Below, piece by piece: positions 1 through 64,000 of a DNA stretch of 64,000 bases. The position numbers were made by a program, and so were the translations under genes. The notes under the pieces were generated by a model. It was not told the origin of the DNA and did no database searches. It worked only from the letters and a program-made list of their open reading frames with translations. Where the stretch lies: contig NZ_RXOM01000003.1 in NCBI RefSeq assembly GCF_008692195.1, positions 1 through 64,000 on the forward strand, given 5' to 3'. Source of the DNA: Salegentibacter sp. R32 (GTDB lineage: Bacteria > Bacteroidota > Bacteroidia > Flavobacteriales > Flavobacteriaceae). Position 1 is the first letter of the stretch, and every line of letters starts with the position of its first letter.

Positions 1-66
1 GCTTTTGCCAGACATAAACTGGTCAAGTACCTTTTTCTCAAATTCTTGTTGTTCCTTTGTTGTCAT
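1..66 (-). CDS. IS256-family transposase, N-terminal 22 residues (partial)
   Basis: Only the first 22 codons are in the window, starting at an ATG at 66 and reading off the left edge. The peptide begins MTTKEQQEFEKKVLDQFMSG and continues KS, which resembles the N-termini of Bacteroidota IS256/mutator transposases, where such a segment precedes the conserved 'GKDG...PLLK' region. The DDE catalytic domain is not visible, so whether the gene is intact is unknown. A decayed relative lies just beside it at 130-720, so this locus has taken IS256 insertions more than once. Confidence 0.6.
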   Translation of the reverse strand, partial: MTTKEQQEFEKKVLDQFMSGKS

Positions 67-128
67 AATTCTATCTGAATGAAATTAATAAATAATTCTA
101 TTCAGACAGAGTTTATTTTACACCCTCT
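1..128 (-). mobile_element. Left-edge end of an IS256-family insertion sequence
   Basis: This is the 5' end of an element whose transposase runs off the left edge. The transposase start codon is at 66. Between it and the presumed outer end there is a strong inverted repeat: CTATCTGAATGAAATT at 71-86 faces AATTCTATTCAGACAG at 94-109. The outer boundary near 126-128 is inferred, because the minus strand there begins GAGGGTGTAAAATAAAC, which resembles the G-rich terminal repeats of IS256-type elements. The other terminus and the target duplication lie outside the window. Confidence 0.55.
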
Positions 129-129
129 A

Positions 130-720
130 TTTTAAGAAATTGATTTAAGATTATGCTCTATTATTCCTAATGTGCATCGATTACTTTTAGTAGCTTCTCC
201 TGTATTCAAATATATAGAGCTGTCTGGGTATAGATAGGTTTCATCATTACGTCATCTTTTGGGAACGATAATTTATTTTGATGTATTTCTTGACTTTTCT
301 ATTCAAGTTTTCATTGAGATTGGCGGTATAAATGATTTTTCTTATCTCCATTTGGGAATTCGAAAAATACGGTGAGATTTTCTCAGTTATCCCTCAAAAT
401 TTTATGACCTACACTACAGATATCTACCTTCATATTCTCTTGAAAAATCATTTGGGGAATCCGCCTTGGCTATCTGATGGAAGTTGATACTTCAAAATTG
501 TAAACCTCATTGGCTTAAAACGCTACAATCACATTTTATTCTATCTACCATATTCTTACTTGGTTTTATGATTCTCCAAAGCAATTACATGCTTTTTTAC
601 CAAAACCATTTTTGATATTAGTAGTATCGGAATTTTGATTCTTATCATAGGAAAGATAATCCTTCAGTTCTCCTTCTAATATTTTCTTAATCTCATGTTT
701 TGCAGTTTTTTTAAGCAATC
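130..720 (-). pseudogene. Decayed IS256-family transposase remnant
   Basis: No open frame survives, but three minus-strand stretches in different frames read as pieces of an IS256 transposase in the right order. Near 575-720 the translation contains EGELKDYLSYDKNQNSD followed by a KNGFGKKA-like segment, matching the N-terminal 'EGEL..YLGY.K' region. Near 409-480 a DSQGGFP-like segment, with a frame change, leads to a CSVGHKI-like segment, equivalent to the 'D..KGFP...C..H.IRN' core. Near 268-390 there is ISPYFSNSQMEIRKIIYTAN followed by NLNRKVKKYIK, equivalent to the C-terminal 'P.EIR..IYTTN.IE.LN' region. The spaces between the pieces are too short for a full gene, so internal deletions as well as frameshifts are likely. 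Confidence 0.65.
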
Positions 721-773
721 AAGCTTGTTTCCACTCTAAACCCCCTTTTTAGTAATTTAGTACTGTATAAATT

Positions 774-1286
774 TTATGTTGAAGGATGTTCATAAATATC
801 GTTGTAAAGATCTTTATATTTTTCTTTAATCACTTTACGTTTCATTTTCATGGTAGGAGTGAGGTGGTCACCTTCCACAGACCAAACATCTGGTGTTAAC
901 CTAAATTGTTTTATGCGTTCCCATTTACCAAAACGTTCATTGTAAAAATCTACTTCTTGTTGAACCCTTTCCATAACATCACTATTCTTAACTATTTCTT
1001 CGTTAGAATCACCCAGTTTTATTTTCTTCTGCTTAGCCCATTCTTCTATAAACTCAAAGTTGGGTTGTATTAATGCTGCCGGCATTTTTTCACCTTCACC
1101 AACTACCATAATTTGCTCGATAAATCGGGATTGTTTCATTGCATTTTCAATAAGTTGTGGTGCAATGTATTTACCACCGGAGGTTTTGAACATTTCTTTT
1201 TTACGATCGGTAATCTTCAAGAAACCTTCTGTATCAACTTCTCCAATATCACCGGTATGAAAGTATTTTTCTGTTTTTAAGTCGAA
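774..1286 (-). pseudogene. Truncated acyl-CoA synthetase (C-terminal fragment)
   Basis: This matches the last about 168 residues (from KYFHTGD to the stop) of the intact long-chain acyl-CoA synthetase encoded at 3677-5464. Over the final 147 residues only four amino acids differ, while the DNA carries many more substitutions, nearly all silent. Beyond 1286 the similarity stops abruptly and the reading frame runs into the 3' end of the neighbouring DUF4097-like gene. The adenylate-forming N-terminal domain, including the P-loop-like YTSGTTGKPKG motif, is missing, so no activity is expected. The two copies are direct repeats flanking the sigma-factor module at 1334-3502. Confidence 0.85.
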
Positions 1287-1333
1287 CTCATGTGAAAATA
1301 AATAGAGCTTTTTTTTATTAAAATAGATTTTAT

Positions 1334-2425
1334 CTAAGGAACTTTTTCAAAATTAATACTGGCATAGCTAGTAGATATATGAAGGTTAGTATTGCTGTTT
1401 TGGTTACGATAGTAGCCTGTGATTTTTTTACTTATGTTTTTCTCATAAGATTTAAGAATTTGCAGATCGTCGGTTCCGTGAATGCCTCCGTAAGAGGAAT
1501 TAATATTAAATTGAAAATCCATTTCGGCATCAAAGCCTAATTTAATTCCCGCGTAATCGGTTTTTATTTCAACATTTTTAATGCCCTTGACAAGTTTGTC
1601 TATACGCACGGAACCATAACCTTGTTTAAGATCTAATGAAGAGAATACACGACCAATTTTAGTGCTAAGGTAGTCGCCACGGGCTTCAATATTTGCTACT
1701 TTTTCTACAGTGATGCTACCATAGTCACAATTAAACTGAAGGTTTTTTACTTTGGAAATATTAGAATCCGAATAATCTGCCTGTACAATGATATTTTGGG
1801 CTTCTTCAATAGTAAATCCAGAATAATCGGAATGAATAGTTGCATTAGTAATATAACCAAAATGACAATTTCTAGTATAATCGAAATTAAAAGTATTGCT
1901 TTCCCCTTTTGCTTCACCAATATCAATTTTGCCATAGTCGCATGAAATATTTGTATTTCCTAAGACTTTATCAATGTAAATTGCTCCGTAATCATTGTTG
2001 ATATCCATATGATGGCGTACGGGTGCTTTTATTACGTAATTAATCTCCATATTTACGTTATTACTATTTCCGAAGATAGCACTCCACCAAGATTTGTTTT
2101 CATTTTCGAAATAAGTGACCGCACTCACTTCATCACCTTTTTGGTTGAATTCAACATTAATATGATCTAATTTTTTTTGAACTTCTTCAGCATTATTTCC
2201 ATTAGTTTTTATAAAAACATTAATAATAATCTTGTCTTGATCCCAAGTAGAAATATCAATGTTTCCATAGCTGTTGTCTATTTTTAGTATTCCATTTGGG
2301 GAGACTGAAAATTCTTTCGATATTTTTTTCTCTTTGGTGTGTTTCCCGTTATGGTCACAGTTTGCAAAGCTTACGGCCGGAAAGAATAGGACTAGTAAAA
2401 ATAATTTATATAGTATTGTTTTCAT
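1334..2425 (-). CDS. DUF4097-like adhesin-type exported protein
   Basis: A 363-residue protein with an N-terminal signal peptide (about residues 1-21, ending SFA) followed by a regular beta-rich body. Short segments of the type 'nxxYGxixI' recur (SYGNIDIS, DYGAIYID, DYGKIDIG, DYGSITVE, GYGSVRID, SYGGIHG), the pattern of the stacked beta-solenoid in the DUF4097/DUF2807 putative auto-transporter adhesin families. It probably sits in the periplasm or at the cell surface. Its start overlaps the stop of the membrane protein gene upstream by 4 nt (ATGA), so it is the last gene of the sigma-factor operon 3502-1334 and is a likely envelope effector or sensor of that module. No catalytic residues are recognisable. 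Confidence 0.75.
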   Translation of the reverse strand: MKTILYKLFLLVLFFPAVSFANCDHNGKHTKEKKISKEFSVSPNGILKIDNSYGNIDISTWDQDKIIINVFIKTNGNNAEEVQKKLDHINVEFNQKGDEVSAVTYFENENKSWWSAIFGNSNNVNMEINYVIKAPVRHHMDINNDYGAIYIDKVLGNTNISCDYGKIDIGEAKGESNTFNFDYTRNCHFGYITNATIHSDYSGFTIEEAQNIIVQADYSDSNISKVKNLQFNCDYGSITVEKVANIEARGDYLSTKIGRVFSSLDLKQGYGSVRIDKLVKGIKNVEIKTDYAGIKLGFDAEMDFQFNINSSYGGIHGTDDLQILKSYEKNISKKITGYYRNQNSNTNLHISTSYASINFEKVP

Positions 2426-2955
2426 ATTTTATCAATTTTAAATTCGTTAATTGTTTGTATTTGCTCTAGTACTTGTTTTAAAAGATCAATTCTCTGTTGA
2501 AAATTATTGATCATAGCGAAGATTACGCGTTTATCTTTTCCGCTTTTTAAAAGGTCTTTTTTTAATTTGTTATATTCTTTTTCTAAGGTCTGCATTTGTA
2601 CCAATGCATCATTAATAATTTTATTGGTTTCCGGTGTTCTTTTGCCTTCTATAGATTTAAGTTCTTGTTGAATAAGGTTACTGTAAAAATCTTGGGTTTT
2701 TTTCATTTCCGGGGAAACATTAGCTAAATCTGTTTCTTTCTGAAAGGAAAGTGAATTAAAGCTTGTTCCTAAAGCAAGGAAGCCAATTAACAATACAGCC
2801 GCCACACCACTTAATGAAGGCCATAAGACTTTTACTTTATTGCTTTTTGTCTGCTGTTTTAATTTAGCGTGAAACCGTTCTTCGTGTCCCGAAATAGGTT
2901 CAGCGATATCAAAATTTAAGTCCTTTAACTCTTCAAAAAAATCTTCATTTTTCAT
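2422..2955 (-). CDS. Single-pass membrane protein, putative anti-sigma partner
   Basis: A 177-residue protein with an N-terminal cytoplasmic stretch containing GHEERFHAKL (residues 23-32), a motif I have seen in Bacteroidota proteins encoded after ECF sigma factors, then one hydrophobic helix at about residues 45-64 and a periplasmic part rich in Lys, Gln and Leu that looks coiled-coil (about 85-170). It overlaps the sigma factor gene by 11 nt and the adhesin-like gene by 4 nt, so the three are translationally coupled. The role as anti-sigma factor is inferred from position and topology; there is no recognisable zinc-binding ZAS motif. Confidence 0.6.
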   Translation of the reverse strand: MKNEDFFEELKDLNFDIAEPISGHEERFHAKLKQQTKSNKVKVLWPSLSGVAAVLLIGFLALGTSFNSLSFQKETDLANVSPEMKKTQDFYSNLIQQELKSIEGKRTPETNKIINDALVQMQTLEKEYNKLKKDLLKSGKDKRVIFAMINNFQQRIDLLKQVLEQIQTINEFKIDKI

Positions 2956-3502
2956 CTTTCATCATTTTTTTTCTTAAACTTTCTTTTGCTCGTGAGATGG
3001 TTGTTCTGCAATTAGCATAGGAAATATTTAAAATTTCTCCTATTTCTTCATAATCATATCCCTCAATAAGGTGAAGCGTTAGGCAAATTCTGTAATTTTC
3101 TTTAAGCTCTTGCATTGTATGCATGACTCGTTTCACCTTTTTATTTTGGGTATCTTCATCGATTATTCCTTTGTTTTCTTCGGTTTCATTTTGAAGGTAA
3201 TCCTTATAGCTTACTTCTTCGTATCTCGATTTTTTTTGATGCACATTAATGCTATTATTAACAACAATTCTTTTCAACCAAGCCCCAAAAGTCGCATCTC
3301 CTTTATAAGAATCAATTTTGGCAAAAGCATTTAAAAAAGATTCTTGCATGATATCTTCTGCTTCAGCACTATGGTGCACAATTCTTAATGCTGTATTATA
3401 CATTGCTTTATAATACCTATTGTAAACCTGTAGCTGAGCTTTTTGATCTCCTTTACGACAGTCTTCAATAAGGCCGTTAATATGGGGGATGGTTGATTGC
3501 AA
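2945..3502 (-). CDS. ECF RNA polymerase sigma factor (first module)
   Basis: A 185-residue sigma-70 family protein with region 2 (about residues 10-80, including YNRYYKAMYNTALRIV and AEDIMQESFLNAF) and region 4 (about 120-180, with LTLHLIEGYDYEEIGEILNI and a recognition helix NCRTTISRAKESLR). It directs RNA polymerase to a specific promoter set, probably in response to envelope conditions sensed by its co-encoded membrane partner. The start is TTG: an in-frame TAA lies two codons upstream and the first ATG comes only inside region 2. Two GTAAC sequences exactly 10 bp apart on the minus strand (3551-3547 and 3541-3537) lie 35-45 nt upstream and could be the -35 region of an autoregulated promoter. 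Confidence 0.85.
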   Translation of the reverse strand: MQSTIPHINGLIEDCRKGDQKAQLQVYNRYYKAMYNTALRIVHHSAEAEDIMQESFLNAFAKIDSYKGDATFGAWLKRIVVNNSINVHQKKSRYEEVSYKDYLQNETEENKGIIDEDTQNKKVKRVMHTMQELKENYRICLTLHLIEGYDYEEIGEILNISYANCRTTISRAKESLRKKMMKDEK

Positions 3503-3536
3503 AAGTTAACTTGTTTCTACTATAAAGATATGGGGT

Positions 3537-3551
3537 GTTACGATTTGTTAC
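3537..3551 (-). promoter_or_regulatory. Paired GTAAC repeat upstream of the ECF sigma gene
   Basis: On the minus strand the sequence GTAACAAATCGTAAC contains two direct GTAAC copies spaced one helical turn apart, 35-45 nt before the sigma factor start. An AAC-containing -35 is common for ECF sigma factors, so this may be the autoregulated promoter. The assignment is inference. Confidence 0.35.
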
Positions 3552-3624
3552 AGTTTGAATAAATTTTTTAAATATCCGCCATAAATAATAATTGGGATTT
3601 CAAGAATTGTTTTTAAAATAAAAA

Positions 3625-3650
3625 ACCCAGAATTGTGGTAAATTCTGGGT
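3625..3650 (-). terminator. Rho-independent terminator of the acyl-CoA synthetase gene
   Basis: ACCCAGAATT and AATTCTGGGT form a perfect 10-bp stem with a 6-nt loop. On the minus strand it is followed by a T-rich run, and it lies about 25 nt after the stop of the gene ending at 3677. Confidence 0.85.
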
Positions 3651-3676
3651 GGTAATTATTTCTTTAGAAGAATTTT

Positions 3677-5464
3677 TTAGTTGGAAGGATGCTCGTAAAT
3701 ATCGTCGTAAAGATCTTTATATTTTTCTTTAATCACTTTACGTTTCATTTTCATGGTAGGAGTGAGGTGATCACCTTCCACAGACCAAACATCTGGTGTT
3801 AACCTAAACTGTTTGATGCGTTCCCATTTACCAAAGCGTTCATTATAAAAATCTACTTCTTGTTGAACCCTTTCCATAACATCACTATTCTTAACTATTT
3901 CTTCGTTAGAATCACCCAGGTTTATTTTTTTTCGTTTAGCCCATTCTTCTATAAACTCAAAGTTGGGTTGTATTAAGGCTGCCGGCATTTTTTCACCTTC
4001 ACCAACTACCATAATTTGCTCGATAAATCGGGATTGTTTCATCGCATTTTCAATAAGTTGTGGTGCAATGTACTTACCACCGGAAGTTTTAAACATTTCT
4101 TTTTTACGATCGGTAATCTTTAGGAAACCTTCGCTGTCTACCTCGCCAATATCTCCGGTATGGAAGTATTTATCTTCGGTAAGAACTTCTTTTGTTTTTT
4201 CTTGATCTTTATAGTAACCAATCATTACTTGAGGACCTTGAATCATAATTTCCCCATCATCTGCAATTTTTACATTCGTATCGGGCAATGGTTTTCCTAC
4301 GCTTCCTATTTTAAATCCGTTATCACGCATGTCATTAACGGCAACCACAGGTGAAGTTTCCGTGAGGCCGTAACCTTCCATTACGCCAATACCTGCTGCA
4401 TTAAATACACGGGCTAATCTTGGTTGGAGGGCAGCGCTTCCAGAAGCGATTACATTTAACCTTCCGCCTAATGCTTCTTGCCATTTACTAAAGATAAGCT
4501 TACGGGCGATTTTTAGTTTAAATTCATACCACCATCCATTATTTCCGTAGGGTTCCCATTCTAATCCTAATTCTACTGCCCAATAGAAAAGCTTATGTTT
4601 AATTCCGGATAAATCGGAGCCTTTTGCAATAATCTTGTCGTAAACTTTTTCTAAAAGACGGGGAACGGCCGACATCACATGCGGGCGGACTTCTTTTAGG
4701 TTTTCACTAATCTTATCGATAGATTCAGCAAAATAAATACTTACTCCCGCATATTGATACATATAGAGTAACATGCGTTCATAAATGTGACAAACCGGTA
4801 AAAAGCTAATCGCAACATTGCTACCTTTATTTAAAGGCAATCGGGTTGCACTATTGATGGCGTTACTGGTAATATTTTTATGGGATAACATAACCCCTTT
4901 GGGTTTTCCCGTCGTTCCTGAAGTATAAATAATGGTCGCCAAATCATCTTCTGTGATAGAATCTTTGATGCGATCTACTTCTCCTTGATTGCTTTCATCT
5001 TCACCGAGTCCTAAAAGTTCTGACCAGTTTTTTGTGTTAGAGATTTTATCGAATGAGTAAACCTCTTTTAAACTTGGCACTTTATCTTTTATTTTATTGA
5101 CTTTTGCCAGTACTTCTTCATCTGATACAAAGCAATATTTAGATTCGCTATGGTTTAGAACGTATTCATATTCATCTTCGGAAATAGTAGGATAAATGGG
5201 AACATCCTGAGCACCTATTTGTAGGATACCAATATCCATGATATTCCACTCGGTTCTGTTAGAAGTAGATATCAACGCAATTTTATCGTTTGTATTTACT
5301 CCCATTCTTAGCAAAGCCCTACTTATTTTGTTGGCTTTTGCTATATATTCTTCAGTTGAAGTACCTATCCACTCACCATTGTATTTGGTGACAAGGGCTT
5401 GATTTAGGTTAAATTTTTCTAACTGATAATATGGGAAATCGAATAATCTTTTAATTTCAGTCAT
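3677..5464 (-). CDS. Long-chain fatty acid--CoA ligase (AMP-dependent synthetase)
   Basis: A 595-residue adenylate-forming enzyme that activates fatty acids to acyl-CoA through an acyl-AMP intermediate. Visible motifs are the phosphate-binding loop YTSGTTGKPKG (residues 180-190), the adenine/acyl site GYGLTETSP (about 370), the hinge region HTGD followed by ITDRKKEMFKTSGGKY, and a Lys-rich C-terminus (PTMKMKRKVI) that carries the usual catalytic lysine region. Length and motif order fit the FadD15/ACSL-like branch common in Bacteroidota. It is transcribed alone, with a terminator at 3625-3650. A closely related 3' fragment lies at 774-1286. Confidence 0.9.
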   Translation of the reverse strand: MTEIKRLFDFPYYQLEKFNLNQALVTKYNGEWIGTSTEEYIAKANKISRALLRMGVNTNDKIALISTSNRTEWNIMDIGILQIGAQDVPIYPTISEDEYEYVLNHSESKYCFVSDEEVLAKVNKIKDKVPSLKEVYSFDKISNTKNWSELLGLGEDESNQGEVDRIKDSITEDDLATIIYTSGTTGKPKGVMLSHKNITSNAINSATRLPLNKGSNVAISFLPVCHIYERMLLYMYQYAGVSIYFAESIDKISENLKEVRPHVMSAVPRLLEKVYDKIIAKGSDLSGIKHKLFYWAVELGLEWEPYGNNGWWYEFKLKIARKLIFSKWQEALGGRLNVIASGSAALQPRLARVFNAAGIGVMEGYGLTETSPVVAVNDMRDNGFKIGSVGKPLPDTNVKIADDGEIMIQGPQVMIGYYKDQEKTKEVLTEDKYFHTGDIGEVDSEGFLKITDRKKEMFKTSGGKYIAPQLIENAMKQSRFIEQIMVVGEGEKMPAALIQPNFEFIEEWAKRKKINLGDSNEEIVKNSDVMERVQQEVDFYNERFGKWERIKQFRLTPDVWSVEGDHLTPTMKMKRKVIKEKYKDLYDDIYEHPSN

Positions 5465-5576
5465 AGGAAGATATCAATTTGTACACTGCAAAATATAAAA
5501 TAAACTGCTTATTTTATATTAAATTTATAAAAAAACCTTCCTAAAATTATTCAATTAACTAATAAACAGTAAAATC

Positions 5577-8500
5577 CTATTCAGATTTCTCAAACCATTT
5601 TCTAGCATTTACAAAAGCTTCTAACCAAGGCGTAACTTGATCGTCTTTTCTATCTTTTGGATAATTTGCCCAATTCCAGCTAAACGTTGAACGTTCTAAA
5701 TGCGGCATCATCACTAAGTGACGACCAGAGTCATCCGTTAGCATCGCGGTATTAAAATCTGAACCGTTCGGGTTGGCAGGATAAGCATCATAACCGTATT
5801 TACCTACAATGTTATATTTTTCTTCCTCATAGGGGAAACTGAATTTACCTTCGCCATGCGCAGCCCAAATTCCTAATTTGCTACCTGTTAACCCAGAAAG
5901 CATTACTGAATTATTCTCCTGAATTTCAACAGAAGTAAAGTTACATTCAAATTTATGAGAATCGTTATGTAACATTTTTGGCTTTTCTTCATGGCTAGGA
6001 TTAATTAATCCTAATTCGATGAAAAGTTGACAACCGTTACAAACCCCTAAGGAAAGCGTATCTTCTCTGTCAAAGAATTTCTTTAAAGCTGTATTGGCTT
6101 TTTCATTGTAAAGAAAGGCTCCGGCCCAACCTTTTGCACTTCCTAGAACATCAGAATTAGAGAAACCACCCACAGCAGCAATAAACTGAATGTCTTCTAA
6201 GGTTTCCCGACCGGTAATTAAATCGGTCATATGAACATCTTTTACGTCGAAACCAGCTAAGTGCATAGCGCGTGCCATTTCACGTTCTGAATTTGAACCT
6301 TTCTCGCGAATAATTGCTGCTTTAATTTTTGCTTTCCCGGTATTGATTTTAGGAAGTTTTCCTGTGAAATTTTCTGGGAATTTAAAAGAAAGCGGTTGCT
6401 TTTTGTAATTGTTAAAACGCTCGGTTGCTTTTTCCTTTCCGCTTTGTTTTTGGTCTAATAAATAAGATGTTTTAAACCAAGTATCACGGTACATTTCAAT
6501 ATCGAAAATGAAATTATCACTGTGATTAATTATTTTTAATTCAGCGTTCTTTGTGACCAATCCTAATTTGAAAAACTCAATCTCGTTTTCTTTTAGAATA
6601 GTTTCTACAGATTTGTCTTTCGCTTGAAAAACGATTCCGCTGTTTTCGTGGAATAAAACTTTTGTGGAATCTTCTTCATTTAACTTAGAAAGGTCCAGTT
6701 CTGCTCCTAAATTGGTATCGGCAAAACACATTTCTAAAAGCGTGGTGATTAATCCGCCGGAAGCCACATCGTGCCCGGCGAGAATTAAATCTTCTTTTAT
6801 AAGTTGCTGAATGGTATTAAATGCTAAAGCAAATTTTTCATCATCTTTAATGGTAGGAACTTCAGTACCGATTTTATTCAGAATCTGCGCAAAAGAAGAC
6901 CCACCTAATTTAAATTCATCTTGAGAGAAGTTAATGTAATAGACTTCACCGCCTTCTTTTTGAAAAACAGGCTCGACTACTTTACTAATTTCATTACAAT
7001 TTCCCGCTGCTGAAACAATTACCGTTCCTGGCGCAATTACTTCTTTATCAGGGTATTTTTGCTTCATCGAAAGTGAATCTTTCCCCGTAGGAACATTAAC
7101 TCCTAAAGCAAGTGCAAAGTCTGATAATCCTTCAACAGCATCATATAAACGGGCATCTTCCCCTTCATTATTACAAGGCCACATCCAGTTAGCAGAAAGG
7201 GAAACCGATTTTAATCCGTCTTTAAGCGGAGCCCAAACCATATTGGTTAAAGCTTCAGCAACCGAATTTTTAGAACCCGCCACAGGATCTACCAAAGCCG
7301 AAATAGGAGAGTGGCCAATTGAAGTAGCAACCCCTTCTTTACCTTTATAATCGAGAGCCATTACGCCCACATTGTTTAATGGTAATTGTAAAGGTCCGGC
7401 GGTTTGCTGCTTTGCTACTCGACCAGAAACACAACGGTCAACTTTGTTAGTTAACCAATCTTTACTGGCAACCGCTTCTAGCTGTAAAACTTGCGCAACG
7501 TAATCGTATATTTTAGAAGAATCGTAAGCTAAATCTGCATACTTGCGATTAACTTTTTTATCGTTCATAATGGTTTTAGGCGAACTTCCAAACATATCTG
7601 AAAGTGCTAAATCCATTGGTTTTTCTCCCGAAGTTTCACTTTTAAACGTAAACTGGTGGTCACCGGTTACATTTCCTACTTCATACATGGGTGAACGTTC
7701 GCGTTCCGCTACACGTTTTAAGGTAGCAATTTGCTCTTTGCTAATCACCAATCCCATACGTTCTTGAGATTCGTTACCAATAATTTCTTTTGCTGAAAGG
7801 GTAGGATCACCCACTGGAAGTTTGTCTAAATCTATTTTTCCACCGGTATCTTCAACCAATTCGCTTAAACAGTTTAAGTGGCCACCGGCTCCGTGGTCGT
7901 GAATGGAAACAATCGGATTTTTATCGGCTTCTACCATTCCGCGAATGGCGTTGGCAGCACGTTTTTGCATTTCAGGATTTGAACGTTGGATGGCATTAAG
8001 TTCGATTCCGCTACTGAATTCTCCTGTATCTGCTGAAGAAACTGCGGCACCACCCATTCCAATTCGATAGTTTTCACCACCTAAAATCACAATAGAATCA
8101 TCGGTTTGTGGCGTAGCTTTTATGGCTTGGTCTTTTTTACCGTAACCAATACCACCGGCTAACATAATTACTTTATCATAACCTAAATCACGGTTGTCTT
8201 CAGAATGTTCAAAAGTTAATACCGAACCAGAAATTAAAGGTTGCCCAAATTTATTTCCAAAATCTGAAGCTCCGTTAGAAGCTTTAATCAAAATATCCAT
8301 TGGGGTTTGGTATAACCATTTGCGTTCTTGCATCGCTTTTTCCCAAGGTCTTTCTTCTAGACGGCTGTAAGATGTCATATAAACAGCAGTTCCTGCCAAT
8401 GGTAAAGAACCTTGACCACCGGCTAAACGGTCTCTGATTTCACCACCGCTACCGGTTGCTGCTCCGTTAAACGGTTCAACAGTAGTAGGGAAGTTGTGCG

Positions 8501-9242
8501 TTTCTGCTTTTAAAGAAATAACCGAGTCAAATTCTGTATTTTGATAAAAATCTGGTTTATCGGCAGATTTTGGAGCAAATTGCTCGACTTTTGGTCCGTT
8601 GATAAACGCAACGTTATCTTTATAAGCTGAAACTATATCATTCGGGTTTTCCTCAGAAGTTTTTTTGATGAGTTTAAAAAGGGAGGTTGGTTTTTCTTCG
8701 CCATCGATCACAAATGTTCCGTTGAAAATTTTGTGACGACAGTGTTCTGAGTTTACTTGTGAGAAACCAAAAACTTCAGAATCGGTTAACTTTCTACCCA
8801 ATTTTTCAGAAAGTCGTTCTAAATAATTCACTTCTTCTTTATTTAAAGCTAAACCTTCTTGTTGGTTGTAAGCTTCAATATCTTCAATTTCAATAACTTT
8901 TTCAGGCTGAAGATGAATGTCGTAAATATCTTGATGAAGCTCCGGATATTTTTGCGATAACATCGGGTCAAAATCTTTGAATTCTTTTGAAACTCCATGG
9001 AATTCTTCTATACGAATAATCCCTTCAATTCCCATGTTTTGGGTGATTTCTACAGCATTAGTACTCCAAGGGGTCACCATTGCGGCACGCGGACCTATAA
9101 AGTCTCCTTCTAAAGTTTCCTGATTAATTTGAGAAGTATTCCCAAAAAGCCAGTTAAGTTTTTTTGTGTCTTCTGAAGTTAAGTCTTTTTGAACTTGCAC
9201 CGCATAAACGGTAGATTTTGGGTTCCCGAAGAAAAGAATCAT
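5577..9242 (-). CDS. purL: Phosphoribosylformylglycinamidine synthase
   Basis: A 1221-residue single-chain FGAM synthase, which converts FGAR, glutamine and ATP to FGAM in step four of purine synthesis. It is the large PurL type: an N-terminal PurS-like domain, a linker, two AIRS-type halves (including the RDRLAGG and HDHGAGGHLNCLSE regions), and a C-terminal class I glutamine amidotransferase domain. The amidotransferase nucleophile is C1068 in GVCNGCQLF, and H1181 and E1183 in MPHLERS complete the triad. The length is normal for the family. The start ATG at 9242 gives the expected beta-strand beginning (MILFFGNP). It appears to be monocistronic. Confidence 0.97.
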   Translation of the reverse strand: MILFFGNPKSTVYAVQVQKDLTSEDTKKLNWLFGNTSQINQETLEGDFIGPRAAMVTPWSTNAVEITQNMGIEGIIRIEEFHGVSKEFKDFDPMLSQKYPELHQDIYDIHLQPEKVIEIEDIEAYNQQEGLALNKEEVNYLERLSEKLGRKLTDSEVFGFSQVNSEHCRHKIFNGTFVIDGEEKPTSLFKLIKKTSEENPNDIVSAYKDNVAFINGPKVEQFAPKSADKPDFYQNTEFDSVISLKAETHNFPTTVEPFNGAATGSGGEIRDRLAGGQGSLPLAGTAVYMTSYSRLEERPWEKAMQERKWLYQTPMDILIKASNGASDFGNKFGQPLISGSVLTFEHSEDNRDLGYDKVIMLAGGIGYGKKDQAIKATPQTDDSIVILGGENYRIGMGGAAVSSADTGEFSSGIELNAIQRSNPEMQKRAANAIRGMVEADKNPIVSIHDHGAGGHLNCLSELVEDTGGKIDLDKLPVGDPTLSAKEIIGNESQERMGLVISKEQIATLKRVAERERSPMYEVGNVTGDHQFTFKSETSGEKPMDLALSDMFGSSPKTIMNDKKVNRKYADLAYDSSKIYDYVAQVLQLEAVASKDWLTNKVDRCVSGRVAKQQTAGPLQLPLNNVGVMALDYKGKEGVATSIGHSPISALVDPVAGSKNSVAEALTNMVWAPLKDGLKSVSLSANWMWPCNNEGEDARLYDAVEGLSDFALALGVNVPTGKDSLSMKQKYPDKEVIAPGTVIVSAAGNCNEISKVVEPVFQKEGGEVYYINFSQDEFKLGGSSFAQILNKIGTEVPTIKDDEKFALAFNTIQQLIKEDLILAGHDVASGGLITTLLEMCFADTNLGAELDLSKLNEEDSTKVLFHENSGIVFQAKDKSVETILKENEIEFFKLGLVTKNAELKIINHSDNFIFDIEMYRDTWFKTSYLLDQKQSGKEKATERFNNYKKQPLSFKFPENFTGKLPKINTGKAKIKAAIIREKGSNSEREMARAMHLAGFDVKDVHMTDLITGRETLEDIQFIAAVGGFSNSDVLGSAKGWAGAFLYNEKANTALKKFFDREDTLSLGVCNGCQLFIELGLINPSHEEKPKMLHNDSHKFECNFTSVEIQENNSVMLSGLTGSKLGIWAAHGEGKFSFPYEEEKYNIVGKYGYDAYPANPNGSDFNTAMLTDDSGRHLVMMPHLERSTFSWNWANYPKDRKDDQVTPWLEAFVNARKWFEKSE

Positions 9243-9306
9243 AATTGGGTGATTTGTGTTGTGTTTAAAAACGCAAATTTAACTTTTTATGATGAATTTA
9301 AGATAT

Positions 9307-9336
9307 AAAAAAAGCGACAAAATCTTGCCGCTTTTT
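9307..9336 (-). terminator. Terminator of the secreted endonuclease gene
   Basis: AAAGCGACAA (9311-9320) pairs with TTGCCGCTTT (9325-9334) with one mismatch and a 4-nt loop. A T run follows on the minus strand. It lies just after the stop at 9359 and before purL. Confidence 0.75.
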
Positions 9337-9358
9337 CACTAGTTATCGTTAATAACTT

Positions 9359-11242
9359 TTAGTTGATAATTAATTTTTTAGTAGCTGTTTTCCCTTCCGC
9401 AGAAACTCGCAGTAAGTAAAGTCCACTAGCTAAATTTTCAACTGAAATTTTTTGAGTTGAATTAGTGTTTTGCTGAAGTAATCTTCCATTCAAATCATAA
9501 ATCGCATAAGAGAATCCTTTGGCAGCAGGAATTGTGATATTCAATACTCCGTTAGAAGGATTTGGATAAATACTAAATTGAAGTTGGTTTTTGTTTGTAT
9601 TTGAAAGGTCTTGTTCTCCTTCCATTATAAAACTATCTACCGTCCATCGAGTAGCTTCTTCACCATTTGAAGTATCGTATTTAAAAGCGAAATATACGTC
9701 ACCGCTAATCGAACTAATATCAATATCATCAAATTCAAAAACAACCTCGTTAGCATTACCTGATGGATGTTGCGGAATCGTTAGATTAGGAACAGCCGTC
9801 CAAGTTGCATTTGAAGGAGCGTTTGTAGCATTATAGTCTGTAGAATATAATAACTGTAATTCTGAATTACCGTAAGTAGCAACTGTGTAAAAGCTTAGCT
9901 TTTCTTGCGTATAATTATCTAAATTGATACTGTTAGTGGTAATTAACCAATCTATACTTGGTACTTGATTCCCTTCTGAATATGAATTCATCTGAAAACA
10001 ACCAGTATTATCTTCACCAAATTCGGTTTGGCATTGCCAATCTTGTGAACTTAATTCACTTACTGGTGTAAATTGTATGTTTTGACAGTCGTTGAAATCT
10101 TCTGCAAAAATTACTTCAGCAGCTTCTAAAGTTGTTACCGTTAACATATTACTCGCATTCGAAATATTTCCGTAGGCATCTAAAGCAAAAACTTCAAAAT
10201 CGTAAGTGGTTTCCGGTGTTAAATTGGTTGCTGAATAAGTTGTATTCGTTGCTGAAATTGTGGCAATTTCAACACCATCTTGTTCAATTTGATAAGAAAC
10301 AACTCCAACATTATCGGTTGCTGCATTCCAGGTTAAATTTACGGAAGAATCTGTTAAACTATTGTAATTTAAGTTAGTTGGAGCAGTTGGCGCTTGCGTG
10401 TCTGGCGTTCCCCAAACTTGTGCTACATATTGCGGGTTATCAATAAAAGGATTTCTGTTTCCTTGAAAATTATAAGCCGCGTTATTTCTGTCGATTTCTT
10501 TTTGCGAAACCGGATCTGAATTATGCCATTCTAATAGCATAGCCAAAAACCAATCTTCATATACTTGAGTAGAAGTTCCGTTTAAAGCAACATCGCTATT
10601 GGTAGTATTGTTTTCCCAACCATCAATTTGACTCTCGTAGCGTGTAGCCATATAAAAATAAACTCGGGCAACATCACCTTTAAATTCATCAATGGGTTCA
10701 AAAACAGTTCCGTTATAGGCGCCAGAGAAATTATAACTGTTGTTTCCTTTTTTGGTTCCGTTTTGGGATGTCCACGAAGGATTGGAAACTTCACCAAAAG
10801 AAAAATTACTGCGTTGTCCATTTACATAACCATCAGTTGGATAAATATGATGAATATCAGTGTACATAGGTGATTGATCGTTAAACCAGCTTTTAGGGAA
10901 AAGATGTTCACGGTTATAGCAACTTCCTTCACCATTATAATTTCCACATTGATCATTTCCTAAATTAAAATTATAAGAATCAGTTCCGGTAGGGTTTTCA
11001 GAATAGATATCTAAAAGACTCCCATCATTTTCATAATAATTATCAACATCTGAGTTGTAATATGCATTCCAAAGATCACCATAACTTTGTGCAGTATGAC
11101 CGTTGGTGATAATAGTATTTAGTTCAGACTTTAAGTTATAACCCGATAAGCCTTGCGCAGAATTATAATAACCTGCAGGAACTTGTGCTTTTACCACGAA
11201 TGCGCAAATACTTATTACGAATAAAAGTAAACTCTTTTTCAT
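9359..11242 (-). CDS. Secreted endonuclease I with FN3 and T9SS sorting domain
   Basis: A 627-residue exported nuclease. A signal peptide (about 1-19, ending VKAQ) is followed by an endonuclease I/EndA-like domain (about 25-270) with NREHLFPKSWF and YTDIHHIYPTDG, the His/Asn-rich metal site of that family. A fibronectin type III domain follows (about 283-372, APTAPTNLNYNS to LTVTTLE), then a beta-sandwich region. The last about 75 residues (FSIYPNPSNGVLNI to KKLIIN) form a type A C-terminal sorting domain for the type IX secretion system. It probably degrades extracellular DNA for nutrients or biofilm turnover. It lies 1 nt after the RNA methyltransferase gene, so the two may be co-transcribed. 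Confidence 0.88.
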   Translation of the reverse strand: MKKSLLLFVISICAFVVKAQVPAGYYNSAQGLSGYNLKSELNTIITNGHTAQSYGDLWNAYYNSDVDNYYENDGSLLDIYSENPTGTDSYNFNLGNDQCGNYNGEGSCYNREHLFPKSWFNDQSPMYTDIHHIYPTDGYVNGQRSNFSFGEVSNPSWTSQNGTKKGNNSYNFSGAYNGTVFEPIDEFKGDVARVYFYMATRYESQIDGWENNTTNSDVALNGTSTQVYEDWFLAMLLEWHNSDPVSQKEIDRNNAAYNFQGNRNPFIDNPQYVAQVWGTPDTQAPTAPTNLNYNSLTDSSVNLTWNAATDNVGVVSYQIEQDGVEIATISATNTTYSATNLTPETTYDFEVFALDAYGNISNASNMLTVTTLEAAEVIFAEDFNDCQNIQFTPVSELSSQDWQCQTEFGEDNTGCFQMNSYSEGNQVPSIDWLITTNSINLDNYTQEKLSFYTVATYGNSELQLLYSTDYNATNAPSNATWTAVPNLTIPQHPSGNANEVVFEFDDIDISSISGDVYFAFKYDTSNGEEATRWTVDSFIMEGEQDLSNTNKNQLQFSIYPNPSNGVLNITIPAAKGFSYAIYDLNGRLLQQNTNSTQKISVENLASGLYLLRVSAEGKTATKKLIIN

Positions 11243-11243
11243 T

Positions 11244-12461
11244 TTATGATTTTGTTTTTTCTAATTGAGCCATGTAAAAACCGTCGTAACCACTTTTATG
11301 AGCTAAGACTATTTTTTCTTTTATGAGTGTAAAATCTTTTCCAGCTTCCCGTTGAAGAAAATCCTGCACTTGTTTTTGATTTTCTGAAGGTAAGATAGAA
11401 CAAGTGGCATAAACCAATTTTCCGTCGTCTTTTATGATTTTAGAATAACGGTCTAATAAATCGGCTTGGGTTTCTTGTATAGTTTTAATGAATTCCGGTT
11501 GTAGTTTCCATTTCGCATCTGGATTTCGACTTAATACTCCTAAACCACTACAAGGCGCATCGATTAATACACGGTCGGCAGATTTATGTAATTTTTTAAT
11601 GACTTTATTATTGTCAATTAATCTAGTTTCAATATTGTGAGCACCAGCACGTTTAGCTCGGCGTTTCAATTCCTTTAATTTATTACTGAAAATATCCAGC
11701 GCGATGATTTGCCCTTTATTCTCCATAAGCGCTGCCAGTTGAAGCGATTTTCCTCCGGCTCCGGCACATGTATCTACAATTCGCATGCCTGGTTGAACAT
11801 CTAGAAAGTCACTTACCAATTGAGAGGAAGCGTCCTGTACTTCAAACCAACCATCTTTAAAAGCTTTGGTTTTAAAAACATTGGCACGTTCATCTAGTTC
11901 TAAAGCTAATGGATAACCTTGAATGTATTTGGCTTCAATATCTTCTTGAAGCAATTGATTTCTCAAGTCACGCTTTGTGGTTTTGAGCGTGTTGGTTCTT
12001 AAAATGACAGGAGCTTGCTCGTTGAGTTCAGCAATTTCTTTGGTCCATTTTTCTTCCCCTAATTCTTCCATACCTAATTCATCTAACCAATCAGGAATGG
12101 ATTCACGGAATTTTCTAATCTGGGAGAGTTCATCAAATTTCCCTTTAATTCTTCGGGTAGGAGTGGTTTCCAATTGTTTCCAATCGGGTAATTGAATTCC
12201 ACGAAGTGTGGCCCAAACAGCAAATAACCTGAATAAATTTTCGCGGGAGAAAGGTTCTTTTACTTCGGCTATTTCTGCATAAAGTCTTTTCCAGCGGACG
12301 ATATCGTAAGTAGTTTCAGCAATAAAACTACGGTCGCGTGAACCCCAGCGTTTATCCCTTTTTAATGTCTTGGCAATTTCTTTATCGGCATATTTACCTT
12401 CGTTAAAAATAGAAGATAAAGCATCTATCGTTGCAAAAACCAAATTTCTGTGCAATCTCAT
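11244..12461 (-). CDS. RsmB/NOL1-type RNA (cytosine-5)-methyltransferase
   Basis: A 405-residue class B m5C methyltransferase that methylates cytosine in RNA with S-adenosylmethionine. The C-terminal catalytic domain shows the SAM motif VDTCAGAGGKSL (229-240), motif IV DAPCSGLG with C304, and motif VI YATCS with C354, the two cysteines that act in release and catalysis. The N-terminal about 145 residues are alpha-helical like the NusB/RsmB N-terminal domain. The 16S rRNA C967 enzyme RsmB is the nearest named relative, but the exact target cannot be read from sequence. The stop is immediately before the endonuclease start. Confidence 0.85.
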   Translation of the reverse strand: MRLHRNLVFATIDALSSIFNEGKYADKEIAKTLKRDKRWGSRDRSFIAETTYDIVRWKRLYAEIAEVKEPFSRENLFRLFAVWATLRGIQLPDWKQLETTPTRRIKGKFDELSQIRKFRESIPDWLDELGMEELGEEKWTKEIAELNEQAPVILRTNTLKTTKRDLRNQLLQEDIEAKYIQGYPLALELDERANVFKTKAFKDGWFEVQDASSQLVSDFLDVQPGMRIVDTCAGAGGKSLQLAALMENKGQIIALDIFSNKLKELKRRAKRAGAHNIETRLIDNNKVIKKLHKSADRVLIDAPCSGLGVLSRNPDAKWKLQPEFIKTIQETQADLLDRYSKIIKDDGKLVYATCSILPSENQKQVQDFLQREAGKDFTLIKEKIVLAHKSGYDGFYMAQLEKTKS

Positions 12462-12578
12462 TTCTTAAATTTTTTCTTTATTTTTCTTACCTATAACTAT
12501 TATAAACTGTATGTTGCATAGTTTTTAGGAACAAAAATTGCGGCTGCGAAGTTACAACTTTTACTAAGCGAATAATGT

Positions 12579-12586
12579 TATATTTG
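12579..12586 (+). promoter_or_regulatory. -7 promoter element TATATTTG for the BNR lipoprotein gene
   Basis: TATATTTG fits the Bacteroidota TAnnTTTG -7 consensus and lies 14 nt before the ATG at 12601. No -33 TTG stands at the expected distance. Confidence 0.5.
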
Positions 12587-12600
12587 AAAAAAATCTATTC

Positions 12601-13665
12601 ATGAAAATAATTTGTGGTTTTGTTTTTTTGTTGGTTTTTACCAGTTGCGTGAATGTAGCTAAACAAGAAAATGCTATGCACGAATTTGCCTCGGTAGCTG
12701 TAGAAGATATCTTTACCAAAGAAATAAGTATTCGTGCTTTAAAAGTAAATCCCAGTCATATTTTTTATGCCGGTTCTAACGGGAAGTTTGGTTATTTAAA
12801 TACAGCCGACCACTCGGTGGCCTTTATGGGAAGAATTGGAGAGCAGAATACTCCAACTGAATTTAGGGCGATTGGTAGTACCGATGAATGTGATTTTATC
12901 CTTTCTGCAGGAAATCCTGCGTTGTTATATAAAGTCAATTATTTTGGGAAACGTAAATTAGTTTATCAAGAAGAAGGAGAAAAGGTTTTCTATGATGCGA
13001 TGACGTTTTGGAATGATACCGATGGAATTGCCATTGGTGACCCAACCGATGGATGTATGTCGGTAATTATTACCCGAGATGGCGGAGAAACCTGGCAGAA
13101 AGTTAGTTGTGATAACTTACCGAAAGCATTGAAAGGCGAAGCGGCTTTTGCTGCCAGTAATTCTAATATTTCGATTGTTGGGGAAAATGCTTGGTTTATC
13201 TCTGGTGGTGAAAAATCTAGAATATACAAATCAAAGGATAAAGGAAAAACTTGGAAGGTTTTTGACTTGCCGATAACTTCAGGAAAATCGACTACGGGAG
13301 CTTACAGCGTTGATTTTTACGACCAAAACCTTGGAATGATTATTGGCGGTGATTATACCAATCCTGACTATGATTTCAACAATAAAATAGTTACTACCGA
13401 TGGTGGTGAAACTTGGAATGTGGTTGCAAAAAATAAAAATCCAGGATATAGGAGTTGTGTGAAATTTGTGCCAAATACCGGAGGAAAGGAAATAGTTGCA
13501 GTGGGTTATAAAGGTATTTCTTATAGTGCGGATTATGGTGAAACCTGGAAAAACTTAAGCGACGAACCTTTTTATACGATAGCTTTTATTAATGAGTTTG
13601 TAGCTTACGCAGCTGGAAAAAACAGGATTTCTAAACTTACCTTTATGGAAAATACCGGTGAGTAA
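12601..13665 (+). CDS. BNR/YCF48-like repeat lipoprotein
   Basis: A 354-residue protein with a lipoprotein signal (FLLVFTSC, lipid on C16) and a beta-propeller-like body. It carries repeated Asp-box motifs of the S-x-D-x-G-x-T-W type: TRDGGETWQ, SKDKGKTWK, TTDGGETWN and SADYGETWK. Such WD40/YVTN/BNR-like proteins are often labelled 'oxidoreductase' in databases, but no redox motif is present here. It is likely anchored to a membrane facing the periplasm or the exterior, with a binding or assembly role. Its stop lies 2 nt from the convergent stop of the Spy-like gene. Confidence 0.75.
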   Translation: MKIICGFVFLLVFTSCVNVAKQENAMHEFASVAVEDIFTKEISIRALKVNPSHIFYAGSNGKFGYLNTADHSVAFMGRIGEQNTPTEFRAIGSTDECDFILSAGNPALLYKVNYFGKRKLVYQEEGEKVFYDAMTFWNDTDGIAIGDPTDGCMSVIITRDGGETWQKVSCDNLPKALKGEAAFAASNSNISIVGENAWFISGGEKSRIYKSKDKGKTWKVFDLPITSGKSTTGAYSVDFYDQNLGMIIGGDYTNPDYDFNNKIVTTDGGETWNVVAKNKNPGYRSCVKFVPNTGGKEIVAVGYKGISYSADYGETWKNLSDEPFYTIAFINEFVAYAAGKNRISKLTFMENTGE

Positions 13666-13667
13666 AA

Positions 13668-14090
13668 TTACTTCTTATATTTTTCTAACAACATCTTATG
13701 AAAATCGTGCTCGGCTTTTTTCAGCATTAAAATTTTCTTGGCCGACATTAGTTTTTCTAATTCTTCAATAAAACTTTTACGTAATTTAAATCGTTCTTCT
13801 TTCATTTGAAGATAAGTAGCTAACAACTCTTCAGCTTTTTCTTCTTCTAAATTCTCTATGGTGTTTAATCCGTTTTTCACTTGGCACCATTTATCTTCAT
13901 AAAGACTATCTTTTTTCTTTTCGTAATGGTTATAGATAGGCCAAAATGTTTGGGCTTCTTCTTTGCTAAGTGATAAAGCATCAGTAATGAAAGCCGTTTT
14001 TAGAGATTCAATTTTTTCATCTTCCTCGTCCTGCGCAAAAGTCTGACAGGTAAAAATGAAAATGGTGAGGTAAAAAATATATTTAATCAT
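13668..14090 (-). CDS. Spy/CpxP-like periplasmic sensor of the ECF module
   Basis: A 140-residue exported, highly charged helical protein. A signal peptide (about 1-19, CQTFAQ) is followed by the segment KTAFITDALSLSKEEAQTFWPIYNHYEKK, typical of the Bacteroidota family often called 'sensor of ECF-type sigma factor' and similar in helical, LTxxQ-like character to Spy/CpxP chaperones. It is the last gene in the sigma/membrane partner/sensor set and starts 3 nt after the membrane protein gene. It probably senses misfolded protein or metal stress in the periplasm; this is inferred from family and position. Confidence 0.72.
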   Translation of the reverse strand: MIKYIFYLTIFIFTCQTFAQDEEDEKIESLKTAFITDALSLSKEEAQTFWPIYNHYEKKKDSLYEDKWCQVKNGLNTIENLEEEKAEELLATYLQMKEERFKLRKSFIEELEKLMSAKKILMLKKAEHDFHKMLLEKYKK

Positions 14091-14093
14091 AAC

Positions 14094-14576
14094 TTATTCG
14101 TCGTTGAGAAGCGAAGTTACATCAGAATTATTACTAAGGTACTCTAAAATAGCTTCATTGTCAACCGTATTTAGTTGTGCCTGAATATTATTATTGAAAT
14201 CTAATTCATTTTCAAAATCAAATTCGTTTTGTTCTAAATAGTCTTCGATGGCTAATGAACTAATTTCTTCAGATGAAAATGACTGAACAGGGTTTTTGTA
14301 AATTAATAGGATAAATATGGCGATTGCGGCAATGCTGGCAACTGCTGTAATGATTTGCCTGGTATGAAGTTGAATTACTTTTGAAGTATTTTCTTCTTTA
14401 GGTAGATCAACTTTAAAATTTTCAAAATAATTGGTTGGCGTTTTGTAACCTGAAGTTTCAATTTTGTTGAATGCTGAATTTTTTTCAGTCTGAGAAAAAT
14501 CGACCTTGAAGTCCTCAAAATAATTGTCTGGGACTTTAAAACCGGAATTTTTTGGTATGTTCTTTTTCTCTTTCAT
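14094..14576 (-). CDS. Membrane-anchored anti-sigma-like protein with duplicated motif
   Basis: A 160-residue protein with a cytoplasmic N-terminus, one membrane helix (about 74-93) and an acidic periplasmic tail. The N-terminus contains a near-exact tandem repeat: GFKVPDNYFEDFKVDF (12-27) and GYKTPTNYFENFKVDL (43-58). The 'P.xYFexF' motif occurs once in many Bacteroidota proteins encoded downstream of ECF sigma factors and is a likely sigma-contact segment, so this protein may carry two. It lies between the sigma factor and the Spy-like gene on the same strand. Function is inferred from context. Confidence 0.65.
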   Translation of the reverse strand: MKEKKNIPKNSGFKVPDNYFEDFKVDFSQTEKNSAFNKIETSGYKTPTNYFENFKVDLPKEENTSKVIQLHTRQIITAVASIAAIAIFILLIYKNPVQSFSSEEISSLAIEDYLEQNEFDFENELDFNNNIQAQLNTVDNEAILEYLSNNSDVTSLLNDE

Positions 14577-14608
14577 GTGTTTTTAAGACTTCATTTTCAA
14601 CAAAAGGT

Positions 14609-15160
14609 TTAACCCTGTTTTAAGTATTCTTCAATTTTTTTGCTTGCATGGTGATAATTAGATTTACAAGCTCCTTCAGAAACTTCTAAAATTTCAGCAA
14701 TCTCTTTATATTTTAAATCCTGAAAATATTTCATATTAAAAACTTGTCGCTGCTTTTCTGGTAGCGTTGACAAGGCTTTATGTAAAGCTAACTGAATTTT
14801 ATCTCCTTCAAAATAAACGTCACTTTCCAGATTATCTACCAAGTAATCTTGCATTTCTTGACTGGAAAGTTGCAATCGTTTTGCTTTTTTATTAATAAAT
14901 GTAATGCTTTCGTTCGTGGCAATGCGGTACATCCAACTGTACAATTTACTATCGCCCTTAAAGTTCTTGATATACCTAAAAATTTTGATGAATGTATTTT
15001 GTAAAACATCATTGGCGTCTTCGTGGTTTTTTACGATGTGCCTAATGTGCCAATACAATCTTTCTTTATAAAGTGCTGCCAAACGGGAGAAAGCTTCTTC
15101 TTTGCGTTCTCCATTTTGAAGTTGTTCAACAATTTTATCTTCTTCTTGTTGGGTAGCCAT
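14609..15160 (-). CDS. ECF RNA polymerase sigma factor (second module)
   Basis: A 183-residue sigma-70 family protein. Region 2 (about 20-95) includes LYKERLYWHIRHIVKNHED, NDVLQNTFIKIFRYI and KLYSWMYRIATNESI. Region 4 (about 125-180) includes LPEKQRQVFNMKYFQDLKYK and the recognition helix EGACKSNYHHASKKI. It is followed by a membrane partner and a Spy-like exported protein, forming a complete envelope-stress module. It starts only 17 nt after the ABC transporter stop, so it may be expressed by read-through from the upstream operon as well as by its own promoter. No GTAAC-type sequence like that before the first module is seen. Confidence 0.88.
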   Translation of the reverse strand: MATQQEEDKIVEQLQNGERKEEAFSRLAALYKERLYWHIRHIVKNHEDANDVLQNTFIKIFRYIKNFKGDSKLYSWMYRIATNESITFINKKAKRLQLSSQEMQDYLVDNLESDVYFEGDKIQLALHKALSTLPEKQRQVFNMKYFQDLKYKEIAEILEVSEGACKSNYHHASKKIEEYLKQG

Positions 15161-15177
15161 TTCATTTTTGTTTGCAG

Positions 15178-17004
15178 CTACTCAAAAGACTGCATTTCTA
15201 CTAAATTCTTGTAGGTTCCGTTTAAGGCAAGCAATTCGTTATGTTTCCCTTGTTCAACTATTTCACCACGTTGCATCACGATAATATTATCTGCATTTTG
15301 AATGGTAGAAAGTCGGTGTGCAATCACGATGGAAGTTCTGTTTTTCATCATGTTTTCCAGTGCTTTTTGCACTAGTTTTTCACTTTCGGTATCAAGGGCA
15401 GAGGTGGCTTCATCTAAAATCATGATCGGCGGATTCTTTAATACCGCTCTAGCAATGGAAAGTCGCTGTTTTTGTCCACCACTTAACTTGTTACCACTAT
15501 CGCCAATGTTAGTTTCGATGCCTTTTGGTAATTCTGAAACAAATTCCCACGCATTGGCAATTTTTAGGGCTTCGATGATTTCTTCGTCTGTCGCATCTTC
15601 TTTGGCAATGAGAATATTATTTTTAATAGTTTCATTAAACAAAATAGCATCTTGGGTTACCATTCCCATTAAATTACGAAGGCTTTTTTTGCTGATGTCT
15701 TTAATATTGGTGCCATCAATTAAAATTTCACCGCGTTCAATATCGTAAAAACGGGTTACTAAATTGGCAATGGTAGATTTTCCGCTTCCAGATTGGCCTA
15801 CCAAGGCGATGGTTTTTCCTTTGGGGACTTCAATATTGAAATTCTTTAGCACATCGTAATCTTCATAGCTGAAGGAGATATTATTAATTGAAATACCGTT
15901 TTGAAAAGTATCTTTTTGAATAGCGTTTTCTTTATCCCGAATAGGGTTTTTGGTTTCTAAAACACTTAATACCCGTTCTGCAGCAGCATTTCCTTTTTTG
16001 ACTCCGTAAGAAGCTTTACTTATTGATTTTGCCGGAGTAAGAATATTGTAGGCCAATCCCATATAGGCTATAAATGAAGCTCCATTTAAAGAACCTTCTA
16101 AAATCACCATTCTTCCGCCATACCAAAGTAAAATGGCAATGACAATAATTCCTAAAAATTCACTTACCGGTGAAGCTAAATTTTTACGATGCATTAAATC
16201 GTTAGAGAATTTAAAATGACGTTGAGTAGATTGCTGAAAAAAACCGGTGAACCTTTCTTCAGAATTAAAAGCTTTTATAATTTTTAAACCGGAAAGTGTT
16301 TCTTCTAAAATAGATAAAATATGACCATTTTCACGTTGCACTTTGTCAGATTGTTTCTTCAGCTTTTTCCCGATTAAAGAAATAATATAACCTGAAACCG
16401 GAATAAAAATAAATACAAATAGGGTTAATTGCGGACTGATGACCAACATCCCAATAATTGTGAAAATGATGGTTAATGGCTCTTTTATGATTAATTCTAA
16501 AATAGCTAAAAATGAATTTTGAACTTCTTGTACATCAGAAGTCATCCTCGCAATAATATCTCCTTTTCTTTTTTCTGAATAAAAAGCAATAGGGAGTTCT
16601 ACTATTTTCTTGTATAATTTATCACGTATATCTTTTAAAACCCCATTTCTTAAATAGGCTATAAAATATAGTCCCATATAATTGAAAAGGTTTTTGATAA
16701 GAAATAAACTAATAATAATCACTACGAGAATGGTTAAGGTATAAACTTGACCTTTTTCTGCGGAAGTAGTGGTGATGTAATAGTTGGAATAATCGTTAAA
16801 AAAATCTCCCAAATGAACTAAACCTTCAAATTTGGGAGTTTCTTCAACGGGTTTTGCTTCGCCAAACATTACCTTTAGCATAGGAATAAGTGCTACCATT
16901 GATAATGTACTGAATAGCGCGTAAAATATATTGGCGAAAATGTTTAAAAAAGCGTACTTCTTATAAGGAAGTACAAAAGGAATTATCTTTTTAATGTATT
17001 TCAT
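15178..17004 (-). CDS. MsbA-like ABC transporter, fused permease/ATPase
   Basis: A 608-residue half-transporter: a six-helix type IV exporter domain (about 15-330) followed by a nucleotide-binding domain with Walker A GQSGSGKST (403-411), signature LSGGQ (507-511), Walker B IMILDEATSA (D531, E532) and the H-loop IAHRLST. It works as a homodimer exporting a lipid, glycolipid or drug from the inner leaflet. It lies between a phosphohexomutase gene (13 nt gap) and the second ECF sigma factor, suggesting envelope lipid or polysaccharide export, but the substrate cannot be read from sequence. Confidence 0.85.
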   Translation of the reverse strand: MKYIKKIIPFVLPYKKYAFLNIFANIFYALFSTLSMVALIPMLKVMFGEAKPVEETPKFEGLVHLGDFFNDYSNYYITTTSAEKGQVYTLTILVVIIISLFLIKNLFNYMGLYFIAYLRNGVLKDIRDKLYKKIVELPIAFYSEKRKGDIIARMTSDVQEVQNSFLAILELIIKEPLTIIFTIIGMLVISPQLTLFVFIFIPVSGYIISLIGKKLKKQSDKVQRENGHILSILEETLSGLKIIKAFNSEERFTGFFQQSTQRHFKFSNDLMHRKNLASPVSEFLGIIVIAILLWYGGRMVILEGSLNGASFIAYMGLAYNILTPAKSISKASYGVKKGNAAAERVLSVLETKNPIRDKENAIQKDTFQNGISINNISFSYEDYDVLKNFNIEVPKGKTIALVGQSGSGKSTIANLVTRFYDIERGEILIDGTNIKDISKKSLRNLMGMVTQDAILFNETIKNNILIAKEDATDEEIIEALKIANAWEFVSELPKGIETNIGDSGNKLSGGQKQRLSIARAVLKNPPIMILDEATSALDTESEKLVQKALENMMKNRTSIVIAHRLSTIQNADNIIVMQRGEIVEQGKHNELLALNGTYKNLVEMQSFE

Positions 17005-17016
17005 TTACATTGACAC

Positions 17017-18732
17017 TTAAAAATCAAAGTGCGAAAGTACCGAATCAATTTTATTTTCGAGTTCTTCTTTGGTTTTTTTATAATTATCTATTGAATCTAA
17101 TTCACCATTCACACTCACATAAAACTTAATTTTAGGTTCAGTTCCACTAGGTCTTGCTGCAATTTTTGTTCCGTCTTCCAAATGAAAAATCAATACATTG
17201 GATTTTGGGAAATCTAATTCTTTTGTTGAATTTTCTTTGAAATCTAGTGCTTTACTTGTTTGATAATCTTCAAATAAAACCACTTTGGTATTACTGAATT
17301 CTTTTGGAGGGTTTTCTCGAAGATTGGTCATCATCGTTTTAATTTCTTCAGCTCCAGAAATTCCTTTCTTTACCAAGGAAATTAATTTTTCTTGATATAA
17401 ACCGTGTTCAGCATAAAGTTTTAAAAGTTCATTATAAAAAGAACTGTCCTTTTTTTTGGCTTGAGCTCCAATCGTGCAAGCGAGTAGGGTGGAAGTAACT
17501 GCATCTTTATCACGAACAAAATCACCTACCATATAACCAAAACTTTCTTCACCTCCGCCTACAAAAGTTTGCTGCGGATAGTCTTTAATCATTTTAGCGA
17601 TCCATTTAAAACCTGTTAATCCCAATTTACATTCTACCCCGTAATGATCTGCTAATTTGCTCATCATTGGTGTTGAAACTACGGTTGAAGCAATAAATTC
17701 ATCATTATTAAAACCGTTTTTCGCTTTGTATTCTTTCAGCAGAAAATCGGTCATTAAGATCATGGTTTGGTTTCCATTTAATAAAACCATTTCGCCATCA
17801 TTATCTCTAACAGCAATCCCTAACCGGTCACTATCAGGGTCGGTACCAATCACCATATCGGCTTGCTCCTCATCGGCAAGTTTTAATGCCATTTTTAAAG
17901 CATCGGGTTCTTCCGGATTAGGAGATTTTACGGTTGGGAAATTTCCGTTGGGTTCAGCTTGGTCTTCAACAATAAAAACATTTTTGAAACCTGCTTTTTC
18001 CAATACCTGCGGAATTAATGTAATGGAAGTCCCGTGTAAACTGGTAAAGACAATTTTAAAGTCTTCTTTTGCTTTTTTAGAAACACCAAAATCTACATTG
18101 TTCAAAGAAGCTTCAATAAAAGCTTGATCTACTTCTTGGTCGATATATTCTATAAGATCTTCGTTAGCTTCAAATTGAATCTCACTATATTCCAATTCAT
18201 TTATAATATCGATAATTTCTTTGTCCTGCGGTGGAACCAACTGTCCGCCATCTTCCCAATAAACTTTGTAGCCATTATATTCCGGTGGATTGTGACTTGC
18301 AGTCAGCACAATTCCACATTGACAATCTAAGTGTTTGACGGCAAAACTAAGCTCTGGTGTAGGTCTTAGGTCTGAAAAGATGAAAACTTTTATTCCGTTA
18401 GCCGAGAAAACATTGGCAACGATTTGTGCCAATTCTTTACTGTTATTTCGGCAATCGTAAGCAATAGCTACTTTTATGTCTTGATTTGGGAACTTTTCTT
18501 TTAAGTAATTAGAAATTCCCTGCGTGTTTTTTCCTAAGGTATATTTATTAATTCGGTTGGTGCCTACGCCCATAATCCCGCGCATTCCGCCGGTACCAAA
18601 AGCCAAATCTTTATAAAAACTATCTTCTAGTTCTTTTTTATCGTTTTCAATTAAGTGTTGTGTATTCTTTCTGGTAGTTTCATCAAAAACATCAGAAAGC
18701 CAATATTTTGCTTTAGATAAAATTTCTTCCAT
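17017..18732 (-). CDS. Phosphoglucomutase/phosphomannomutase
   Basis: A 571-residue alpha-D-phosphohexomutase that interconverts hexose 1- and 6-phosphates. It carries the phosphoserine loop TASHNPPEYNGYK (144-156, S146), the metal-binding loop GTDPDSDRLG, the sugar-binding GGGEESFGY and the phosphate-binding RPSGTEPKIKFY. The length and the N-terminal FGTGGMRG segment place it with the long phosphoglucomutase/phosphopentomutase branch common in Bacteroidota. It supplies activated sugars for glycan synthesis and lies between a glycosyltransferase gene and an ABC exporter gene on the same strand. Confidence 0.92.
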   Translation of the reverse strand: MEEILSKAKYWLSDVFDETTRKNTQHLIENDKKELEDSFYKDLAFGTGGMRGIMGVGTNRINKYTLGKNTQGISNYLKEKFPNQDIKVAIAYDCRNNSKELAQIVANVFSANGIKVFIFSDLRPTPELSFAVKHLDCQCGIVLTASHNPPEYNGYKVYWEDGGQLVPPQDKEIIDIINELEYSEIQFEANEDLIEYIDQEVDQAFIEASLNNVDFGVSKKAKEDFKIVFTSLHGTSITLIPQVLEKAGFKNVFIVEDQAEPNGNFPTVKSPNPEEPDALKMALKLADEEQADMVIGTDPDSDRLGIAVRDNDGEMVLLNGNQTMILMTDFLLKEYKAKNGFNNDEFIASTVVSTPMMSKLADHYGVECKLGLTGFKWIAKMIKDYPQQTFVGGGEESFGYMVGDFVRDKDAVTSTLLACTIGAQAKKKDSSFYNELLKLYAEHGLYQEKLISLVKKGISGAEEIKTMMTNLRENPPKEFSNTKVVLFEDYQTSKALDFKENSTKELDFPKSNVLIFHLEDGTKIAARPSGTEPKIKFYVSVNGELDSIDNYKKTKEELENKIDSVLSHFDF

Positions 18733-18786
18733 AGTAATTTTTGAGTTAGTCGGTATTTACAAAAATAAAGAAAAAATAGCGGATGC

Positions 18787-19743
18787 CTATTGATTTAAGG
18801 TTTTGCTAACTTTATAACGTTCGGTTTTGTGTTGTGAGCGTAAAATAAGTTCAGCAATAAAACCAGCTAAGAATAATAATGTACCCATCACCATGACGGT
18901 TAAAGCAATGTAAAACCAAGGGTTTTGGGTGACTAAAATATCAGGGACGTGATGGTATAAATGGTAAAGTTTGGAAATACCAATGTACAAGGCAGCGATG
19001 AAACCGAAGAAAAACATTAAGATTCCTAAACCACCAAAAAGATGCATGGGGTTTTTACCAAATCTTGAGATGAACCAAATGGTGATTAAATCTAGCAAGC
19101 CGTGTAAAAAACGTTCTGAACCGAATTTGGTTTCGCCATATTTTCTGGCTTGATGTTTTACTTCTTTTTCGGCAATATGATGAAAACCTGCGTTTTTTGC
19201 CAATAGTGGAATGTACCGGTGCATTTCTCCATAGACATCAATTTGTTTGATTACTTCTTGACTGTATGCTTTTAAACCGCAATTAAAATCGTGAAGTTGC
19301 AATCCTGAAACTCTTCTGGCGGCTAGATTGAAAAGTTTGGAAGGAAGGTTTTTGGTGATAATGTTATCGTAACGCTTTCGCTTCCAGCCGGAAACCAAGT
19401 CGTAATTTTCATTTTTAACTAAGTTATACAAGTCAGGGATTTCTTCTGGATTGTCTTGTAAATCTGCATCCATAGTAATCACTACTTCTCCTTTTGCCAT
19501 TAAAAAACCGGCGTGCAATGCTTGGGATTTTCCGTAGTTTTTTTGAAAATGAATTGCTTTAACGGAAGGATTGGTTTCAGAAAGCTCTTTAATAATTTTC
19601 CAACTATAATCGCTACTTCCATCGTCTATGAAAATAATTTCATAGGAGTAGTTGTTGGCTTGCATTACTTCAATAATCCAATTGTAAAGTTCTGGTAAAG
19701 ATTTTTCTTCGTTAAGAAGTGGGATAACGATCGATAGCTGCAT
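18787..19743 (-). CDS. Family 2 glycosyltransferase, GtrB/DPM1-like
   Basis: A 318-residue membrane glycosyltransferase. The GT-A domain (about 1-225) begins LSIVIPLLNEE and contains the first metal/nucleotide aspartates FIDDGSSD and the DxD-type MDADLQDNPEE (D92, D94). Two membrane helices follow at about 233-255 and 270-295. This architecture is that of enzymes moving a sugar from a nucleotide to a polyprenyl phosphate, such as bactoprenol glucosyltransferase GtrB. Its neighbours (DUF4199 protein 11 nt upstream, phosphohexomutase downstream) support a role in envelope glycan assembly. Confidence 0.87.
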   Translation of the reverse strand: MQLSIVIPLLNEEKSLPELYNWIIEVMQANNYSYEIIFIDDGSSDYSWKIIKELSETNPSVKAIHFQKNYGKSQALHAGFLMAKGEVVITMDADLQDNPEEIPDLYNLVKNENYDLVSGWKRKRYDNIITKNLPSKLFNLAARRVSGLQLHDFNCGLKAYSQEVIKQIDVYGEMHRYIPLLAKNAGFHHIAEKEVKHQARKYGETKFGSERFLHGLLDLITIWFISRFGKNPMHLFGGLGILMFFFGFIAALYIGISKLYHLYHHVPDILVTQNPWFYIALTVMVMGTLLFLAGFIAELILRSQHKTERYKVSKTLNQ

Positions 19744-19754
19744 TCAATTCAATT

Positions 19755-20288
19755 TTAACCTTCTAAAGCGGGATTTTTCTTTTTGATGATTAGACCAACG
19801 ATAAGCGAAATTATAAATCCGAAGAAAATATTCATTAAAAGTGTAATGGTTGCCATAAAAAATGGCGTTCGGGTAATGCTCATCATTTCCATGGATTGCT
19901 CAATTTGTTCATCAGACATTTGGCCAGTTTCAATCATTCCCATTTTTTGCTGTTCTGCCATAATATCTAAAAATTCAGGAAAAACATAAGAATAATGAAT
20001 GTAAGCATAAATACCAGATAATAAACCCGCAATTACAGCCACAGCCATTCCTGTTTTTAAAGCTTCAGATAAGCTGATGAATCCTGAATTACTTTTCTTG
20101 TATGTTTTTAAAGCAATAGTGAAAATTACCACTGTAACAATAATATTAAGTGTGCTTATTACATAGTTTATGGTACTTTCAGGATCAATATTTAATACAT
20201 AAACAACTACAAGTATTAAAATACTATACAATGCTAATGCTAAACCGTAGGTGTAAGCTATAGATTTAATAGAAGGGGAATTTTCCAT
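19755..20288 (-). CDS. DUF4199 membrane protein
   Basis: A 177-residue integral membrane protein with four predicted helices (about 10-32, 40-62, 78-98 and 142-168) and a Met/Gln/Glu-rich loop between the third and fourth. It fits the DUF4199 family of Bacteroidota, which commonly lies directly before a dolichyl-phosphate-type glycosyltransferase as here (11 nt). It may assist that enzyme or a lipid-carrier step; function is unknown. A TATATTTG element lies 35-42 nt upstream at 20330-20323. Confidence 0.75.
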   Translation of the reverse strand: MENSPSIKSIAYTYGLALALYSILILVVVYVLNIDPESTINYVISTLNIIVTVVIFTIALKTYKKSNSGFISLSEALKTGMAVAVIAGLLSGIYAYIHYSYVFPEFLDIMAEQQKMGMIETGQMSDEQIEQSMEMMSITRTPFFMATITLLMNIFFGFIISLIVGLIIKKKNPALEG

Positions 20289-20322
20289 GAGTTCAGATTT
20301 ATTATTTTGGCTAGTTAGTACA

Positions 20323-20330
20323 CAAATATA
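20323..20330 (-). promoter_or_regulatory. -7 element TATATTTG for the 20288-13668 gene run
   Basis: On the minus strand TATATTTG matches TAnnTTTG and lies 34 nt before the DUF4199 start. It diverges from the rpmE promoter at 20394-20422. No clear -33 TTG is seen. Confidence 0.5.
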
Positions 20331-20393
20331 GAAAAAGGTTACAGAGCATTTTTAAAAACTTTTATTCTTTCTTAAATTTGTAGGGTAAATAGT

Positions 20394-20422
20394 TGTAAAA
20401 TAATTTATTTTGTATAAATTTG
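20394..20422 (+). promoter_or_regulatory. rpmE promoter, TTG-N18-TAAATTTG
   Basis: A -33 TTG at 20394-20396 and a -7 TAAATTTG at 20415-20422 separated by 18 nt give a good match to the Bacteroidota housekeeping promoter. It lies 35 nt before the L31 start. Confidence 0.75.
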
Positions 20423-20457
20423 CACCTCGAAAATTATAAGGTTTAAAGCTAAAGAAG

Positions 20458-20712
20458 ATGAAACAAGGAATCCATCCAGAAAATTATAGACTTGTAGCTT
20501 TTAAAGATATGTCTAACGACGAAGTCTTTATTACAAAGTCTACTGTAAATACAAAAGAAACTATTGATGTTGATGGAACTGAGTATCCATTGGTAAAATT
20601 AGAGATCTCAAGAACTTCTCATCCATTTTATACTGGGAAGACAAAACTTATCGACTCTGCTGGACGTATTGATAAGTTTAAAAACAAATACGCAAAATTC
20701 AAGAAGAAATAA
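20458..20712 (+). CDS. rpmE2: Type B 50S ribosomal protein L31
   Basis: An 84-residue ribosomal protein of the large subunit, bridging towards the small subunit at the central protuberance. It matches type B L31: [18 protein letters not shown] at the start, and no CxxC zinc motif, which type A forms carry. The SHPFYTGK segment is characteristic. It has its own promoter (20394-20422) and terminator (20742-20773). In many bacteria the type B form is the zinc-independent paralog, but here no zinc-type copy is visible and no Zur-like site is evident. Confidence 0.96.
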
Positions 20713-20741
20713 GTTTATAGCTATTTCTTTACTATATAGTA

Positions 20742-20773
20742 AAACCTCTAAAGCTTGCTTTAGGGGTTTTTTT
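20742..20773 (+). terminator. rpmE terminator
   Basis: AACCTCTAAAGC and GCTTTAGGGGTT form a stem with a short loop (one G-T pair), followed by a run of seven or more T. It lies 30 nt after the L31 stop. Confidence 0.9.
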
Positions 20774-20895
20774 GTGTTTTGTTTTTGAAGTTTTACTGCT
20801 TAAGTTTTTAAAATAAGGAAACACTTGAGGTGTATTATTTAGGTTATGATTTTTTAAATTATCGCATTGTATTACTACCGTTGTTTTACAATTTA

Positions 20896-21840
20896 TTATT
20901 TTATTACGTTTAATTTTCCGTTATTTATTGTGAATTTCACTTTTAAATCTTCAGTTAGGTAATGCTCCATTAAATTCAAATTAGGATTAATGAATCTAGT
21001 TTGCAACATTCTTGTTAGAATTAAAATAAAATTCAATAATGTTTTTCCTTGGTCAACTAAAACATCTTCATCTCCAACTTTTGTGTATGGATAAAGACTG
21101 TCTTTATAACTATAGAATTTCTTTCCATTGATTTCTACAATATGATTATCCTCAGTTGTTTGAAATATATCACCTTCAACTATTGGAAAAACAAGAGGTA
21201 ATTCCTTTTTCAATCCACTATTTAAAGCAAGCAATCCTTGATCTAAAGCACAAACGTGACTCGGTATATTATCAAATTCTTTATTATTCTCTGCACTAAA
21301 CCAATTTAAAAAAGTGCTTAAATTGTAAGTGTCAGTTTCATATGCAAAAATTAGCCCTAATGGTGGTTGAGTTGGTTTGTCTTGAAAGAGAGTTGTATTA
21401 ATATTTATTTCACCAATTGGTTCTGTTGGTAAAACTCTGAATCTCTCTTGGATATAATCTAGTTTTAAAACTGAATCAATATTTTGAATAGCAATTTTGC
21501 TTTTTTCTGAATCAAGACTAGTTTTCACTTCTATTACTGCATAAACAATATCAACAGGATAAAATTTAGCAGTTGACATTGATAATAATTCAGGATAATT
21601 GTAATTGTCATAAATAATTATATCGCATTGTCTACTTTGATTTCCTTTTTTGTCAATTACGATTCCCGAACCAATTCCATATTTTTTTGGTATAAATTTT
21701 TTGATTAGGTCACGGATTGCAGATTCATTTCCATCTCCTTTTAATCCATTATGTTTAAATAATCTATTAATAAGTTGTACTTCAGAGTTTAACCTTCCAA
21801 GTACACCTTTATAATATTGAGAAAGGACATCTTGATTCAT
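20896..21840 (-). CDS. DUF6602-type protein with a PD-(D/E)xK-like residue pattern
   Basis: A 314-residue cytoplasmic protein without signal peptide or membrane helix. The N-terminal half carries GDGNESAIRDLIKKFIPKKY, then SRQCDIIIYD (D73) and VYAVIEVKTSL (E104, K106). A D at the end of one strand followed about 30 residues later by E-x-K on another strand is the active-site signature of PD-(D/E)xK nuclease folds, and the order matches my recollection of DUF6602 proteins. It stands alone between rpmE and a protease gene, with no methylase or helicase partner. A role in DNA cleavage or phage defence is possible but not shown. Confidence 0.6.
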   Translation of the reverse strand: MNQDVLSQYYKGVLGRLNSEVQLINRLFKHNGLKGDGNESAIRDLIKKFIPKKYGIGSGIVIDKKGNQSRQCDIIIYDNYNYPELLSMSTAKFYPVDIVYAVIEVKTSLDSEKSKIAIQNIDSVLKLDYIQERFRVLPTEPIGEININTTLFQDKPTQPPLGLIFAYETDTYNLSTFLNWFSAENNKEFDNIPSHVCALDQGLLALNSGLKKELPLVFPIVEGDIFQTTEDNHIVEINGKKFYSYKDSLYPYTKVGDEDVLVDQGKTLLNFILILTRMLQTRFINPNLNLMEHYLTEDLKVKFTINNGKLNVIK

Positions 21841-21993
21841 TCAATTCTTATTTTGCAGAATAAGCAAATTAATACAATCGTATTTATCTAAAACTTAAAT
21901 ATAAAATTTTTAATTAATATATTTTATCTAAAGTTGGTTTGCCATTGTAAAGTTGAGGTTAAGGATACTTGAGATAGGAATAAGAAAAAAAAG

Positions 21994-22026
21994 AAAAAGC
22001 CTGAAGAAATAATCTTCAGGCTTTTT
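21994..22026 (-). terminator. Terminator of the metallopeptidase gene
   Basis: AAAAAGCCTGAAG and CTTCAGGCTTTTT form a 13-bp stem around a 6-8 nt loop, with U-rich flanks on the minus strand. It lies 26 nt after the stop at 22052. Confidence 0.9.
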
Positions 22027-22051
22027 AATTTAAAGATATTAATCTTTTTTC

Positions 22052-24220
22052 TTAATTCTTGATCACTTTAAATGTTTGAGTTGTATTTTGTGAGTTAATG
22101 TTCACAAAGTAAGCTCCGTTACTTAAAGTTTCAATATTGATAGTTGTATTAAGATCGTTAATACTTTTTCTTTCTATCACCTTTCTACCGGCAATATCAT
22201 AAATAGTTACGTTATTAATTTCTTGATCACTGCTAATAGTAAAATTAGATTGAGCAGGATTAGGATAAATTTTAATATCCTTTTTATCAAAATTGTTTGC
22301 TGTTAAATTTGCAGAAACACAAGAAATTTCGGCATCCCATCCAGCTTCATGACTATACATATCTGAAGTGAATTTTACTGTAATTGCTCCATCAGGGTTG
22401 GTAGCTTTAAAAGTTGGTAAACTGCCAGATAAATCTCCTGTTAGATTATTTCCACCGGAAAATAAAGGAGCATCGATAGAAGTACCATCATAAACACTCA
22501 TGAAGTCATAATCTTCTTCTAAATGGAAAGCCAAAAATTCTAATTCTATCACTTCTCCGGTCGAATCAGGATAGAAAGTTTTAATAAGTGTTTGTTCATC
22601 ACCGTAATCTCTATTTGGTCCTCCTGTGTCTGTAAAATTACCTCCTTGGCAATAATCCCAATCTGAAAGAAATAGAGAACTATAATAGCCTCCAATATCA
22701 TTAATATTCGTACATGAATTGGCTACAGTTACTTCATAATAAGTATTTGGAGTTAAATTTTGAAAATCTATAAATGGACTAAATGAATAATTCCAAGAGC
22801 CTCCTTGGAGACCAAATTCATAAAATAAATAATACCATTCAGTTGAATAGTTATCTACTATCTCCATTTCTATAGAATTAGATCCGTCACTTAGGAAGGT
22901 GATGTCTTGTATAGACATAAAGCAAGAATTAATACAATCAGTACCTAAGCAATTCTTACTATCAATTGTATTTCTTATTAGTTGGGAAGGTTGAGGTCCA
23001 AAACCTAAAGATAAATTAACTCCAACACTATTTAAATGACAATAACTCATGATAGTTCCTCCATTTTGTGGTATAGGTCCAGTTGAACAATTAGTAAACC
23101 GTTCATTAACTCCAGCTAAAGTACCACATCCATCAATAGGTGTATTATCGCCGTTCCAGAGACATTGATGAGTATGAGGTGAGCTAAACGAATGTCCCAT
23201 CTCATGGGTAGAAGCCCCAATTGTCCAAGAGTAGGTAGGTACTTGGTTGTAATATTGTTCTACAGCAGAATAGGCATAGTTATTGTTTTCGCATAAGGTA
23301 TTAAGATAAGCAACACTAGTGGTTGTAGGTTGATTGATTAAGTGAGCTAAATCTCCATTAAAATAATTTCTAGTATTACTAAATAACATTAAGTTATTTG
23401 AAAAATCATAGACATAAGGATCTGGCTCTGTCCAAACCATTACCTCACTTAAAGCAATATTAATACCATCATTAGCATATAGGGTAGATATGTTATTATG
23501 TATAGCTGTCACCCAATTAACCGTCTGGGAAACATCTGAATTATTCTGAAGATAAGGTTCGTAAGCTACTTCGTAATAGATTCTAACACAATTGGTTGTT
23601 GTTAAATTAGATTTTGTTGACGATACTCCCTGTTCGATGGTTTGCTGCATATTTTCAGTCATTTCCTCGTAACGACACTCAAAAGGATTTGTTTCCATTA
23701 AGTCTTGTTCGGCGTAGATAATATAGTCATCATTATCCTTAATTTTCCCTATGTTTATATTTCCTAATTCTATTGAGGAAGCTACTCCATATAAACTATT
23801 ATTATAAAAACTGAAGGACGCTACAGATCTTGAGGAGTTTGCAATGACTCCTCTATAATGTACACCAGATTTAATAGGTAGTTTTTCTTCATCCTGAGTG
23901 AATGCACTGAAACTATCTTCCAAGGGGTTTTTTCTATATAATTCAATGTTAACCATCTCACCTTTAAATGGAAATGAAAATTTAATTAAAAGGGGTTGAG
24001 TTTGATAAATTTCTTTTAGTGTACCTTTATTAACTTCAAAAATTGAAGCATTCTTTACATCAGATTTTAACCTTTCAGTGCTACGATCGGTATCTTGCAA
24101 TATATCATAAGAAGGAAAAGTATAACCATTTTGATGATAGGTCTCAATATCTTTTTTTATCTGTTGTTGTGATAAAGCAGAAATGCTTATTAAAAAAAAT
24201 AGTAGTGTAAAATTTTTCAT
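22052..24220 (-). CDS. Secreted reprolysin-like zinc metallopeptidase, T9SS cargo
   Basis: A 722-residue exported protease. Signal peptide about 1-17 (ISALSQ); a propeptide-like region (about 20-205); a metzincin catalytic domain (about 205-430) with the zinc site HEMGHSFSSPH and a downstream MSYCH Met-turn; an FN3-like linker; a CUB-like domain (about 525-640, including DEQTLIKTFYP and FHLEEDYDFMSVYDG); and a C-terminal type A sorting domain (about 650-722, IKIYPNPAQSNFTI to TFKVIKN). It is probably released or surface-attached by type IX secretion and digests extracellular protein. It is monocistronic, with its own terminator. Confidence 0.88.
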   Translation of the reverse strand: MKNFTLLFFLISISALSQQQIKKDIETYHQNGYTFPSYDILQDTDRSTERLKSDVKNASIFEVNKGTLKEIYQTQPLLIKFSFPFKGEMVNIELYRKNPLEDSFSAFTQDEEKLPIKSGVHYRGVIANSSRSVASFSFYNNSLYGVASSIELGNINIGKIKDNDDYIIYAEQDLMETNPFECRYEEMTENMQQTIEQGVSSTKSNLTTTNCVRIYYEVAYEPYLQNNSDVSQTVNWVTAIHNNISTLYANDGINIALSEVMVWTEPDPYVYDFSNNLMLFSNTRNYFNGDLAHLINQPTTTSVAYLNTLCENNNYAYSAVEQYYNQVPTYSWTIGASTHEMGHSFSSPHTHQCLWNGDNTPIDGCGTLAGVNERFTNCSTGPIPQNGGTIMSYCHLNSVGVNLSLGFGPQPSQLIRNTIDSKNCLGTDCINSCFMSIQDITFLSDGSNSIEMEIVDNYSTEWYYLFYEFGLQGGSWNYSFSPFIDFQNLTPNTYYEVTVANSCTNINDIGGYYSSLFLSDWDYCQGGNFTDTGGPNRDYGDEQTLIKTFYPDSTGEVIELEFLAFHLEEDYDFMSVYDGTSIDAPLFSGGNNLTGDLSGSLPTFKATNPDGAITVKFTSDMYSHEAGWDAEISCVSANLTANNFDKKDIKIYPNPAQSNFTISSDQEINNVTIYDIAGRKVIERKSINDLNTTINIETLSNGAYFVNINSQNTTQTFKVIKN

Positions 24221-24302
24221 TGATGGATTTTGATTAATTTTTGCAATATACTAATTAAAGAGCAATAATTTTGCCAAATTTTAACAGCTCAATTATATAT
24301 AC

Positions 24303-24344
24303 GTGAAAAATACTTTTCGGTTTTCACTTTTAACCTTATTTTTG
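24303..24344 (+). promoter_or_regulatory. Putative promoter and inverted repeat of the cytochrome c gene
   Basis: GTGAAAA (24303-24309) and TTTTCAC (24320-24326) form an inverted repeat just upstream of TATTTTTG (24337-24344), a -7-like element only 8 nt before the ATG at 24353. The repeat differs from the GTAAC palindromes downstream. Promoter assignment is tentative, as the leader would be very short. Confidence 0.35.
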
Positions 24345-24352
24345 CTGAAAAA

Positions 24353-24799
24353 ATGTTTCGAATACTATATATTTTATTGATCTTCGTTTTTTATTCATGT
24401 AAAAATGAAAAATCATCCAATTCAACTACTCGAAAGAAAACTCAAAAAGAAATTGTAGAAAAAACTCCGCTTCAAAAAAGTATAACTAGAGGTAAATCTG
24501 TCTATACTAAAAATTGTGCACAGTGCCATTTGCCCACAGGAAAGGGAATTCCGAAAATTTATCCACCACTTCGAAAATCAGATTGGTTAACTAAAAAGAG
24601 AACCGAAAGCATTCACGCAGTAAAATATGGGTTAAGCGGAGAGATAACAGTTAATGGCCAAGCTTACGAAAACATAATGACACCAATGGGATTATCAGAC
24701 CAAGAAGTAGCCGATGTGTTGAATTACGCGATGAATATGTGGGGAAACAAACAAGAAAAAATGGTATCTTCGGAAGAAGTTGCACAAGTAGAAAAGTAA
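24353..24799 (+). CDS. Cytochrome c lipoprotein
   Basis: A 148-residue exported monohaem cytochrome. A lipoprotein signal ends in FYSC (lipid on C16). The haem site is CAQCH (C55, C58, H59), and the distal ligand is probably Met109 or Met112 in IMTPMG. It transfers electrons in the periplasm, anchored in a membrane. Its stop lies 12 nt before the Crp/Fnr regulator, so the two are likely co-transcribed; together with the downstream persulfide and sulfite genes this suggests a role in oxidising sulfur compounds, such as passing electrons from sulfide or sulfite. That role is inference. Confidence 0.82.
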   Translation: MFRILYILLIFVFYSCKNEKSSNSTTRKKTQKEIVEKTPLQKSITRGKSVYTKNCAQCHLPTGKGIPKIYPPLRKSDWLTKKRTESIHAVKYGLSGEITVNGQAYENIMTPMGLSDQEVADVLNYAMNMWGNKQEKMVSSEEVAQVEK

Positions 24800-24811
24800 A
24801 TTTCCTAATTC

Positions 24812-25447
24812 ATGAATTTAGTAGAACTTCAACAAAATTACGGTGGTCAATTTCAACCCGAATTAATAGAAGAGATTGATAAAGTCGCTATTTTTAAAGA
24901 AGTAAAGACGGGTGAAGAGCTTATAAAAGTAGGCGATTACATCAGGTCGATGCCGCTAATTTTAACTGGAGCTATTAAAATTTTAAGAGAAGATGAAAAT
25001 GGCGACGAGCTCTTACTGTACTTTTTAGAAAAAGGCGATACTTGCGCCATGACTTTAGCTTGCTGTATAGGCAACAAAAAAAGTGAAATTAAGGCTGTCG
25101 CAGAAACCGATGCTACATTATTAATGATTCCTGTACAAAAAATGGAAGAGTGGTCTTCCAAATACAAAAGTTGGCGAAATTTTGTGTTCGATAGTTATCA
25201 TCATCGATTAATGGAAGTGCTTCAATCTATCGATAGTATTGCATTTTCTAAGCTAGATGATAGATTACTGAAATACCTTCAACATAAAAAGAAATTTTTT
25301 AAAAGTAATTTAATTGAAATTACCCATCAAGAAATTGCCCAAGATCTAAACTCTTCTCGGGTGGTTATTTCACGATTGCTCAAAAAGTTAGAAAACCAAA
25401 ATGCGATAGAATTACATCGAAACTCCATTAAATTAATAGCTGTGTAA
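24812..25447 (+). CDS. Crp/Fnr-family transcription regulator, putative reactive-sulfur sensor
   Basis: A 211-residue regulator with an N-terminal cyclic-nucleotide-binding-type beta-roll (about 20-120), a dimerisation helix (about 125-150) and a C-terminal winged helix-turn-helix (EITHQEIAQDLNSSRVVISR, about 168-187). The usual cAMP-contact residues are not evident. Instead the roll carries GDTCAMTLACCIG with C78, C84 and C85, a cysteine patch seen in many Bacteroidota members. It is followed by sulfur genes, and three palindromes GTAAC-N4-GTTAC precede neighbouring transcription units. Sensing of persulfide or redox state through these cysteines is inferred. Confidence 0.85.
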   Translation: MNLVELQQNYGGQFQPELIEEIDKVAIFKEVKTGEELIKVGDYIRSMPLILTGAIKILREDENGDELLLYFLEKGDTCAMTLACCIGNKKSEIKAVAETDATLLMIPVQKMEEWSSKYKSWRNFVFDSYHHRLMEVLQSIDSIAFSKLDDRLLKYLQHKKKFFKSNLIEITHQEIAQDLNSSRVVISRLLKKLENQNAIELHRNSIKLIAV

Positions 25448-25487
25448 CATTTATTACGCTGACTAACTTTTCTTTTCTATAGTTTTG
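25444..25487 (+). promoter_or_regulatory. Crp/Fnr-type operator and promoter of the TauE unit
   Basis: GTAACATTTATTAC (25444-25457) matches the palindrome GTAAC-N4-GTTAC at 9 of 10 fixed positions and overlaps the regulator's stop codon. TAGTTTTG (25480-25487) follows after exactly 22 nt and fits TAnnTTTG. No -33 TTG is present. The same spacing is seen at 26967 and 29891. Confidence 0.6.
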
Positions 25488-25511
25488 TTGGCAGAATTGA
25501 AAAAATAGCAA

Positions 25512-26318
25512 ATGTTAATTAGCGTTTTAGGTTTTATAGTAGCATTAATTATCGGGATTGTTTTAGGGCTTACCGGCGGCGGTGGTTCCATTTTAACTGT
25601 TCCGGTATTTGTATATTTATTAGGGATCGATCCGGTGTTGGCTACCGGTTATTCATTATTTGTAGTCGGTATTTCCTCGATGTTCGGCGCCATTAAAAAC
25701 CTGCAGAAAGGTTTAGTTAGTTTTGGAACTTCGCTCATTTTTGCCATTCCGGCGGTAGTTGCGGTATTTTCAACTAGAAAATTCATTATTCCCGCCATTC
25801 CTGAAGTCATTTTTCAAAATCAATCCATATTATTTACCAAAGATGTTGCCATTATGGTGTTTTTCGCCATACTAATGTTAGCCGCTTCTTTTTCGATGAT
25901 TTTAGATAAAAAGAAGAAAGTTATAGAAACCGGAACAGACAAACCCAAAACAACAAATTATTTCAGCTTGATTTTATTGGGCGTTTTTACCGGAATCGTC
26001 ACTGGTTTAGTTGGCGCCGGTGGTGGTTTTATTATTGTCCCAATTTTAATATTTCTGGCAAAACTTCCTATTAAAAAAGCGGCAGCAACTTCTTTATTCA
26101 TCATTGCACTTAATTCGTTGATTGGTTTTTTAGGCGATGCTTTGCAAATCGAGATCGATTGGACTTTTCTACTTTCTTTTTCAGCATTTGCTATCGTCGG
26201 AATTTTTATAGGGATTTACCTAAATAAATTTATCGATGGTGCTAAACTTAAAAAAGCTTTCGGTTGGTTGGTGTTAGTGATGGGAATCTATATTTTTTAT
26301 AAAGAAATGATGATGTAA
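25512..26318 (+). CDS. TauE/SafE-family sulfite/organosulfur exporter
   Basis: A 268-residue polytopic membrane protein with about eight helices in two homologous halves. Each half opens with a Gly-rich signature: GIVLGLTGGGGSILTVPV (residues 16-33) and GIVTGLVGAGGGFIIVPI (about 160-177). Members export sulfite, sulfoacetate or thiosulfate-like anions. It starts 64 nt after the Crp/Fnr regulator, with its own GTAAC-type operator and -7 element between, and is followed 1 nt later by a methyltransferase gene. Sulfite produced by the persulfide dioxygenase encoded downstream is the likely substrate. Confidence 0.88.
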   Translation: MLISVLGFIVALIIGIVLGLTGGGGSILTVPVFVYLLGIDPVLATGYSLFVVGISSMFGAIKNLQKGLVSFGTSLIFAIPAVVAVFSTRKFIIPAIPEVIFQNQSILFTKDVAIMVFFAILMLAASFSMILDKKKKVIETGTDKPKTTNYFSLILLGVFTGIVTGLVGAGGGFIIVPILIFLAKLPIKKAAATSLFIIALNSLIGFLGDALQIEIDWTFLLSFSAFAIVGIFIGIYLNKFIDGAKLKKAFGWLVLVMGIYIFYKEMMM

Positions 26319-26319
26319 G

Positions 26320-26934
26320 ATGAAAGAATTTTGGAACGAAAAATTTAATACCAAAGAATATATCTACGGAAAATCTCCGAATGTCTATTTAGCTGAAAAG
26401 TTGAAAGAATTACCTTCCGGTAAAATTTTATTCGTTGCCGAAGGCGAGGGGAGAAACGCTGTTTTTGCGGCTAAAAATAATTGGCAAGTTGAAGCTTTCG
26501 ATATTAGCAATATAGCAAAAGAAAAAGCACTTCAATATGCTGAACAGTCAAAAGTGGAAATTAATTATTCCACACAAGATTTTCTTGAAATTCCTTATAA
26601 GGAAAATTCTTTCGATGCGATAGCCTTAATTTATGCTCACGTTGAAAAATCTAAAAGAGCGTCTTATTTCAAAAAGATCGATCGACTTTTAAAAACTGAC
26701 GGATATTTAATTGCTGAAGGTTTTGGTCAAAATCATCCTAATTATCAAAAAAAATATCCCAAAATTGGCGGACCTAAAAACGCGGAGCTTTTATTTTCTG
26801 TGGAAGAATTTAAAGAGTGTTTCAACAATTATAATTTCATAGAACTTCAAGAAGTAGAAACCAGCCTAAATGAAGGTGAAAAGCACGTAGGCAAAGGTTC
26901 TGTAGTAAGAATGTTCGCAAAAAAGAAGCTTTGA
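26320..26934 (+). CDS. Class I SAM-dependent methyltransferase
   Basis: A 204-residue cytoplasmic methyltransferase. The start FWNEKFNTKEYIYGKSPN is typical of TehB/thiopurine-methyltransferase-like proteins. Motif I is FVAEGEGRNAVFAA (about 38-51), the acidic loop of strand beta2 is VEAFDIS, and DAIALIYAHVEKS is the motif around strand beta4. TehB-like enzymes methylate oxyanions or thiols for detoxification. It starts 1 nt after the TauE-type exporter stop, so it is in the putative sulfur regulon; methylation of sulfide or a thiol is a reasonable but untested guess. Confidence 0.78.
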   Translation: MKEFWNEKFNTKEYIYGKSPNVYLAEKLKELPSGKILFVAEGEGRNAVFAAKNNWQVEAFDISNIAKEKALQYAEQSKVEINYSTQDFLEIPYKENSFDAIALIYAHVEKSKRASYFKKIDRLLKTDGYLIAEGFGQNHPNYQKKYPKIGGPKNAELLFSVEEFKECFNNYNFIELQEVETSLNEGEKHVGKGSVVRMFAKKKL

Positions 26935-26966
26935 TTTTTAAGTTGAAATCACAAGAAATTTTCAAT

Positions 26967-27010
26967 GTAACCCGGGTTACTTATAAAAGTGAAGATAATG
27001 TGTATTTTTG
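26967..27010 (+). promoter_or_regulatory. Perfect operator palindrome and promoter before the desaturase-type gene
   Basis: GTAACCCGGGTTAC (26967-26980) is a perfect 14-bp palindrome. TATTTTTG (27003-27010) follows after exactly 22 nt and fits the TAnnTTTG -7 consensus. The palindrome centre would be about 42 nt upstream of the transcription start, the class II Crp/Fnr position. No -33 TTG is present. Confidence 0.7.
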
Positions 27011-27028
27011 TTACCGATTGATAGCAAA

Positions 27029-27922
27029 ATGTTAGAGAAATATTTAAAAATAATAAGCGATTCGTTTACCGGTTATTTCAACTATTTAGTAAGTGAAATA
27101 ACCAATCCGTCGTGGACAAACTATTTCTACTGGCTAATAGGTTTATCGTTATTGGTTTGGGCGTTAGAGATATTTATTCCGTGGCGAAAAAATCAGCCTA
27201 TTTTTAGAAAAGGCTTTTGGTTAGATAGTTTTTATATTCTGTTTAATTTTTTCCTATTTTCTTTAGTAGGTTATAATGCGATCTCAAATGTTGGGGTAGA
27301 ATTATTTAACGATTTTCTATCGCTCTTCGGTATCGAAAATATTGTAGCGATCGAAGTGCAGAATTTTCCCGTTTGGGCGCAATTGCTAATTATGTTCGTG
27401 GTGGCAGATTTTATTCAATGGAATGTTCACCGGCAATTACACAAACAACCTTGGCTGTGGAAGTTTCATAAAGTACATCACAGCGTAAAACAAATGGGTT
27501 TTGCCGCACAGTTTCGCTTTCATTTTATGGAAACTATTGTGTATAAAACTGTACAATATATTCCGTTGGCGATGATCGGTTTTGGTATCGAGCAATTTTT
27601 TGTCGTGCATATGTTCTCAGTTTTTATCGGGCACTTAAATCACGCCAATTTGGGGTGGAGTTACGGTTGGTTAGGTTATATTCTCAACAATCCGAAAATG
27701 CACATTTGGCATCATTCAAAAGAATTGCCAAAAGACCGACCTTACGGAATGAATTACGGATTAAGTTTAAGTATTTGGGATTATTTGTTCGGAACGGCTT
27801 ATATTCCCGAAAACGGAAAAAATATAGAATTAGGCTTTGAAGGAGACGAAAATTTCCCGAAAAGCTTTCAAGAACAGTTGATGTATCCGTTTCAGCATCA
27901 ACAAAAAACAACACAGAAGTAA
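27029..27922 (+). CDS. Sterol desaturase/fatty acid hydroxylase-family membrane protein
   Basis: A 297-residue integral membrane di-iron enzyme candidate. Helices lie at about 35-50, 65-95 and 120-140. The histidine cluster is complete: HRQLH, then FHKVHHS, and later HIWHH. Family members hydroxylate or desaturate lipids with oxygen. I chose the ATG at 27029. An in-frame TTG at 27008 falls inside the -7 element (27003-27010), so it would precede the transcription start. The gene is under the perfect GTAAC palindrome and is followed 18 nt later by the persulfide dioxygenase, so lipid modification seems to be part of the same response. Confidence 0.85.
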   Translation: MLEKYLKIISDSFTGYFNYLVSEITNPSWTNYFYWLIGLSLLVWALEIFIPWRKNQPIFRKGFWLDSFYILFNFFLFSLVGYNAISNVGVELFNDFLSLFGIENIVAIEVQNFPVWAQLLIMFVVADFIQWNVHRQLHKQPWLWKFHKVHHSVKQMGFAAQFRFHFMETIVYKTVQYIPLAMIGFGIEQFFVVHMFSVFIGHLNHANLGWSYGWLGYILNNPKMHIWHHSKELPKDRPYGMNYGLSLSIWDYLFGTAYIPENGKNIELGFEGDENFPKSFQEQLMYPFQHQQKTTQK

Positions 27923-27940
27923 AATATAAAATCTTTAGAG

Positions 27941-29275
27941 ATGAATATAAAACAATTTAACGATAAAGCTTTAGCGCATTACAGCTATGCGATCGTTTCC
28001 GAAGGAAAAATGGCAGTGGTAGATCCTGCAAGAAACCCGATGCCGTATTATCAATTTGCTGAAGAAAACAATGCTAAAATTGTAGCAGTTTTTGAGACGC
28101 ATCCGCACGCAGATTTTATTAGTAGTCATTACCAAATTCATAAAGAAACCGGTGCAACGATTTATGTTAGTGAATTGTTAGGTGCCGATTATCCTCACCA
28201 AACTTTTGATGACGGCGATAGTTTTATGTTAGGAAGTATAAAATTTTCTGCCATTAATTCTCCTGGGCATTCCCCAGATAGTATTACAGTTTTAGCTGAA
28301 GAAGGTAACGATAAAGCAATGTTTACCGGTGATACTTTGTTCATTGGGAATGTTGGTCGCCCAGATTTACGTGAAAAAGCAGGAAATATGCAAGCCAAGC
28401 GCGAAGAGTTGGCCAAGCAAATGTACCATACCATCAAAGATAAATTCACGCATTTACCCGATGAAACCTTGGTTTATCCAGCACACGGAGCTGGATCGCT
28501 TTGCGGGAAAAATATGAGTGATGCTTCATCTTCAACCCTAGGGAATGAGCGAATGGGCAATTGGGCGTTTAAAGAACAAACCGAAGAAGAGTTTGTAGAA
28601 GAGATCTTAAAAGATCAACCTATGATTCCGCATTACTTTGGTTTCGATGTAGATACCAATAAAAAAGGACCGGATAATTATTTAAAAAGTATCGGAGAAG
28701 TCCCTGTTTTACTGAATGTAAATGAAGTGGAATCAGGCGCGGTAATTGTCGATATTAGAGCTGAAGAAGATTTTAAAGCGAATCATTTAAAGGGAAGTTT
28801 TAATATTCAAGGGATTCGTGAACCGCAAAAATTAGAAACCTGGTTAGGTGCAATCGTACAACCGGAAGAAGCTTTTTATTTAGTAGTTCCTTCTGTAGAA
28901 ATGATAGAGACTGCTTTAGCGAGAATGGCTAAAATCGGTTATGAAAAGCAATTAAAAGCAGTAATTACTCTAGCCGGAGATTTAAGTTCTTCTGAAAAAG
29001 TAGATGTGGAAGAATTTAAAAATAATCAGGAAAACTACACCATCGTAGATATTAGAAACGAACCTGAGGTTGAAGAAAATAAACCTTTTAAAAGTTCTAT
29101 CAACATTCCGTTACACGAATTGAGAGAGAGAGCAAACGAAGTTCCTACCGATAAACCAATCGTAGTGCATTGTGCTGCCGGTTACAGAAGTGCTGCCGGA
29201 AGCAGCATTTTAGATCGTGAGATAGATAAGGTGAGCGTTCTCGATCTTAGCGATGCAATTAAAGATTTTATGTAA
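27941..29275 (+). CDS. CstB-like persulfide dioxygenase-rhodanese fusion
   Basis: A 444-residue protein of the same length and layout as Staphylococcus CstB. The N-terminal metallo-beta-lactamase-type persulfide dioxygenase domain (about 1-240) has iron ligands H54 (THPH), H110 (SPGHS) and D131 (FTGDTLF). A first rhodanese-like domain (about 255-350) lacks a catalytic cysteine. The second (about 360-444) has VVHCAAGYRS with C411 as sulfur carrier. It would oxidise low-molecular-weight persulfides to sulfite or thiosulfate. It lies in the operon driven from the 26967 operator and ends at a bidirectional terminator. Confidence 0.9.
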   Translation: MNIKQFNDKALAHYSYAIVSEGKMAVVDPARNPMPYYQFAEENNAKIVAVFETHPHADFISSHYQIHKETGATIYVSELLGADYPHQTFDDGDSFMLGSIKFSAINSPGHSPDSITVLAEEGNDKAMFTGDTLFIGNVGRPDLREKAGNMQAKREELAKQMYHTIKDKFTHLPDETLVYPAHGAGSLCGKNMSDASSSTLGNERMGNWAFKEQTEEEFVEEILKDQPMIPHYFGFDVDTNKKGPDNYLKSIGEVPVLLNVNEVESGAVIVDIRAEEDFKANHLKGSFNIQGIREPQKLETWLGAIVQPEEAFYLVVPSVEMIETALARMAKIGYEKQLKAVITLAGDLSSSEKVDVEEFKNNQENYTIVDIRNEPEVEENKPFKSSINIPLHELRERANEVPTDKPIVVHCAAGYRSAAGSSILDREIDKVSVLDLSDAIKDFM

Positions 29276-29308
29276 TAGAAAATTCAAATTTACCCTTTGT
29301 ATAAAAAG

Positions 29309-29342
29309 AAAAAGCCAAGCAATTTATTTTGCTTGGCTTTTT
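29309..29342. terminator. Bidirectional terminator between convergent genes
   Basis: AAAAAGCCAAGCAA and TTGCTTGGCTTTTT form a perfect 14-bp stem with a 6-nt loop and T runs on both strands. It serves the persulfide dioxygenase gene (+) and the PepSY-like gene (-). Confidence 0.92.
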
Positions 29343-29363
29343 CGATATAAAGCAGGTTAAGTA

Positions 29364-29780
29364 TTATATATTTTTATTTTTCAAAAAGTTTCCGTCGAGA
29401 TCAAAAACAAGTTCAGCACCGCTTTTCATTTCAATTTGATGACCGTCATCATCCATTTTCCAATCGGTAACATAATCCTCACCATATCTATTTTCTAAAA
29501 AGTATTTCATCTTAGTAGGGATTAGCGCGTAAGGTACTTTTTCATCACCAGAAATTTGAGTCGCTTCTCCATTTTCATTAAAATCGATTTTGGTTCCGTT
29601 TTTAAATTTTACCTGATAGCTATCTTCATCGGCATTTACCTTATCAATTTCGTTATCGGCGTAATTCACTTTTACAATTTCTAAAGCTTTTGCAGGTAAT
29701 TTATCTAAATTTTCTTGGGCTTGACCAACAAAAGCAGCGGTTAGGGTTATAATCCCTAAAATTATCCATTTTCTCATCAT
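29364..29780 (-). CDS. Exported PepSY-like protein
   Basis: A 138-residue exported protein. A signal peptide (about 1-20, AAFVGQAQ) is followed by two repeats of a PepSY-like (PF11396-type) fold: DNEIDKVNADEDSYQVKFKN with GTKIDFNENGE, and EDYVTDWKMDDDGHQIEMKS with GAELVFDLDGN. The alternation of a charged helix and paired strands is typical of these small periplasmic proteins of Bacteroidota, whose function is poorly known. It is divergent from the YeeE pair and convergent with the persulfide dioxygenase, so it interrupts the sulfur block on the opposite strand. Confidence 0.75.
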   Translation of the reverse strand: MMRKWIILGIITLTAAFVGQAQENLDKLPAKALEIVKVNYADNEIDKVNADEDSYQVKFKNGTKIDFNENGEATQISGDEKVPYALIPTKMKYFLENRYGEDYVTDWKMDDDGHQIEMKSGAELVFDLDGNFLKNKNI

Positions 29781-29890
29781 TAATAATTTTTATTGGTTTC
29801 TATGGCTAAATTAATAGATGAATAAACTTTTGACTATTAACGAATTGTGAATTTGAATAAGCTTAACAACTTTTACTAAAAAAGTATTAA

Positions 29891-29934
29891 GTAACTTGAG
29901 TTACAGATTTGTTCATACTTATCAAGCATATTTG
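29891..29934 (+). promoter_or_regulatory. Crp/Fnr-type operator and promoter of the YeeE pair
   Basis: GTAACTTGAGTTAC (29891-29904) matches GTAAC-N4-GTTAC at all fixed positions. CATATTTG (29927-29934) follows after exactly 22 nt and differs from TAnnTTTG only at the first base. The architecture is identical to that at 25444 and 26967. Confidence 0.65.
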
Positions 29935-29951
29935 TATAAAATTTTATGACT

Positions 29952-30503
29952 ATGAATTGGATTTTAGAACCTTGGCCGTGGTATATCGGCGGACCCGCAA
30001 TTGCGATTTTTATGTTATCGCTCTTAATTATCGGGAAACAATTTGGAATGTCTTCTAACCTAAGATCGCTATGTTCGATCGGTGGTGGAGGCAAAGTGGC
30101 CGACTTTTTCAATTTCGATTGGAAGGCTCAACGTTGGAATTTAACGATTATGATCGGTGCAGCAATTGGTGGTTTTATTGCCGCTAATTACCTTTCAGAT
30201 AATACAGTGCAAATTAACGAAAGTTTACTTCCGAAGTTACAAGAATATGGAATTAACAGCGCAGGAGAAGCTTATTTACCCACAGAGATTTTTGCTTCAG
30301 AAAATCTAAACCTCAAAAATCTACTCATTTTATTAGGTGGTGGTTTATTAGTTGGTTTCGGTGCAAGATACGCCGGTGGTTGTACTTCTGGTCACGGTAT
30401 TTCTGGATTGAGCAATTTACAATTACCATCGTTAATTGCGATTGTCGGTTTCTTTATCGGTGGCTTAGTAATGGTACATTTATTTTACCCGTTAATTTTT
30501 TAA
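29952..30503 (+). CDS. YeeE/YedE-family sulfur transporter, first half
   Basis: A 183-residue membrane protein with about five helices. It carries the DUF395 signature GFGARYAGGCTSGHGISG and an upstream LCSIGGGG cysteine, the residues that relay thiosulfate in TsuA/YeeE. Together with the next gene it makes a split two-chain version of the fused transporter. I prefer the ATG at 29952 (MNWILEPWPWYIGGP); an in-frame ATG at 29946 would leave almost no leader after the predicted transcription start near 29940. It is under the GTAAC palindrome at 29891-29904. Confidence 0.87.
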   Translation: MNWILEPWPWYIGGPAIAIFMLSLLIIGKQFGMSSNLRSLCSIGGGGKVADFFNFDWKAQRWNLTIMIGAAIGGFIAANYLSDNTVQINESLLPKLQEYGINSAGEAYLPTEIFASENLNLKNLLILLGGGLLVGFGARYAGGCTSGHGISGLSNLQLPSLIAIVGFFIGGLVMVHLFYPLIF

Positions 30504-30528
30504 ACATTTAAATGAAAAATGCTGCAAT

Positions 30529-30554
30529 GTCACACTGAGCTTGTCGAAGTGTGA
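30529..30554. repeat. Intergenic repeat, CTGAGCTTGTCGAAG family, copy 1
   Basis: The core CACACTGAGCTTGTCGAAGT is flanked so that TCACACT and AGTGTGA form a 7-bp stem. Related copies lie at 32779-32802 and 36036-36058. This short palindromic sequence is widespread between genes in Bacteroidota genomes. Confidence 0.7.
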
Positions 30555-30582
30555 TCAGCATCAAATCACAATATTATTCAAC

Positions 30583-30996
30583 ATGAAAACAATACTTTAT
30601 TTATTTCTCGGAACGATTTTCGGGATCATTATGTACAAATCTGAAGCTGCTTCGTGGTTCAGAATATATGAGATGTTCAACTTTGCCAGTTTCCATATGT
30701 ATGGCATTATGGGTTCTGCCGTTGCTATTGGTATGATCGGTGTTCAATTTCTAAAAAAGAAAAACTATAAAGCCATCGATGGAACAGATCTTTCTTTAAC
30801 TCCAAAAGAAAAAGGAATTTCAAGATACCTTTTCGGCGGAATTATTTTTGGTTTAGGTTGGGGCTTAGCAGGCGCTTGTCCGGGACCAATGTACACGTTA
30901 GCCGGAGTCGGCTATATTTCAATTTTAATTGTTATTGCCGGAGCTATTTTAGGAACTTTTCTATACGGTTTACTTCGGAAGAAATTACCGCATTAG
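30583..30996 (+). CDS. YeeE/YedE-family sulfur transporter, second half
   Basis: A 137-residue membrane protein with about four helices and the partner DUF395 signature GLGWGLAGACPGPMYTLAG, whose cysteine is the second relay residue in TsuA-type thiosulfate channels. It probably pairs with the protein encoded 79 nt upstream. I use the ATG at 30583 (MKTILYLFLGTIFG). An in-frame TTG at 30541 would start translation inside the intergenic palindromic repeat at 30529-30554 and add a polar stretch before the first helix. The presence of both halves and the CstB-like gene fits uptake or export of thiosulfate or persulfide. Confidence 0.85.
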   Translation: MKTILYLFLGTIFGIIMYKSEAASWFRIYEMFNFASFHMYGIMGSAVAIGMIGVQFLKKKNYKAIDGTDLSLTPKEKGISRYLFGGIIFGLGWGLAGACPGPMYTLAGVGYISILIVIAGAILGTFLYGLLRKKLPH

Positions 30997-31074
30997 AATT
31001 AATAAATTTTACAAAGCTTTTATTAATGTCTTAACGTACATTGAGTTTTCATTTCTTTAATTTTAAAATAAAAA

Positions 31075-32085
31075 ATGAAAACTCAAACTATTTTACTTAA
31101 AGAACGCCCAAAGGCAACTCCAGAAATTTCTAATTTCGAATTTAAAGAAGAAGAAGTTGCCTCATTATCTAAGGGTGAAGTTCTTTTAAAATCTATTTAT
31201 ATTTCTGTAGATCCTTACTTGAGGGGAAGAATGCGAGATGAAGAATCGTATATTGATCCTTTTCAAATTAATGAGCCTATTTCTTCTGCCATTATAGCTA
31301 AAGTTGAAAAATCAGAAAATAAAGATTTTAACGAAGGCGACTATGTATTGGGTCATTTGGCTTGGAAAGAATATCAAATTGCTAAGGGAGATAATTTAAA
31401 AAAGGTAGATCCTAATCAAGCCAAATTATCTGCATATTTAGGAATTTTAGGTATGACAGGATTAACCGCATATTTTGGACTTACAGAAATTGGTGAGCCT
31501 AAAGAAGGTGAAACAGTTTTAGTTTCTGGTGCAGCTGGATCTGTAGGGAGTGCTGTTGGTCAAATTGCCAAAATTTATGGTTGTAAAACTATTGGAATTG
31601 CTGGCTCTGATGAAAAAATTGAATTAATTAAAGATAAATTTAATTTTGATGAAGGTATTAATTACAAAACTACCGAAAATATGGAAAAAGCTATTTCTAG
31701 CGCTGCTCCAAACGGGGTAGATGTATATTTTGATAATGTTGGTGGAGAAATTTTAGACGCTACTTTACAAAATATTAATAGAAATGGTAGAGTGATAAAT
31801 TGCGGAGCGATCTCACAATATAATAAAAAAGAAATGCCAAAAGGACCAAGAGTCGAAGGTGTTTTAATTAAGAAAAGCGTTAAAATGCAGGGCTTTACGG
31901 TACAAAACGATTTTGGTGACAGATTTCAAGAAGGATCAAAAAAATTAGCTCAATGGCTTCAAGAAGGTAAACTTAATTATGAAGAAACCATTCAAGAAGG
32001 TTTTAAAAATGTACCACAAGCTTTTATAGATTTGTTTTCGGGTAAAAATCAAGGGAAAATGGTTGTAAAAGTCTCTGATGAATAA
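31075..32085 (+). CDS. NADP-dependent MDR-family oxidoreductase (CurA/leukotriene B4 dehydrogenase-like)
   Basis: A 336-residue zinc-free medium-chain dehydrogenase/reductase. N-terminal catalytic domain with VDPYLRGRMRD; nucleotide-binding domain with VLVSGAAGSVGSAVGQIAK (about 144-162), where AAGSVGS is the Gly-rich loop; then YFDNVGG and INCGAISQYN. These are hallmarks of the 2-alkenal/curcumin reductase branch, which reduces activated C=C bonds. It stands alone after the sulfur block, with a terminator at 32116-32153; no GTAAC palindrome precedes it. Confidence 0.9.
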   Translation: MKTQTILLKERPKATPEISNFEFKEEEVASLSKGEVLLKSIYISVDPYLRGRMRDEESYIDPFQINEPISSAIIAKVEKSENKDFNEGDYVLGHLAWKEYQIAKGDNLKKVDPNQAKLSAYLGILGMTGLTAYFGLTEIGEPKEGETVLVSGAAGSVGSAVGQIAKIYGCKTIGIAGSDEKIELIKDKFNFDEGINYKTTENMEKAISSAAPNGVDVYFDNVGGEILDATLQNINRNGRVINCGAISQYNKKEMPKGPRVEGVLIKKSVKMQGFTVQNDFGDRFQEGSKKLAQWLQEGKLNYEETIQEGFKNVPQAFIDLFSGKNQGKMVVKVSDE

Positions 32086-32115
32086 TCTATTAATATTGTA
32101 TTTAATTTCAAAAAG

Positions 32116-32153
32116 AAATCTCAAGGTTTATATAGCTTTGAGATTTTTTTTTT
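32116..32153 (+). terminator. Terminator after the MDR oxidoreductase gene
   Basis: AAATCTCAA (32116-32124) and TTGAGATTT (32138-32146) form a stem with a 13-nt loop, followed by a run of T. Confidence 0.85.
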
Positions 32154-32269
32154 AGCCTGTATTTGGACTCAAAATTTTAGAAAAATTTTTAATTGTATTC
32201 TCAAAAAATATACACCTATAATTTTATATATTTACAAATCATCAAAAATAAGTCTATTTATTTATCAAT

Positions 32270-32755
32270 ATGGATAAAAATTATAAAGTAAAAGTAAATA
32301 GTGATGTTGAGTTAGAATTTAAGCTAGACGAAATTCAAAACCTCGATGCTCAACCACTTTCTCACCAACGTTACCACGTATTAAAAGAAAATAAATCTTT
32401 CAAAGCAGAAGTTGTACAAAGCGATTTTCTAAATAGAAAGTATACCGTTAAGATCAATTCAAATTCGTACGAAGTCGATATTGCTAACGAGCTCGATTTG
32501 CTTATCGAAGAAATGGGATTGTCTTTGGGTAATGCTCAAATGGTAAACGATATTAAAGCGCCGATGCCCGGTTTAATTCTTGAAGTTAATGTAAAAGAAG
32601 GAGATGAGGTGAAAGAAGGTGATTACCTTTTAGTATTAGAAGCCATGAAAATGGAAAATGCCTTAACTGCGCCAAGAGATGCGGTCATCAAATCGATAAG
32701 TGTCGAAAAAGGACAAACCGTAGAGAAAAATCAACTTTTAATTGAAATGGAATAA
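32270..32755 (+). CDS. Biotin carboxyl carrier protein of acyl-CoA carboxylase
   Basis: A 161-residue protein that carries carboxybiotin between the two catalytic subunits. The C-terminal biotinyl domain (about 90-161) has the attachment motif EAMKMEN with K127. The N-terminal about 85 residues form a beta-rich segment linking to the carboxylase, longer than in plain lipoyl-type carriers. It is the first gene of the carboxylase cluster, followed by biotin carboxylase and carboxyltransferase, the order of propionyl/acetyl-CoA carboxylase operons in Bacteroidota. Confidence 0.92.
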   Translation: MDKNYKVKVNSDVELEFKLDEIQNLDAQPLSHQRYHVLKENKSFKAEVVQSDFLNRKYTVKINSNSYEVDIANELDLLIEEMGLSLGNAQMVNDIKAPMPGLILEVNVKEGDEVKEGDYLLVLEAMKMENALTAPRDAVIKSISVEKGQTVEKNQLLIEME

Positions 32756-32778
32756 TAACTCTTTCATAATCTCAGAGC

Positions 32779-32802
32779 GTCACACTAAGCTTGTCGAAGT
32801 GT
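32779..32802. repeat. Intergenic repeat, CTGAGCTTGTCGAAG family, copy 2
   Basis: The core reads CACACTAAGCTTGTCGAAGT, one base different from copies 1 and 3. It sits between the biotin carrier and biotin carboxylase genes, inside an operon. Confidence 0.7.
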
Positions 32803-32877
32803 TGCTTTGGAAGTTCATCCTAAGTATTTAGGTTGAAAAAATTTCAAGATGAAAGAGAAGAAAAACTACAATTACCA

Positions 32878-34323
32878 ATGAAAAAAATATTAGTTGCCAA
32901 TCGAGGAGAAATTGCTTTACGGGTGATGAAGTCTGCTCAAAAAATGGGCATCAAAACCGTAGCGATCTATTCAACAGCAGATAGAAATGCGCCGCACGTA
33001 AAATTTGCAGACGAAGCCGTTTGTATAGGAGAAGCTCCTTCAAACCAATCGTATTTACTAGGCGATAAAATTATAGAAACCGCAAAAAAACTTGATGTAG
33101 ATGGGATTCATCCCGGTTACGGATTTTTAAGTGAAAATGCACAATTTGCAAAAGCGGTAACCGATAGCGGTATTAAATTTATAGGTCCAAAACCTCACGC
33201 CATCGAAATTATGGGAAGCAAGCTCGCAGCAAAAGATGCGGTGAAAGCTTACGACATTCCTATGGTTCCCGGTATAGATGAAGCCATTACCGATACCGAA
33301 AAAGCCAAGAAAATCGCTAAAGAAATTGGTTTTCCTATTCTTATCAAAGCTTCTGCCGGTGGTGGTGGTAAAGGAATGCGTGTTGTTGAAAGTGAAGAGG
33401 TGTTAGAAGAACAAATGAAACGTGCCATTAGCGAAGCAGAATCTGCTTTCGGTGATGGTTCTGTTTTTATAGAAAAATATGTGGCTTCACCACGCCATAT
33501 TGAAATTCAGGTGTTAGCCGATGAACACGGTAATACCGTTCATTTATTTGAAAGAGAATGTAGCGTGCAACGTCGTCACCAAAAAGTGGTGGAAGAAGCT
33601 CCGTCGGTGGTGTTAGATGAAGCTTTACGTAAAGAAATGGGAGAAGCTGCTGTTCGTGTTGCTAAAGCTTGCGATTATGTGGGCGCGGGAACCGTAGAGT
33701 TTTTGTTTGATGAACGTAGAAATTTTTATTTCTTAGAAATGAATACGCGTTTGCAAGTAGAACATCCGGTAACCGAATTAATTACAGGAATAGATTTAGT
33801 AGAAGAGCAAATTAAAGTTGCTCGTGGCGAAGCTTTAAGTTTTACACAAGAAGATCTAAACATAACTGGTCACGCCTTAGAATTAAGGGTTTATGCGGAA
33901 GATCCGTTAGACGATTTCTTACCAAGCGTTGGGAATTTAGAAAAATATGTAATTCCTGAGGGTAAAAATATTCGTCTCGATAATGGTTTTGAAGAAGGAA
34001 TGGATGTACCGATTTATTACGATCCGATGTTGGCAAAATTGGTAACGTACGGTAAGAGTAGGGAAGAAGCCATTCAATTAATGATTGAAGCGATCAATGC
34101 TTATCAAATTGAAGGAGTTTCAACCACCTTGCCTTTTGGGAAATTTGTTTGTGAGCACGAAGCCTTCCGCAGCGGTAATTTCGATACGCATTTTGTAAAG
34201 AAATATTATTCCGCTGAAAAGCTTCACGCCAAAACAGAAGAAGAATCAAAATTGGCAGCAATCATAGCATTAAGACAATATTTAAAAGATCAGCAACAAT
34301 TACGTTTACCCATTACAGAATAA
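32878..34323 (+). CDS. accC: Biotin carboxylase subunit of acyl-CoA carboxylase
   Basis: A 481-residue ATP-grasp enzyme that carboxylates biotin with bicarbonate and ATP. Motifs: KILVANRGEIALRVM at the start, the Gly-rich ATP lid KASAGGGGKGMRVV, HIEIQVLADEHGN, RECSVQRRHQKVVEEAPS and EMNTRLQVEHPVTE. I use the ATG at 32878, which begins at the conserved first strand; the in-frame TTG at 32833 would add 15 polar residues. It lies 122 nt after the carrier gene and 72 nt before the carboxyltransferase gene. Confidence 0.95.
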   Translation: MKKILVANRGEIALRVMKSAQKMGIKTVAIYSTADRNAPHVKFADEAVCIGEAPSNQSYLLGDKIIETAKKLDVDGIHPGYGFLSENAQFAKAVTDSGIKFIGPKPHAIEIMGSKLAAKDAVKAYDIPMVPGIDEAITDTEKAKKIAKEIGFPILIKASAGGGGKGMRVVESEEVLEEQMKRAISEAESAFGDGSVFIEKYVASPRHIEIQVLADEHGNTVHLFERECSVQRRHQKVVEEAPSVVLDEALRKEMGEAAVRVAKACDYVGAGTVEFLFDERRNFYFLEMNTRLQVEHPVTELITGIDLVEEQIKVARGEALSFTQEDLNITGHALELRVYAEDPLDDFLPSVGNLEKYVIPEGKNIRLDNGFEEGMDVPIYYDPMLAKLVTYGKSREEAIQLMIEAINAYQIEGVSTTLPFGKFVCEHEAFRSGNFDTHFVKKYYSAEKLHAKTEEESKLAAIIALRQYLKDQQQLRLPITE

Positions 34324-34395
34324 TGCAATTTTCATTTCGAGCCTAATCAAGAGGTAATCAAAACTGAAATATTCTGTTCAAAAAACAAAAATTAA

Positions 34396-35940
34396 ATGAG
34401 TCAAAAAAATATAGATCAGCTTCAAGAAAAAATCAAAAACGCCCATTTAGGTGGTGGCGAGAAGCGAATTGCCAAACAACACGAAAAGAAAAAATTAACC
34501 GCTAGAGAACGGGTAGATTATTTGTTAGATGAAGGTTCTTTTGAAGAAATCGGGATTCTAGTTACCCACCGAACTACAGAATTCGGAATGGACAAACAAA
34601 AAATTTATGGAGATGGAGTTATCACCGGCTACGGAACCATTAACGGAAGATTAGTCTACGTTTTCGCTCAGGATTTTACGGTTTTCGGTGGTTCACTTTC
34701 AGAAACGCACGCAGAAAAAATCTGTAAAGTAATGGATTTAGCAGTGAAAGTTGGCGCTCCAATGATCGGTTTAAACGATTCTGGTGGAGCGAGAATTCAA
34801 GAAGGTGTTCGATCTTTAGGAGGTTATGCCGATATTTTTCATCGAAATGTAAAATCTTCAGGAGTTATTCCGCAGATTTCAGCCATTATGGGTCCTTGTG
34901 CCGGTGGAGCTGTTTATTCTCCGGCAATGACCGATTTTACGTTAATGGTACAAGACACGAGTTATATGTTCGTAACCGGTCCAAACGTCGTGAAAACGGT
35001 AACAAATGAAGAAGTAACTTCAGAAGAATTAGGTGGTGCAAGCACACATTCCACCAAATCTGGAGTTACGCATCGCGTTGCCATTAACGATATTGCTTGT
35101 TTAGAAGATATTAAAAAAATGATAGGCTATATGCCGCAAAACAATCAGCAAGCGCCAGAAAAATTACCTTATGAGTTAGGCGATGAGCTTCGCCCGAAAT
35201 TAGATGAATTAATTCCAGATAGTTCCAATAAACCTTACGATATGCACGAGGTAATTAACGGAATTATCGATGAAGATTCTTTCTTTGAAATTCATAAAGA
35301 TTATGCTGAAAATATTATTGTTGGTTTCGCTCGTTTAGGCGGAAGAAGTATTGGCATCGTTGCCAACCAACCGATGAGTTTGGCCGGGGTTCTAGATGTA
35401 GATTCTTCGAAAAAAGCTGCACGTTTTACACGTTTTTGCGATTGTTTTAATATTCCGTTATTGGTATTGGTAGATGTTCCTGGATTCTTGCCGGGAACCG
35501 ACCAAGAGTGGAACGGAATTATTCTTCACGGAGCAAAATTACTCTATGCGTTAAGTGAAGCAACCGTACCAAAAGTTACTGTAATTACCCGTAAAGCTTA
35601 TGGTGGTGCTTATGATGTGATGAACTCAAAACACATTGGTGCCGATTTAAACTTTGCGTGGCCAAGTGCAGAAATTGCGGTCATGGGAGCTAAAGGAGCC
35701 AGCGAAATTATTTTTAGAAAAGAAATTAGTGAAGCCGATGATAGTGAAGCAAAATTAGCAGAAAAGGAAGCTGAATATGCTGAATTGTTTGCTACTCCGT
35801 TTGAAGCTGCTAAACGTGGTTTTATCGATGAAGTAATAATGCCACGCGATACGAGAAGAAAGCTATTAAAAGGTTTCAGTATGTTAGAGCATAAAAAAGT
35901 GTTACGTCCTCAAAGAAAACACGGGAATATTCCTTTATAG
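34396..35940 (+). CDS. Acyl-CoA carboxylase carboxyltransferase (beta) subunit
   Basis: A 514-residue carboxyltransferase of the PccB/methylmalonyl-CoA decarboxylase-alpha type with two crotonase-like halves. It carries [19 protein letters not shown], the oxyanion-hole segments [12 protein letters not shown] and [13 protein letters not shown], and [16 protein letters not shown]. It transfers CO2 from carboxybiotin to an acyl-CoA, in this arrangement most likely propionyl-CoA, making methylmalonyl-CoA. Substrate choice between acetyl- and propionyl-CoA cannot be fixed from the sequence alone. Terminator at 36101-36132. Confidence 0.93.
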
Positions 35941-35954
35941 ATTAAAATCAGAAC

Positions 35955-36058
35955 GTCAGGCTGAACTTGATTAACTAACGTTGAATCTTTGATTTCAGCA
36001 TCTCATTCAGATACTTTTTTAGCTGAAATTAAAATGTCACACTGAGCTTGTCGAAGTA
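35955..36058. repeat. Two stacked intergenic repeats after the carboxylase operon
   Basis: 36036-36058 is copy 3 of the CTGAGCTTGTCGAAG family. At 35955-35970 CAGGCTGAACTTGATT, and about 20 nt further on TTTCAGCATCTCATTCAG, look like the two halves of a related palindromic repeat (CTGAACTTG...TTCAGCATCTC) separated by an insertion. Confidence 0.5.
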
Positions 36059-36100
36059 TAATTGTGCTATTTCAGAATAGATTAAACCTAAAATTTTCCA

Positions 36101-36132
36101 AAACCGATGAGTTGTTCCTCATCGGTTTTTTA
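36101..36132 (+). terminator. Terminator of the carboxylase operon
   Basis: AAACCGATGAG (36101-36111) and CTCATCGGTTT (36118-36128) form a perfect 11-bp stem followed by a T run. The hairpin covers an in-frame ATG at 36107, which excludes that as start of the next gene. Confidence 0.92.
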
Positions 36133-36142
36133 TTTTCCAGTT

Positions 36143-37039
36143 ATGGAAAAACTTAAAAAAATTGTCGTTGTTGATGAAACGAAGCTGAATAAATTCGCTT
36201 TAGAAGAATTGAAAAGTTATGCTGATGAGGTTGAAGTTTATCACGACGAACCTACCGAAGAAGAAGTAAAAAGTAGAGTAGAAGATGCAGAAGCTATTAT
36301 CGTTTCTTGGCGAACAGAAATTTCAGAAGAAATAATAGATACCGCTAAAAATTTAAAATACATCGGAATGGCTTGTTCGTTGTTTGATGACGAATCTGCC
36401 AATGTAGCGGTCAACTATGCTAAGCAAAAAAATATAGAGGTCACCGGAATATTCGATTATGGCGATCCCGGCGTAATTGAATTTGTAATTTCTGAAGTCA
36501 TTCAGCTTTTACACGGTTTCGGCAAACACCAATGGAAGGAAAAACCAGTAGAATTAAGTGGCCGAAAATTTGGGATCATAGGTTTAGGGACGACCGGTCA
36601 ACTTTTAGCGAAAGCTTTAGAAGCTTTAAATGTAGAGGTTTTTTATTTCAGTAGAACTCGTAAAAAAGAATTAGAACATGAAAAACTTCAATATTTAGAA
36701 TTACAGAATTTATTAAAAACTTGCGAAATAATCTCTATTCATCTTCCAAAGAATACAGAAATTTTAAATGAGAAAGAATTTAAACAATTTGGTGAGGATA
36801 AAATTTTAATCAATACCTCATTAGGCTTTCCGTTTGAAGAAAAATCTTTTGAAAATTGGTTAGAGTTGAGTAATAATTATGCAATTTTTGATGGAGATGC
36901 CACAAATTCTCTCCCTTCAACCTTCAAAAAACGATCAAATGTCATTATTTCAGAAAAAAGTGCCGGGTGGTCTCAAGAAACTCAAGAACGTTTGTCGCTC
37001 AAAGTTTTAGAGAATTTAAAAGACTTTTTAAAAAGGTAA
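36143..37039 (+). CDS. 2-hydroxyacid dehydrogenase-like protein lacking catalytic residues
   Basis: A 298-residue protein with the fold of D-2-hydroxyacid dehydrogenases: catalytic-type domain halves (about 1-115 and 270-298) around a Rossmann domain with FGIIGLGTTGQLL (G147, G149, G152). The usual active-site residues are absent. The NxSRG arginine is Leu (INTSLG, L227), the acidic 'D..E' segment reads IFDGDATNS, and the catalytic His position reads EKSAGW. NAD(P) binding is plausible but classical ketoacid reduction is unlikely. The ATG at 36143 is chosen because the earlier in-frame ATG lies in the terminator stem of the preceding operon. Confidence 0.75.
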   Translation: MEKLKKIVVVDETKLNKFALEELKSYADEVEVYHDEPTEEEVKSRVEDAEAIIVSWRTEISEEIIDTAKNLKYIGMACSLFDDESANVAVNYAKQKNIEVTGIFDYGDPGVIEFVISEVIQLLHGFGKHQWKEKPVELSGRKFGIIGLGTTGQLLAKALEALNVEVFYFSRTRKKELEHEKLQYLELQNLLKTCEIISIHLPKNTEILNEKEFKQFGEDKILINTSLGFPFEEKSFENWLELSNNYAIFDGDATNSLPSTFKKRSNVIISEKSAGWSQETQERLSLKVLENLKDFLKR

Positions 37040-37206
37040 ATCTAAGTTAAGGTAGCCTAAATTCTTGGCATTCCCAATTAATGGCATTACATTTGAGAAA
37101 ATTGATAAAGTAGGAGTTTTATTTTTTAATCTGTTTATTAAGTTAAGAGTAAATAACGATAATGACTCCTATTATTAAAAACGAAAGTAAAATTTAAAAA
37201 AGAATT

Positions 37207-37698
37207 ATGTTAAAATCAGTAAAACTCAATTTATTTTTATTTGTAGCAATGGTAGGTACCGTAGGGATGTCTGCCCAAACGTCTGCCACTACAGATGTTT
37301 CTGAAAAAGAATTAAATAAATTTGCAGATGCCTATCAAGCTGTGCAAACTGAAAATAGAAATGCACAGCAAGAAATGATGACTCTTATTCAGGACAATGG
37401 ATTGGAAGTAGCACGTTTTCAAGAAATTCAAAAAGCTCAAGCAGATCCTAATACTGAACTGGATGCCACCGAAGCAGAATTAAAATCTCATCAAAAAATT
37501 ATGGGAGAACTTCAAAAAATGCAACCAGAGTTACAAACTAGAATGGAAGGTATTATACAAGATAATGGTTTGACTATGCAGCGCTACCAAGAAGTTGCTG
37601 CCGCGGTACAAGCAGATCGTGAATTACAACAAGAGCTTCAAGCCATTATGGTTAAGAAAACACAATCTGCAGCACCAGCTGCCAACACCAAAGGTTAA
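37207..37698 (+). CDS. Exported DUF4168 protein with internal repeat
   Basis: A 163-residue exported helical protein. The signal peptide is about residues 1-23 (GMSAQ), followed by VSEKELNKFADAYQAVQ, typical of DUF4168. Two copies of one motif are visible: IQDNGLEVARFQEI (61-74) and IQDNGLTMQRYQEV (117-130). Such small periplasmic proteins are often stress-induced in bacteria, but their biochemical role is unknown. Gln and Glu are abundant, suggesting a coiled-coil. It is monocistronic, with a terminator at 37719-37747. Confidence 0.78.
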   Translation: MLKSVKLNLFLFVAMVGTVGMSAQTSATTDVSEKELNKFADAYQAVQTENRNAQQEMMTLIQDNGLEVARFQEIQKAQADPNTELDATEAELKSHQKIMGELQKMQPELQTRMEGIIQDNGLTMQRYQEVAAAVQADRELQQELQAIMVKKTQSAAPAANTKG

Positions 37699-37718
37699 TT
37701 AGATAAAAATATCTTATT

Positions 37719-37747
37719 TAAAAGACGGTTTTAAACTGTCTTTTTTT
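37719..37747 (+). terminator. Terminator after the DUF4168 gene
   Basis: AAAGACGGTTT pairs with AAACTGTCTTT (one G-T pair), followed by seven T. Confidence 0.8.
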
Positions 37748-37871
37748 GTGAAGTAGCTAAATTAAAATATAAAAACTCTATCAATTTGTTGACTAAAGTT
37801 TAATTAATTTAAGGAGAACATTGAGAGTATAGAAATAATGATTTTTATATTTTGTTCATTTACTTAAGCAT

Positions 37872-37905
37872 AAAAAAACCGTACAATATTTTGTACGGTT
37901 TTTTT
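37872..37905 (-). terminator. Terminator of isocitrate dehydrogenase gene
   Basis: AACCGTACAA and TTGTACGGTT form a perfect stem with a 4-nt loop, inside A and T runs, so it works on either strand. It is 31 nt after the stop at 37936. Confidence 0.92.
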
Positions 37906-37935
37906 AAAATATATGATTGTTATCCTTAAATAAGA

Positions 37936-40197
<2,262 letters not shown>

Positions 40198-40221
40198 TTA
40201 ATCTTGGTTAATAATTGATTT

Positions 40222-40249
40222 AAAAAAGTTCCTTTAAAGAGAAAGGAAC
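40222..40249 (-). promoter_or_regulatory. Terminator-like hairpin in the icd leader
   Basis: On the minus strand GTTCCTTT, a 6-nt loop and AAAGGAAC are followed directly by TTTTTT. It begins only about 8 nt after the transcription start predicted from TATATTTG (40270-40263) and ends about 60 nt before the icd start codon. It could act as an attenuator or as a stabilising 5' hairpin. Confidence 0.5.
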
Positions 40250-40262
40250 CTATAGGAAAGTC

Positions 40263-40270
40263 CAAATATA
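40263..40270 (-). promoter_or_regulatory. icd -7 element TATATTTG
   Basis: On the minus strand TATATTTG fits TAnnTTTG about 105 nt before the icd start. No -33 TTG is found at the usual distance. Confidence 0.5.
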
Positions 40271-40336
40271 AGCAATTTAAGCTTTTTTTGATAGGATTTG
40301 GAGGTTAGATATGTGTTAATTGTGGCTGTAAATGGT

Positions 40337-40377
40337 GAAAGCCATCCCGTTATAAAATTAACAACGAAATGGCTTTC
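40337..40377. repeat. Unassigned 41-nt inverted repeat
   Basis: GAAAGCCAT (40337-40345) pairs with ATGGCTTTC (40369-40377). After a symmetric CC/AA internal bulge, CGTT pairs with AACG around an 11-nt loop. There is no T run on either side, so it does not look like a terminator. Confidence 0.5.
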
Positions 40378-40591
40378 CGAAGAAATAATCCTAAAAATAT
40401 TTAGTTAGATTAATTTCTTCGTACTTGTTAGTATTGCTAACAAGGATATTTTTTGTAGAAGAAGAAAAATCCTTTTGTCATTTTCTTACTTTCTCTACTA
40501 TAAATTTAATAAACGCTGAAAATAAATCCTAATAATTGTAACTATTTTATTTTTAACTGTTTATAAACATAGCTTATCAACAATTGTTCAT

Positions 40592-40622
40592 AAAAAAAGC
40601 CTTCCAATACGGAAGGCTTTTT
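40592..40622 (-). terminator. rplS terminator
   Basis: AAAAAGCCTTCC and GGAAGGCTTTTT form a perfect 12-bp stem with a 5-nt loop, 23 nt after the rplS stop. Confidence 0.92.
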
Positions 40623-40645
40623 GATACTTTTTAAAGCTTGAATTA

Positions 40646-41002
40646 TTATCCGTTATAACGACGCTCTTTAATTCTAGCTTTTTTACCGGTAAGTTCTCTA
40701 AAGTAGTAAATTCTAGATTGACGAACTTTACCTCTTTTGTTAATTTCAATTTTTTGTAAAGCCGGTAAGTTGATTGGGAAGATACGCTCAACCCCAACAG
40801 TACCACTCATCTTACGAATTGTAAAAGTTTGCGAAGCACCAGTACCTTTTAACTGAATTACAGTTCCTCTAAAGAACTGAGTACGGGTTTTTGCACCCTC
40901 TTTAATTTCGTAATAAACAGTAATGGTATCTCCCGCATTAAATTTTGGGAAATCTTTTTTCTCTACGAATTCGTCTTGAACAAATTTAATTAACGATTCC
41001 AT
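40646..41002 (-). CDS. rplS: 50S ribosomal protein L19
   Basis: A 118-residue large-subunit protein at the 30S-50S interface. The start MESLIKFVQDEFVEKKDFP, the central FRGTVIQLKGTGASQTFTIRK and VGVERIFPINLPALQKIEI, and the C-terminal RGKVRQSRIYYFRELTGKKARIKERR are diagnostic. It lies downstream of trmD, as in many bacteria, but has its own promoter (41105-41076), which overlaps the end of trmD, and its own terminator. Confidence 0.97.
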   Translation of the reverse strand: MESLIKFVQDEFVEKKDFPKFNAGDTITVYYEIKEGAKTRTQFFRGTVIQLKGTGASQTFTIRKMSGTVGVERIFPINLPALQKIEINKRGKVRQSRIYYFRELTGKKARIKERRYNG

Positions 41003-41075
41003 CTTTTTCTATGATTTAAGGTAAACCTAAAACAACGTTCGCGATTTTCGCCAGAGGTTGATTTAGAAGCGAGTG

Positions 41076-41105
41076 CAAAATTAATGATTATTTTTAAATG
41101 AACAA
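41076..41105 (-). promoter_or_regulatory. rplS promoter, TTG-N19-TAATTTTG
   Basis: On the minus strand TTG (41105-41103) and TAATTTTG (41083-41076) are separated by 19 nt, a good Bacteroidota housekeeping promoter 74 nt before the rplS start. It lies just beyond the trmD stop. Confidence 0.7.
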
Positions 41106-41109
41106 GTTT

Positions 41110-41790
41110 TTACTCTTCTTTTAGTAAGTCCGGTCGAAGTTTTTTTGTTCTCGAATAAGCTTGTTCTTCCCGCCAAGCTTCAATTTTAGGAAAATTCCCG
41201 CTGGTAAGTATTTCCGGCACTTTCCAGCCTTTGTATTCTGCAGGTCTTGTGTAAATGGGTGGAGCCAATAAATTATCCTGAAAAGAATCGGTAAGGGCAG
41301 AGGTTTCATTTCCTAAAACTCCCGGGATTAACCGGATGACAGCATCACAAAGAATAGCGGCTCCCAGTTCGCCTCCCGATAATACAAAATCACCTACAGA
41401 AATTTCACGGGTTATAAAATGATCTCTTACCCGTTGATCAACGCCTTTATAATGACCACAAAGAATAATGATATTGCCTTGCAATGAAATTTGATTTGCA
41501 ATTTTTTGATTGAGTGTTTCCCCGTCGGGCGTCATATAAATTACTTCGTCATATTCCCGTTGCGATTTTAAATCTGAAATACATTTATCAATGGGTTCTA
41601 CCATCATCACCATTCCTGCGCCGCCGCCATACTGATAATCGTCTACTTGTTTATAGTTATCTTCTGTGTAATCCCTGAGGTTGTGCAAATGGACTTCCAC
41701 TAAACCTTTATCTATGGCTCTTTGAAGAATAGAGGCTTCAAACGGGCTTTTTAAAATATCGGGAACTACCGTGATGATGTCTATGCGCAT
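41110..41790 (-). CDS. trmD: tRNA (guanine-N1)-methyltransferase
   Basis: A 226-residue SPOUT-class enzyme that makes m1G37 in tRNAs next to the anticodon, preventing frameshifts. Visible signatures are [20 protein letters not shown] at the start, [14 protein letters not shown], the knot segments [14 protein letters not shown] and [14 protein letters not shown], and the C-terminal [19 protein letters not shown] and [18 protein letters not shown]. It follows a membrane-anchored coiled-coil protein gene by 11 nt and precedes rplS. Confidence 0.96.
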
Positions 41791-41801
41791 CAGAAAAATC
41801 T

Positions 41802-42407
41802 TTAGTGTTTGTTTTTGTTCTGCTTATTGATTTCGTCTTGTAGTTGACGACCTAGCTTTTGTTGCTTTTCTAAAGCTTTTTTACGGTATTCGTCAAATTC
41901 AGCTTCATTATCGGCTAAATTCTTCTTAGCTTCTTTAGTGAGAACTTTACTTTTTTTGTATTGATAAATGAAAAATACCAACACCAATACCAGAATAAAT
42001 ACAATTATCCACATAATGGTTTGATACGTTCCTTTTTGGGTAGGCATTCCAAAAAAAGAAATTTCATCTTTTTCTTGAGTAACTTGATTTAAATCGTTTT
42101 TGGTACTATTGAGTTGCGATTTTAAATTTTCAATTTTGGCTTCCTGTTGTTTGATGGTTTCATTGTAAGCTTCAATTTCTTTATTTAAACCATTAATTCT
42201 ATTAACAGTATTTTTCTGAAGCTGGGTGAGCTTGTATTTTTTTACAACTTTATAATCTTGGTAATTATTGGAAGATTCGATAACTTCTTCAAATTGAGTA
42301 TTGATGGAATTATCTTCTTCTGAAGTATTTTCTTCTTGGGCAAAACCACTTAAAAATATGCTTAATAAACTAAAAGTGGCGATGTAGTGTTTTAGGTTGC
42401 TCATCAT
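41802..42407 (-). CDS. Exported coiled-coil membrane protein upstream of trmD
   Basis: A 201-residue protein with a signal-like N-terminus (about 4-23, FLSGFAQ), a long heptad-rich coiled-coil (about 65-118), one strong membrane helix (about 130-148, [20 protein letters not shown]) and a charged helical cytoplasmic tail. No enzyme motif is present. Proteins in this position in flavobacteria are sometimes labelled 'tRNA (guanine-N1)-methyltransferase', probably by mistaken transfer from trmD 11 nt downstream; nothing here supports that. Function is unknown; topology suggests an envelope-spanning structural role. TATCTTTG at 42490-42483 may be its -7 element. Confidence 0.65.
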
Positions 42408-42522
42408 TGCTTTTTAAATTTCAATGTAAATAACTAAAAATATATGGGTTTATTATACTTTTTTCTGCTGAAAAATAAACTACAAAGATATACAATGTCT
42501 TAAAGTTTTAGCTTTTAAAAGT

Positions 42523-42555
42523 AAAAAAACCTACCGGGCAAGCGGTAGGTTTTTA
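42523..42555 (-). terminator. Terminator of the GAPDH gene
   Basis: AAAAACCTACCG and CGGTAGGTTTTT form a perfect 12-bp stem with a short loop, 27 nt after the stop at 42582. Confidence 0.9.
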
Positions 42556-42581
42556 TATAGACGTTTACTTAATTATTTGGC

Positions 42582-44027
42582 TTAATAATAAGTAAAGCGT
42601 CTTACTTTGGCAATATATTTAGCCAGACGAATTACTTGATGACTATAACCATACTCATTATCGTACCAGATGTAAAGTATAGCGTTTTTACCATCTTCTG
42701 TTACAATAGTGGCGTTGCTATCGTAAATAGATGGGGCAGAAGAACCCACAATATCAGAAGATACTAATTCATTATCTAACGAATATTTTATTTGTTCTAC
42801 TAAGTTACCTTCTAAAGCATATTTTTTAATGATGGTATTCATTCCATCTTTAGTAATCGCTTTTTTCAGGTTTAAATTTAAAATGGCTAAAGAACCATTG
42901 GGAACGGGAACCCTAATCGCATTAGAGGTAAGTTTTCCTTCTAACACTGGTAAAGCTTTTGCAACTGCTTTTCCTGCTCCGGTTTCTGTAATTACCATAT
43001 TTAAAGCGGCTGCACGACCTCTTCGGTATTTATTATGCATATTATCTACCAAATTCTGGTCGTTGGTGTAAGCATGAATGGTTTCTAAATGACCGTGTTG
43101 AACGCCTAAAGAATCTTCAACAGCTTTTAAAATAGGTGTAATAGCATTGGTAGTACAAGAAGCTGCTGAAAAAATTGAAACTTTATCTGGGTTATATTCC
43201 GCGTGATTTACTCCGTGCACGATATTGGGAACGCCTTTTCCCGGAGCAGTTAACAATACTTTGCTGGCTCCTTTAGATTTTAAGTGACGGCTTAAGGCTT
43301 CTTCATCTCTAAAAGCTCCGGTGTTATCAATGACCAAAGCATCACTAATTCCGTATTTGGTATAATCTACATCTTCAGGTTGATTGGCAGAAATAACATA
43401 CACGGTGGTTCCGTTGATAATTAAGGCTTTTTTCTTTTCATCGATACTTACAGTTCCATTAAAATCACTGTGTACCGAATCACTCTGTAATAAGGAAGCT
43501 CTTTTTTCTAAAACAGTTGCATCAATAGCTCCGCGGGTTACGATAGCTCTTAATCTTAATTGACTTCCTTTACCGGTTTTAGTCATTAACTCTCTGGCGA
43601 GTAAACGACCAATTCTACCAAAACCATAAAGTACTACATCTTTAGGTTCTATACTTTTATTGCTTTTTGCTTTGGAAAGCTTATTGGCTACAAAAGCGGT
43701 TGCATTGTGTTTATCTTCCTCTAGTTGATATTCGTAAGTGAGTTTACCAATATCCAGTTTTGCAGGAGGAAGGTCTAGTGTTTCAATAGCTTTTGCTATT
43801 TCTACAGAATCGAAAATTGAAATGGGTTTCCCGACAAATTTTCCTGCGTAGTCGTGAAGGTTTAAAATCTGACTTACATTCTGATCGATAAGCTGATTTC
43901 TAAAAAGCACTAATTCTATAGATTTATCATACCATAAATCACTTACAATTTTAATAAATTCTACAGTTGCCTTTCTACGGTCTGCCTGAAAGGCAAGTTC
44001 TTTTTCGTAAGCTTCGTTTTGACTCAT
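42582..44027 (-). CDS. Glyceraldehyde-3-phosphate dehydrogenase, long form
   Basis: A 481-residue GAPDH, about 145 residues longer than the usual enzyme. The N-terminal extension (about 1-128) is helical and charged. The Rossmann domain then begins at VVLYGFGRIGRLL (131-143), and the active-site cysteine is C291 in SAASCTTNAITPI. The C-terminal WYDNEYGYSHQV is conserved. It interconverts glyceraldehyde 3-phosphate and 1,3-bisphosphoglycerate. The long form is a known Bacteroidota type, and the role of the extension is unclear. A TATTTTTG -7 element lies at 44076-44069, and a terminator follows. Confidence 0.92.
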   Translation of the reverse strand: MSQNEAYEKELAFQADRRKATVEFIKIVSDLWYDKSIELVLFRNQLIDQNVSQILNLHDYAGKFVGKPISIFDSVEIAKAIETLDLPPAKLDIGKLTYEYQLEEDKHNATAFVANKLSKAKSNKSIEPKDVVLYGFGRIGRLLARELMTKTGKGSQLRLRAIVTRGAIDATVLEKRASLLQSDSVHSDFNGTVSIDEKKKALIINGTTVYVISANQPEDVDYTKYGISDALVIDNTGAFRDEEALSRHLKSKGASKVLLTAPGKGVPNIVHGVNHAEYNPDKVSIFSAASCTTNAITPILKAVEDSLGVQHGHLETIHAYTNDQNLVDNMHNKYRRGRAAALNMVITETGAGKAVAKALPVLEGKLTSNAIRVPVPNGSLAILNLNLKKAITKDGMNTIIKKYALEGNLVEQIKYSLDNELVSSDIVGSSAPSIYDSNATIVTEDGKNAILYIWYDNEYGYSHQVIRLAKYIAKVRRFTYY

Positions 44028-44068
44028 TTTGTGTGTGTTGTGTTTGTAAATAAAATTTAAAGTCGGCG

Positions 44069-44076
44069 CAAAAATA
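44069..44076 (-). promoter_or_regulatory. GAPDH -7 element TATTTTTG
   Basis: On the minus strand TATTTTTG fits TAnnTTTG 41 nt before the start codon. No TTG lies at the standard -33 distance. Confidence 0.5.
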
Positions 44077-44108
44077 CATATTTCAAACGTTTTCGTAACA
44101 CAAAAATA

Positions 44109-44142
44109 AAAAAATCCCTTTCAAAACTGAAAGGGATTTTTT
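44109..44142 (-). terminator. Terminator of the DegP-like protease gene
   Basis: AAAAAATCCCTTTCA (44109-44123) and TGAAAGGGATTTTTT (44128-44142) form a perfect 15-bp stem with a 4-nt loop, 17 nt after the protease stop. Confidence 0.93.
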
Positions 44143-44159
44143 ACGAAAAATGTAATGTT

Positions 44160-45566
44160 TTACGGTCTAAAAACGTAGTTTTCTTCGTTACCGCTAATAT
44201 GTTTAAAAGTAATTTTAGTGTTTTCGTCTTTAGACTTACTATTCATTATTTTTTTAACATCATTTATATTTGTCACTTTCTGATTATCAATAGCTATAAT
44301 TATCCATTCATCTTTTTCAATATCTAATCGTGGCGATAGAGGTCTTACGATTCTTACTCCCTCATTTGTTTTAAAATAATTCAGATAATCTTTATCAGCA
44401 TTCGTGATTTCAACTCCTGCAATTTCTAAATTATAGGTTTCGTATTTAGTAAGTTTAACCTCAGTTTGGCGTTCTTCACCATCTCTAAAATAGTTAATGT
44501 TTACTTTATTACCGGGTCTTTTAGTCCTGATGTAAGATGTTAAATCTGAAAGTTTTCTAATATTTATGCCATCTATTTCCGTAATCATATCACCTTTACG
44601 CAATCCTGCTTTTTCAGCCCCTTCACTCACAGAATTAATGTAAACTCCTTGAGAAATAGAAAGGTCATTTTTCTGTGCTGCTTCAGGATTTAAAGTTCCA
44701 CCGGTAATTCCTAAAATGGCCTGTTGCACATCCCCATATTCTAAAATATCTTCTACTATTTTTTTGGCGTTGTTACTCGGTACGGCAAACCCATAACCAA
44801 TATAGCTTCCGGTTTGTGAGGTAATTGCGGTATTAATTCCTATTAATTCTCCATTGGTATTTACTAAAGCACCACCACTGTTTCCAGGGTTAATCGCAGC
44901 ATCAGTTTGTATGAACGACTGCATTCGAGAGTCTCCTTCATTTAAATCTCTTCCTTTGGCGCTAATAATTCCGGCAGTTACGGTTGAAGTTAAATTAAAT
45001 GGATTTCCAACCGCAAGCGCCCAATCACCAATTTTTACATTGTCACTATCGGCAAACGGAATATAATCTAAATCTTGTGTATCTACTTTTATCAAAGCAA
45101 TATCAGATTGTGGATCGGTTCCTACTACTTCTGCTTTATAAGTAAGGTTATTGTTTAAAGTAACTTCCAATTCGCTCGCTCCATCAATCACGTGATTATT
45201 GGTAACAATATATCCATCAGGAGTTATAATAACTCCAGAACCGGCACCTTGAATAGCTCTGCCACCACGCATTCCACTCATATATTCCCGTAATGTTCTA
45301 GGCTGTCTGCCAATGGCGACATTTTTAACGTGAACTACGGCGTGGACAGTTTTATCGGCGGCTTTTGTAAAATCAGTATCGATAGAAGAATTTCCGATAC
45401 TTGTTGCATATTTATTCGAAATAAAAGTAGCCGCTTGTTTTTGGTTTGTTTGTTGGGTTTCTAGAATGGGAGAGTGGTTGTTTTCCTCTAAAAATAATTT
45501 GTAGCTTCCAAGTGTTATGGCCCCACCCAATATGGAAACTAGTAATAAACTTGATAACTTTTTCAT
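44160..45566 (-). CDS. DegP/HtrA-type periplasmic serine protease
   Basis: A 468-residue trypsin-like protease and chaperone. An N-terminal signal/anchor helix (about 5-25) is followed by the catalytic domain with H125 (NNHVID), D155 (SDIALIK) and S230 (NPGNSGGAL). A PDZ domain follows (about 280-370, including GVYINSVSEGAEKAGLRKGD), then a second, more diverged PDZ-like region (about 385-468). It degrades misfolded envelope proteins. It is transcribed alone, divergent from dapF. Confidence 0.93.
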   Translation of the reverse strand: MKKLSSLLLVSILGGAITLGSYKLFLEENNHSPILETQQTNQKQAATFISNKYATSIGNSSIDTDFTKAADKTVHAVVHVKNVAIGRQPRTLREYMSGMRGGRAIQGAGSGVIITPDGYIVTNNHVIDGASELEVTLNNNLTYKAEVVGTDPQSDIALIKVDTQDLDYIPFADSDNVKIGDWALAVGNPFNLTSTVTAGIISAKGRDLNEGDSRMQSFIQTDAAINPGNSGGALVNTNGELIGINTAITSQTGSYIGYGFAVPSNNAKKIVEDILEYGDVQQAILGITGGTLNPEAAQKNDLSISQGVYINSVSEGAEKAGLRKGDMITEIDGINIRKLSDLTSYIRTKRPGNKVNINYFRDGEERQTEVKLTKYETYNLEIAGVEITNADKDYLNYFKTNEGVRIVRPLSPRLDIEKDEWIIIAIDNQKVTNINDVKKIMNSKSKDENTKITFKHISGNEENYVFRP

Positions 45567-45662
45567 AGGGTTGTTGGTTTTAATTCTAAAATTATAAACT
45601 TTTGTTCCTTCATATTATTGGCTTAACTGTTTTTTAACGGCACATATTTATAAGTGAATATG

Positions 45663-45670
45663 TATATTTG
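45663..45670 (+). promoter_or_regulatory. dapF -7 element TATATTTG
   Basis: TATATTTG fits TAnnTTTG 20 nt before the dapF start. No -33 TTG is evident at 18-19 nt. Confidence 0.5.
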
Positions 45671-45690
45671 CCCACTATTAAAACGAAAAA

Positions 45691-46470
45691 ATGACCGTAA
45701 AATTTTATAAATATCAAGGAACCGGTAACGATTTTATTATGATTGATAATCGGGAAAGATTTTTCAAAAATGATACCAAAGTAATCCATCACCTATGTGA
45801 CCGAAAATTTGGCATAGGGGCTGACGGATTAATCCTTTTGGAAAATTCTGAAGATCCTGAAGACGATTTTAAAATGGTCTATTTTAATAGCGATGGAAAT
45901 CAAAGTACGATGTGCGGAAATGGCGGAAGATGTTTAGTTAGGTTTGCCGAATTTTTAAATATTGTTGAAAAAAATGCCACTTTTACAGCAATTGATGGTA
46001 AACACCATGCTAAAATTGAAGCTGATAAAATTCATTTGCAAATGCAAGATGTAGATGGGATTAAAGAATTGGGAACTGAATATTTTCTAGACACCGGCTC
46101 GCCGCATCATATTGTTTTTACTTCAGATGTCCATCAATTAGATGTGAAAAAAGAGGGAGCTGCCATTCGGTATAATGAAGTTTATAAAGATGAAGGAACC
46201 AATGTAAATTTTGTAGAGCTACAAAATGAAATTCTTCAAGTAAGAACCTATGAGCGTGGAGTAGAAGATGAAACACTTTCCTGCGGAACCGGCGTGACTG
46301 CAGTTGCGATTGCTTCAACGTATGCTGAAAAATATCATAGTTTGCCGGTGAAAATTCAAACACCCGGCGGAAACCTAGAAGTGAGTTTCAAACAAAGTGG
46401 AAATCAATTTAGTGATGTTTGGCTAAGTGGTCCGGCAGAACAAGTTTTTGAAGGCACAATAGAATGCTAA
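45691..46470 (+). CDS. dapF: Diaminopimelate epimerase
   Basis: A 259-residue cofactor-independent racemase that converts LL- to meso-diaminopimelate for lysine and peptidoglycan. The two catalytic cysteines are present: C75 in MCGNGGRC and C198 in LSCGTGVTA, one in each half of the pseudo-symmetric fold. The start MTVKFYKYQGTGNDFIMID is typical. It is the first of a three-gene set: the GNAT gene overlaps by 7 nt, and mltG overlaps that by 11 nt, so a cell-wall operon is likely. Confidence 0.96.
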   Translation: MTVKFYKYQGTGNDFIMIDNRERFFKNDTKVIHHLCDRKFGIGADGLILLENSEDPEDDFKMVYFNSDGNQSTMCGNGGRCLVRFAEFLNIVEKNATFTAIDGKHHAKIEADKIHLQMQDVDGIKELGTEYFLDTGSPHHIVFTSDVHQLDVKKEGAAIRYNEVYKDEGTNVNFVELQNEILQVRTYERGVEDETLSCGTGVTAVAIASTYAEKYHSLPVKIQTPGGNLEVSFKQSGNQFSDVWLSGPAEQVFEGTIEC

Positions 46471-46994
46471 CATTAAATGGAAAACATATCAATTTACGGC
46501 CTTTAGAACCCGAGGATTTAGAGTTTATTTATGAGATAGAAAATAATGAAGACCTATGGGAGTTGAGTTCCACACAAACCCCGTATTCAAGGTTTTTGAT
46601 CAAGCAATACTTAGATAACGCCCATCGTGATATTTATGAAGTGAAACAATTACGTTTGGTTATTGAAACTAAAGAAGAAGAAAGATTAGGCTTGATTGAT
46701 ATCTTCGATTTTGACCCACAACACCGTCGTGCGGCAATTGGAATATTAATTGTAGAAAAAGAAAACAGAGGAAAAGGTTTTGGTGCCGAAGCTTTAAAAT
46801 TATTGTGTGACTACTCTTTTGAACGCTTAAAACTGCATCAAGTTTATGCGAATGTCGCTGAAGATAATCTACAAAGTCGAAAGTTATTTCAGAACCTTAA
46901 TTTTCAGCAAATCGGAATAAAAAAAGACTGGAACCTCGTAAACGGAAATTATAAAAACGAAATTTTATACCAATTAATTAATAATGTATATTAA
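46464..46994 (+). CDS. GNAT family N-acetyltransferase (RimJ/RimL-like)
   Basis: A 176-residue acetyltransferase. The N-terminus LRPLEPEDLEFIYEIEN is typical of the RimJ/RimL (Acetyltransf_3) branch. The acetyl-CoA loop is ENRGKGFGAEAL (Q/RxxGxG/A form), followed by HQVYANVAEDNLQSRKLF. Members acetylate protein N-termini, aminoglycosides or small amines; the substrate is not deducible. Start and stop overlap dapF and mltG, suggesting translational coupling. Confidence 0.88.
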   Translation: MLTLNGKHINLRPLEPEDLEFIYEIENNEDLWELSSTQTPYSRFLIKQYLDNAHRDIYEVKQLRLVIETKEEERLGLIDIFDFDPQHRRAAIGILIVEKENRGKGFGAEALKLLCDYSFERLKLHQVYANVAEDNLQSRKLFQNLNFQQIGIKKDWNLVNGNYKNEILYQLINNVY

Positions 46995-48027
46995 AAAAAT
47001 ACTTTTAGCTATTGTTCTTTTAGGAATGCTAGGTTTGGGCATTTTCAGCTATTTTGTGTACCAAGCTGTGTTAGCGCCCAACACTAAGTTTTCTTCAGAA
47101 ACCAAAGAAGTTTTTATTAGAACCGATGCCAGTTATCAAGAAGTAATTAATCAAATGAAACTGGTGGTAAAAGATTTGGAAAGCTTCGACCAGGTAGCAC
47201 AAAAAAAATCATATCCGCAAAGTATTAAAGCCGGCAGGTTTATTCTGAAAAAGGGAATGAGCAATAACGATATGGTAAATACGCTAAGGAGCAGTAATCA
47301 ACCTTTGGCCGTCCAATTTAACAATCAAGAGCGATTGGAAAACCTTGCCGGAAGAATCGCCTCACAAATCGAAGCCGATAGTATTTCGCTAATGAAAGCC
47401 ATGACGGATTCCACTTTTTTAGCTGAAAACGATTTTAAAAAAGAAACAGCTTTAGCAATGTATGTTCCTAATCAATATCAATTTTATTGGAATACCTCTG
47501 CGGAAGAATTTAGAAATCGCATGTTGAAAGAATACCAAAAATTTTGGACAGATGCTAGAAAGCAAAAAGTAGAAAAAATTGGCTTAACTCCGAAAGAAGT
47601 AAATACCTTGGCATCCATTGTACAAAAAGAAACTGCAAAAGTAGATGAACGTAAACGTGTAGCCGGAGTGTATATGAACCGCTACAATCGTGGAATAAAA
47701 CTAGATGCTGATCCCACAGTAATTTACGCTGTAAAAAAGAAAAATAAGGATTTCGACACCATTATTAAGCGTGTACTTTATAAAGACTTAGATATAGATT
47801 CACCTTACAACACCTATAAAAATGCAGGTTTACCTCCGGGACCAATTGCAATGCCTGATATTTCTGCGATCGATGCGGTATTAAATTACGAAGATCACGA
47901 CTATTACTATTTTGTGGCGAATCCCGAAAAACCGGGTTATCATAAATTTGCAAAAACTTTACGTCAGCATAATAATAACCGACAAGCTTACGTGCGTTGG
48001 ATCAATAAAATGGGAATTAATAGATAA
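46984..48027 (+). CDS. mltG: Endolytic peptidoglycan transglycosylase MltG
   Basis: A 347-residue YceG-like enzyme. It has one N-terminal membrane helix (about 5-26), a LysM-like subdomain, and a catalytic domain with the conserved glutamate in LASIVQKETAK, then KLDADPTVIYA, SPYNTYKNAGLPPGPI and FVANPEKPGYHKFAKT. It cleaves nascent glycan strands in the periplasm and sets their length. It is the last gene of the dapF-GNAT-mltG set, and a flavobacterial intergenic repeat follows at 48034. Confidence 0.95.
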   Translation: MYIKKILLAIVLLGMLGLGIFSYFVYQAVLAPNTKFSSETKEVFIRTDASYQEVINQMKLVVKDLESFDQVAQKKSYPQSIKAGRFILKKGMSNNDMVNTLRSSNQPLAVQFNNQERLENLAGRIASQIEADSISLMKAMTDSTFLAENDFKKETALAMYVPNQYQFYWNTSAEEFRNRMLKEYQKFWTDARKQKVEKIGLTPKEVNTLASIVQKETAKVDERKRVAGVYMNRYNRGIKLDADPTVIYAVKKKNKDFDTIIKRVLYKDLDIDSPYNTYKNAGLPPGPIAMPDISAIDAVLNYEDHDYYYFVANPEKPGYHKFAKTLRQHNNNRQAYVRWINKMGINR

Positions 48028-48033
48028 TAGATA

Positions 48034-48125
48034 GTTTTTGGGCGTTACCCTAGCGGGTCGGGCTTTACAGTACAATCTTTTTACTCGTTTTTCGTAAAAA
48101 GGATTTTCGTTGCAATCCCTAACGC
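48034..48125. repeat. Flavobacterial GGGCGTTACCC...TCGGGCTTT intergenic repeat
   Basis: The element begins GGGCGTTACCC, contains GGGTCGGGCTTTACAG and CAATCTTTTTAC, and ends GCAATCCCTAACGC. GCGTTA near the start pairs with TAACGC at the end, and CTTTTTAC with GTAAAAAG in the middle, so the whole folds back. I recognise this as a sequence that recurs between genes in Flavobacteriia; this is memory, not a search. It lies between two convergent genes. Confidence 0.65.
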
Positions 48126-48141
48126 AAGCGAAGTAGAGAAA

Positions 48142-49755
48142 TTATTCTTTAACCTTCTTCACTCGTTTTAAATCCAATAAATTAATAGGATTAATGCCTA
48201 AACCTTTTACGTTTTTCTGTGTAAAGCGAACTACCTGATCGTAATATAAAGGCACAACTGCAGCTTCTTTCATTACGATCGAATCCATTTGTTGGTAGAG
48301 GGAGATTCTATCATTTGCTGCTGAAGTATTAATGGCTTTTTCATATAAACTATCAAAAGTAGCCGATTTAAAATGAGTGTAATTAGGTCCGTTGGGCGAG
48401 AAGTTTTCCGAATAAAATAGCGATAAATAGTTTTCAGCATCGGGGTAATCGGCAATCCAACTCGCTCTAAAAATAGCTAATTTTCCTGCCGAACGTTGCT
48501 GCCGAAGGGTAGAAGGTGGCATCACATCGATATTCACTTGTATCCCGATTTTTTGTAATTCTCGCTGAATATATTCTACCAAATCTAAATAGGAAGAGTT
48601 AGTGCTTATAGTCACTTCCGGTGAAGTATCGCCGGTTTCTTTTTGATAAGCGGCTAAGAGTTTTTTCGCTTTTTGAGGATTGTATTCATAATATTTATCT
48701 TCCGCAAAACCGGGTAAACCTTTTGGGATAAATCCGTTTTCTGCCGGCGTTCCAATTCCGTTTCGTAAATAGGTAATCATTATTTTGCGATTAAAACCAT
48801 AATTGATGGCTTGGCGTAATTGGCGAGCGTTAATTTCCGGTGTTTCGCTATCCAAATAAATTCCTAAATATTCGGTATTTAAATAAGGAGCTGAAAGCAT
48901 TTCAACCCGATTAGCGTATTTTTCTTTCAGTTGTCCAACCGAAGAAAGTAATTCATCTTTATAAGAAGGATCTAAACCGCTTAGAAAATCGATATTTCCT
49001 TGCGCAAATTGTAAAAATTCACTTTGCTTGTCGGGCAAAAAGGTGATGGCGACGGCTTCCAAATAGGGGAGTTGTTCACCGTTTTTATCTTTTTCAAAAT
49101 AAAGATTGTTTTTCCTGAATACCAATTTTTCATTAGCTTCCCAACGTTTAAATCTAAACGGACCTGTGCCAATTGGGTTTTCTCTAAAATCAAGCACTTC
49201 CATTTCAGTTGGAATGACTGAACAAAACTTCATCGATAACAATCCTAAAAATGCAGGAAACGGTTGTTGAAGCTGAATTTTCACGGTAGAATCATTTTCA
49301 ACAGTAATTGTTTCCACATTTTGCATTACCCAACTTCCCGGTGAAACCAAATTTGCGTCGGTTAGCCGCTTTAAACTATAGACCACATCTTTTGCGGTTA
49401 CAGTTCTGGTAGAATCTTTCCCGAAAATTTCATGCTTGTGAAAATAGACTTTCTTCCGCAGAGAAAAAGTGTAGTTTTTTGCATCTTCAGAAATCGTCCA
49501 ACTCTCCGCTAAATCAGGTTGAATATTAAGATGATCGTCTAATTGAACCAAGCTATTGTATAGCTGATGGCAAGGCCAAATATTTCTTTGGTCTTTAGCA
49601 AAAGCAGGATCTAACGAAGTAATATTTGCGTGCTCGTTATATCGAAAAACCAAATGATCTCGATCGTTATTACTTGTGTTTTGGCAGGAAATTAAGAATA
49701 AAGTAAGTACAAAAACTAATATTTTATAGGGATGGAAGCGGGAAGTTAGAAGCAC
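48142..49755 (-). CDS. Peptide/oligopeptide ABC transporter substrate-binding lipoprotein
   Basis: A 537-residue SBP_bac_5 (DppA/OppA-like) protein. A lipoprotein signal ends FLISC (lipid on C24). The family segments NITSLDPAFAKDQRN, AESWTISEDAKNYTFSLRKK, TAKDVVYSLKRL, GTGPFRFKRW and RQAINYGFNRKIMI follow in order. The start codon is GTG, as no ATG precedes the signal peptide. No permease or ATPase gene is adjacent, so it is an orphan binding protein. A peptide or nickel-type ligand is possible. Confidence 0.9.
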   Translation of the reverse strand: MLLTSRFHPYKILVFVLTLFLISCQNTSNNDRDHLVFRYNEHANITSLDPAFAKDQRNIWPCHQLYNSLVQLDDHLNIQPDLAESWTISEDAKNYTFSLRKKVYFHKHEIFGKDSTRTVTAKDVVYSLKRLTDANLVSPGSWVMQNVETITVENDSTVKIQLQQPFPAFLGLLSMKFCSVIPTEMEVLDFRENPIGTGPFRFKRWEANEKLVFRKNNLYFEKDKNGEQLPYLEAVAITFLPDKQSEFLQFAQGNIDFLSGLDPSYKDELLSSVGQLKEKYANRVEMLSAPYLNTEYLGIYLDSETPEINARQLRQAINYGFNRKIMITYLRNGIGTPAENGFIPKGLPGFAEDKYYEYNPQKAKKLLAAYQKETGDTSPEVTISTNSSYLDLVEYIQRELQKIGIQVNIDVMPPSTLRQQRSAGKLAIFRASWIADYPDAENYLSLFYSENFSPNGPNYTHFKSATFDSLYEKAINTSAANDRISLYQQMDSIVMKEAAVVPLYYDQVVRFTQKNVKGLGINPINLLDLKRVKKVKE

Positions 49756-49999
49756 GAAGTTTTAATTTTGTAGTATTATTATGTGGTGAATTCTTTATTG
49801 ATTTAGATGATAAAACAAATAAAATATAGTTTTTAATTCAATAAAAAATTTTAATAAATATCAAATATATCTAAAATTTCGATTTAAAAAGAATATGAAT
49901 ATTGTGATTCGTTATATAAAATTTTATAAATATTTGTTTGTTTTTTATATTAGTTGAAGTTATATTTATCGTGATATTAACTTAAAATTCTAATAAATT

Positions 50000-51160
50000 A
50001 TGAGAAAATTAAAATTAATCCTTAGTCTGTCTCTTGCTCTCTTACTTGCAAATTGTTCTGTAGATGAGAGTAATAATGAAGAGTTAAATTCGAACCAAAT
50101 TGAAATTTCTAATGCTAATATGCTAGCTGATATTTCAAATGATATTACAAACGAAAAAATAAATGGTTTACTAAAAGATTTAGACTATGAAAAAACTTTC
50201 TTAGAAGAATTAAGTCCTAATTTTATAGAGAATCAATATTACGAAGAAGCTGTTTATACTGATATTAATTCTGTATTTTTTAATCAGGATGACCAAGAAT
50301 TTAATGTAGATGCAGTTGCAATCTATACTTTAGATAATGAAAATAGTGGTATTGGAATTTATAGTTATTTTCCTTCATCAAAAGAACTTTATTATAGTCT
50401 ATTTGAACAATCAGAAGGTAAATTTATTTTAGTTGAAGATTTTCCAAAAATAGTAAATAATGTTGATAATAAAGATTTATTGTATGTAGCCAATAATTAT
50501 TTACATTATTCAGATACACACCTTATCGTTAATTCTAAAGATTTATACTATTCAGATTTGAGTAAAAATTTTAATGATCTTAGTTTAGAAAGAACTGTGT
50601 CTAGTTTGAGCCATCCAAATATTGAAGTATCGCAAAGTTGTGGATTTACCTTTTCATGCCTTAATGGGGGAGGGGGATCTTGCATACCTAGTGGATGTTT
50701 AAATTTTGACTGGATTTGTAAATATTCAGAAGTTTCTACTACAGTTATGGATCATGATTATACATTGGTTGCAGATAACAATTTTGAATTAGAATTGCCA
50801 GAACCTATATTACATGATTTTAGGGATAATTTGGATGAGACTAAGTTAGGACAAAAATATGTGGATATTTACTATGTAGTAAATAATCATTTCCTAGAAA
50901 GTTTAAGTTCTGAAGTAATTATTAAATCTATAGATGTAAGTGCAGATATTAGTGAGGTGGTTAGTAAATTTAATAGTTCTAATGCTAATCAGTCTATTTA
51001 CGATAATGTATTTGTAGATAAAGTTAAAGACCTTTTAGAGGAATCTTCAATTCATTCTTCGAGTCCAGAATATAAGAAAGCTGTTCCTATTTTGATTAAT
51101 GAATTGGATAACTATAAGAATTTAACTAAAAGTCAATTAATAGCTAAATTTAATGAATAA
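50000..51160 (+). CDS. Orphan lipoprotein with a five-cysteine Gly-rich cluster
   Basis: A 386-residue protein I do not recognise. A lipoprotein signal ends LLLANC (lipid on C19). The body is acidic and Asn/Ser-rich. Between residues 214 and 240 it has five cysteines around a GGGG turn: SCGFTFSCLNGGGG followed by SCIPSGCLNF and WIC. Before it the sequence reads like a beta-rich domain; after it the protein is helical (about 270-386). The next gene overlaps by 8 nt and encodes a small polytopic membrane protein, so the two probably work together. The codons are very AT-rich compared with neighbours such as mtaB, which may indicate acquisition. Confidence 0.65.
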   Translation: MRKLKLILSLSLALLLANCSVDESNNEELNSNQIEISNANMLADISNDITNEKINGLLKDLDYEKTFLEELSPNFIENQYYEEAVYTDINSVFFNQDDQEFNVDAVAIYTLDNENSGIGIYSYFPSSKELYYSLFEQSEGKFILVEDFPKIVNNVDNKDLLYVANNYLHYSDTHLIVNSKDLYYSDLSKNFNDLSLERTVSSLSHPNIEVSQSCGFTFSCLNGGGGSCIPSGCLNFDWICKYSEVSTTVMDHDYTLVADNNFELELPEPILHDFRDNLDETKLGQKYVDIYYVVNNHFLESLSSEVIIKSIDVSADISEVVSKFNSSNANQSIYDNVFVDKVKDLLEESSIHSSSPEYKKAVPILINELDNYKNLTKSQLIAKFNE

Positions 51161-51632
51161 ATATATTTATTTTTTTCTTATTTTATTTTGCAATATTTTT
51201 TTTATTTGGTTTGGCTATCAGCTATCAAATATAATATTTCATTATAGTGATTTCCCTATATTTTCATATAGCACATTACCAACTATAATTTTATTTTTGA
51301 TAACATTTTATTTATATAAAAAAGTAAACCACACTAAGATTTTTAGTGTGGTTTTATGCCTATATACTCTATTGTTTTCTATATACAACTTATTACTTTT
51401 ATATACTTTTCCAGTTATAGTCAAAGAATTATTAATTTATGAGAAAATTATATATAGTGTATTTAATTTTTTGATTTTTTGTCTAATAATTTATTGGGTT
51501 TTTAAAAGAATGGATAAGAAACATATTTTGGTTATTATAATTATTACAATTTATAATTTATTTAATGTTTTTTGTGCTTGGTATAGCCCTAATACAGTTT
51601 TAACAAAATTTGTATATAAATTATTTGATTAA
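51153..51632 (+). CDS. Small polytopic membrane protein, unknown function
   Basis: A 159-residue, very hydrophobic protein with about five helices (roughly 3-22, 38-56, 62-85, 93-115 and 122-142) and few polar loops. No family is recognised. It starts 8 nt before the stop of the orphan lipoprotein gene, so expression is probably coupled. Extreme AT content alone can generate hydrophobic frames, but the Trp residues, the charged KRMDKKH loop and the length favour a real gene. A terminator-like hairpin (51326-51354) lies inside its coding sequence. Confidence 0.55.
   Translation: MNKYIYFFLILFCNIFFIWFGYQLSNIIFHYSDFPIFSYSTLPTIILFLITFYLYKKVNHTKIFSVVLCLYTLLFSIYNLLLLYTFPVIVKELLIYEKIIYSVFNFLIFCLIIYWVFKRMDKKHILVIIIITIYNLFNVFCAWYSPNTVLTKFVYKLFD
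51326..51354. terminator. Terminator-like hairpin inside a coding region
   Basis: AAACCACACTAA (51326-51337) and TTAGTGTGGTTT (51343-51354) form a perfect 12-bp stem with a 5-nt loop, flanked by A- and T-rich sequence. It lies within the small membrane protein gene. It has the form of a rho-independent terminator but only a short T run, so it may reduce rather than stop transcription. Confidence 0.45.
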
Positions 51633-51719
51633 TATTTAATCTAATATCTAATGAAATATTTACCTAATGAATAGTTTTTTTTAAATATAAATTCTACTGC
51701 AAAACTCGTAATTCATTCC

Positions 51720-51727
51720 TATATTTG
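51720..51727 (+). promoter_or_regulatory. mtaB -7 element TATATTTG
   Basis: TATATTTG fits TAnnTTTG, 83 nt before the mtaB start. The leader between contains a small GGC/GCC hairpin near 51750 and the Shine-Dalgarno-like AAAGGAG shortly before the ATG, uncommon for this group. Confidence 0.5.
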
Positions 51728-51810
51728 CACGCGCTTTTGTAAGGAGTAATAAGGCTTGCCGCCTAAATTATTCATCACAATAATACTAAAAGATTAGGAA
51801 AGGAGCTGTT

Positions 51811-53166
51811 ATGATAGATACAAATAAAAATGTAGCATTTTACACGCTGGGTTGTAAGCTTAATTTTTCTGAAACTTCAACGATTGCCCGTTCATTTGAA
51901 AATGAAGGTTTTAATCGTGTAGATTTTACCGAAAAAGCAGAAATCTATGTAATTAATACCTGTAGCGTAACTGAAAATGCCGATAAACGTTTTAAAACTA
52001 TCGTGAAGCAAGCTCAAAAACTTAATGAAAATGCCTTTGTGATTGCCATTGGTTGTTATGCACAATTAAAGCCAGAGGAGTTAGCCGATGTTGAAGGTGT
52101 AGATTTAGTATTAGGAGCTACCGAAAAATTTAATATTACCAGTTATTTAAATGAATTACTGAGTCAGCCTGCTGAAACTCGCACCGCTCAAATCCATTCT
52201 TGTGAGATTGACGAAGCCGATTTTTACGTAGGTTCTTATTCGATTGGTGATCGAACACGTGCATTTTTAAAAGTGCAAGATGGTTGTGATTATAAATGTA
52301 CTTATTGTACGATTCCTTTAGCACGTGGAATTTCCCGAAGTGATACGCTAGAAAATGTGCTGAAAAACGCCAAAGAGATTTCTGATCAAGACATTAAAGA
52401 AATTGTATTGACCGGTGTAAATATTGGTGATTACGGTAAAGGAGAATTCGGGAATAAAAAGCACGAGCATACTTTTTTAGAATTGGTAAAAGCTTTAGAT
52501 GAAGTAGAAGGGATCGAGCGTTTACGAATTTCTTCTATTGAACCGAATTTATTAAAAAACGAAACCATCGATTTTGTTGCGCAAAGCAATACATTTGTGC
52601 CGCATTTTCATATTCCGTTGCAGAGCGGAAGCAATAAATTGTTGGGCTTGATGCGTCGTCGTTACCGTCGAGAATTATATGTAAATCGTGTTGAGCAAAT
52701 TAAAGAAACGATGCCAAACGCCTGTATTGGTGTTGATGTAATTGTTGGTTTTCCCGGTGAAACCGATGAGTTGTTTTTAGAAACTTATAACTTTTTGAAC
52801 GATCTTGATATTTCGTATTTACACGTTTTCACCTATTCTGAAAGAGATAATACAATCGCTGCCGAAATGGAAGATGTCGTACCCTTAAAAGTGAGAAAAA
52901 AGCGTAGTAAAATGTTACGTGGTCTTTCAGCTAAGAAGCGAAGAGCATTTTATGAAAGTCAGCTAGGGAATACGCTTACCGTACTTTTTGAAGGTGAAAA
53001 TAAAGAAGGCTACATTCACGGATTTACTCAAAATTACGTAAAAGTGAAAATGCCATGGAATCCGGAATTTGTAAATACACTACACGAAGTAACTCTAACA
53101 GAAATCGATGAAGACGGCTTAGTGCGTTTCGATTTAGTGGAGTCGAATTCGAACGTCGCAGTTTAA
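51811..53166 (+). CDS. mtaB: tRNA t6A37 methylthiotransferase MtaB
   Basis: A 451-residue radical-SAM enzyme that adds a methylthio group to t6A37 of tRNA. It has the UPF0004 domain cysteines C15, C51 and C82, the radical-SAM cluster C159-x3-C163-x2-C166 (GCDYKCTYCTIP), and a C-terminal TRAM domain. The segment PHFHIPLQSGSNKLLGLMRR and the length fit MtaB rather than MiaB. The Shine-Dalgarno-like AAAGGAG just before the ATG supports the start. It ends overlapping the convergent DinB-like gene by 4 nt. Confidence 0.93.
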   Translation: MIDTNKNVAFYTLGCKLNFSETSTIARSFENEGFNRVDFTEKAEIYVINTCSVTENADKRFKTIVKQAQKLNENAFVIAIGCYAQLKPEELADVEGVDLVLGATEKFNITSYLNELLSQPAETRTAQIHSCEIDEADFYVGSYSIGDRTRAFLKVQDGCDYKCTYCTIPLARGISRSDTLENVLKNAKEISDQDIKEIVLTGVNIGDYGKGEFGNKKHEHTFLELVKALDEVEGIERLRISSIEPNLLKNETIDFVAQSNTFVPHFHIPLQSGSNKLLGLMRRRYRRELYVNRVEQIKETMPNACIGVDVIVGFPGETDELFLETYNFLNDLDISYLHVFTYSERDNTIAAEMEDVVPLKVRKKRSKMLRGLSAKKRRAFYESQLGNTLTVLFEGENKEGYIHGFTQNYVKVKMPWNPEFVNTLHEVTLTEIDEDGLVRFDLVESNSNVAV

Positions 53167-53609
53167 TCTTCCCGTTTATAAAAAATATAATCGGTAACTA
53201 AAGGTTCTATTTTATTTCTTCGGAAGTCGGCAACAATTTGCCCTTTGTGATGCGTGTAGTGATTTGCGATATGAAATAAAATATCTTTTATAGAATTGCT
53301 GAAGCTTTTCCCTTTTGAATTTTGATAGGAGATAAGATTTTCTAAATCTAACTCATCTATTATTTGAAGTGTTTGTTGATGGTTAGTGATATTTAATTCA
53401 GCTAAATTTTCAAGTTTGTGAAGTTGATGTACGCCTAATTCAGCTTCATTTATGATTCTTGCATTCCAAATTTGGTGAGCATTCAAGCAATGACAGAATA
53501 GTTTGTAGGTTTCACGAGAAAGCTGAGGTTGATGTTTTTCAAATTCAGAAATAAATTTCTGGTTGAAAAAGTGATGATATTCAAAAATATCTTTGAAAAA
53601 TGCTTTCAT
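53163..53609 (-). CDS. DinB-family protein
   Basis: A 148-residue four-helix-bundle protein of the DinB/YfiT type. Three histidines likely to bind metal are spread over the helices: CHCLNAHQIWNARI near residue 45, and HIANHYTHHKGQI near 110-125. Many members are thiol transferases or metal-dependent hydrolases of unknown substrate. It is the last of a pirin-GNAT-DinB set on the minus strand, adjacent without a gap, which suggests a small detoxification operon. Confidence 0.8.
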   Translation of the reverse strand: MKAFFKDIFEYHHFFNQKFISEFEKHQPQLSRETYKLFCHCLNAHQIWNARIINEAELGVHQLHKLENLAELNITNHQQTLQIIDELDLENLISYQNSKGKSFSNSIKDILFHIANHYTHHKGQIVADFRRNKIEPLVTDYIFYKRED

Positions 53610-53909
53610 CTAAATATTAATTCCTACCGGTAACAAATCAGCATATTTTCTTTTATTCGCTTTAAAGAATTTTTTAACCTCTTTACTCGTAGGAACAACT
53701 TTTATTCTTTCTTTGTCTTTAATGTAATCAAATACTTTGGTGAGAAAAGCATTGTGATAACCTTCTTCTTTTAGGTTTTCAGGCATTACAAATTTAGAAA
53801 GGAAAATTTTCTTTTCTTGTTCAGAATATTCCAATTTTACAAACTTATCTTTGATGGTTGCTTCAAACTGTCTTAAAAAATCATTGTTTTTAACTTTAAA
53901 ATCTTCCAT
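53610..53909 (-). CDS. YjdJ-type small GNAT-like acetyltransferase
   Basis: A 99-residue protein of the short COG2388 type. It has the beta-strand pattern of the family: FVKLEYSEQEKKIFLSKFVMP, then the pseudo-acetyl-CoA segment EEGYHNAFLTKVFDYIKDKE, and a C-terminal IKVVPTSKEVKKFFKANKRK followed by YADL. The Gly-rich 'GxG' loop of normal GNATs is degenerate (NLKEEGYHNA). Acyl-transfer activity is therefore uncertain. It lies between pirin (10 nt) and DinB (0 nt) genes. Confidence 0.7.
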   Translation of the reverse strand: MEDFKVKNNDFLRQFEATIKDKFVKLEYSEQEKKIFLSKFVMPENLKEEGYHNAFLTKVFDYIKDKERIKVVPTSKEVKKFFKANKRKYADLLPVGINI

Positions 53910-53919
53910 GGCTAAAGTT

Positions 53920-54636
53920 TTAGTTCATAGGCACTTCTATTAAAAGAACCTTTGCTTCTTTGGTAACTTCAATTTCTATACCATTTGTTTCCCAAACTCC
54001 TAATGCATCTTTTTCTATGAGCGTTTGTTCTCCAATTTTTAACTCACCGGAAATCAAGAAAATATAAGCTCCGTGACCTTCTTTGTGAAGCTTGTAAGTG
54101 AATTTTTCGCCACTTTCAAAATTTCCTAAATTAAAATAGGTTTGTTGGTGAACCCAAAGGGCATTTCCGTTGTTATCGTCTTTAGGAGATACAACAGTTA
54201 AGAGCTTATTTTTCCTATCTTCAGGAGTGAATTTTTTCTGATCGTAACGCGGTTCAACATTTTCGGTTTCTGTGAAAACCCAAATTTGCAAAGTGTTGGC
54301 GCGTTCGGTTTTGCTAGCGTTAAACTCACTGTGTTCTACCCCTGTTCCGGCACTCATCACTTGCACTTCTCCTTCGTGGATAACACCTTCATTTCCCATA
54401 GAATCTTTATGCTGAAGTGCTCCTTCCAACGGAATCGTAATAATTTCCATATTTTGGTGTGGATGCGTTCCAAAGCCCATTCCACCGGCAATAATATCAT
54501 CATTTAGCACCCGTAAAGCTCCAAATTGTAAACGGTTAGGGTTGAAGTAATTAGCAAAACTAAAAGAGTATTTAGCATTTAACCAACCAAAATTAGCAGA
54601 ACCACGTGAACTTGACGGATGAAAAACTTGTTTCAT
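53920..54636 (-). CDS. Pirin-family protein
   Basis: A 238-residue bicupin of the pirin (YhhW) family. The N-terminal cupin has the metal-binding residues in HPHQNMEIITIPLEGALQHKD and EGEVQVMSAGTGVEHSE (three His and one Glu). YhhW-type members have quercetinase activity in vitro, while others act in transcription or metabolism. The start MKQVFHPSSSRGSANFGWLN is typical. It is the first gene of the pirin-GNAT-DinB set. Confidence 0.92.
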   Translation of the reverse strand: MKQVFHPSSSRGSANFGWLNAKYSFSFANYFNPNRLQFGALRVLNDDIIAGGMGFGTHPHQNMEIITIPLEGALQHKDSMGNEGVIHEGEVQVMSAGTGVEHSEFNASKTERANTLQIWVFTETENVEPRYDQKKFTPEDRKNKLLTVVSPKDDNNGNALWVHQQTYFNLGNFESGEKFTYKLHKEGHGAYIFLISGELKIGEQTLIEKDALGVWETNGIEIEVTKEAKVLLIEVPMN

Positions 54637-54733
54637 TTTAAATAGTTATTTAATAGAAATTATTAATGTACAATCTGTAAACATTAGTAAATTTAGATTT
54701 TTTTAGTCAGTTTTATTGTTAGATAGCTGTTAA

Positions 54734-55426
54734 ATGATAAGAAGCACTTTGATGACGCAAGTTTACTTTATGCCGGGAATGGCGGCCAATCCTACGATTT
54801 TTGAATACATCAAGTTGCCGGAAGATAAATATACCATTCATTGGCTTAAATGGAAGATTCCTTATAAAAATGAAAGTATGCATTCTTACGTAACAAGAAT
54901 GTTGGAAGATGTAGTGCATCCCAATCCTGTTTTAATCGGGGTTTCTTTTGGTGGAGTTATTGTACAGGAAATGGCTAAATTAATTGCAGTAAAAAGATTA
55001 ATTTTAGTTTCAACAGTAAAGTCTAAACATGAGTTGCCGGCAAGAATGAAAATGGCTCGTAAAACAGGACTTTATAAAATTTTGCCAACCAGTTTGGCCG
55101 GTAGAATCGGAGATTTGGAAAATCTGCCTGTGGGTGAATTTGCCAAAAAAAGAGCGCATTTATATAAACAATACCTTTCTGTAAGTGATAAAAAGTATTT
55201 AGATTGGGCCATTCAGCAAATGGTTTGTTGGGATCAAGAAGAACCTTTAGAAGGAACAATTCATATTCATGGAGATAAGGACATTGTTTTTCCTATAAAA
55301 AATATTGAAAATTGCATAATTATTGAAGGAGGTACACATATTATGATTATTAACCGCTTTCGTTGGTTCAATAAACACTTACCTTCCTTAATTAAAGAAG
55401 GAAAATTAGTAGAAGAAAAAAATTAA
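54734..55426 (+). CDS. Alpha/beta hydrolase
   Basis: A 230-residue cytoplasmic protein with an alpha/beta-hydrolase fold. The start MIRSTLMTQVYFMPGMAANP contains the oxyanion-side strand, and the nucleophile is in GVSFGG (residues about 73-78). The acid is probably D in IHGDKDIVFP and the His is in EGGTHIMI. The substrate is unknown. The second Met (residue 7) is another possible start. It leads a set with the lytic transglycosylase gene (16 nt) and the cardiolipin synthase gene. Confidence 0.82.
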   Translation: MIRSTLMTQVYFMPGMAANPTIFEYIKLPEDKYTIHWLKWKIPYKNESMHSYVTRMLEDVVHPNPVLIGVSFGGVIVQEMAKLIAVKRLILVSTVKSKHELPARMKMARKTGLYKILPTSLAGRIGDLENLPVGEFAKKRAHLYKQYLSVSDKKYLDWAIQQMVCWDQEEPLEGTIHIHGDKDIVFPIKNIENCIIIEGGTHIMIINRFRWFNKHLPSLIKEGKLVEEKN

Positions 55427-55442
55427 TATAAAAAGACTGAAG

Positions 55443-56408
55443 ATGAAGAAAGTTAAAAATACTTTAGCAATAGTGGGAGCGATAGCTATTGCCGGATTAG
55501 GAATACAAGCTGTAAGTTCAATTACGCAAACCAAAGGAACAAATGCTGTAGCTGCCAAAATCAATCCCAATAAAGAAAAAGCCGTAAAAGATTACAATGT
55601 CTATGCGTTGTCTCTCCCTGAGAACTTAAATTTTGCAGGAGAACGTGTTCCGGTAGAAAACCCCGATATTCATGAGCGAATGGACCGTGAGTTATTGGTA
55701 AATACCTATTGGCAATCTAACGGATTACTATTAATTAAGCGTGCTCATAAATACTTTCCCATTATTGAACCTATCTTGAAGGAAAACGGAATTCCGGAAG
55801 ATTTTAAATATTTGGCCGTTGCTGAAAGTGGTCTAACACAAATTGTCTCTCCCGCCGGAGCCACCGGTTTTTGGCAAATTATGGAAGCCACGGGAGAAGA
55901 ACATGGTTTAGAAGTAAACAATAATGTAGATGAACGCTATCATATTGAAAAATCTACCCGAGTTGCCTGTGAGTATTTAAAAGAAGCAAAAGAACGTTTC
56001 GGGACTTGGACATTGGCTGCGGCTTCCTACAATGCGGGCAAATATGGTATTGAAAAACAACAGGAGCGTCAAGATGTAACCGATTATTACGATTTACTTT
56101 TAGGAAGCGAAACCGAACGTTATGTTTTTAGGATATTGGCCATTAAAGAAATTTTAAGCCATCCCGCGAAATACGGATTCAATTTTGAAGAAAAACACCT
56201 ATATAAGCCCATTGAAACCAAAAATGTTTCCGTAGATACTGCTGTTACTGACTTTGCAAGATTTGCTAAAGATTTCGGCATTAATTATAAAATCTTAAAA
56301 ATTCATAATCCTTGGTTAAGAGAGGCTCATCTTAACAATAAATCCCGTAAGTTGTACAAAATTGAAATTCCAGAAAAAGGAACTTACACTTACCAGCCTA
56401 ATGATTGA
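55443..56408 (+). CDS. Lytic transglycosylase
   Basis: A 321-residue exported SLT-domain enzyme that cleaves the glycan strands of peptidoglycan with formation of 1,6-anhydro ends. The N-terminal signal/anchor is about 7-26. The catalytic domain (about 100-230) has YLAVAESGLTQ (catalytic Glu), SPAGATGFWQIMEATGEEHG and AAASYNAGKYGIEK, as in MltD/Slt. The C-terminal region (about 235-321) may fold like a LysM-type extension (FGINYKILKIHNPWLR, YKIEIPEKG). The next gene overlaps by 8 nt. Confidence 0.92.
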   Translation: MKKVKNTLAIVGAIAIAGLGIQAVSSITQTKGTNAVAAKINPNKEKAVKDYNVYALSLPENLNFAGERVPVENPDIHERMDRELLVNTYWQSNGLLLIKRAHKYFPIIEPILKENGIPEDFKYLAVAESGLTQIVSPAGATGFWQIMEATGEEHGLEVNNNVDERYHIEKSTRVACEYLKEAKERFGTWTLAAASYNAGKYGIEKQQERQDVTDYYDLLLGSETERYVFRILAIKEILSHPAKYGFNFEEKHLYKPIETKNVSVDTAVTDFARFAKDFGINYKILKIHNPWLREAHLNNKSRKLYKIEIPEKGTYTYQPND

Positions 56409-57858
56409 ATTTGTACAGAATAATATTTTTCTCACGTTAATTATCATCAATTATATTATTGCTATAGGAACAGCGATATTTATAATACTTAATAACAGAA
56501 ATCCCATAACGACCGTGTCTTACATTTTGGCATTGGTCGTTTTGCCTTTTCTAGGACTGCTGGTTTATTACTTTTTCGGACAGGAATACCGAAAAGATAA
56601 AATGTTTAAACGAAAAAAGGTTTTTGACAATAAAACGGTAAAAAAATGGGAGAAAAAATTATTGTTGAATGATTACCGATTAGAAAATTATGAATCAGAT
56701 TTTTTAAAGAACAAAGCTCACGTAGTACGATTGCTTCAAAATAATCAGCGAAAACCGCTCATTTTTGGTAACGATGTGAAGATTCTCATTAATGGTGAAA
56801 AGAAGTTTGAATCTCTTTTTAAAGATTTAGAGCAAGCAAAGAATCATATTCATGTAGAATACTATATGTTTAATGATGATAAAATAGGCTCTAAATTTAT
56901 AGAAGCGCTAATTAAAAAGTCTAAAGAAGGAATAAAAGTCAGGGTAAATTACGATTATGTAGCCAGCGGAATAAAAAATAAAACCATTAAAAAAATGAAA
57001 AATGCCGGGATAGAAATATTTCCATTTATGCCGGTTTGGTTTCCTAATCTTACCCGAAAGCTCAATTACAGAAATCACCGTAAAATAGTAGTTATCGATG
57101 GAATTATAGGATACGTTGGTGGGGTGAATGTTTCAGATGAGTATGTAAATCCTAATGATATTGGTTATTGGCGGGATACGCACACTAGGTTAAAGGGTAA
57201 TATAGTAAAATCTATTCAAACTCATTTTTTATTGAATTGGAATTTTGTTTCTGAACAAGAAATTGAAATTACCGACGATTTTTTCCCAAAAGTTGAAGAA
57301 AAATGCGGAGATATTCCAGTACAAATTGCAGCTAGCGGACCAGATTCTGATTATCCGCATATTATGGAAGCCATTTTCACGGCTATTAATGGAGCTGAAG
57401 ATTATATCAGGATAACAACTCCTTACTTTATTCCGAACGACCAAATGCTTACGGCTTTAAAAACCGCGAGTAGGAGAGGAGTGGATATTGAAATTTTAAT
57501 TCCGAAAGAAGGAGATTCCTGGGCGGCAAAATATGCCACTAATTCTTATATTTTAGAGTTGCTGGAATCGGGCATTAAAGTTTATCATTATTGCAAAGGA
57601 ATGGTCCACGCCAAAACTATGGTGGTAGATGGTTTACTTTCAACCATTGGAACTTCCAATATGGATTACCGAAGTTTTGAAATTAACTTTGAAATCACAG
57701 CCTTAATTTATAATGAAGGGATTAGTGCTAAAATGAAAGAGATTTTTGAAGATGATGTAGCACACTGTGAAAAGGTAGATTTAAAAGAATGGGAAGAAAG
57801 ACCATTTATAGAAAAACTTAAAGAATCTTTTAGTAGGCTTTGGGCACCATTGCTATAG
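56401..57858 (+). CDS. cls: Cardiolipin synthase
   Basis: A 485-residue phospholipase-D-family enzyme that condenses two phosphatidylglycerols into cardiolipin in the inner membrane. It has two N-terminal helices (about 4-26 and 34-56), then two HKD motifs: NHRKIVVIDG with GYVGGVN, and VHAKTMVVDG with STIGTSN. The ATG at 56401 gives the expected first helix; the in-frame TTG at 56362 would add 13 polar residues inside the preceding gene. It overlaps the lytic transglycosylase stop by 8 nt. Confidence 0.94.
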   Translation: MIEFVQNNIFLTLIIINYIIAIGTAIFIILNNRNPITTVSYILALVVLPFLGLLVYYFFGQEYRKDKMFKRKKVFDNKTVKKWEKKLLLNDYRLENYESDFLKNKAHVVRLLQNNQRKPLIFGNDVKILINGEKKFESLFKDLEQAKNHIHVEYYMFNDDKIGSKFIEALIKKSKEGIKVRVNYDYVASGIKNKTIKKMKNAGIEIFPFMPVWFPNLTRKLNYRNHRKIVVIDGIIGYVGGVNVSDEYVNPNDIGYWRDTHTRLKGNIVKSIQTHFLLNWNFVSEQEIEITDDFFPKVEEKCGDIPVQIAASGPDSDYPHIMEAIFTAINGAEDYIRITTPYFIPNDQMLTALKTASRRGVDIEILIPKEGDSWAAKYATNSYILELLESGIKVYHYCKGMVHAKTMVVDGLLSTIGTSNMDYRSFEINFEITALIYNEGISAKMKEIFEDDVAHCEKVDLKEWEERPFIEKLKESFSRLWAPLL

Positions 57859-57861
57859 TTT

Positions 57862-58572
57862 CTATTTAATGGTAAATTCAGTTTGACTCAACAATTTTTC
57901 TTCGTGGTCTAAAATTTGAGAAACGCCTTCAGCTACGTTTTGGTAATTCTGGGTGTAAGATTTTTCGTAAGGCGTATCGTAAGGAAGAATTACCGTCCTG
58001 TTAATATTCAATATTTGTTTATCAGAACCAATGTAGAAGGTGGTAGGAAAACCCAGCGAATGTTTCATCGTTCTAATAATAAAAGAATCTCTATTTTCTA
58101 ATTCATCTACATAAACAATATCAATCGCATTGCTGTATTCACGGGCAACTTTTTTTACCTGATTTTTTTTATCCCAAAATAAAACGATGAAGTCAATTTC
58201 ATCTCTATATTTTTTAGCAATTTCATTAAAAGCAGGAATTTCCCCTTTTCCGGGAACGCACCACGAAGCATAAGTTAATAAGAAAATAGGTTTTTCATAA
58301 TCGTTGAAACAATTTTTGTTTTTACCTATACAATTGATGCTGAAGTTATCTATATAAGTCCCAACAAGGCAATTTTTGACGAGGGAATCAAATAAAAAAT
58401 CTGCTCTCTCTGTTTTTTCATAACGGTAAGCTTTGCTGATTTTTTTGTTATAGTCATTAATATGGATACTTATCGCTTCAGAAAAGAAAGTCTTGTCTTT
58501 ATCAACACTATCTTGTGCTGGTGATAAAGAGAATAGAAGTAAAAATAAGATTATGGGTATTTGTTTTATCAT
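57862..58572 (-). CDS. TlpA-like exported thioredoxin-fold protein with degenerate CxxC
   Basis: A 236-residue exported protein (signal about 1-20, SLSPAQ). A thioredoxin-like domain (about 75-210) includes IFLLTYASWCVPGKGEIPAF and the cis-Pro region GFPTTFYI. The usual WCxPC is WCVPG here (C105, G108), so only one active-site cysteine remains; other cysteines are C68, C81 and C88. A normal disulfide reductase cycle is unlikely. It may act through a mixed disulfide or as a binding protein. It stands on the minus strand, convergent with cls (3 nt gap). Confidence 0.75.
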   Translation of the reverse strand: MIKQIPIILFLLLFSLSPAQDSVDKDKTFFSEAISIHINDYNKKISKAYRYEKTERADFLFDSLVKNCLVGTYIDNFSINCIGKNKNCFNDYEKPIFLLTYASWCVPGKGEIPAFNEIAKKYRDEIDFIVLFWDKKNQVKKVAREYSNAIDIVYVDELENRDSFIIRTMKHSLGFPTTFYIGSDKQILNINRTVILPYDTPYEKSYTQNYQNVAEGVSQILDHEEKLLSQTEFTIK

Positions 58573-58685
58573 ACGCCAAACATCTTTGTTAATATTAAAT
58601 ATACAAAAATAAATAACAAATATTGATGATTTATTATTTTTATGTTGTGGGGTGCGGTAAAACTATTAAGTTATCGAAAAAAAAA

Positions 58686-59201
58686 TTAGATTTTCTTCAT
58701 TTGCTGTTTCATCATTCTAATTTGATCATTCAGCATATTGTGCTTGTCTAATTTTTGAGCTTCTTTTAAAAGCAATTGTGCTTCCCGTTTTCTTCTTTTG
58801 GTCATCGCAATTCCAGCTAAATTTAGCTTTGCCATTGCCAAATCTTGATTCATGGAAAGTCCTAATTTTATGGCTTTTTTAAAGTATTTTTCAGCCTGAG
58901 TAATATTGGTTTGAGAAACCATCAACCCATGTAGGTAATTGTAATAACCTTGTTGTTTAGTGGTTAAAGCTGCTTCAGGATTTTTAATTTTATCTAACCA
59001 CCTCTTAGCTCCGGGAAAATCTTGCTTTCTAAGTCGAAGAAAAGCCAACAGGATAATTTCATTTTTAAAATAGAGAAAAACAAAAATCCCCGCTAGAAGG
59101 ATAAGTAAAATTCCATTCCCAATATTGTTTTCCGTAAATTGGTAAACAGCATAAGCAACAGATAAAACAGCTAAAACTAACTTTATATTTTTATTGAACA
59201 T
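58686..59201 (-). CDS. DUF2892-like membrane protein with TPR-type helices
   Basis: A 171-residue protein. The first about 55 residues hold two membrane helices (about 7-23 and 28-55); the remaining cytoplasmic part is helical and reads like two or three tetratricopeptide-type repeats (QGYYNYLHGLMVSQ, AEKYFKKAIKLGL, AMAKLNLAGIAMTKRRKREA). The short N-terminal helices match DUF2892 in general form. A scaffold role is likely, with unknown partners. It lies divergent from rpmH. Confidence 0.6.
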   Translation of the reverse strand: MFNKNIKLVLAVLSVAYAVYQFTENNIGNGILLILLAGIFVFLYFKNEIILLAFLRLRKQDFPGAKRWLDKIKNPEAALTTKQQGYYNYLHGLMVSQTNITQAEKYFKKAIKLGLSMNQDLAMAKLNLAGIAMTKRRKREAQLLLKEAQKLDKHNMLNDQIRMMKQQMKKI

Positions 59202-59264
59202 GGGCTTTTATTTTTTCCGCGGCAAAGGTATAAAAAACAATTCAGAAATAATTTAAATTTCCTC

Positions 59265-59294
59265 TTGTGTGAGTGAAAAGATATTGTATATTTG
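59265..59294 (+). promoter_or_regulatory. rpmH promoter, TTG-N19-TATATTTG
   Basis: TTG (59265-59267) and TATATTTG (59287-59294) are separated by 19 nt, a strong Bacteroidota promoter match 52 nt before the rpmH start. Confidence 0.75.
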
Positions 59295-59346
59295 CACGCA
59301 GTTTTAAAAAGACGAAGATACATAAGAAGATTAAAGATATTTTATC

Positions 59347-59505
59347 ATGAAAAGAACGTTTCAGCCATCAAAGAGAAAAAGAAAAAACAAGCACGGATTT
59401 AGAGAACGCATGAGCAGTGTCAATGGTAGAAAAGTCCTTGCGAGAAGAAGAGCAAAAGGAAGAAAGAAACTTTCTGTATCTTCAGAAAACAGACACAAAC
59501 ACTAA
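59347..59505 (+). CDS. rpmH: 50S ribosomal protein L34
   Basis: A 52-residue, very basic ribosomal protein. It begins [18 protein letters not shown] and continues with [19 protein letters not shown], the diagnostic L34 pattern, ending SENRHKH. It has its own promoter (59265-59294) and a terminator at 59536-59564. In many bacteria rpmH sits next to dnaA or rnpA; here neither is adjacent, and the next gene is carB. Confidence 0.96.
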
Positions 59506-59535
59506 TATGATAAATTAGTGATTTTAAATATTTAA

Positions 59536-59564
59536 GGTGTTACTTATTCGTAACGCCTTTTTTT
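59536..59564 (+). terminator. rpmH terminator
   Basis: GGTGTTAC (59536-59543) and GTAACGCC (59550-59557) form a stem with a 6-nt loop, followed by seven T. A GTG at 59537 that could extend the carB frame lies inside the stem. Confidence 0.88.
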
Positions 59565-59617
59565 ATATCTCAAATCTACTTATTTTTAAAGCCCAAACAA
59601 ATAAACCTATTTCTAGT

Positions 59618-62473
59618 ATGCCTAAAAACAAAGACCTTAAAAGTATTTTAATTATAGGTTCCGGTCCCATTATTATTGGTCAGGCCTGTGAGTTTGATTA
59701 TTCTGGTACACAAGCTTTAAGATCGTTACGGGAAGATGGTATAGAAACCATTCTCATCAATTCTAACCCGGCAACGATTATGACAGATCCCTCGATGGCA
59801 GATCATGTTTATTTAAAGCCCCTTACCACAAAATCAATTATCGAAATTTTAAAAGAGCATCCACAAATTGATGCTGTTTTACCCACAATGGGAGGACAAA
59901 CTGCATTGAATCTTTGTATTGAGGCAGATGAAAAAGGTATTTGGGAAGATTTTAATGTAAAGCTCATCGGGGTAGATATTAATGCCATTAATATAACTGA
60001 AGATAGAGAGCAATTTAGAGAGCTAATGGGAAAAATAGGTGTAGCAATGGCTCCACAGGCCACGGCGACATCTTTCTTGAGAGGAAAAGAAATTGCACAA
60101 GATTTTGGTTTTCCGTTGGTAATTAGAGCATCTTATACCTTAGGAGGAGCAGGAGCAGGAATTGTTTACAAAGAAGAAGACTTCGACGAAATGCTGAGCA
60201 GAGGTCTTGAAGTTTCTCCCATTCATGAAGTAATGATTGATAAGGCGATGATGGGATGGAAAGAATACGAGTTGGAACTTCTCCGGGATAAAAATGATAA
60301 CGTTGTTATTATCTGTACCATTGAAAATATGGACCCGATGGGAATTCACACCGGAGATTCCATTACTGTAGCACCGGCGATGACCTTAAGTGATTCTGCT
60401 TTTCAGCGTATGCGGGATATGGCTATAAAAATGATGCGCAGTATTGGTGATTTCTCAGGAGGTTGCAACGTACAGTTTGCAGTAAGTCCTGACGATAAAG
60501 AAGATATTATCGCTATTGAAATTAATCCGCGTGTATCGCGTTCTTCCGCTTTAGCTTCAAAAGCAACAGGATATCCCATTGCTAAAATTGCTTCAAAATT
60601 AGCTTTAGGTTATACCTTAGATGAATTAGATAACCAGATTACCAAAACTACTTCAGCCTTATTCGAGCCAACTTTAGATTATGTTATCGTAAAAATACCA
60701 CGTTGGAACTTCGATAAATTTGAAGGTTCAGATAGAACATTAGGTCTTCAAATGAAAGCAGTTGGAGAAGTAATGGGTATTGGCCGTTCGTTCCAAGAAG
60801 CGCTTCATAAAGCTACCCAATCCCTAGAAATAAAAAGAAATGGTCTAGGCGCCGATGGAAAAGGATATAGCGATTATGATGTAATTATCGATAAATTAAC
60901 CAATCCAAGTTGGGATAGAGTGTTTGTGATTTATGATGCCATTCAATTAGGAATTCCGTTAAGCAGAATTCACGAAATCACAAAAATTGATATGTGGTTC
61001 TTGAAGCAATATGAAGAACTGTATCAATTAGAAAAAGAGATTTCTAGCAATTATACTATTGATTCCATTAATAAAGAGATTTTACTGGAAGCCAAGCAGA
61101 AAGGTTACGGTGACCGCCAAATTGCTTATATGCTGAAATGCTTAGAGAGTGAAGTACACAAAAAACGCGAAGAATTAAATATTAACCGTGTTTATAAATT
61201 AGTGGATACCTGTGCAGCAGAGTTTGAAGCAGAAACACCTTATTATTATTCAACTTTTGAAAGTGAAGTTGAAAATGCCGATGGAAGTAAATATGTAGAA
61301 AACGAAAGTACAGTTTCAGACCGAAAGAAAATAGTAGTACTTGGTTCTGGGCCTAACCGAATTGGTCAAGGAATCGAATTTGATTACTGCTGTGTTCACG
61401 GTGTTTTAGCCGCTTCTGAAGCAGGTTATGAAACCATCATGATTAACTGTAACCCGGAAACCGTTTCTACTGATTTTGATGTGGCCGATAAACTTTATTT
61501 CGAGCCGGTTTTCTGGGAACATATTTACGATATCATCAAACACGAAAAGCCGGAAGGTGTGATTGTTCAGTTAGGTGGGCAGACTGCACTTAAATTAGCT
61601 GAAAAATTAGACCGCTACGGAATAAAAATTATGGGAACCAGCTACCAAGCTTTAGATTTAGCTGAAGATCGCGGTAGTTTCTCTAAGTTATTACAAGATA
61701 ACAACATTCCTTACCCAGATTTTGGTACGGCCGAAACTGCAGACGAAGCTTTAGCATTAGCAGATGAGCTCGACTTCCCGATCTTGGTTCGTCCTTCTTA
61801 CGTGTTGGGAGGTCAAGGAATGAAGATTGTTATTAATAAAAAAGAACTGGAAGCGCACGTAGTAGATTTACTAAGAAAAATACCTAACAATAAATTGCTG
61901 TTAGACCATTATTTAGATGGAGCTATCGAAGCAGAAGCCGATGCGATTTGCGATGGGGAAGATGTGTACATTATTGGTATTATGGAGCATATTGAACCTT
62001 GCGGAATTCACTCGGGAGATTCAAATGCGTTGCTACCACCATTTAATTTAGGAGATTTAGTACTTCAGCAAATAAAAGACCATACGCGTAAAATTGCTTT
62101 AGCTTTAGATACCGTTGGTTTAATCAACATTCAGTTTGCGATTAAAGACGACAAGGTTTACATTATAGAAGCAAACCCAAGAGCATCGAGAACGGTTCCA
62201 TTTATCGCAAAAGCTTATGGAGAACCTTATGTAAATTATGCTACGAAAGTAATGTTAGGGGATAAGAAGCTGAAAGACTTTAACTTTAATCCGAAATTAG
62301 ATGGATACGCAATCAAGCAACCAGTTTTCTCTTTCAATAAATTCCCGAAAGTAAACAAACAATTAGGGCCGGAGATGAAGAGTACCGGAGAAAGTATCTT
62401 GTTTATTAAAGATTTAAAAGATGACGATTTTTACGAGCTTTATGCAAGACGTAAAATGTATTTAACGAGATAA
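59618..62473 (+). CDS. carB: Carbamoyl-phosphate synthase large subunit, without MGS domain
   Basis: A 951-residue synthase making carbamoyl phosphate for arginine and pyrimidines. Two homologous ATP-grasp halves are visible: SILIIGSGPIIIGQACEFDY and SYTLGGAGAGIV in the first, KIVVLGSGPNRIGQGIEFDY and VLGGQGMKIV in the second, with a linker of about 150 residues. The frame stops after ESILFIKDLKDDDFYELYAR, where the E. coli enzyme continues with a regulatory MGS domain of about 140 residues. The ATG at 59618 gives MPKNKDLKSILIIGSG; the frame's earlier GTG lies in the rpmH terminator. A terminator follows at 62499-62535. Confidence 0.95.
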   Translation: MPKNKDLKSILIIGSGPIIIGQACEFDYSGTQALRSLREDGIETILINSNPATIMTDPSMADHVYLKPLTTKSIIEILKEHPQIDAVLPTMGGQTALNLCIEADEKGIWEDFNVKLIGVDINAINITEDREQFRELMGKIGVAMAPQATATSFLRGKEIAQDFGFPLVIRASYTLGGAGAGIVYKEEDFDEMLSRGLEVSPIHEVMIDKAMMGWKEYELELLRDKNDNVVIICTIENMDPMGIHTGDSITVAPAMTLSDSAFQRMRDMAIKMMRSIGDFSGGCNVQFAVSPDDKEDIIAIEINPRVSRSSALASKATGYPIAKIASKLALGYTLDELDNQITKTTSALFEPTLDYVIVKIPRWNFDKFEGSDRTLGLQMKAVGEVMGIGRSFQEALHKATQSLEIKRNGLGADGKGYSDYDVIIDKLTNPSWDRVFVIYDAIQLGIPLSRIHEITKIDMWFLKQYEELYQLEKEISSNYTIDSINKEILLEAKQKGYGDRQIAYMLKCLESEVHKKREELNINRVYKLVDTCAAEFEAETPYYYSTFESEVENADGSKYVENESTVSDRKKIVVLGSGPNRIGQGIEFDYCCVHGVLAASEAGYETIMINCNPETVSTDFDVADKLYFEPVFWEHIYDIIKHEKPEGVIVQLGGQTALKLAEKLDRYGIKIMGTSYQALDLAEDRGSFSKLLQDNNIPYPDFGTAETADEALALADELDFPILVRPSYVLGGQGMKIVINKKELEAHVVDLLRKIPNNKLLLDHYLDGAIEAEADAICDGEDVYIIGIMEHIEPCGIHSGDSNALLPPFNLGDLVLQQIKDHTRKIALALDTVGLINIQFAIKDDKVYIIEANPRASRTVPFIAKAYGEPYVNYATKVMLGDKKLKDFNFNPKLDGYAIKQPVFSFNKFPKVNKQLGPEMKSTGESILFIKDLKDDDFYELYARRKMYLTR

Positions 62474-62814
62474 GTTATTAATCATAGTTTTATATTACAA
62501 GCCTTGTTTTAAAATTTAAAGCAAGGCTTTTTATTTTAGTAAGTAAATAAACCGAAGCTTCTAGCATAACGAAATTTTATAAAACGTATTTTTCTATAAT
62601 ATCTTTTTTGGATTTAATACGCAGAAATTTACTCAGCTAAATAAAGTTGAACGAGTTATAATTGAGAATCCTATTTAACCTCAAAATTGTCCGCTTCAGA
62701 GCTTTATTAATTGTCTAACTTTAAATCTCAACTTATCTTTATGGATTAAAATTTTTTCAGTTGAAAGCAATTGCAGCCATCCCTAAAAACATTCTAACCA
62801 AAAGTTTCTCAGAA
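62474..62814. other. Intergenic gap after carB
   Basis: The first 60 nt hold the carB terminator. The rest, 62536-62760, is AT-rich, with no motif I can assign. 62761-62814 is in frame with the histidine kinase if translation begins at the TTG. Confidence 0.5.
62499..62535 (+). terminator. carB terminator
   Basis: AAGCCTTG (62499-62506) and CAAGGCTT (62522-62529) form a stem, with TTTT and AAA able to extend it inwards, followed by a T run. It lies 26 nt after the carB stop. Confidence 0.85.
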
Positions 62815-63825
62815 ATGAGAAAGGTAAATTATTACATTACCGGCATTATTGGTTTATTTGGGTTCTTTTTTTTAGCAATTTCAGAACTTCCTTTAAGCGC
62901 TATTATTTCTTTTGCCCTTGACGGTTGCGTTTATATATTCTTACTTACTACGCTTCATATTTATATTTTAAAATTCTGTGCTTCTCGTTACCACAAGCAA
63001 GCCAAATATTTTAATTTTTGGCGTTATTCTTTGGGCTTTATAGGTGCTATTTTAATACACTTTTTAATTTTTCCTTTTTTTGAATATCTATCAGGAATAC
63101 AATCAGAATTCGAATTTCATCGAACCTTAATTTTTATAGCCGAAGGTTTCATTTTTGCGAGTTTGACCTTTTTTATGCATAACTATATTATACTTAGCTA
63201 TTTTAGAAGGGAAATTGAATTGGAAAATTCGATATTGAAAATGCGCTCTGAAGAAGCTAAAAACCTATTGCTCAAAAAGCAGATACATCCTCATTTCTTC
63301 TTTAATTCTCTAAATACCTTAAAGGCTATTTACAAAAAAGATATGGGACTAGGAGAAACCTATCTTATACATTTAGCAGATTTTATGCGTTTAGCAGTAT
63401 CTAATCACTATTCTGAAGCAACTACTCTTAAAGAAGAAATAGAAGTATGTGAGAATTATTTAATGATGCAGAAAATAAGGTTTGGTGAAAGTCTTCAATG
63501 GAATAAAACTATTGAGAATCCTGAAAAATTAAATTGGTTTTTACCATTCTTTTCGCTTCAGCCTTTAGTGGAAAATGCTATTAAACATAATTCTTTTACA
63601 AAAGAAAAACCTTTTCATATTCATATTATTCAGCAAGGAGATCAGTTAAGAGTAGAAAATAGATTACAACCAAAAACTTTTAAGGAGCCTTCTTCGAAAA
63701 GCGGTCTGGTTAATTTAAATGAACGTTACCATATTTGGTGTAAGGAAGAAATTACCATACGCCAAACAGAAGATATCTTTTTTGTTGAATTTAAACTTTT
63801 CCCCTATGAAAATCCTAATCATTGA
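62815..63825 (+). CDS. LytS/YehU-type sensor histidine kinase
   Basis: A 336-residue membrane sensor kinase of the His_kinase (PF06580) family. It has four membrane helices (about 5-25, 30-52, 72-95 and 105-130), then the phosphoacceptor segment LLKKQIHPHFFFNSLNTLKA (first His of IHPHF) and the ATP-binding SLQPLVENAIKHN near residue 250. It phosphorylates the LytTR-type regulator encoded immediately downstream (20-nt overlap). I chose the ATG at 62815; a TTG at 62761 would give 354 residues. Ligand unknown. Confidence 0.88.
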   Translation: MRKVNYYITGIIGLFGFFFLAISELPLSAIISFALDGCVYIFLLTTLHIYILKFCASRYHKQAKYFNFWRYSLGFIGAILIHFLIFPFFEYLSGIQSEFEFHRTLIFIAEGFIFASLTFFMHNYIILSYFRREIELENSILKMRSEEAKNLLLKKQIHPHFFFNSLNTLKAIYKKDMGLGETYLIHLADFMRLAVSNHYSEATTLKEEIEVCENYLMMQKIRFGESLQWNKTIENPEKLNWFLPFFSLQPLVENAIKHNSFTKEKPFHIHIIQQGDQLRVENRLQPKTFKEPSSKSGLVNLNERYHIWCKEEITIRQTEDIFFVEFKLFPYENPNH

Positions 63826-64000
63826 AGATGAACAGTGGGTAGCTGAAGAATTAGCCGAAACTTTAAAAGAAATAAATTCTAATATAGAAATTTTAGGAAT
63901 TTTAAATTCTGTAGAAGAAAGCATTCGTTTTTTTAACACACAACCTGACATCGATTTAATTTTTAGTGACATCCAGCTGGGCGATGGACTTAGTTTTGAA
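63806..64000 (+). CDS. Response regulator receiver, LytR/AlgR type (partial, right edge)
   Basis: The first 65 residues of a response regulator. It starts at the ATG at 63806, overlapping the histidine kinase by 20 nt. MKILIIEDEQWVAEELAETL is the receiver start, with the acidic pocket E7/D8, and the phosphoacceptor is D55 in LIFSDIQLGDG. The output domain lies outside the window. Pairing with a LytS-type kinase suggests a LytTR DNA-binding domain, which is inference. Confidence 0.88.
   Translation, partial: MKILIIEDEQWVAEELAETLKEINSNIEILGILNSVEESIRFFNTQPDIDLIFSDIQLGDGLSFE

Follow-up and report, generated by a model that had tools for sequence, protein, structure and literature searches.

Three GTAAC-N4-GTTAC palindromes in the window (the whole stretch of DNA analyzed here, 64,000 nt of a marine Mesonia genome) each combine with a -7 element into a composite operator that recurs, at the same spacing and before the same kinds of sulfur genes, in orthologous loci, and that co-occurs with the gene of a Crp/Fnr-family regulator in which one cysteine, Cys78, is invariant. 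This anatomy, conservation, spacing, co-occurrence and invariance are shown. We consider it likely that the operators serve a persulfide-responsive, class II Crp/Fnr activator of sulfur genes; binding, activation, enzyme activities and signal are inferred, and there are no binding, expression or ligand data.

Composite operators and the genes around them

The operators, their -7 elements and the neighboring genes are collected in Table 1. By direct reading, the gap between palindrome and -7 element is exactly 22 nt at all three operators, confirming what a preliminary description, made from the sequence alone, had claimed. Palindromes with at most one mismatch number six in the window, whereas 100 shuffles gave 1.26 on average and 4 at most. 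None of the other three (22109, 35566 and 37521) has a + strand -7 element at the 22-nt distance, and none appears in the both-strand genome list of composites; those at 22109 and 35566 fall within listed reading frames. Over the 4.08-Mb genome, the composite (palindrome, 22 nt, -7 element; at most one mismatch) occurs at only four places, three of them the window operators. The 14-mer alone is not enriched genome-wide (7 exact places vs. 5 for the reversed control), and the composite with up to three mismatches shows no excess over that control (33+33 vs. 42+33). What is special in this genome is the composite and not the palindrome by itself, which was rejected as a genome-wide marker for lack of a clear excess.

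Table 1. Operators, -7 elements and genes of the block, in order of position
Feature	Position	Strand	Remarks
Small c-type cytochrome gene	24353..24799	+	Pfam Cytochrom_C 8.5e-14
Crp/Fnr-family regulator, 211 aa	24812..25447	+	Pfam cNMP_binding 7e-12, HTH_Crp_2 7.8e-9
Operator 1, GTAACATTTATTAC	25444-25457	+	One mismatch; overlaps regulator stop codon; upstream of TauE/SafE-methyltransferase unit
-7 element, TAGTTTTG	25480-25487	+	22 nt past operator 1
TauE/SafE-type sulfite/organosulfur exporter	25512..26318	+	Pfam TauE 1.3e-43; function inferred
SAM-dependent methyltransferase	26320..26934	+	Methyltransf_25/11; TehB and TPMT models under cut-off
Operator 2, GTAACCCGGGTTAC	26967-26980	+	Perfect palindrome
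-7 element, TATTTTTG	27003-27010	+	22 nt past operator 2
Fatty acid hydroxylase superfamily membrane protein	27029..27922	+	Pfam FA_hydroxylase 5.9e-30
CstB-like protein, 444 aa	27941..29275	+	Metallo-beta-lactamase with two stretches of rhodanese (Pfam Lactamase_B, Rhodanese)
Operator 3, GTAACTTGAGTTAC	29891-29904	+	5+5 arms perfect
-7 element, CATATTTG	29927-29934	+	One mismatch to TAnnTTTG; 22 nt past operator 3
YeeE/YedE-type sulfur transporter, half 1	29946..30503	+	Pfam Sulf_transp 1.7e-17
YeeE/YedE-type sulfur transporter, half 2	30583..30996	+	DUF6691/Sulf_transp

The regulator is a member of the Crp/Fnr transcription factor family: Pfam PF00027, PF13545 and PF00325 all score above cut-off, and its predicted model matches CRP-family chains. 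The cytochrome gene ends 12 nt before it, and the two may share a transcript; no operator was found upstream of that gene's relatives (0/8). The hydroxylase resembles OlsE, with the OlsE model match under cut-off; its start was set at an internal ATG, because the TTG listed as the start overlaps the -7 element. The window CstB-like gene is a paralogue other than the usual target (usual targets are 28-36% identical to its product). Genes of its type have their own operator in 1 of 11 cases, and in the window it is the second gene of its unit.

Exact 14-mers outside the window number five, of which the three inspected all lie inside open frames (L001, L004 and L155) and the other two are on C33 and C55. 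Separately, at C19:102423, GTAACAAAAGTAAC is followed after 22 nt by TAACTTTG, upstream of a gene that we label thioredoxin-like. This gene was found in 15 of 16 searched genus genomes and had a site (at most one mismatch, within 300 nt) in only 2 of the 15, the genome of C19:102423 included, and for this reason it was not counted as a fourth Mesonia target.

Conservation, target genes and co-occurrence with the regulator

Conservation was assessed in named orthologous loci, of which the best 80 were kept from 536 candidates. Of these 80, 77 contain exact GTAACN4GTTAC, with 211 copies in total, compared with 7, 3, 1, 0 and 0 copies for five control palindromes. A -7 element (at most one mismatch) stands at exactly 22 nt from 193 of the 211 palindromes; the remaining distances between 10 and 40 yield 1-9 each. 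When 2344 TAnnTTTG places were scanned without regard to motif, perfect 5+5 palindromes numbered 96 at 22 nt (GTAAC in 87), vs. 5-10 at 20, 21, 23 or 24 nt. Among the genus loci, each of L035-L039 carries three sites, all with the 22-nt gap, while L040 has two and L041 has one; L040 and L041 may be too short to include every unit. On the TauE side, the site of all seven loci has kept its position and spacing but carries 1-2 mismatches, and the hydroxylase-side site has two mismatches in L035 and L038. In relatives, a TG (about 70%) lies just past the palindrome, near where the -33 element is expected, and it is absent at the three Mesonia sites.

The genes downstream of sites in orthologous loci encode MBL-rhodanese, TauE/SafE, YeeE, hydroxylase, SulP and rhodanese proteins. 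An operator (at most one mismatch, at most 250 nt upstream) precedes MBL-rhodanese genes of the CstB2 type in 54 of 60 cases, TauE in 44 of 56, YeeE half 1 in 42 of 48 relatives and the hydroxylase in 17 of 24; 57 control palindromes put the expected number at 0.14-0.47. YeeE half 2 is the second gene of its unit and lacks an operator of its own at this stringency (0/46 relatives). Operators also stand upstream of the regulator gene itself (10/88 cases) and of PepSY genes (5/5, in an operator region common to YeeE), and in a few loci cytochrome bd or cytochrome c genes lie downstream. These counts excluded tblastn matches starting past 30% of the query or too close to the locus end. Antisense-side reading frames at the palindromes, mostly spurious-looking (e.g., a cluster of 26 short ones), were excluded as targets. 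Since the exemplars for rhodanese, SulP, DUF983, SQR, SoxC and CstB2 were drawn from operator-bearing genes, the counts for these families are biased upward. The regulon is compact in Mesonia and wider elsewhere, where it takes in, in some loci, the regulator itself, SulP, SQR-like, rhodanese and other genes.

Across genomes, the composite (spacing 21-23) was found in 98 of 126 regulator-positive genomes vs. 2 of 23 regulator-less ones (Fisher 3e-10), with 222 matches vs. 4 for the reversed control. Per-genome counts for these 149 genomes were compiled by hand, and 3 of the 23 regulator-less genomes were assigned by elimination; regulator-less genomes are often small, and among those of at least 2 Mb the motif occurs in 2 of 11. 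Regulator loci from 22 of the 28 regulator-positive genomes that lack the exact composite showed a relaxed site with a near -7 element in 16 and none in 6. In 18 regulator-less genomes, MBL-rhodanese genes numbered 19, none of which has a site (at most one mismatch) within 500 nt upstream. The window genome encodes five cNMP-domain proteins, and only the regulator has the recognition helix SRVVISR (S182-R183-V184-V185-I-S187-R188). We therefore regard the adjacent Crp/Fnr protein as the likely binder of the operators, an inference made without binding data.

To what extent the operator follows residue 184 was read from 80 further homologue regions, selected for lower identity or missing motif and not randomly. 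These loci fell into groups of 36 V/CC, 10 E/CC, 19 V/other and 15 E/other. Glu184 loci (n=25) contain no symmetric GTAACN4GTTAC and 15 GTGAYN4RTCAC sites, and no perfect palindrome 20-24 nt before an exact TAnnTTTG (0/105 and 0/186 places); Val184 loci (n=55) contain 16 GTAAC sites in 15 loci and also 13 GTGAY sites. For the shorter GTGAN6TCAC, the 14 occurrences did not exceed what one AT-rich control gave (12). Both classes also contain mixed sites, in which one half is GTAAC (Glu184 examples, L209, L210, L215 and L220), and a strict rule pairing Val184 with GTAAC and Glu184 with GTGAY was not upheld, given these mixed sites and the GTGAY sites of Val184 loci. The relation of residue 184 to operator type is loose.

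The preliminary description had proposed a sulfur regulon under Crp/Fnr control, its sites in class II geometry, which is supported computationally, with binding still inferred. Two of its expectations held, namely that the motif would co-occur with the Crp/Fnr gene and, set beforehand as a refuting check, that orthologous loci would keep the palindromes at the same gene kinds and spacing; the alternative of a motif frequent at unrelated promoters did not materialize, the composite being rare elsewhere in the window genome. That the regulon is compact held for Mesonia only, and to the statement that the sites lack a -33 TTG is added the TG of relatives, which the three Mesonia sites do not have.

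Proposed mechanism, signal and rival explanations

In the proposed mechanism, the product of 24812-25447 would bind GTAAC-N4-GTTAC as a dimer, with the operator center about 42 nt upstream of the transcription start, and would act by class II activation at promoters whose -33 element is poor but which have a good Bacteroidota -7 element (TAnnTTTG) 22 nt past the operator. The geometry from site to -7 element is fixed, and the position of the start relative to the site is inferred from sequence alone. The targets would serve uptake, oxidation, transfer and export of sulfane sulfur and its products: the YeeE halves are predicted to import sulfur, the MBL-rhodanese protein would be of the persulfide dioxygenase/sulfurtransferase type, further targets would be rhodanese, SQR-like, TauE/SafE and SulP proteins, and the membrane hydroxylase would be a regulon member of unknown role. 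The trigger would most likely be a per- or polysulfide modifying Cys78 (and Cys84/Cys85 where present), in the stretch that holds cAMP in CRP.

The cysteines of the sensor domain, on which the preliminary description was silent, are the only ones in the window protein: Cys78, Cys84 and Cys85, all in the cNMP-binding cassette. Cys78 is present in 160 of 160 homologues, Cys84 in 135 and Cys85 in 131. Of the 80 distant homologues, 25 lack Cys84 and 29 lack Cys85, and some of these still have such sites in the neighborhood, so a three-cysteine mechanism cannot be general. In CRP, cAMP is contacted by Glu72 and Arg82; a cAMP-binding CRP was rejected on these contact positions, which are Met80 (80/80 near orthologues) and Lys90 (72/80). 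An FNR-type Fe-S regulator was rejected as well, the window protein having three cysteines vs. the four needed for a cluster. The predicted model, for which the window protein was aligned with 49 of the 80 orthologues, gives loop 81-90 an average pLDDT of 58. The two sequence marks of a reactive-sulfur-responsive regulator, conserved cysteines and sulfane-sulfur target genes, are both present. Conservation does not identify the signal, and heme, NO, O2 or another ligand could conceivably use the same domain.

A bolder reading, towards which we lean without much margin, is that of a Crp/Fnr subfamily, widespread in Bacteroidota, whose cyclic-nucleotide pocket would have become a sulfane-sulfur thiol sensor centered on the invariant Cys78, and which would be the phylum's main activator of persulfide/thiosulfate handling, with an operator drifting between GTAAC, GTGAY and mixed half-sites at a nearly fixed 22-nt spacing. 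Homologues (E <= 1e-30) occur in 107 of 296 sampled genomes.

The rival that survives best, and that remains possible, keeps the regulator and regulon and changes the signal to NO, heme status, O2 or redox (HcpR/FNR-like), with the sulfur genes part of a respiratory/redox program. In its favor, the predicted HcpR2 consensus is identical (PMC1274295), Porphyromonas HcpR responds to NO via heme (PMC12750200) and is among the fold neighbors (rank 48), a cytochrome c gene precedes the regulator, and in a few loci the operator is followed by cytochrome bd/c genes. Against it, a Prismane/hcp match is absent from the window genome, three cysteines of which two are not universal are ill-suited to a four-Cys FNR cluster, and the commonest targets are MBL-rhodanese, TauE and YeeE genes.

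It is unlikely that the sites are repressor operators, or dual-acting, instead of class II activation sites. The persulfide regulators CstR and SqrR are indeed repressors (PMC9774590), but in 193/211 cases the palindrome ends 22 nt upstream of the -7 element and not over it, the layout is the canonical NtcA-activated one with its center at -41.5 (PMC3898017), and all that the -33 region shows is a partial TG. That another Crp/Fnr paralogue binds the operators, the neighboring gene being a bystander, is very unlikely: four other cNMP-domain proteins are encoded and neighbors need not be regulators, but the helices of those four (TRETLSR, QPESLSR, TQQSLSR and ATESLIR) are not of the R-V-x-x-x-R type, composites track the regulator gene over the 149 genomes, and some operators precede the regulator gene itself. 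A chance cluster of palindromes, for which only the weak genome-wide showing of the 14-mer speaks, is all but excluded and was rejected on spacing, gene identity and conservation in 77/80 orthologous loci.

Significance and relation to known systems

Bacteroidota are common in sulfidic sediments, on marine particles and in guts. If the activator reading is true, a defined regulator, operator and target list would make sulfide/thiosulfate responses in this phylum predictable from sequence and would supply a function for a Crp/Fnr subfamily that bears cysteines. The membrane hydroxylase and a DUF983-like protein would become added candidate sulfur-stress genes, and operator drift at nearly fixed spacing offers a case for studying specificity change in the Crp family. 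Limited literature searches, which may have missed spelling variants (CRP/FNR, sulfide:quinone), found neither this regulon nor a Crp/Fnr sulfane-sulfur sensor. The operator motif itself is already known: the preliminary statement that no description existed failed, the motif being in print as that of HcpR2 and within the NtcA site.

HcpR2, a Crp/Fnr-family regulator found in Bacteroides among others, has the predicted consensus GTAACnnnnGTTAC (Rodionov et al. 2005, PMC1274295), the same as the window operators. It differs in having Pro at CRP position 181, where the window regulator has Val184, and in that it co-occurs with hcp and is predicted to control it (PMC1274295), whereas hcp is absent from the window genome: Prismane (PF03063) gave no match there, while the profile was found in 5 of 14 control genomes (relatives were outside this test). 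Porphyromonas HcpR differs as a heme/NO protein, and none of the 56 PDB sequences listed against the regulator (E <= 10) is named HcpR. RedB (PMC9603854), which has a non-palindromic motif, was set aside.

NtcA binds a GTAN8TAC core in a site centered at -41.5, and at the hetC and nirA sites it lies 22 nt before the -10 box (PMC3898017). The likeness extends to its recognition residues, whose R-V and later R align with those of the regulator (R-V-x-x-x-R). NtcA differs in its 2-oxoglutarate signal, nitrogen regulon and -10 element, and the regulator is not an NtcA equivalog (TIGR03697, 48.3 bits vs. a cut-off of 244.95), the similarity being only partial. The best PDB sequence match, 3dv8 (2.2e-14), a Eubacterium rectale Crp/Fnr protein whose record title reads "putative transcriptional regulator," has an R-E recognition pair, in contrast to the regulator, and carries cysteines aligned with Cys78 and Cys84. 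The reactive-sulfur regulators in the review sections bearing on them belong to families other than Crp/Fnr (FisR of Cupriavidus, a sigma-54 activator; CstR, a CsoR protein; SqrR/BigR, ArsR proteins; PMC9774590). They sense reactive sulfur through thiols and control sulfide/persulfide genes, as the proposed activator would, and FisR is an activator with three conserved cysteines (PMC9774590).

Operators and promoter spacing in the sulfur gene block

The preliminary description had claimed three GTAAC-N4-GTTAC palindromes (operators 1, 2 and 3) within a block of sulfur genes with a Crp/Fnr-family gene at its head, and these sites are confirmed; its mismatch counts and the 22-nt distance to a TAnnTTTG-like element (the -7 element) also held for all three. 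The -7 element of operator 3, CATATTTG, has one mismatch to TAnnTTTG, and operator 1 overlaps the stop codon of the regulator gene. The window holds six palindromes with at most one mismatch; 100 shuffles gave 1.26 on average and never as many as six. Taken by itself, the palindrome is not clearly more frequent genome-wide than its reversed control (7 exact places vs 5), whereas the composite (palindrome, then 22 nt, then TAnnTTTG) is rare: allowing one mismatch at most, only four places in 4.08 Mb carry it, three of them the window operators; at three mismatches it shows no genome-wide excess over the control. The fourth place is common to only 2 of the 15 genus genomes holding the gene behind it.

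Features of the block, with gene families assigned by Pfam
Feature	Position	Strand
Cytochrome c	24353-24799	
Crp/Fnr regulator	24812-25447	+
Operator 1	25444-25457	+
TauE/SafE		
Methyltransferase		
Operator 2	26967-26980	+
Fatty-acid hydroxylase superfamily membrane protein, OlsE-like	27029-27922	
MBL plus rhodanese protein		
PepSY-like protein	29364-29780	
Operator 3	29891-29904	+
Two Sulf_transp halves of YeeE-type transporter		
Repeat CTGAGCTTGTCGAAGTG (at most one mismatch)	30535-30551, 32785-32801, 36042-36058	

The window's MBL plus rhodanese protein is named CstB-like here. In this Mesonia the regulator gene begins 12 nt after the small cytochrome c gene. The PepSY-like gene is divergent from the YeeE unit, and in five Mesonia loci operator 3 lies in the intergenic region that the two share; on the PepSY-like side of this region none of these loci showed a -7 element. 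One copy of the short repeat lies between the two YeeE halves (three copies in the window; 100 shuffles averaged 0.00).

Conservation of the operator and its target genes

The nearest relatives are Mesonia species, with 91-94% identity at the regulator. A near set of 80 named orthologous loci, the best of 536 candidates, contains 211 exact palindromes spread over 77 loci (absent from L044, L046 and L105), while five control palindromes of the same letters gave 7, 3, 1, 0 and 0. For 193 of the 211 palindromes, a -7 element of no more than one mismatch lies at exactly 22 nt (for 87 the element is exact), and any other distance from 10 to 40 nt accounts for 1-9 cases. When the sequence upstream of 2344 TAnnTTTG places was inspected without knowledge of the motif, 96 perfect 5+5 palindromes were found at 22 nt, 87 of which were GTAAC, compared with 5-10 perfect palindromes at 20, 21, 23 and 24 nt. 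For the 87 sites whose -7 element is exact, the logo has a T preceding the palindrome in 91% and a following TG (71% and 68%), an asymmetry that contacts with RNA polymerase could perhaps explain. Separately, seven copies of GTAACATTTGTTAC, 144-215 nt apart, lie upstream of the regulator at L083:8536-9701, a locus titled uncultured Tenacibaculum, and may form a repeat array.

A gene was scored as a target when an operator of one mismatch or fewer lay within 250 nt upstream. Such operators precede the common type of MBL-rhodanese gene (54/60), TauE (44/56), YeeE half 1 (42/48), relatives of the hydroxylase (17/24), SulP (9/17), small rhodanese (10/29), a gene of no Pfam family that we label DUF983-like (8/8), PepSY (5/5, in the region common with YeeE), SoxC-like (Pfam Oxidored_molyb, 2/2) and SQR-like genes (Pfam Pyr_redox_2, 2/2), as well as the regulator gene itself (10/88). 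For the window's own CstB type the count is 1/11, and within the same limits none was found upstream of YeeE half 2 (0/46), cytochrome c relatives in the 80 loci (0/8), the methyltransferase (0/5) or an alcohol-dehydrogenase-like gene (0/2). Control palindromes predict fewer than 0.75 in each class; the small classes are biased upwards, since several classes' exemplars came from operator-bearing genes. For the lipid hydroxylase's place in a sulfur regulon we found no explanation.

The regulator, residue 184 and a possible thiol signal

The regulator (E <= 1e-20) is present in 126 of 149 Flavobacteriaceae genomes. At a spacing of 21-23, 98 of these 126 carry the composite vs 2 of the 23 others (Fisher 3e-10; 222 hits in total vs 4 for the reversed control), a co-occurrence partly confounded by small genome size. 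The remaining 28 genomes with the regulator lack an exact composite; loci were fetched for 22 of them, of which 16 have a relaxed site followed by a near -7 element and six have none. Among the 23 genomes that lack the regulator, 18 also have MBL-rhodanese genes, 19 in all, with 33-39% identity to the window's. None of these genes has a site within 500 nt upstream; a palindrome with at most one mismatch lies elsewhere in four of these loci. The source genome encodes five cNMP-domain proteins, and the recognition helix SRVVISR is found in the regulator only.

In a distant set of 80 further homologue loci, picked by us, 55 have Val and 25 have Glu at residue 184 of this helix. Glu184 loci contain no GTAACN4GTTAC and 15 GTGAYN4RTCAC, Val184 loci 16 GTAAC sites (in 15 loci) plus 13 GTGAY; both classes also have mixed sites, which combine a GTAAC half with a GTGAY half. 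Near -7 elements at 15-29 nt in Glu184 loci, where present, are mostly at 22-23, and no perfect palindrome lies 20-24 nt before an exact TAnnTTTG there. The short form GTGAN6TCAC (14 in Glu184 loci) is no commoner than one AT-rich control (12). Downstream of relaxed sites are again YeeE, MBL-rhodanese, TauE, rhodanese and SQR-like genes. By parsimony on a FastTree phylogeny, without a significance test, residue 184 changed about seven times. A strict rule linking residue 184 to the operator's third base was not upheld: the missing perfect palindromes and the short-form count in Glu184 loci speak against it, as do the mixed sites and GTGAY in Val184 loci. The pairing of subfamily and operator class thus extends well beyond the family, without residue 184 strictly setting the third base.

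Cys78, Cys84 and Cys85 are each kept in 80/80 near orthologues, and in 80, 55 and 51 of 80 distant homologues, respectively. They lie in the region that holds cAMP in CRP, whose contact residues align with Met80 and Lys90. An AlphaFold2 model (mean pLDDT 85.7, pTM 0.62) matches CRP-family chains in fold and is least certain at 81-90, the last residue excepted. Because cysteines and target genes together point there, we infer that the regulator would respond to per- or polysulfides as a thiol switch. Among solved structures, PDB 3dv8 is nearest in sequence. In this Eubacterium rectale protein, a putative Crp/Fnr regulator, cysteines align with Cys78 and Cys84, and therefore the thiol cassette may not be confined to Bacteroidota.

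Comparison with known systems

HcpR2, the predicted regulator of hcp, has the published consensus GTAACnnnnGTTAC (PMC1274295), and for NtcA the sites read GTAN8TAC, with their centre at -41.5 and a TAN3T box (PMC3898017). NtcA sites share the core, and its R-V aligns at the regulator's R-V positions. We class the regulator as neither, because hcp has no match in the source genome and the NtcA model scores far below its cut-off. Crp/Fnr proteins of Flavobacteriales and others have been linked, loosely, with MalR and with carbon sensing (PMC8510549); their identity with the present subfamily is not established. No Crp/Fnr sulfane-sulfur sensor or such a regulon was found in the literature searched, which was open-licence only and gives weak evidence of novelty. 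The motif is known already; what is new, as far as this search shows, is the regulon with its breadth, and the sensor with its cysteines.

The earlier interpretation, a Crp/Fnr-controlled sulfur regulon, is supported. The best explanation is likely that the regulator is a persulfide-responsive activator of this regulon, with binding and signal both inferred, and our confidence is slightly lowered because the residue-184 evidence is loose. The proposed switch would resemble FisR, CstR and SqrR, thiol switches for reactive sulfur that belong to other protein families (PMC9774590).
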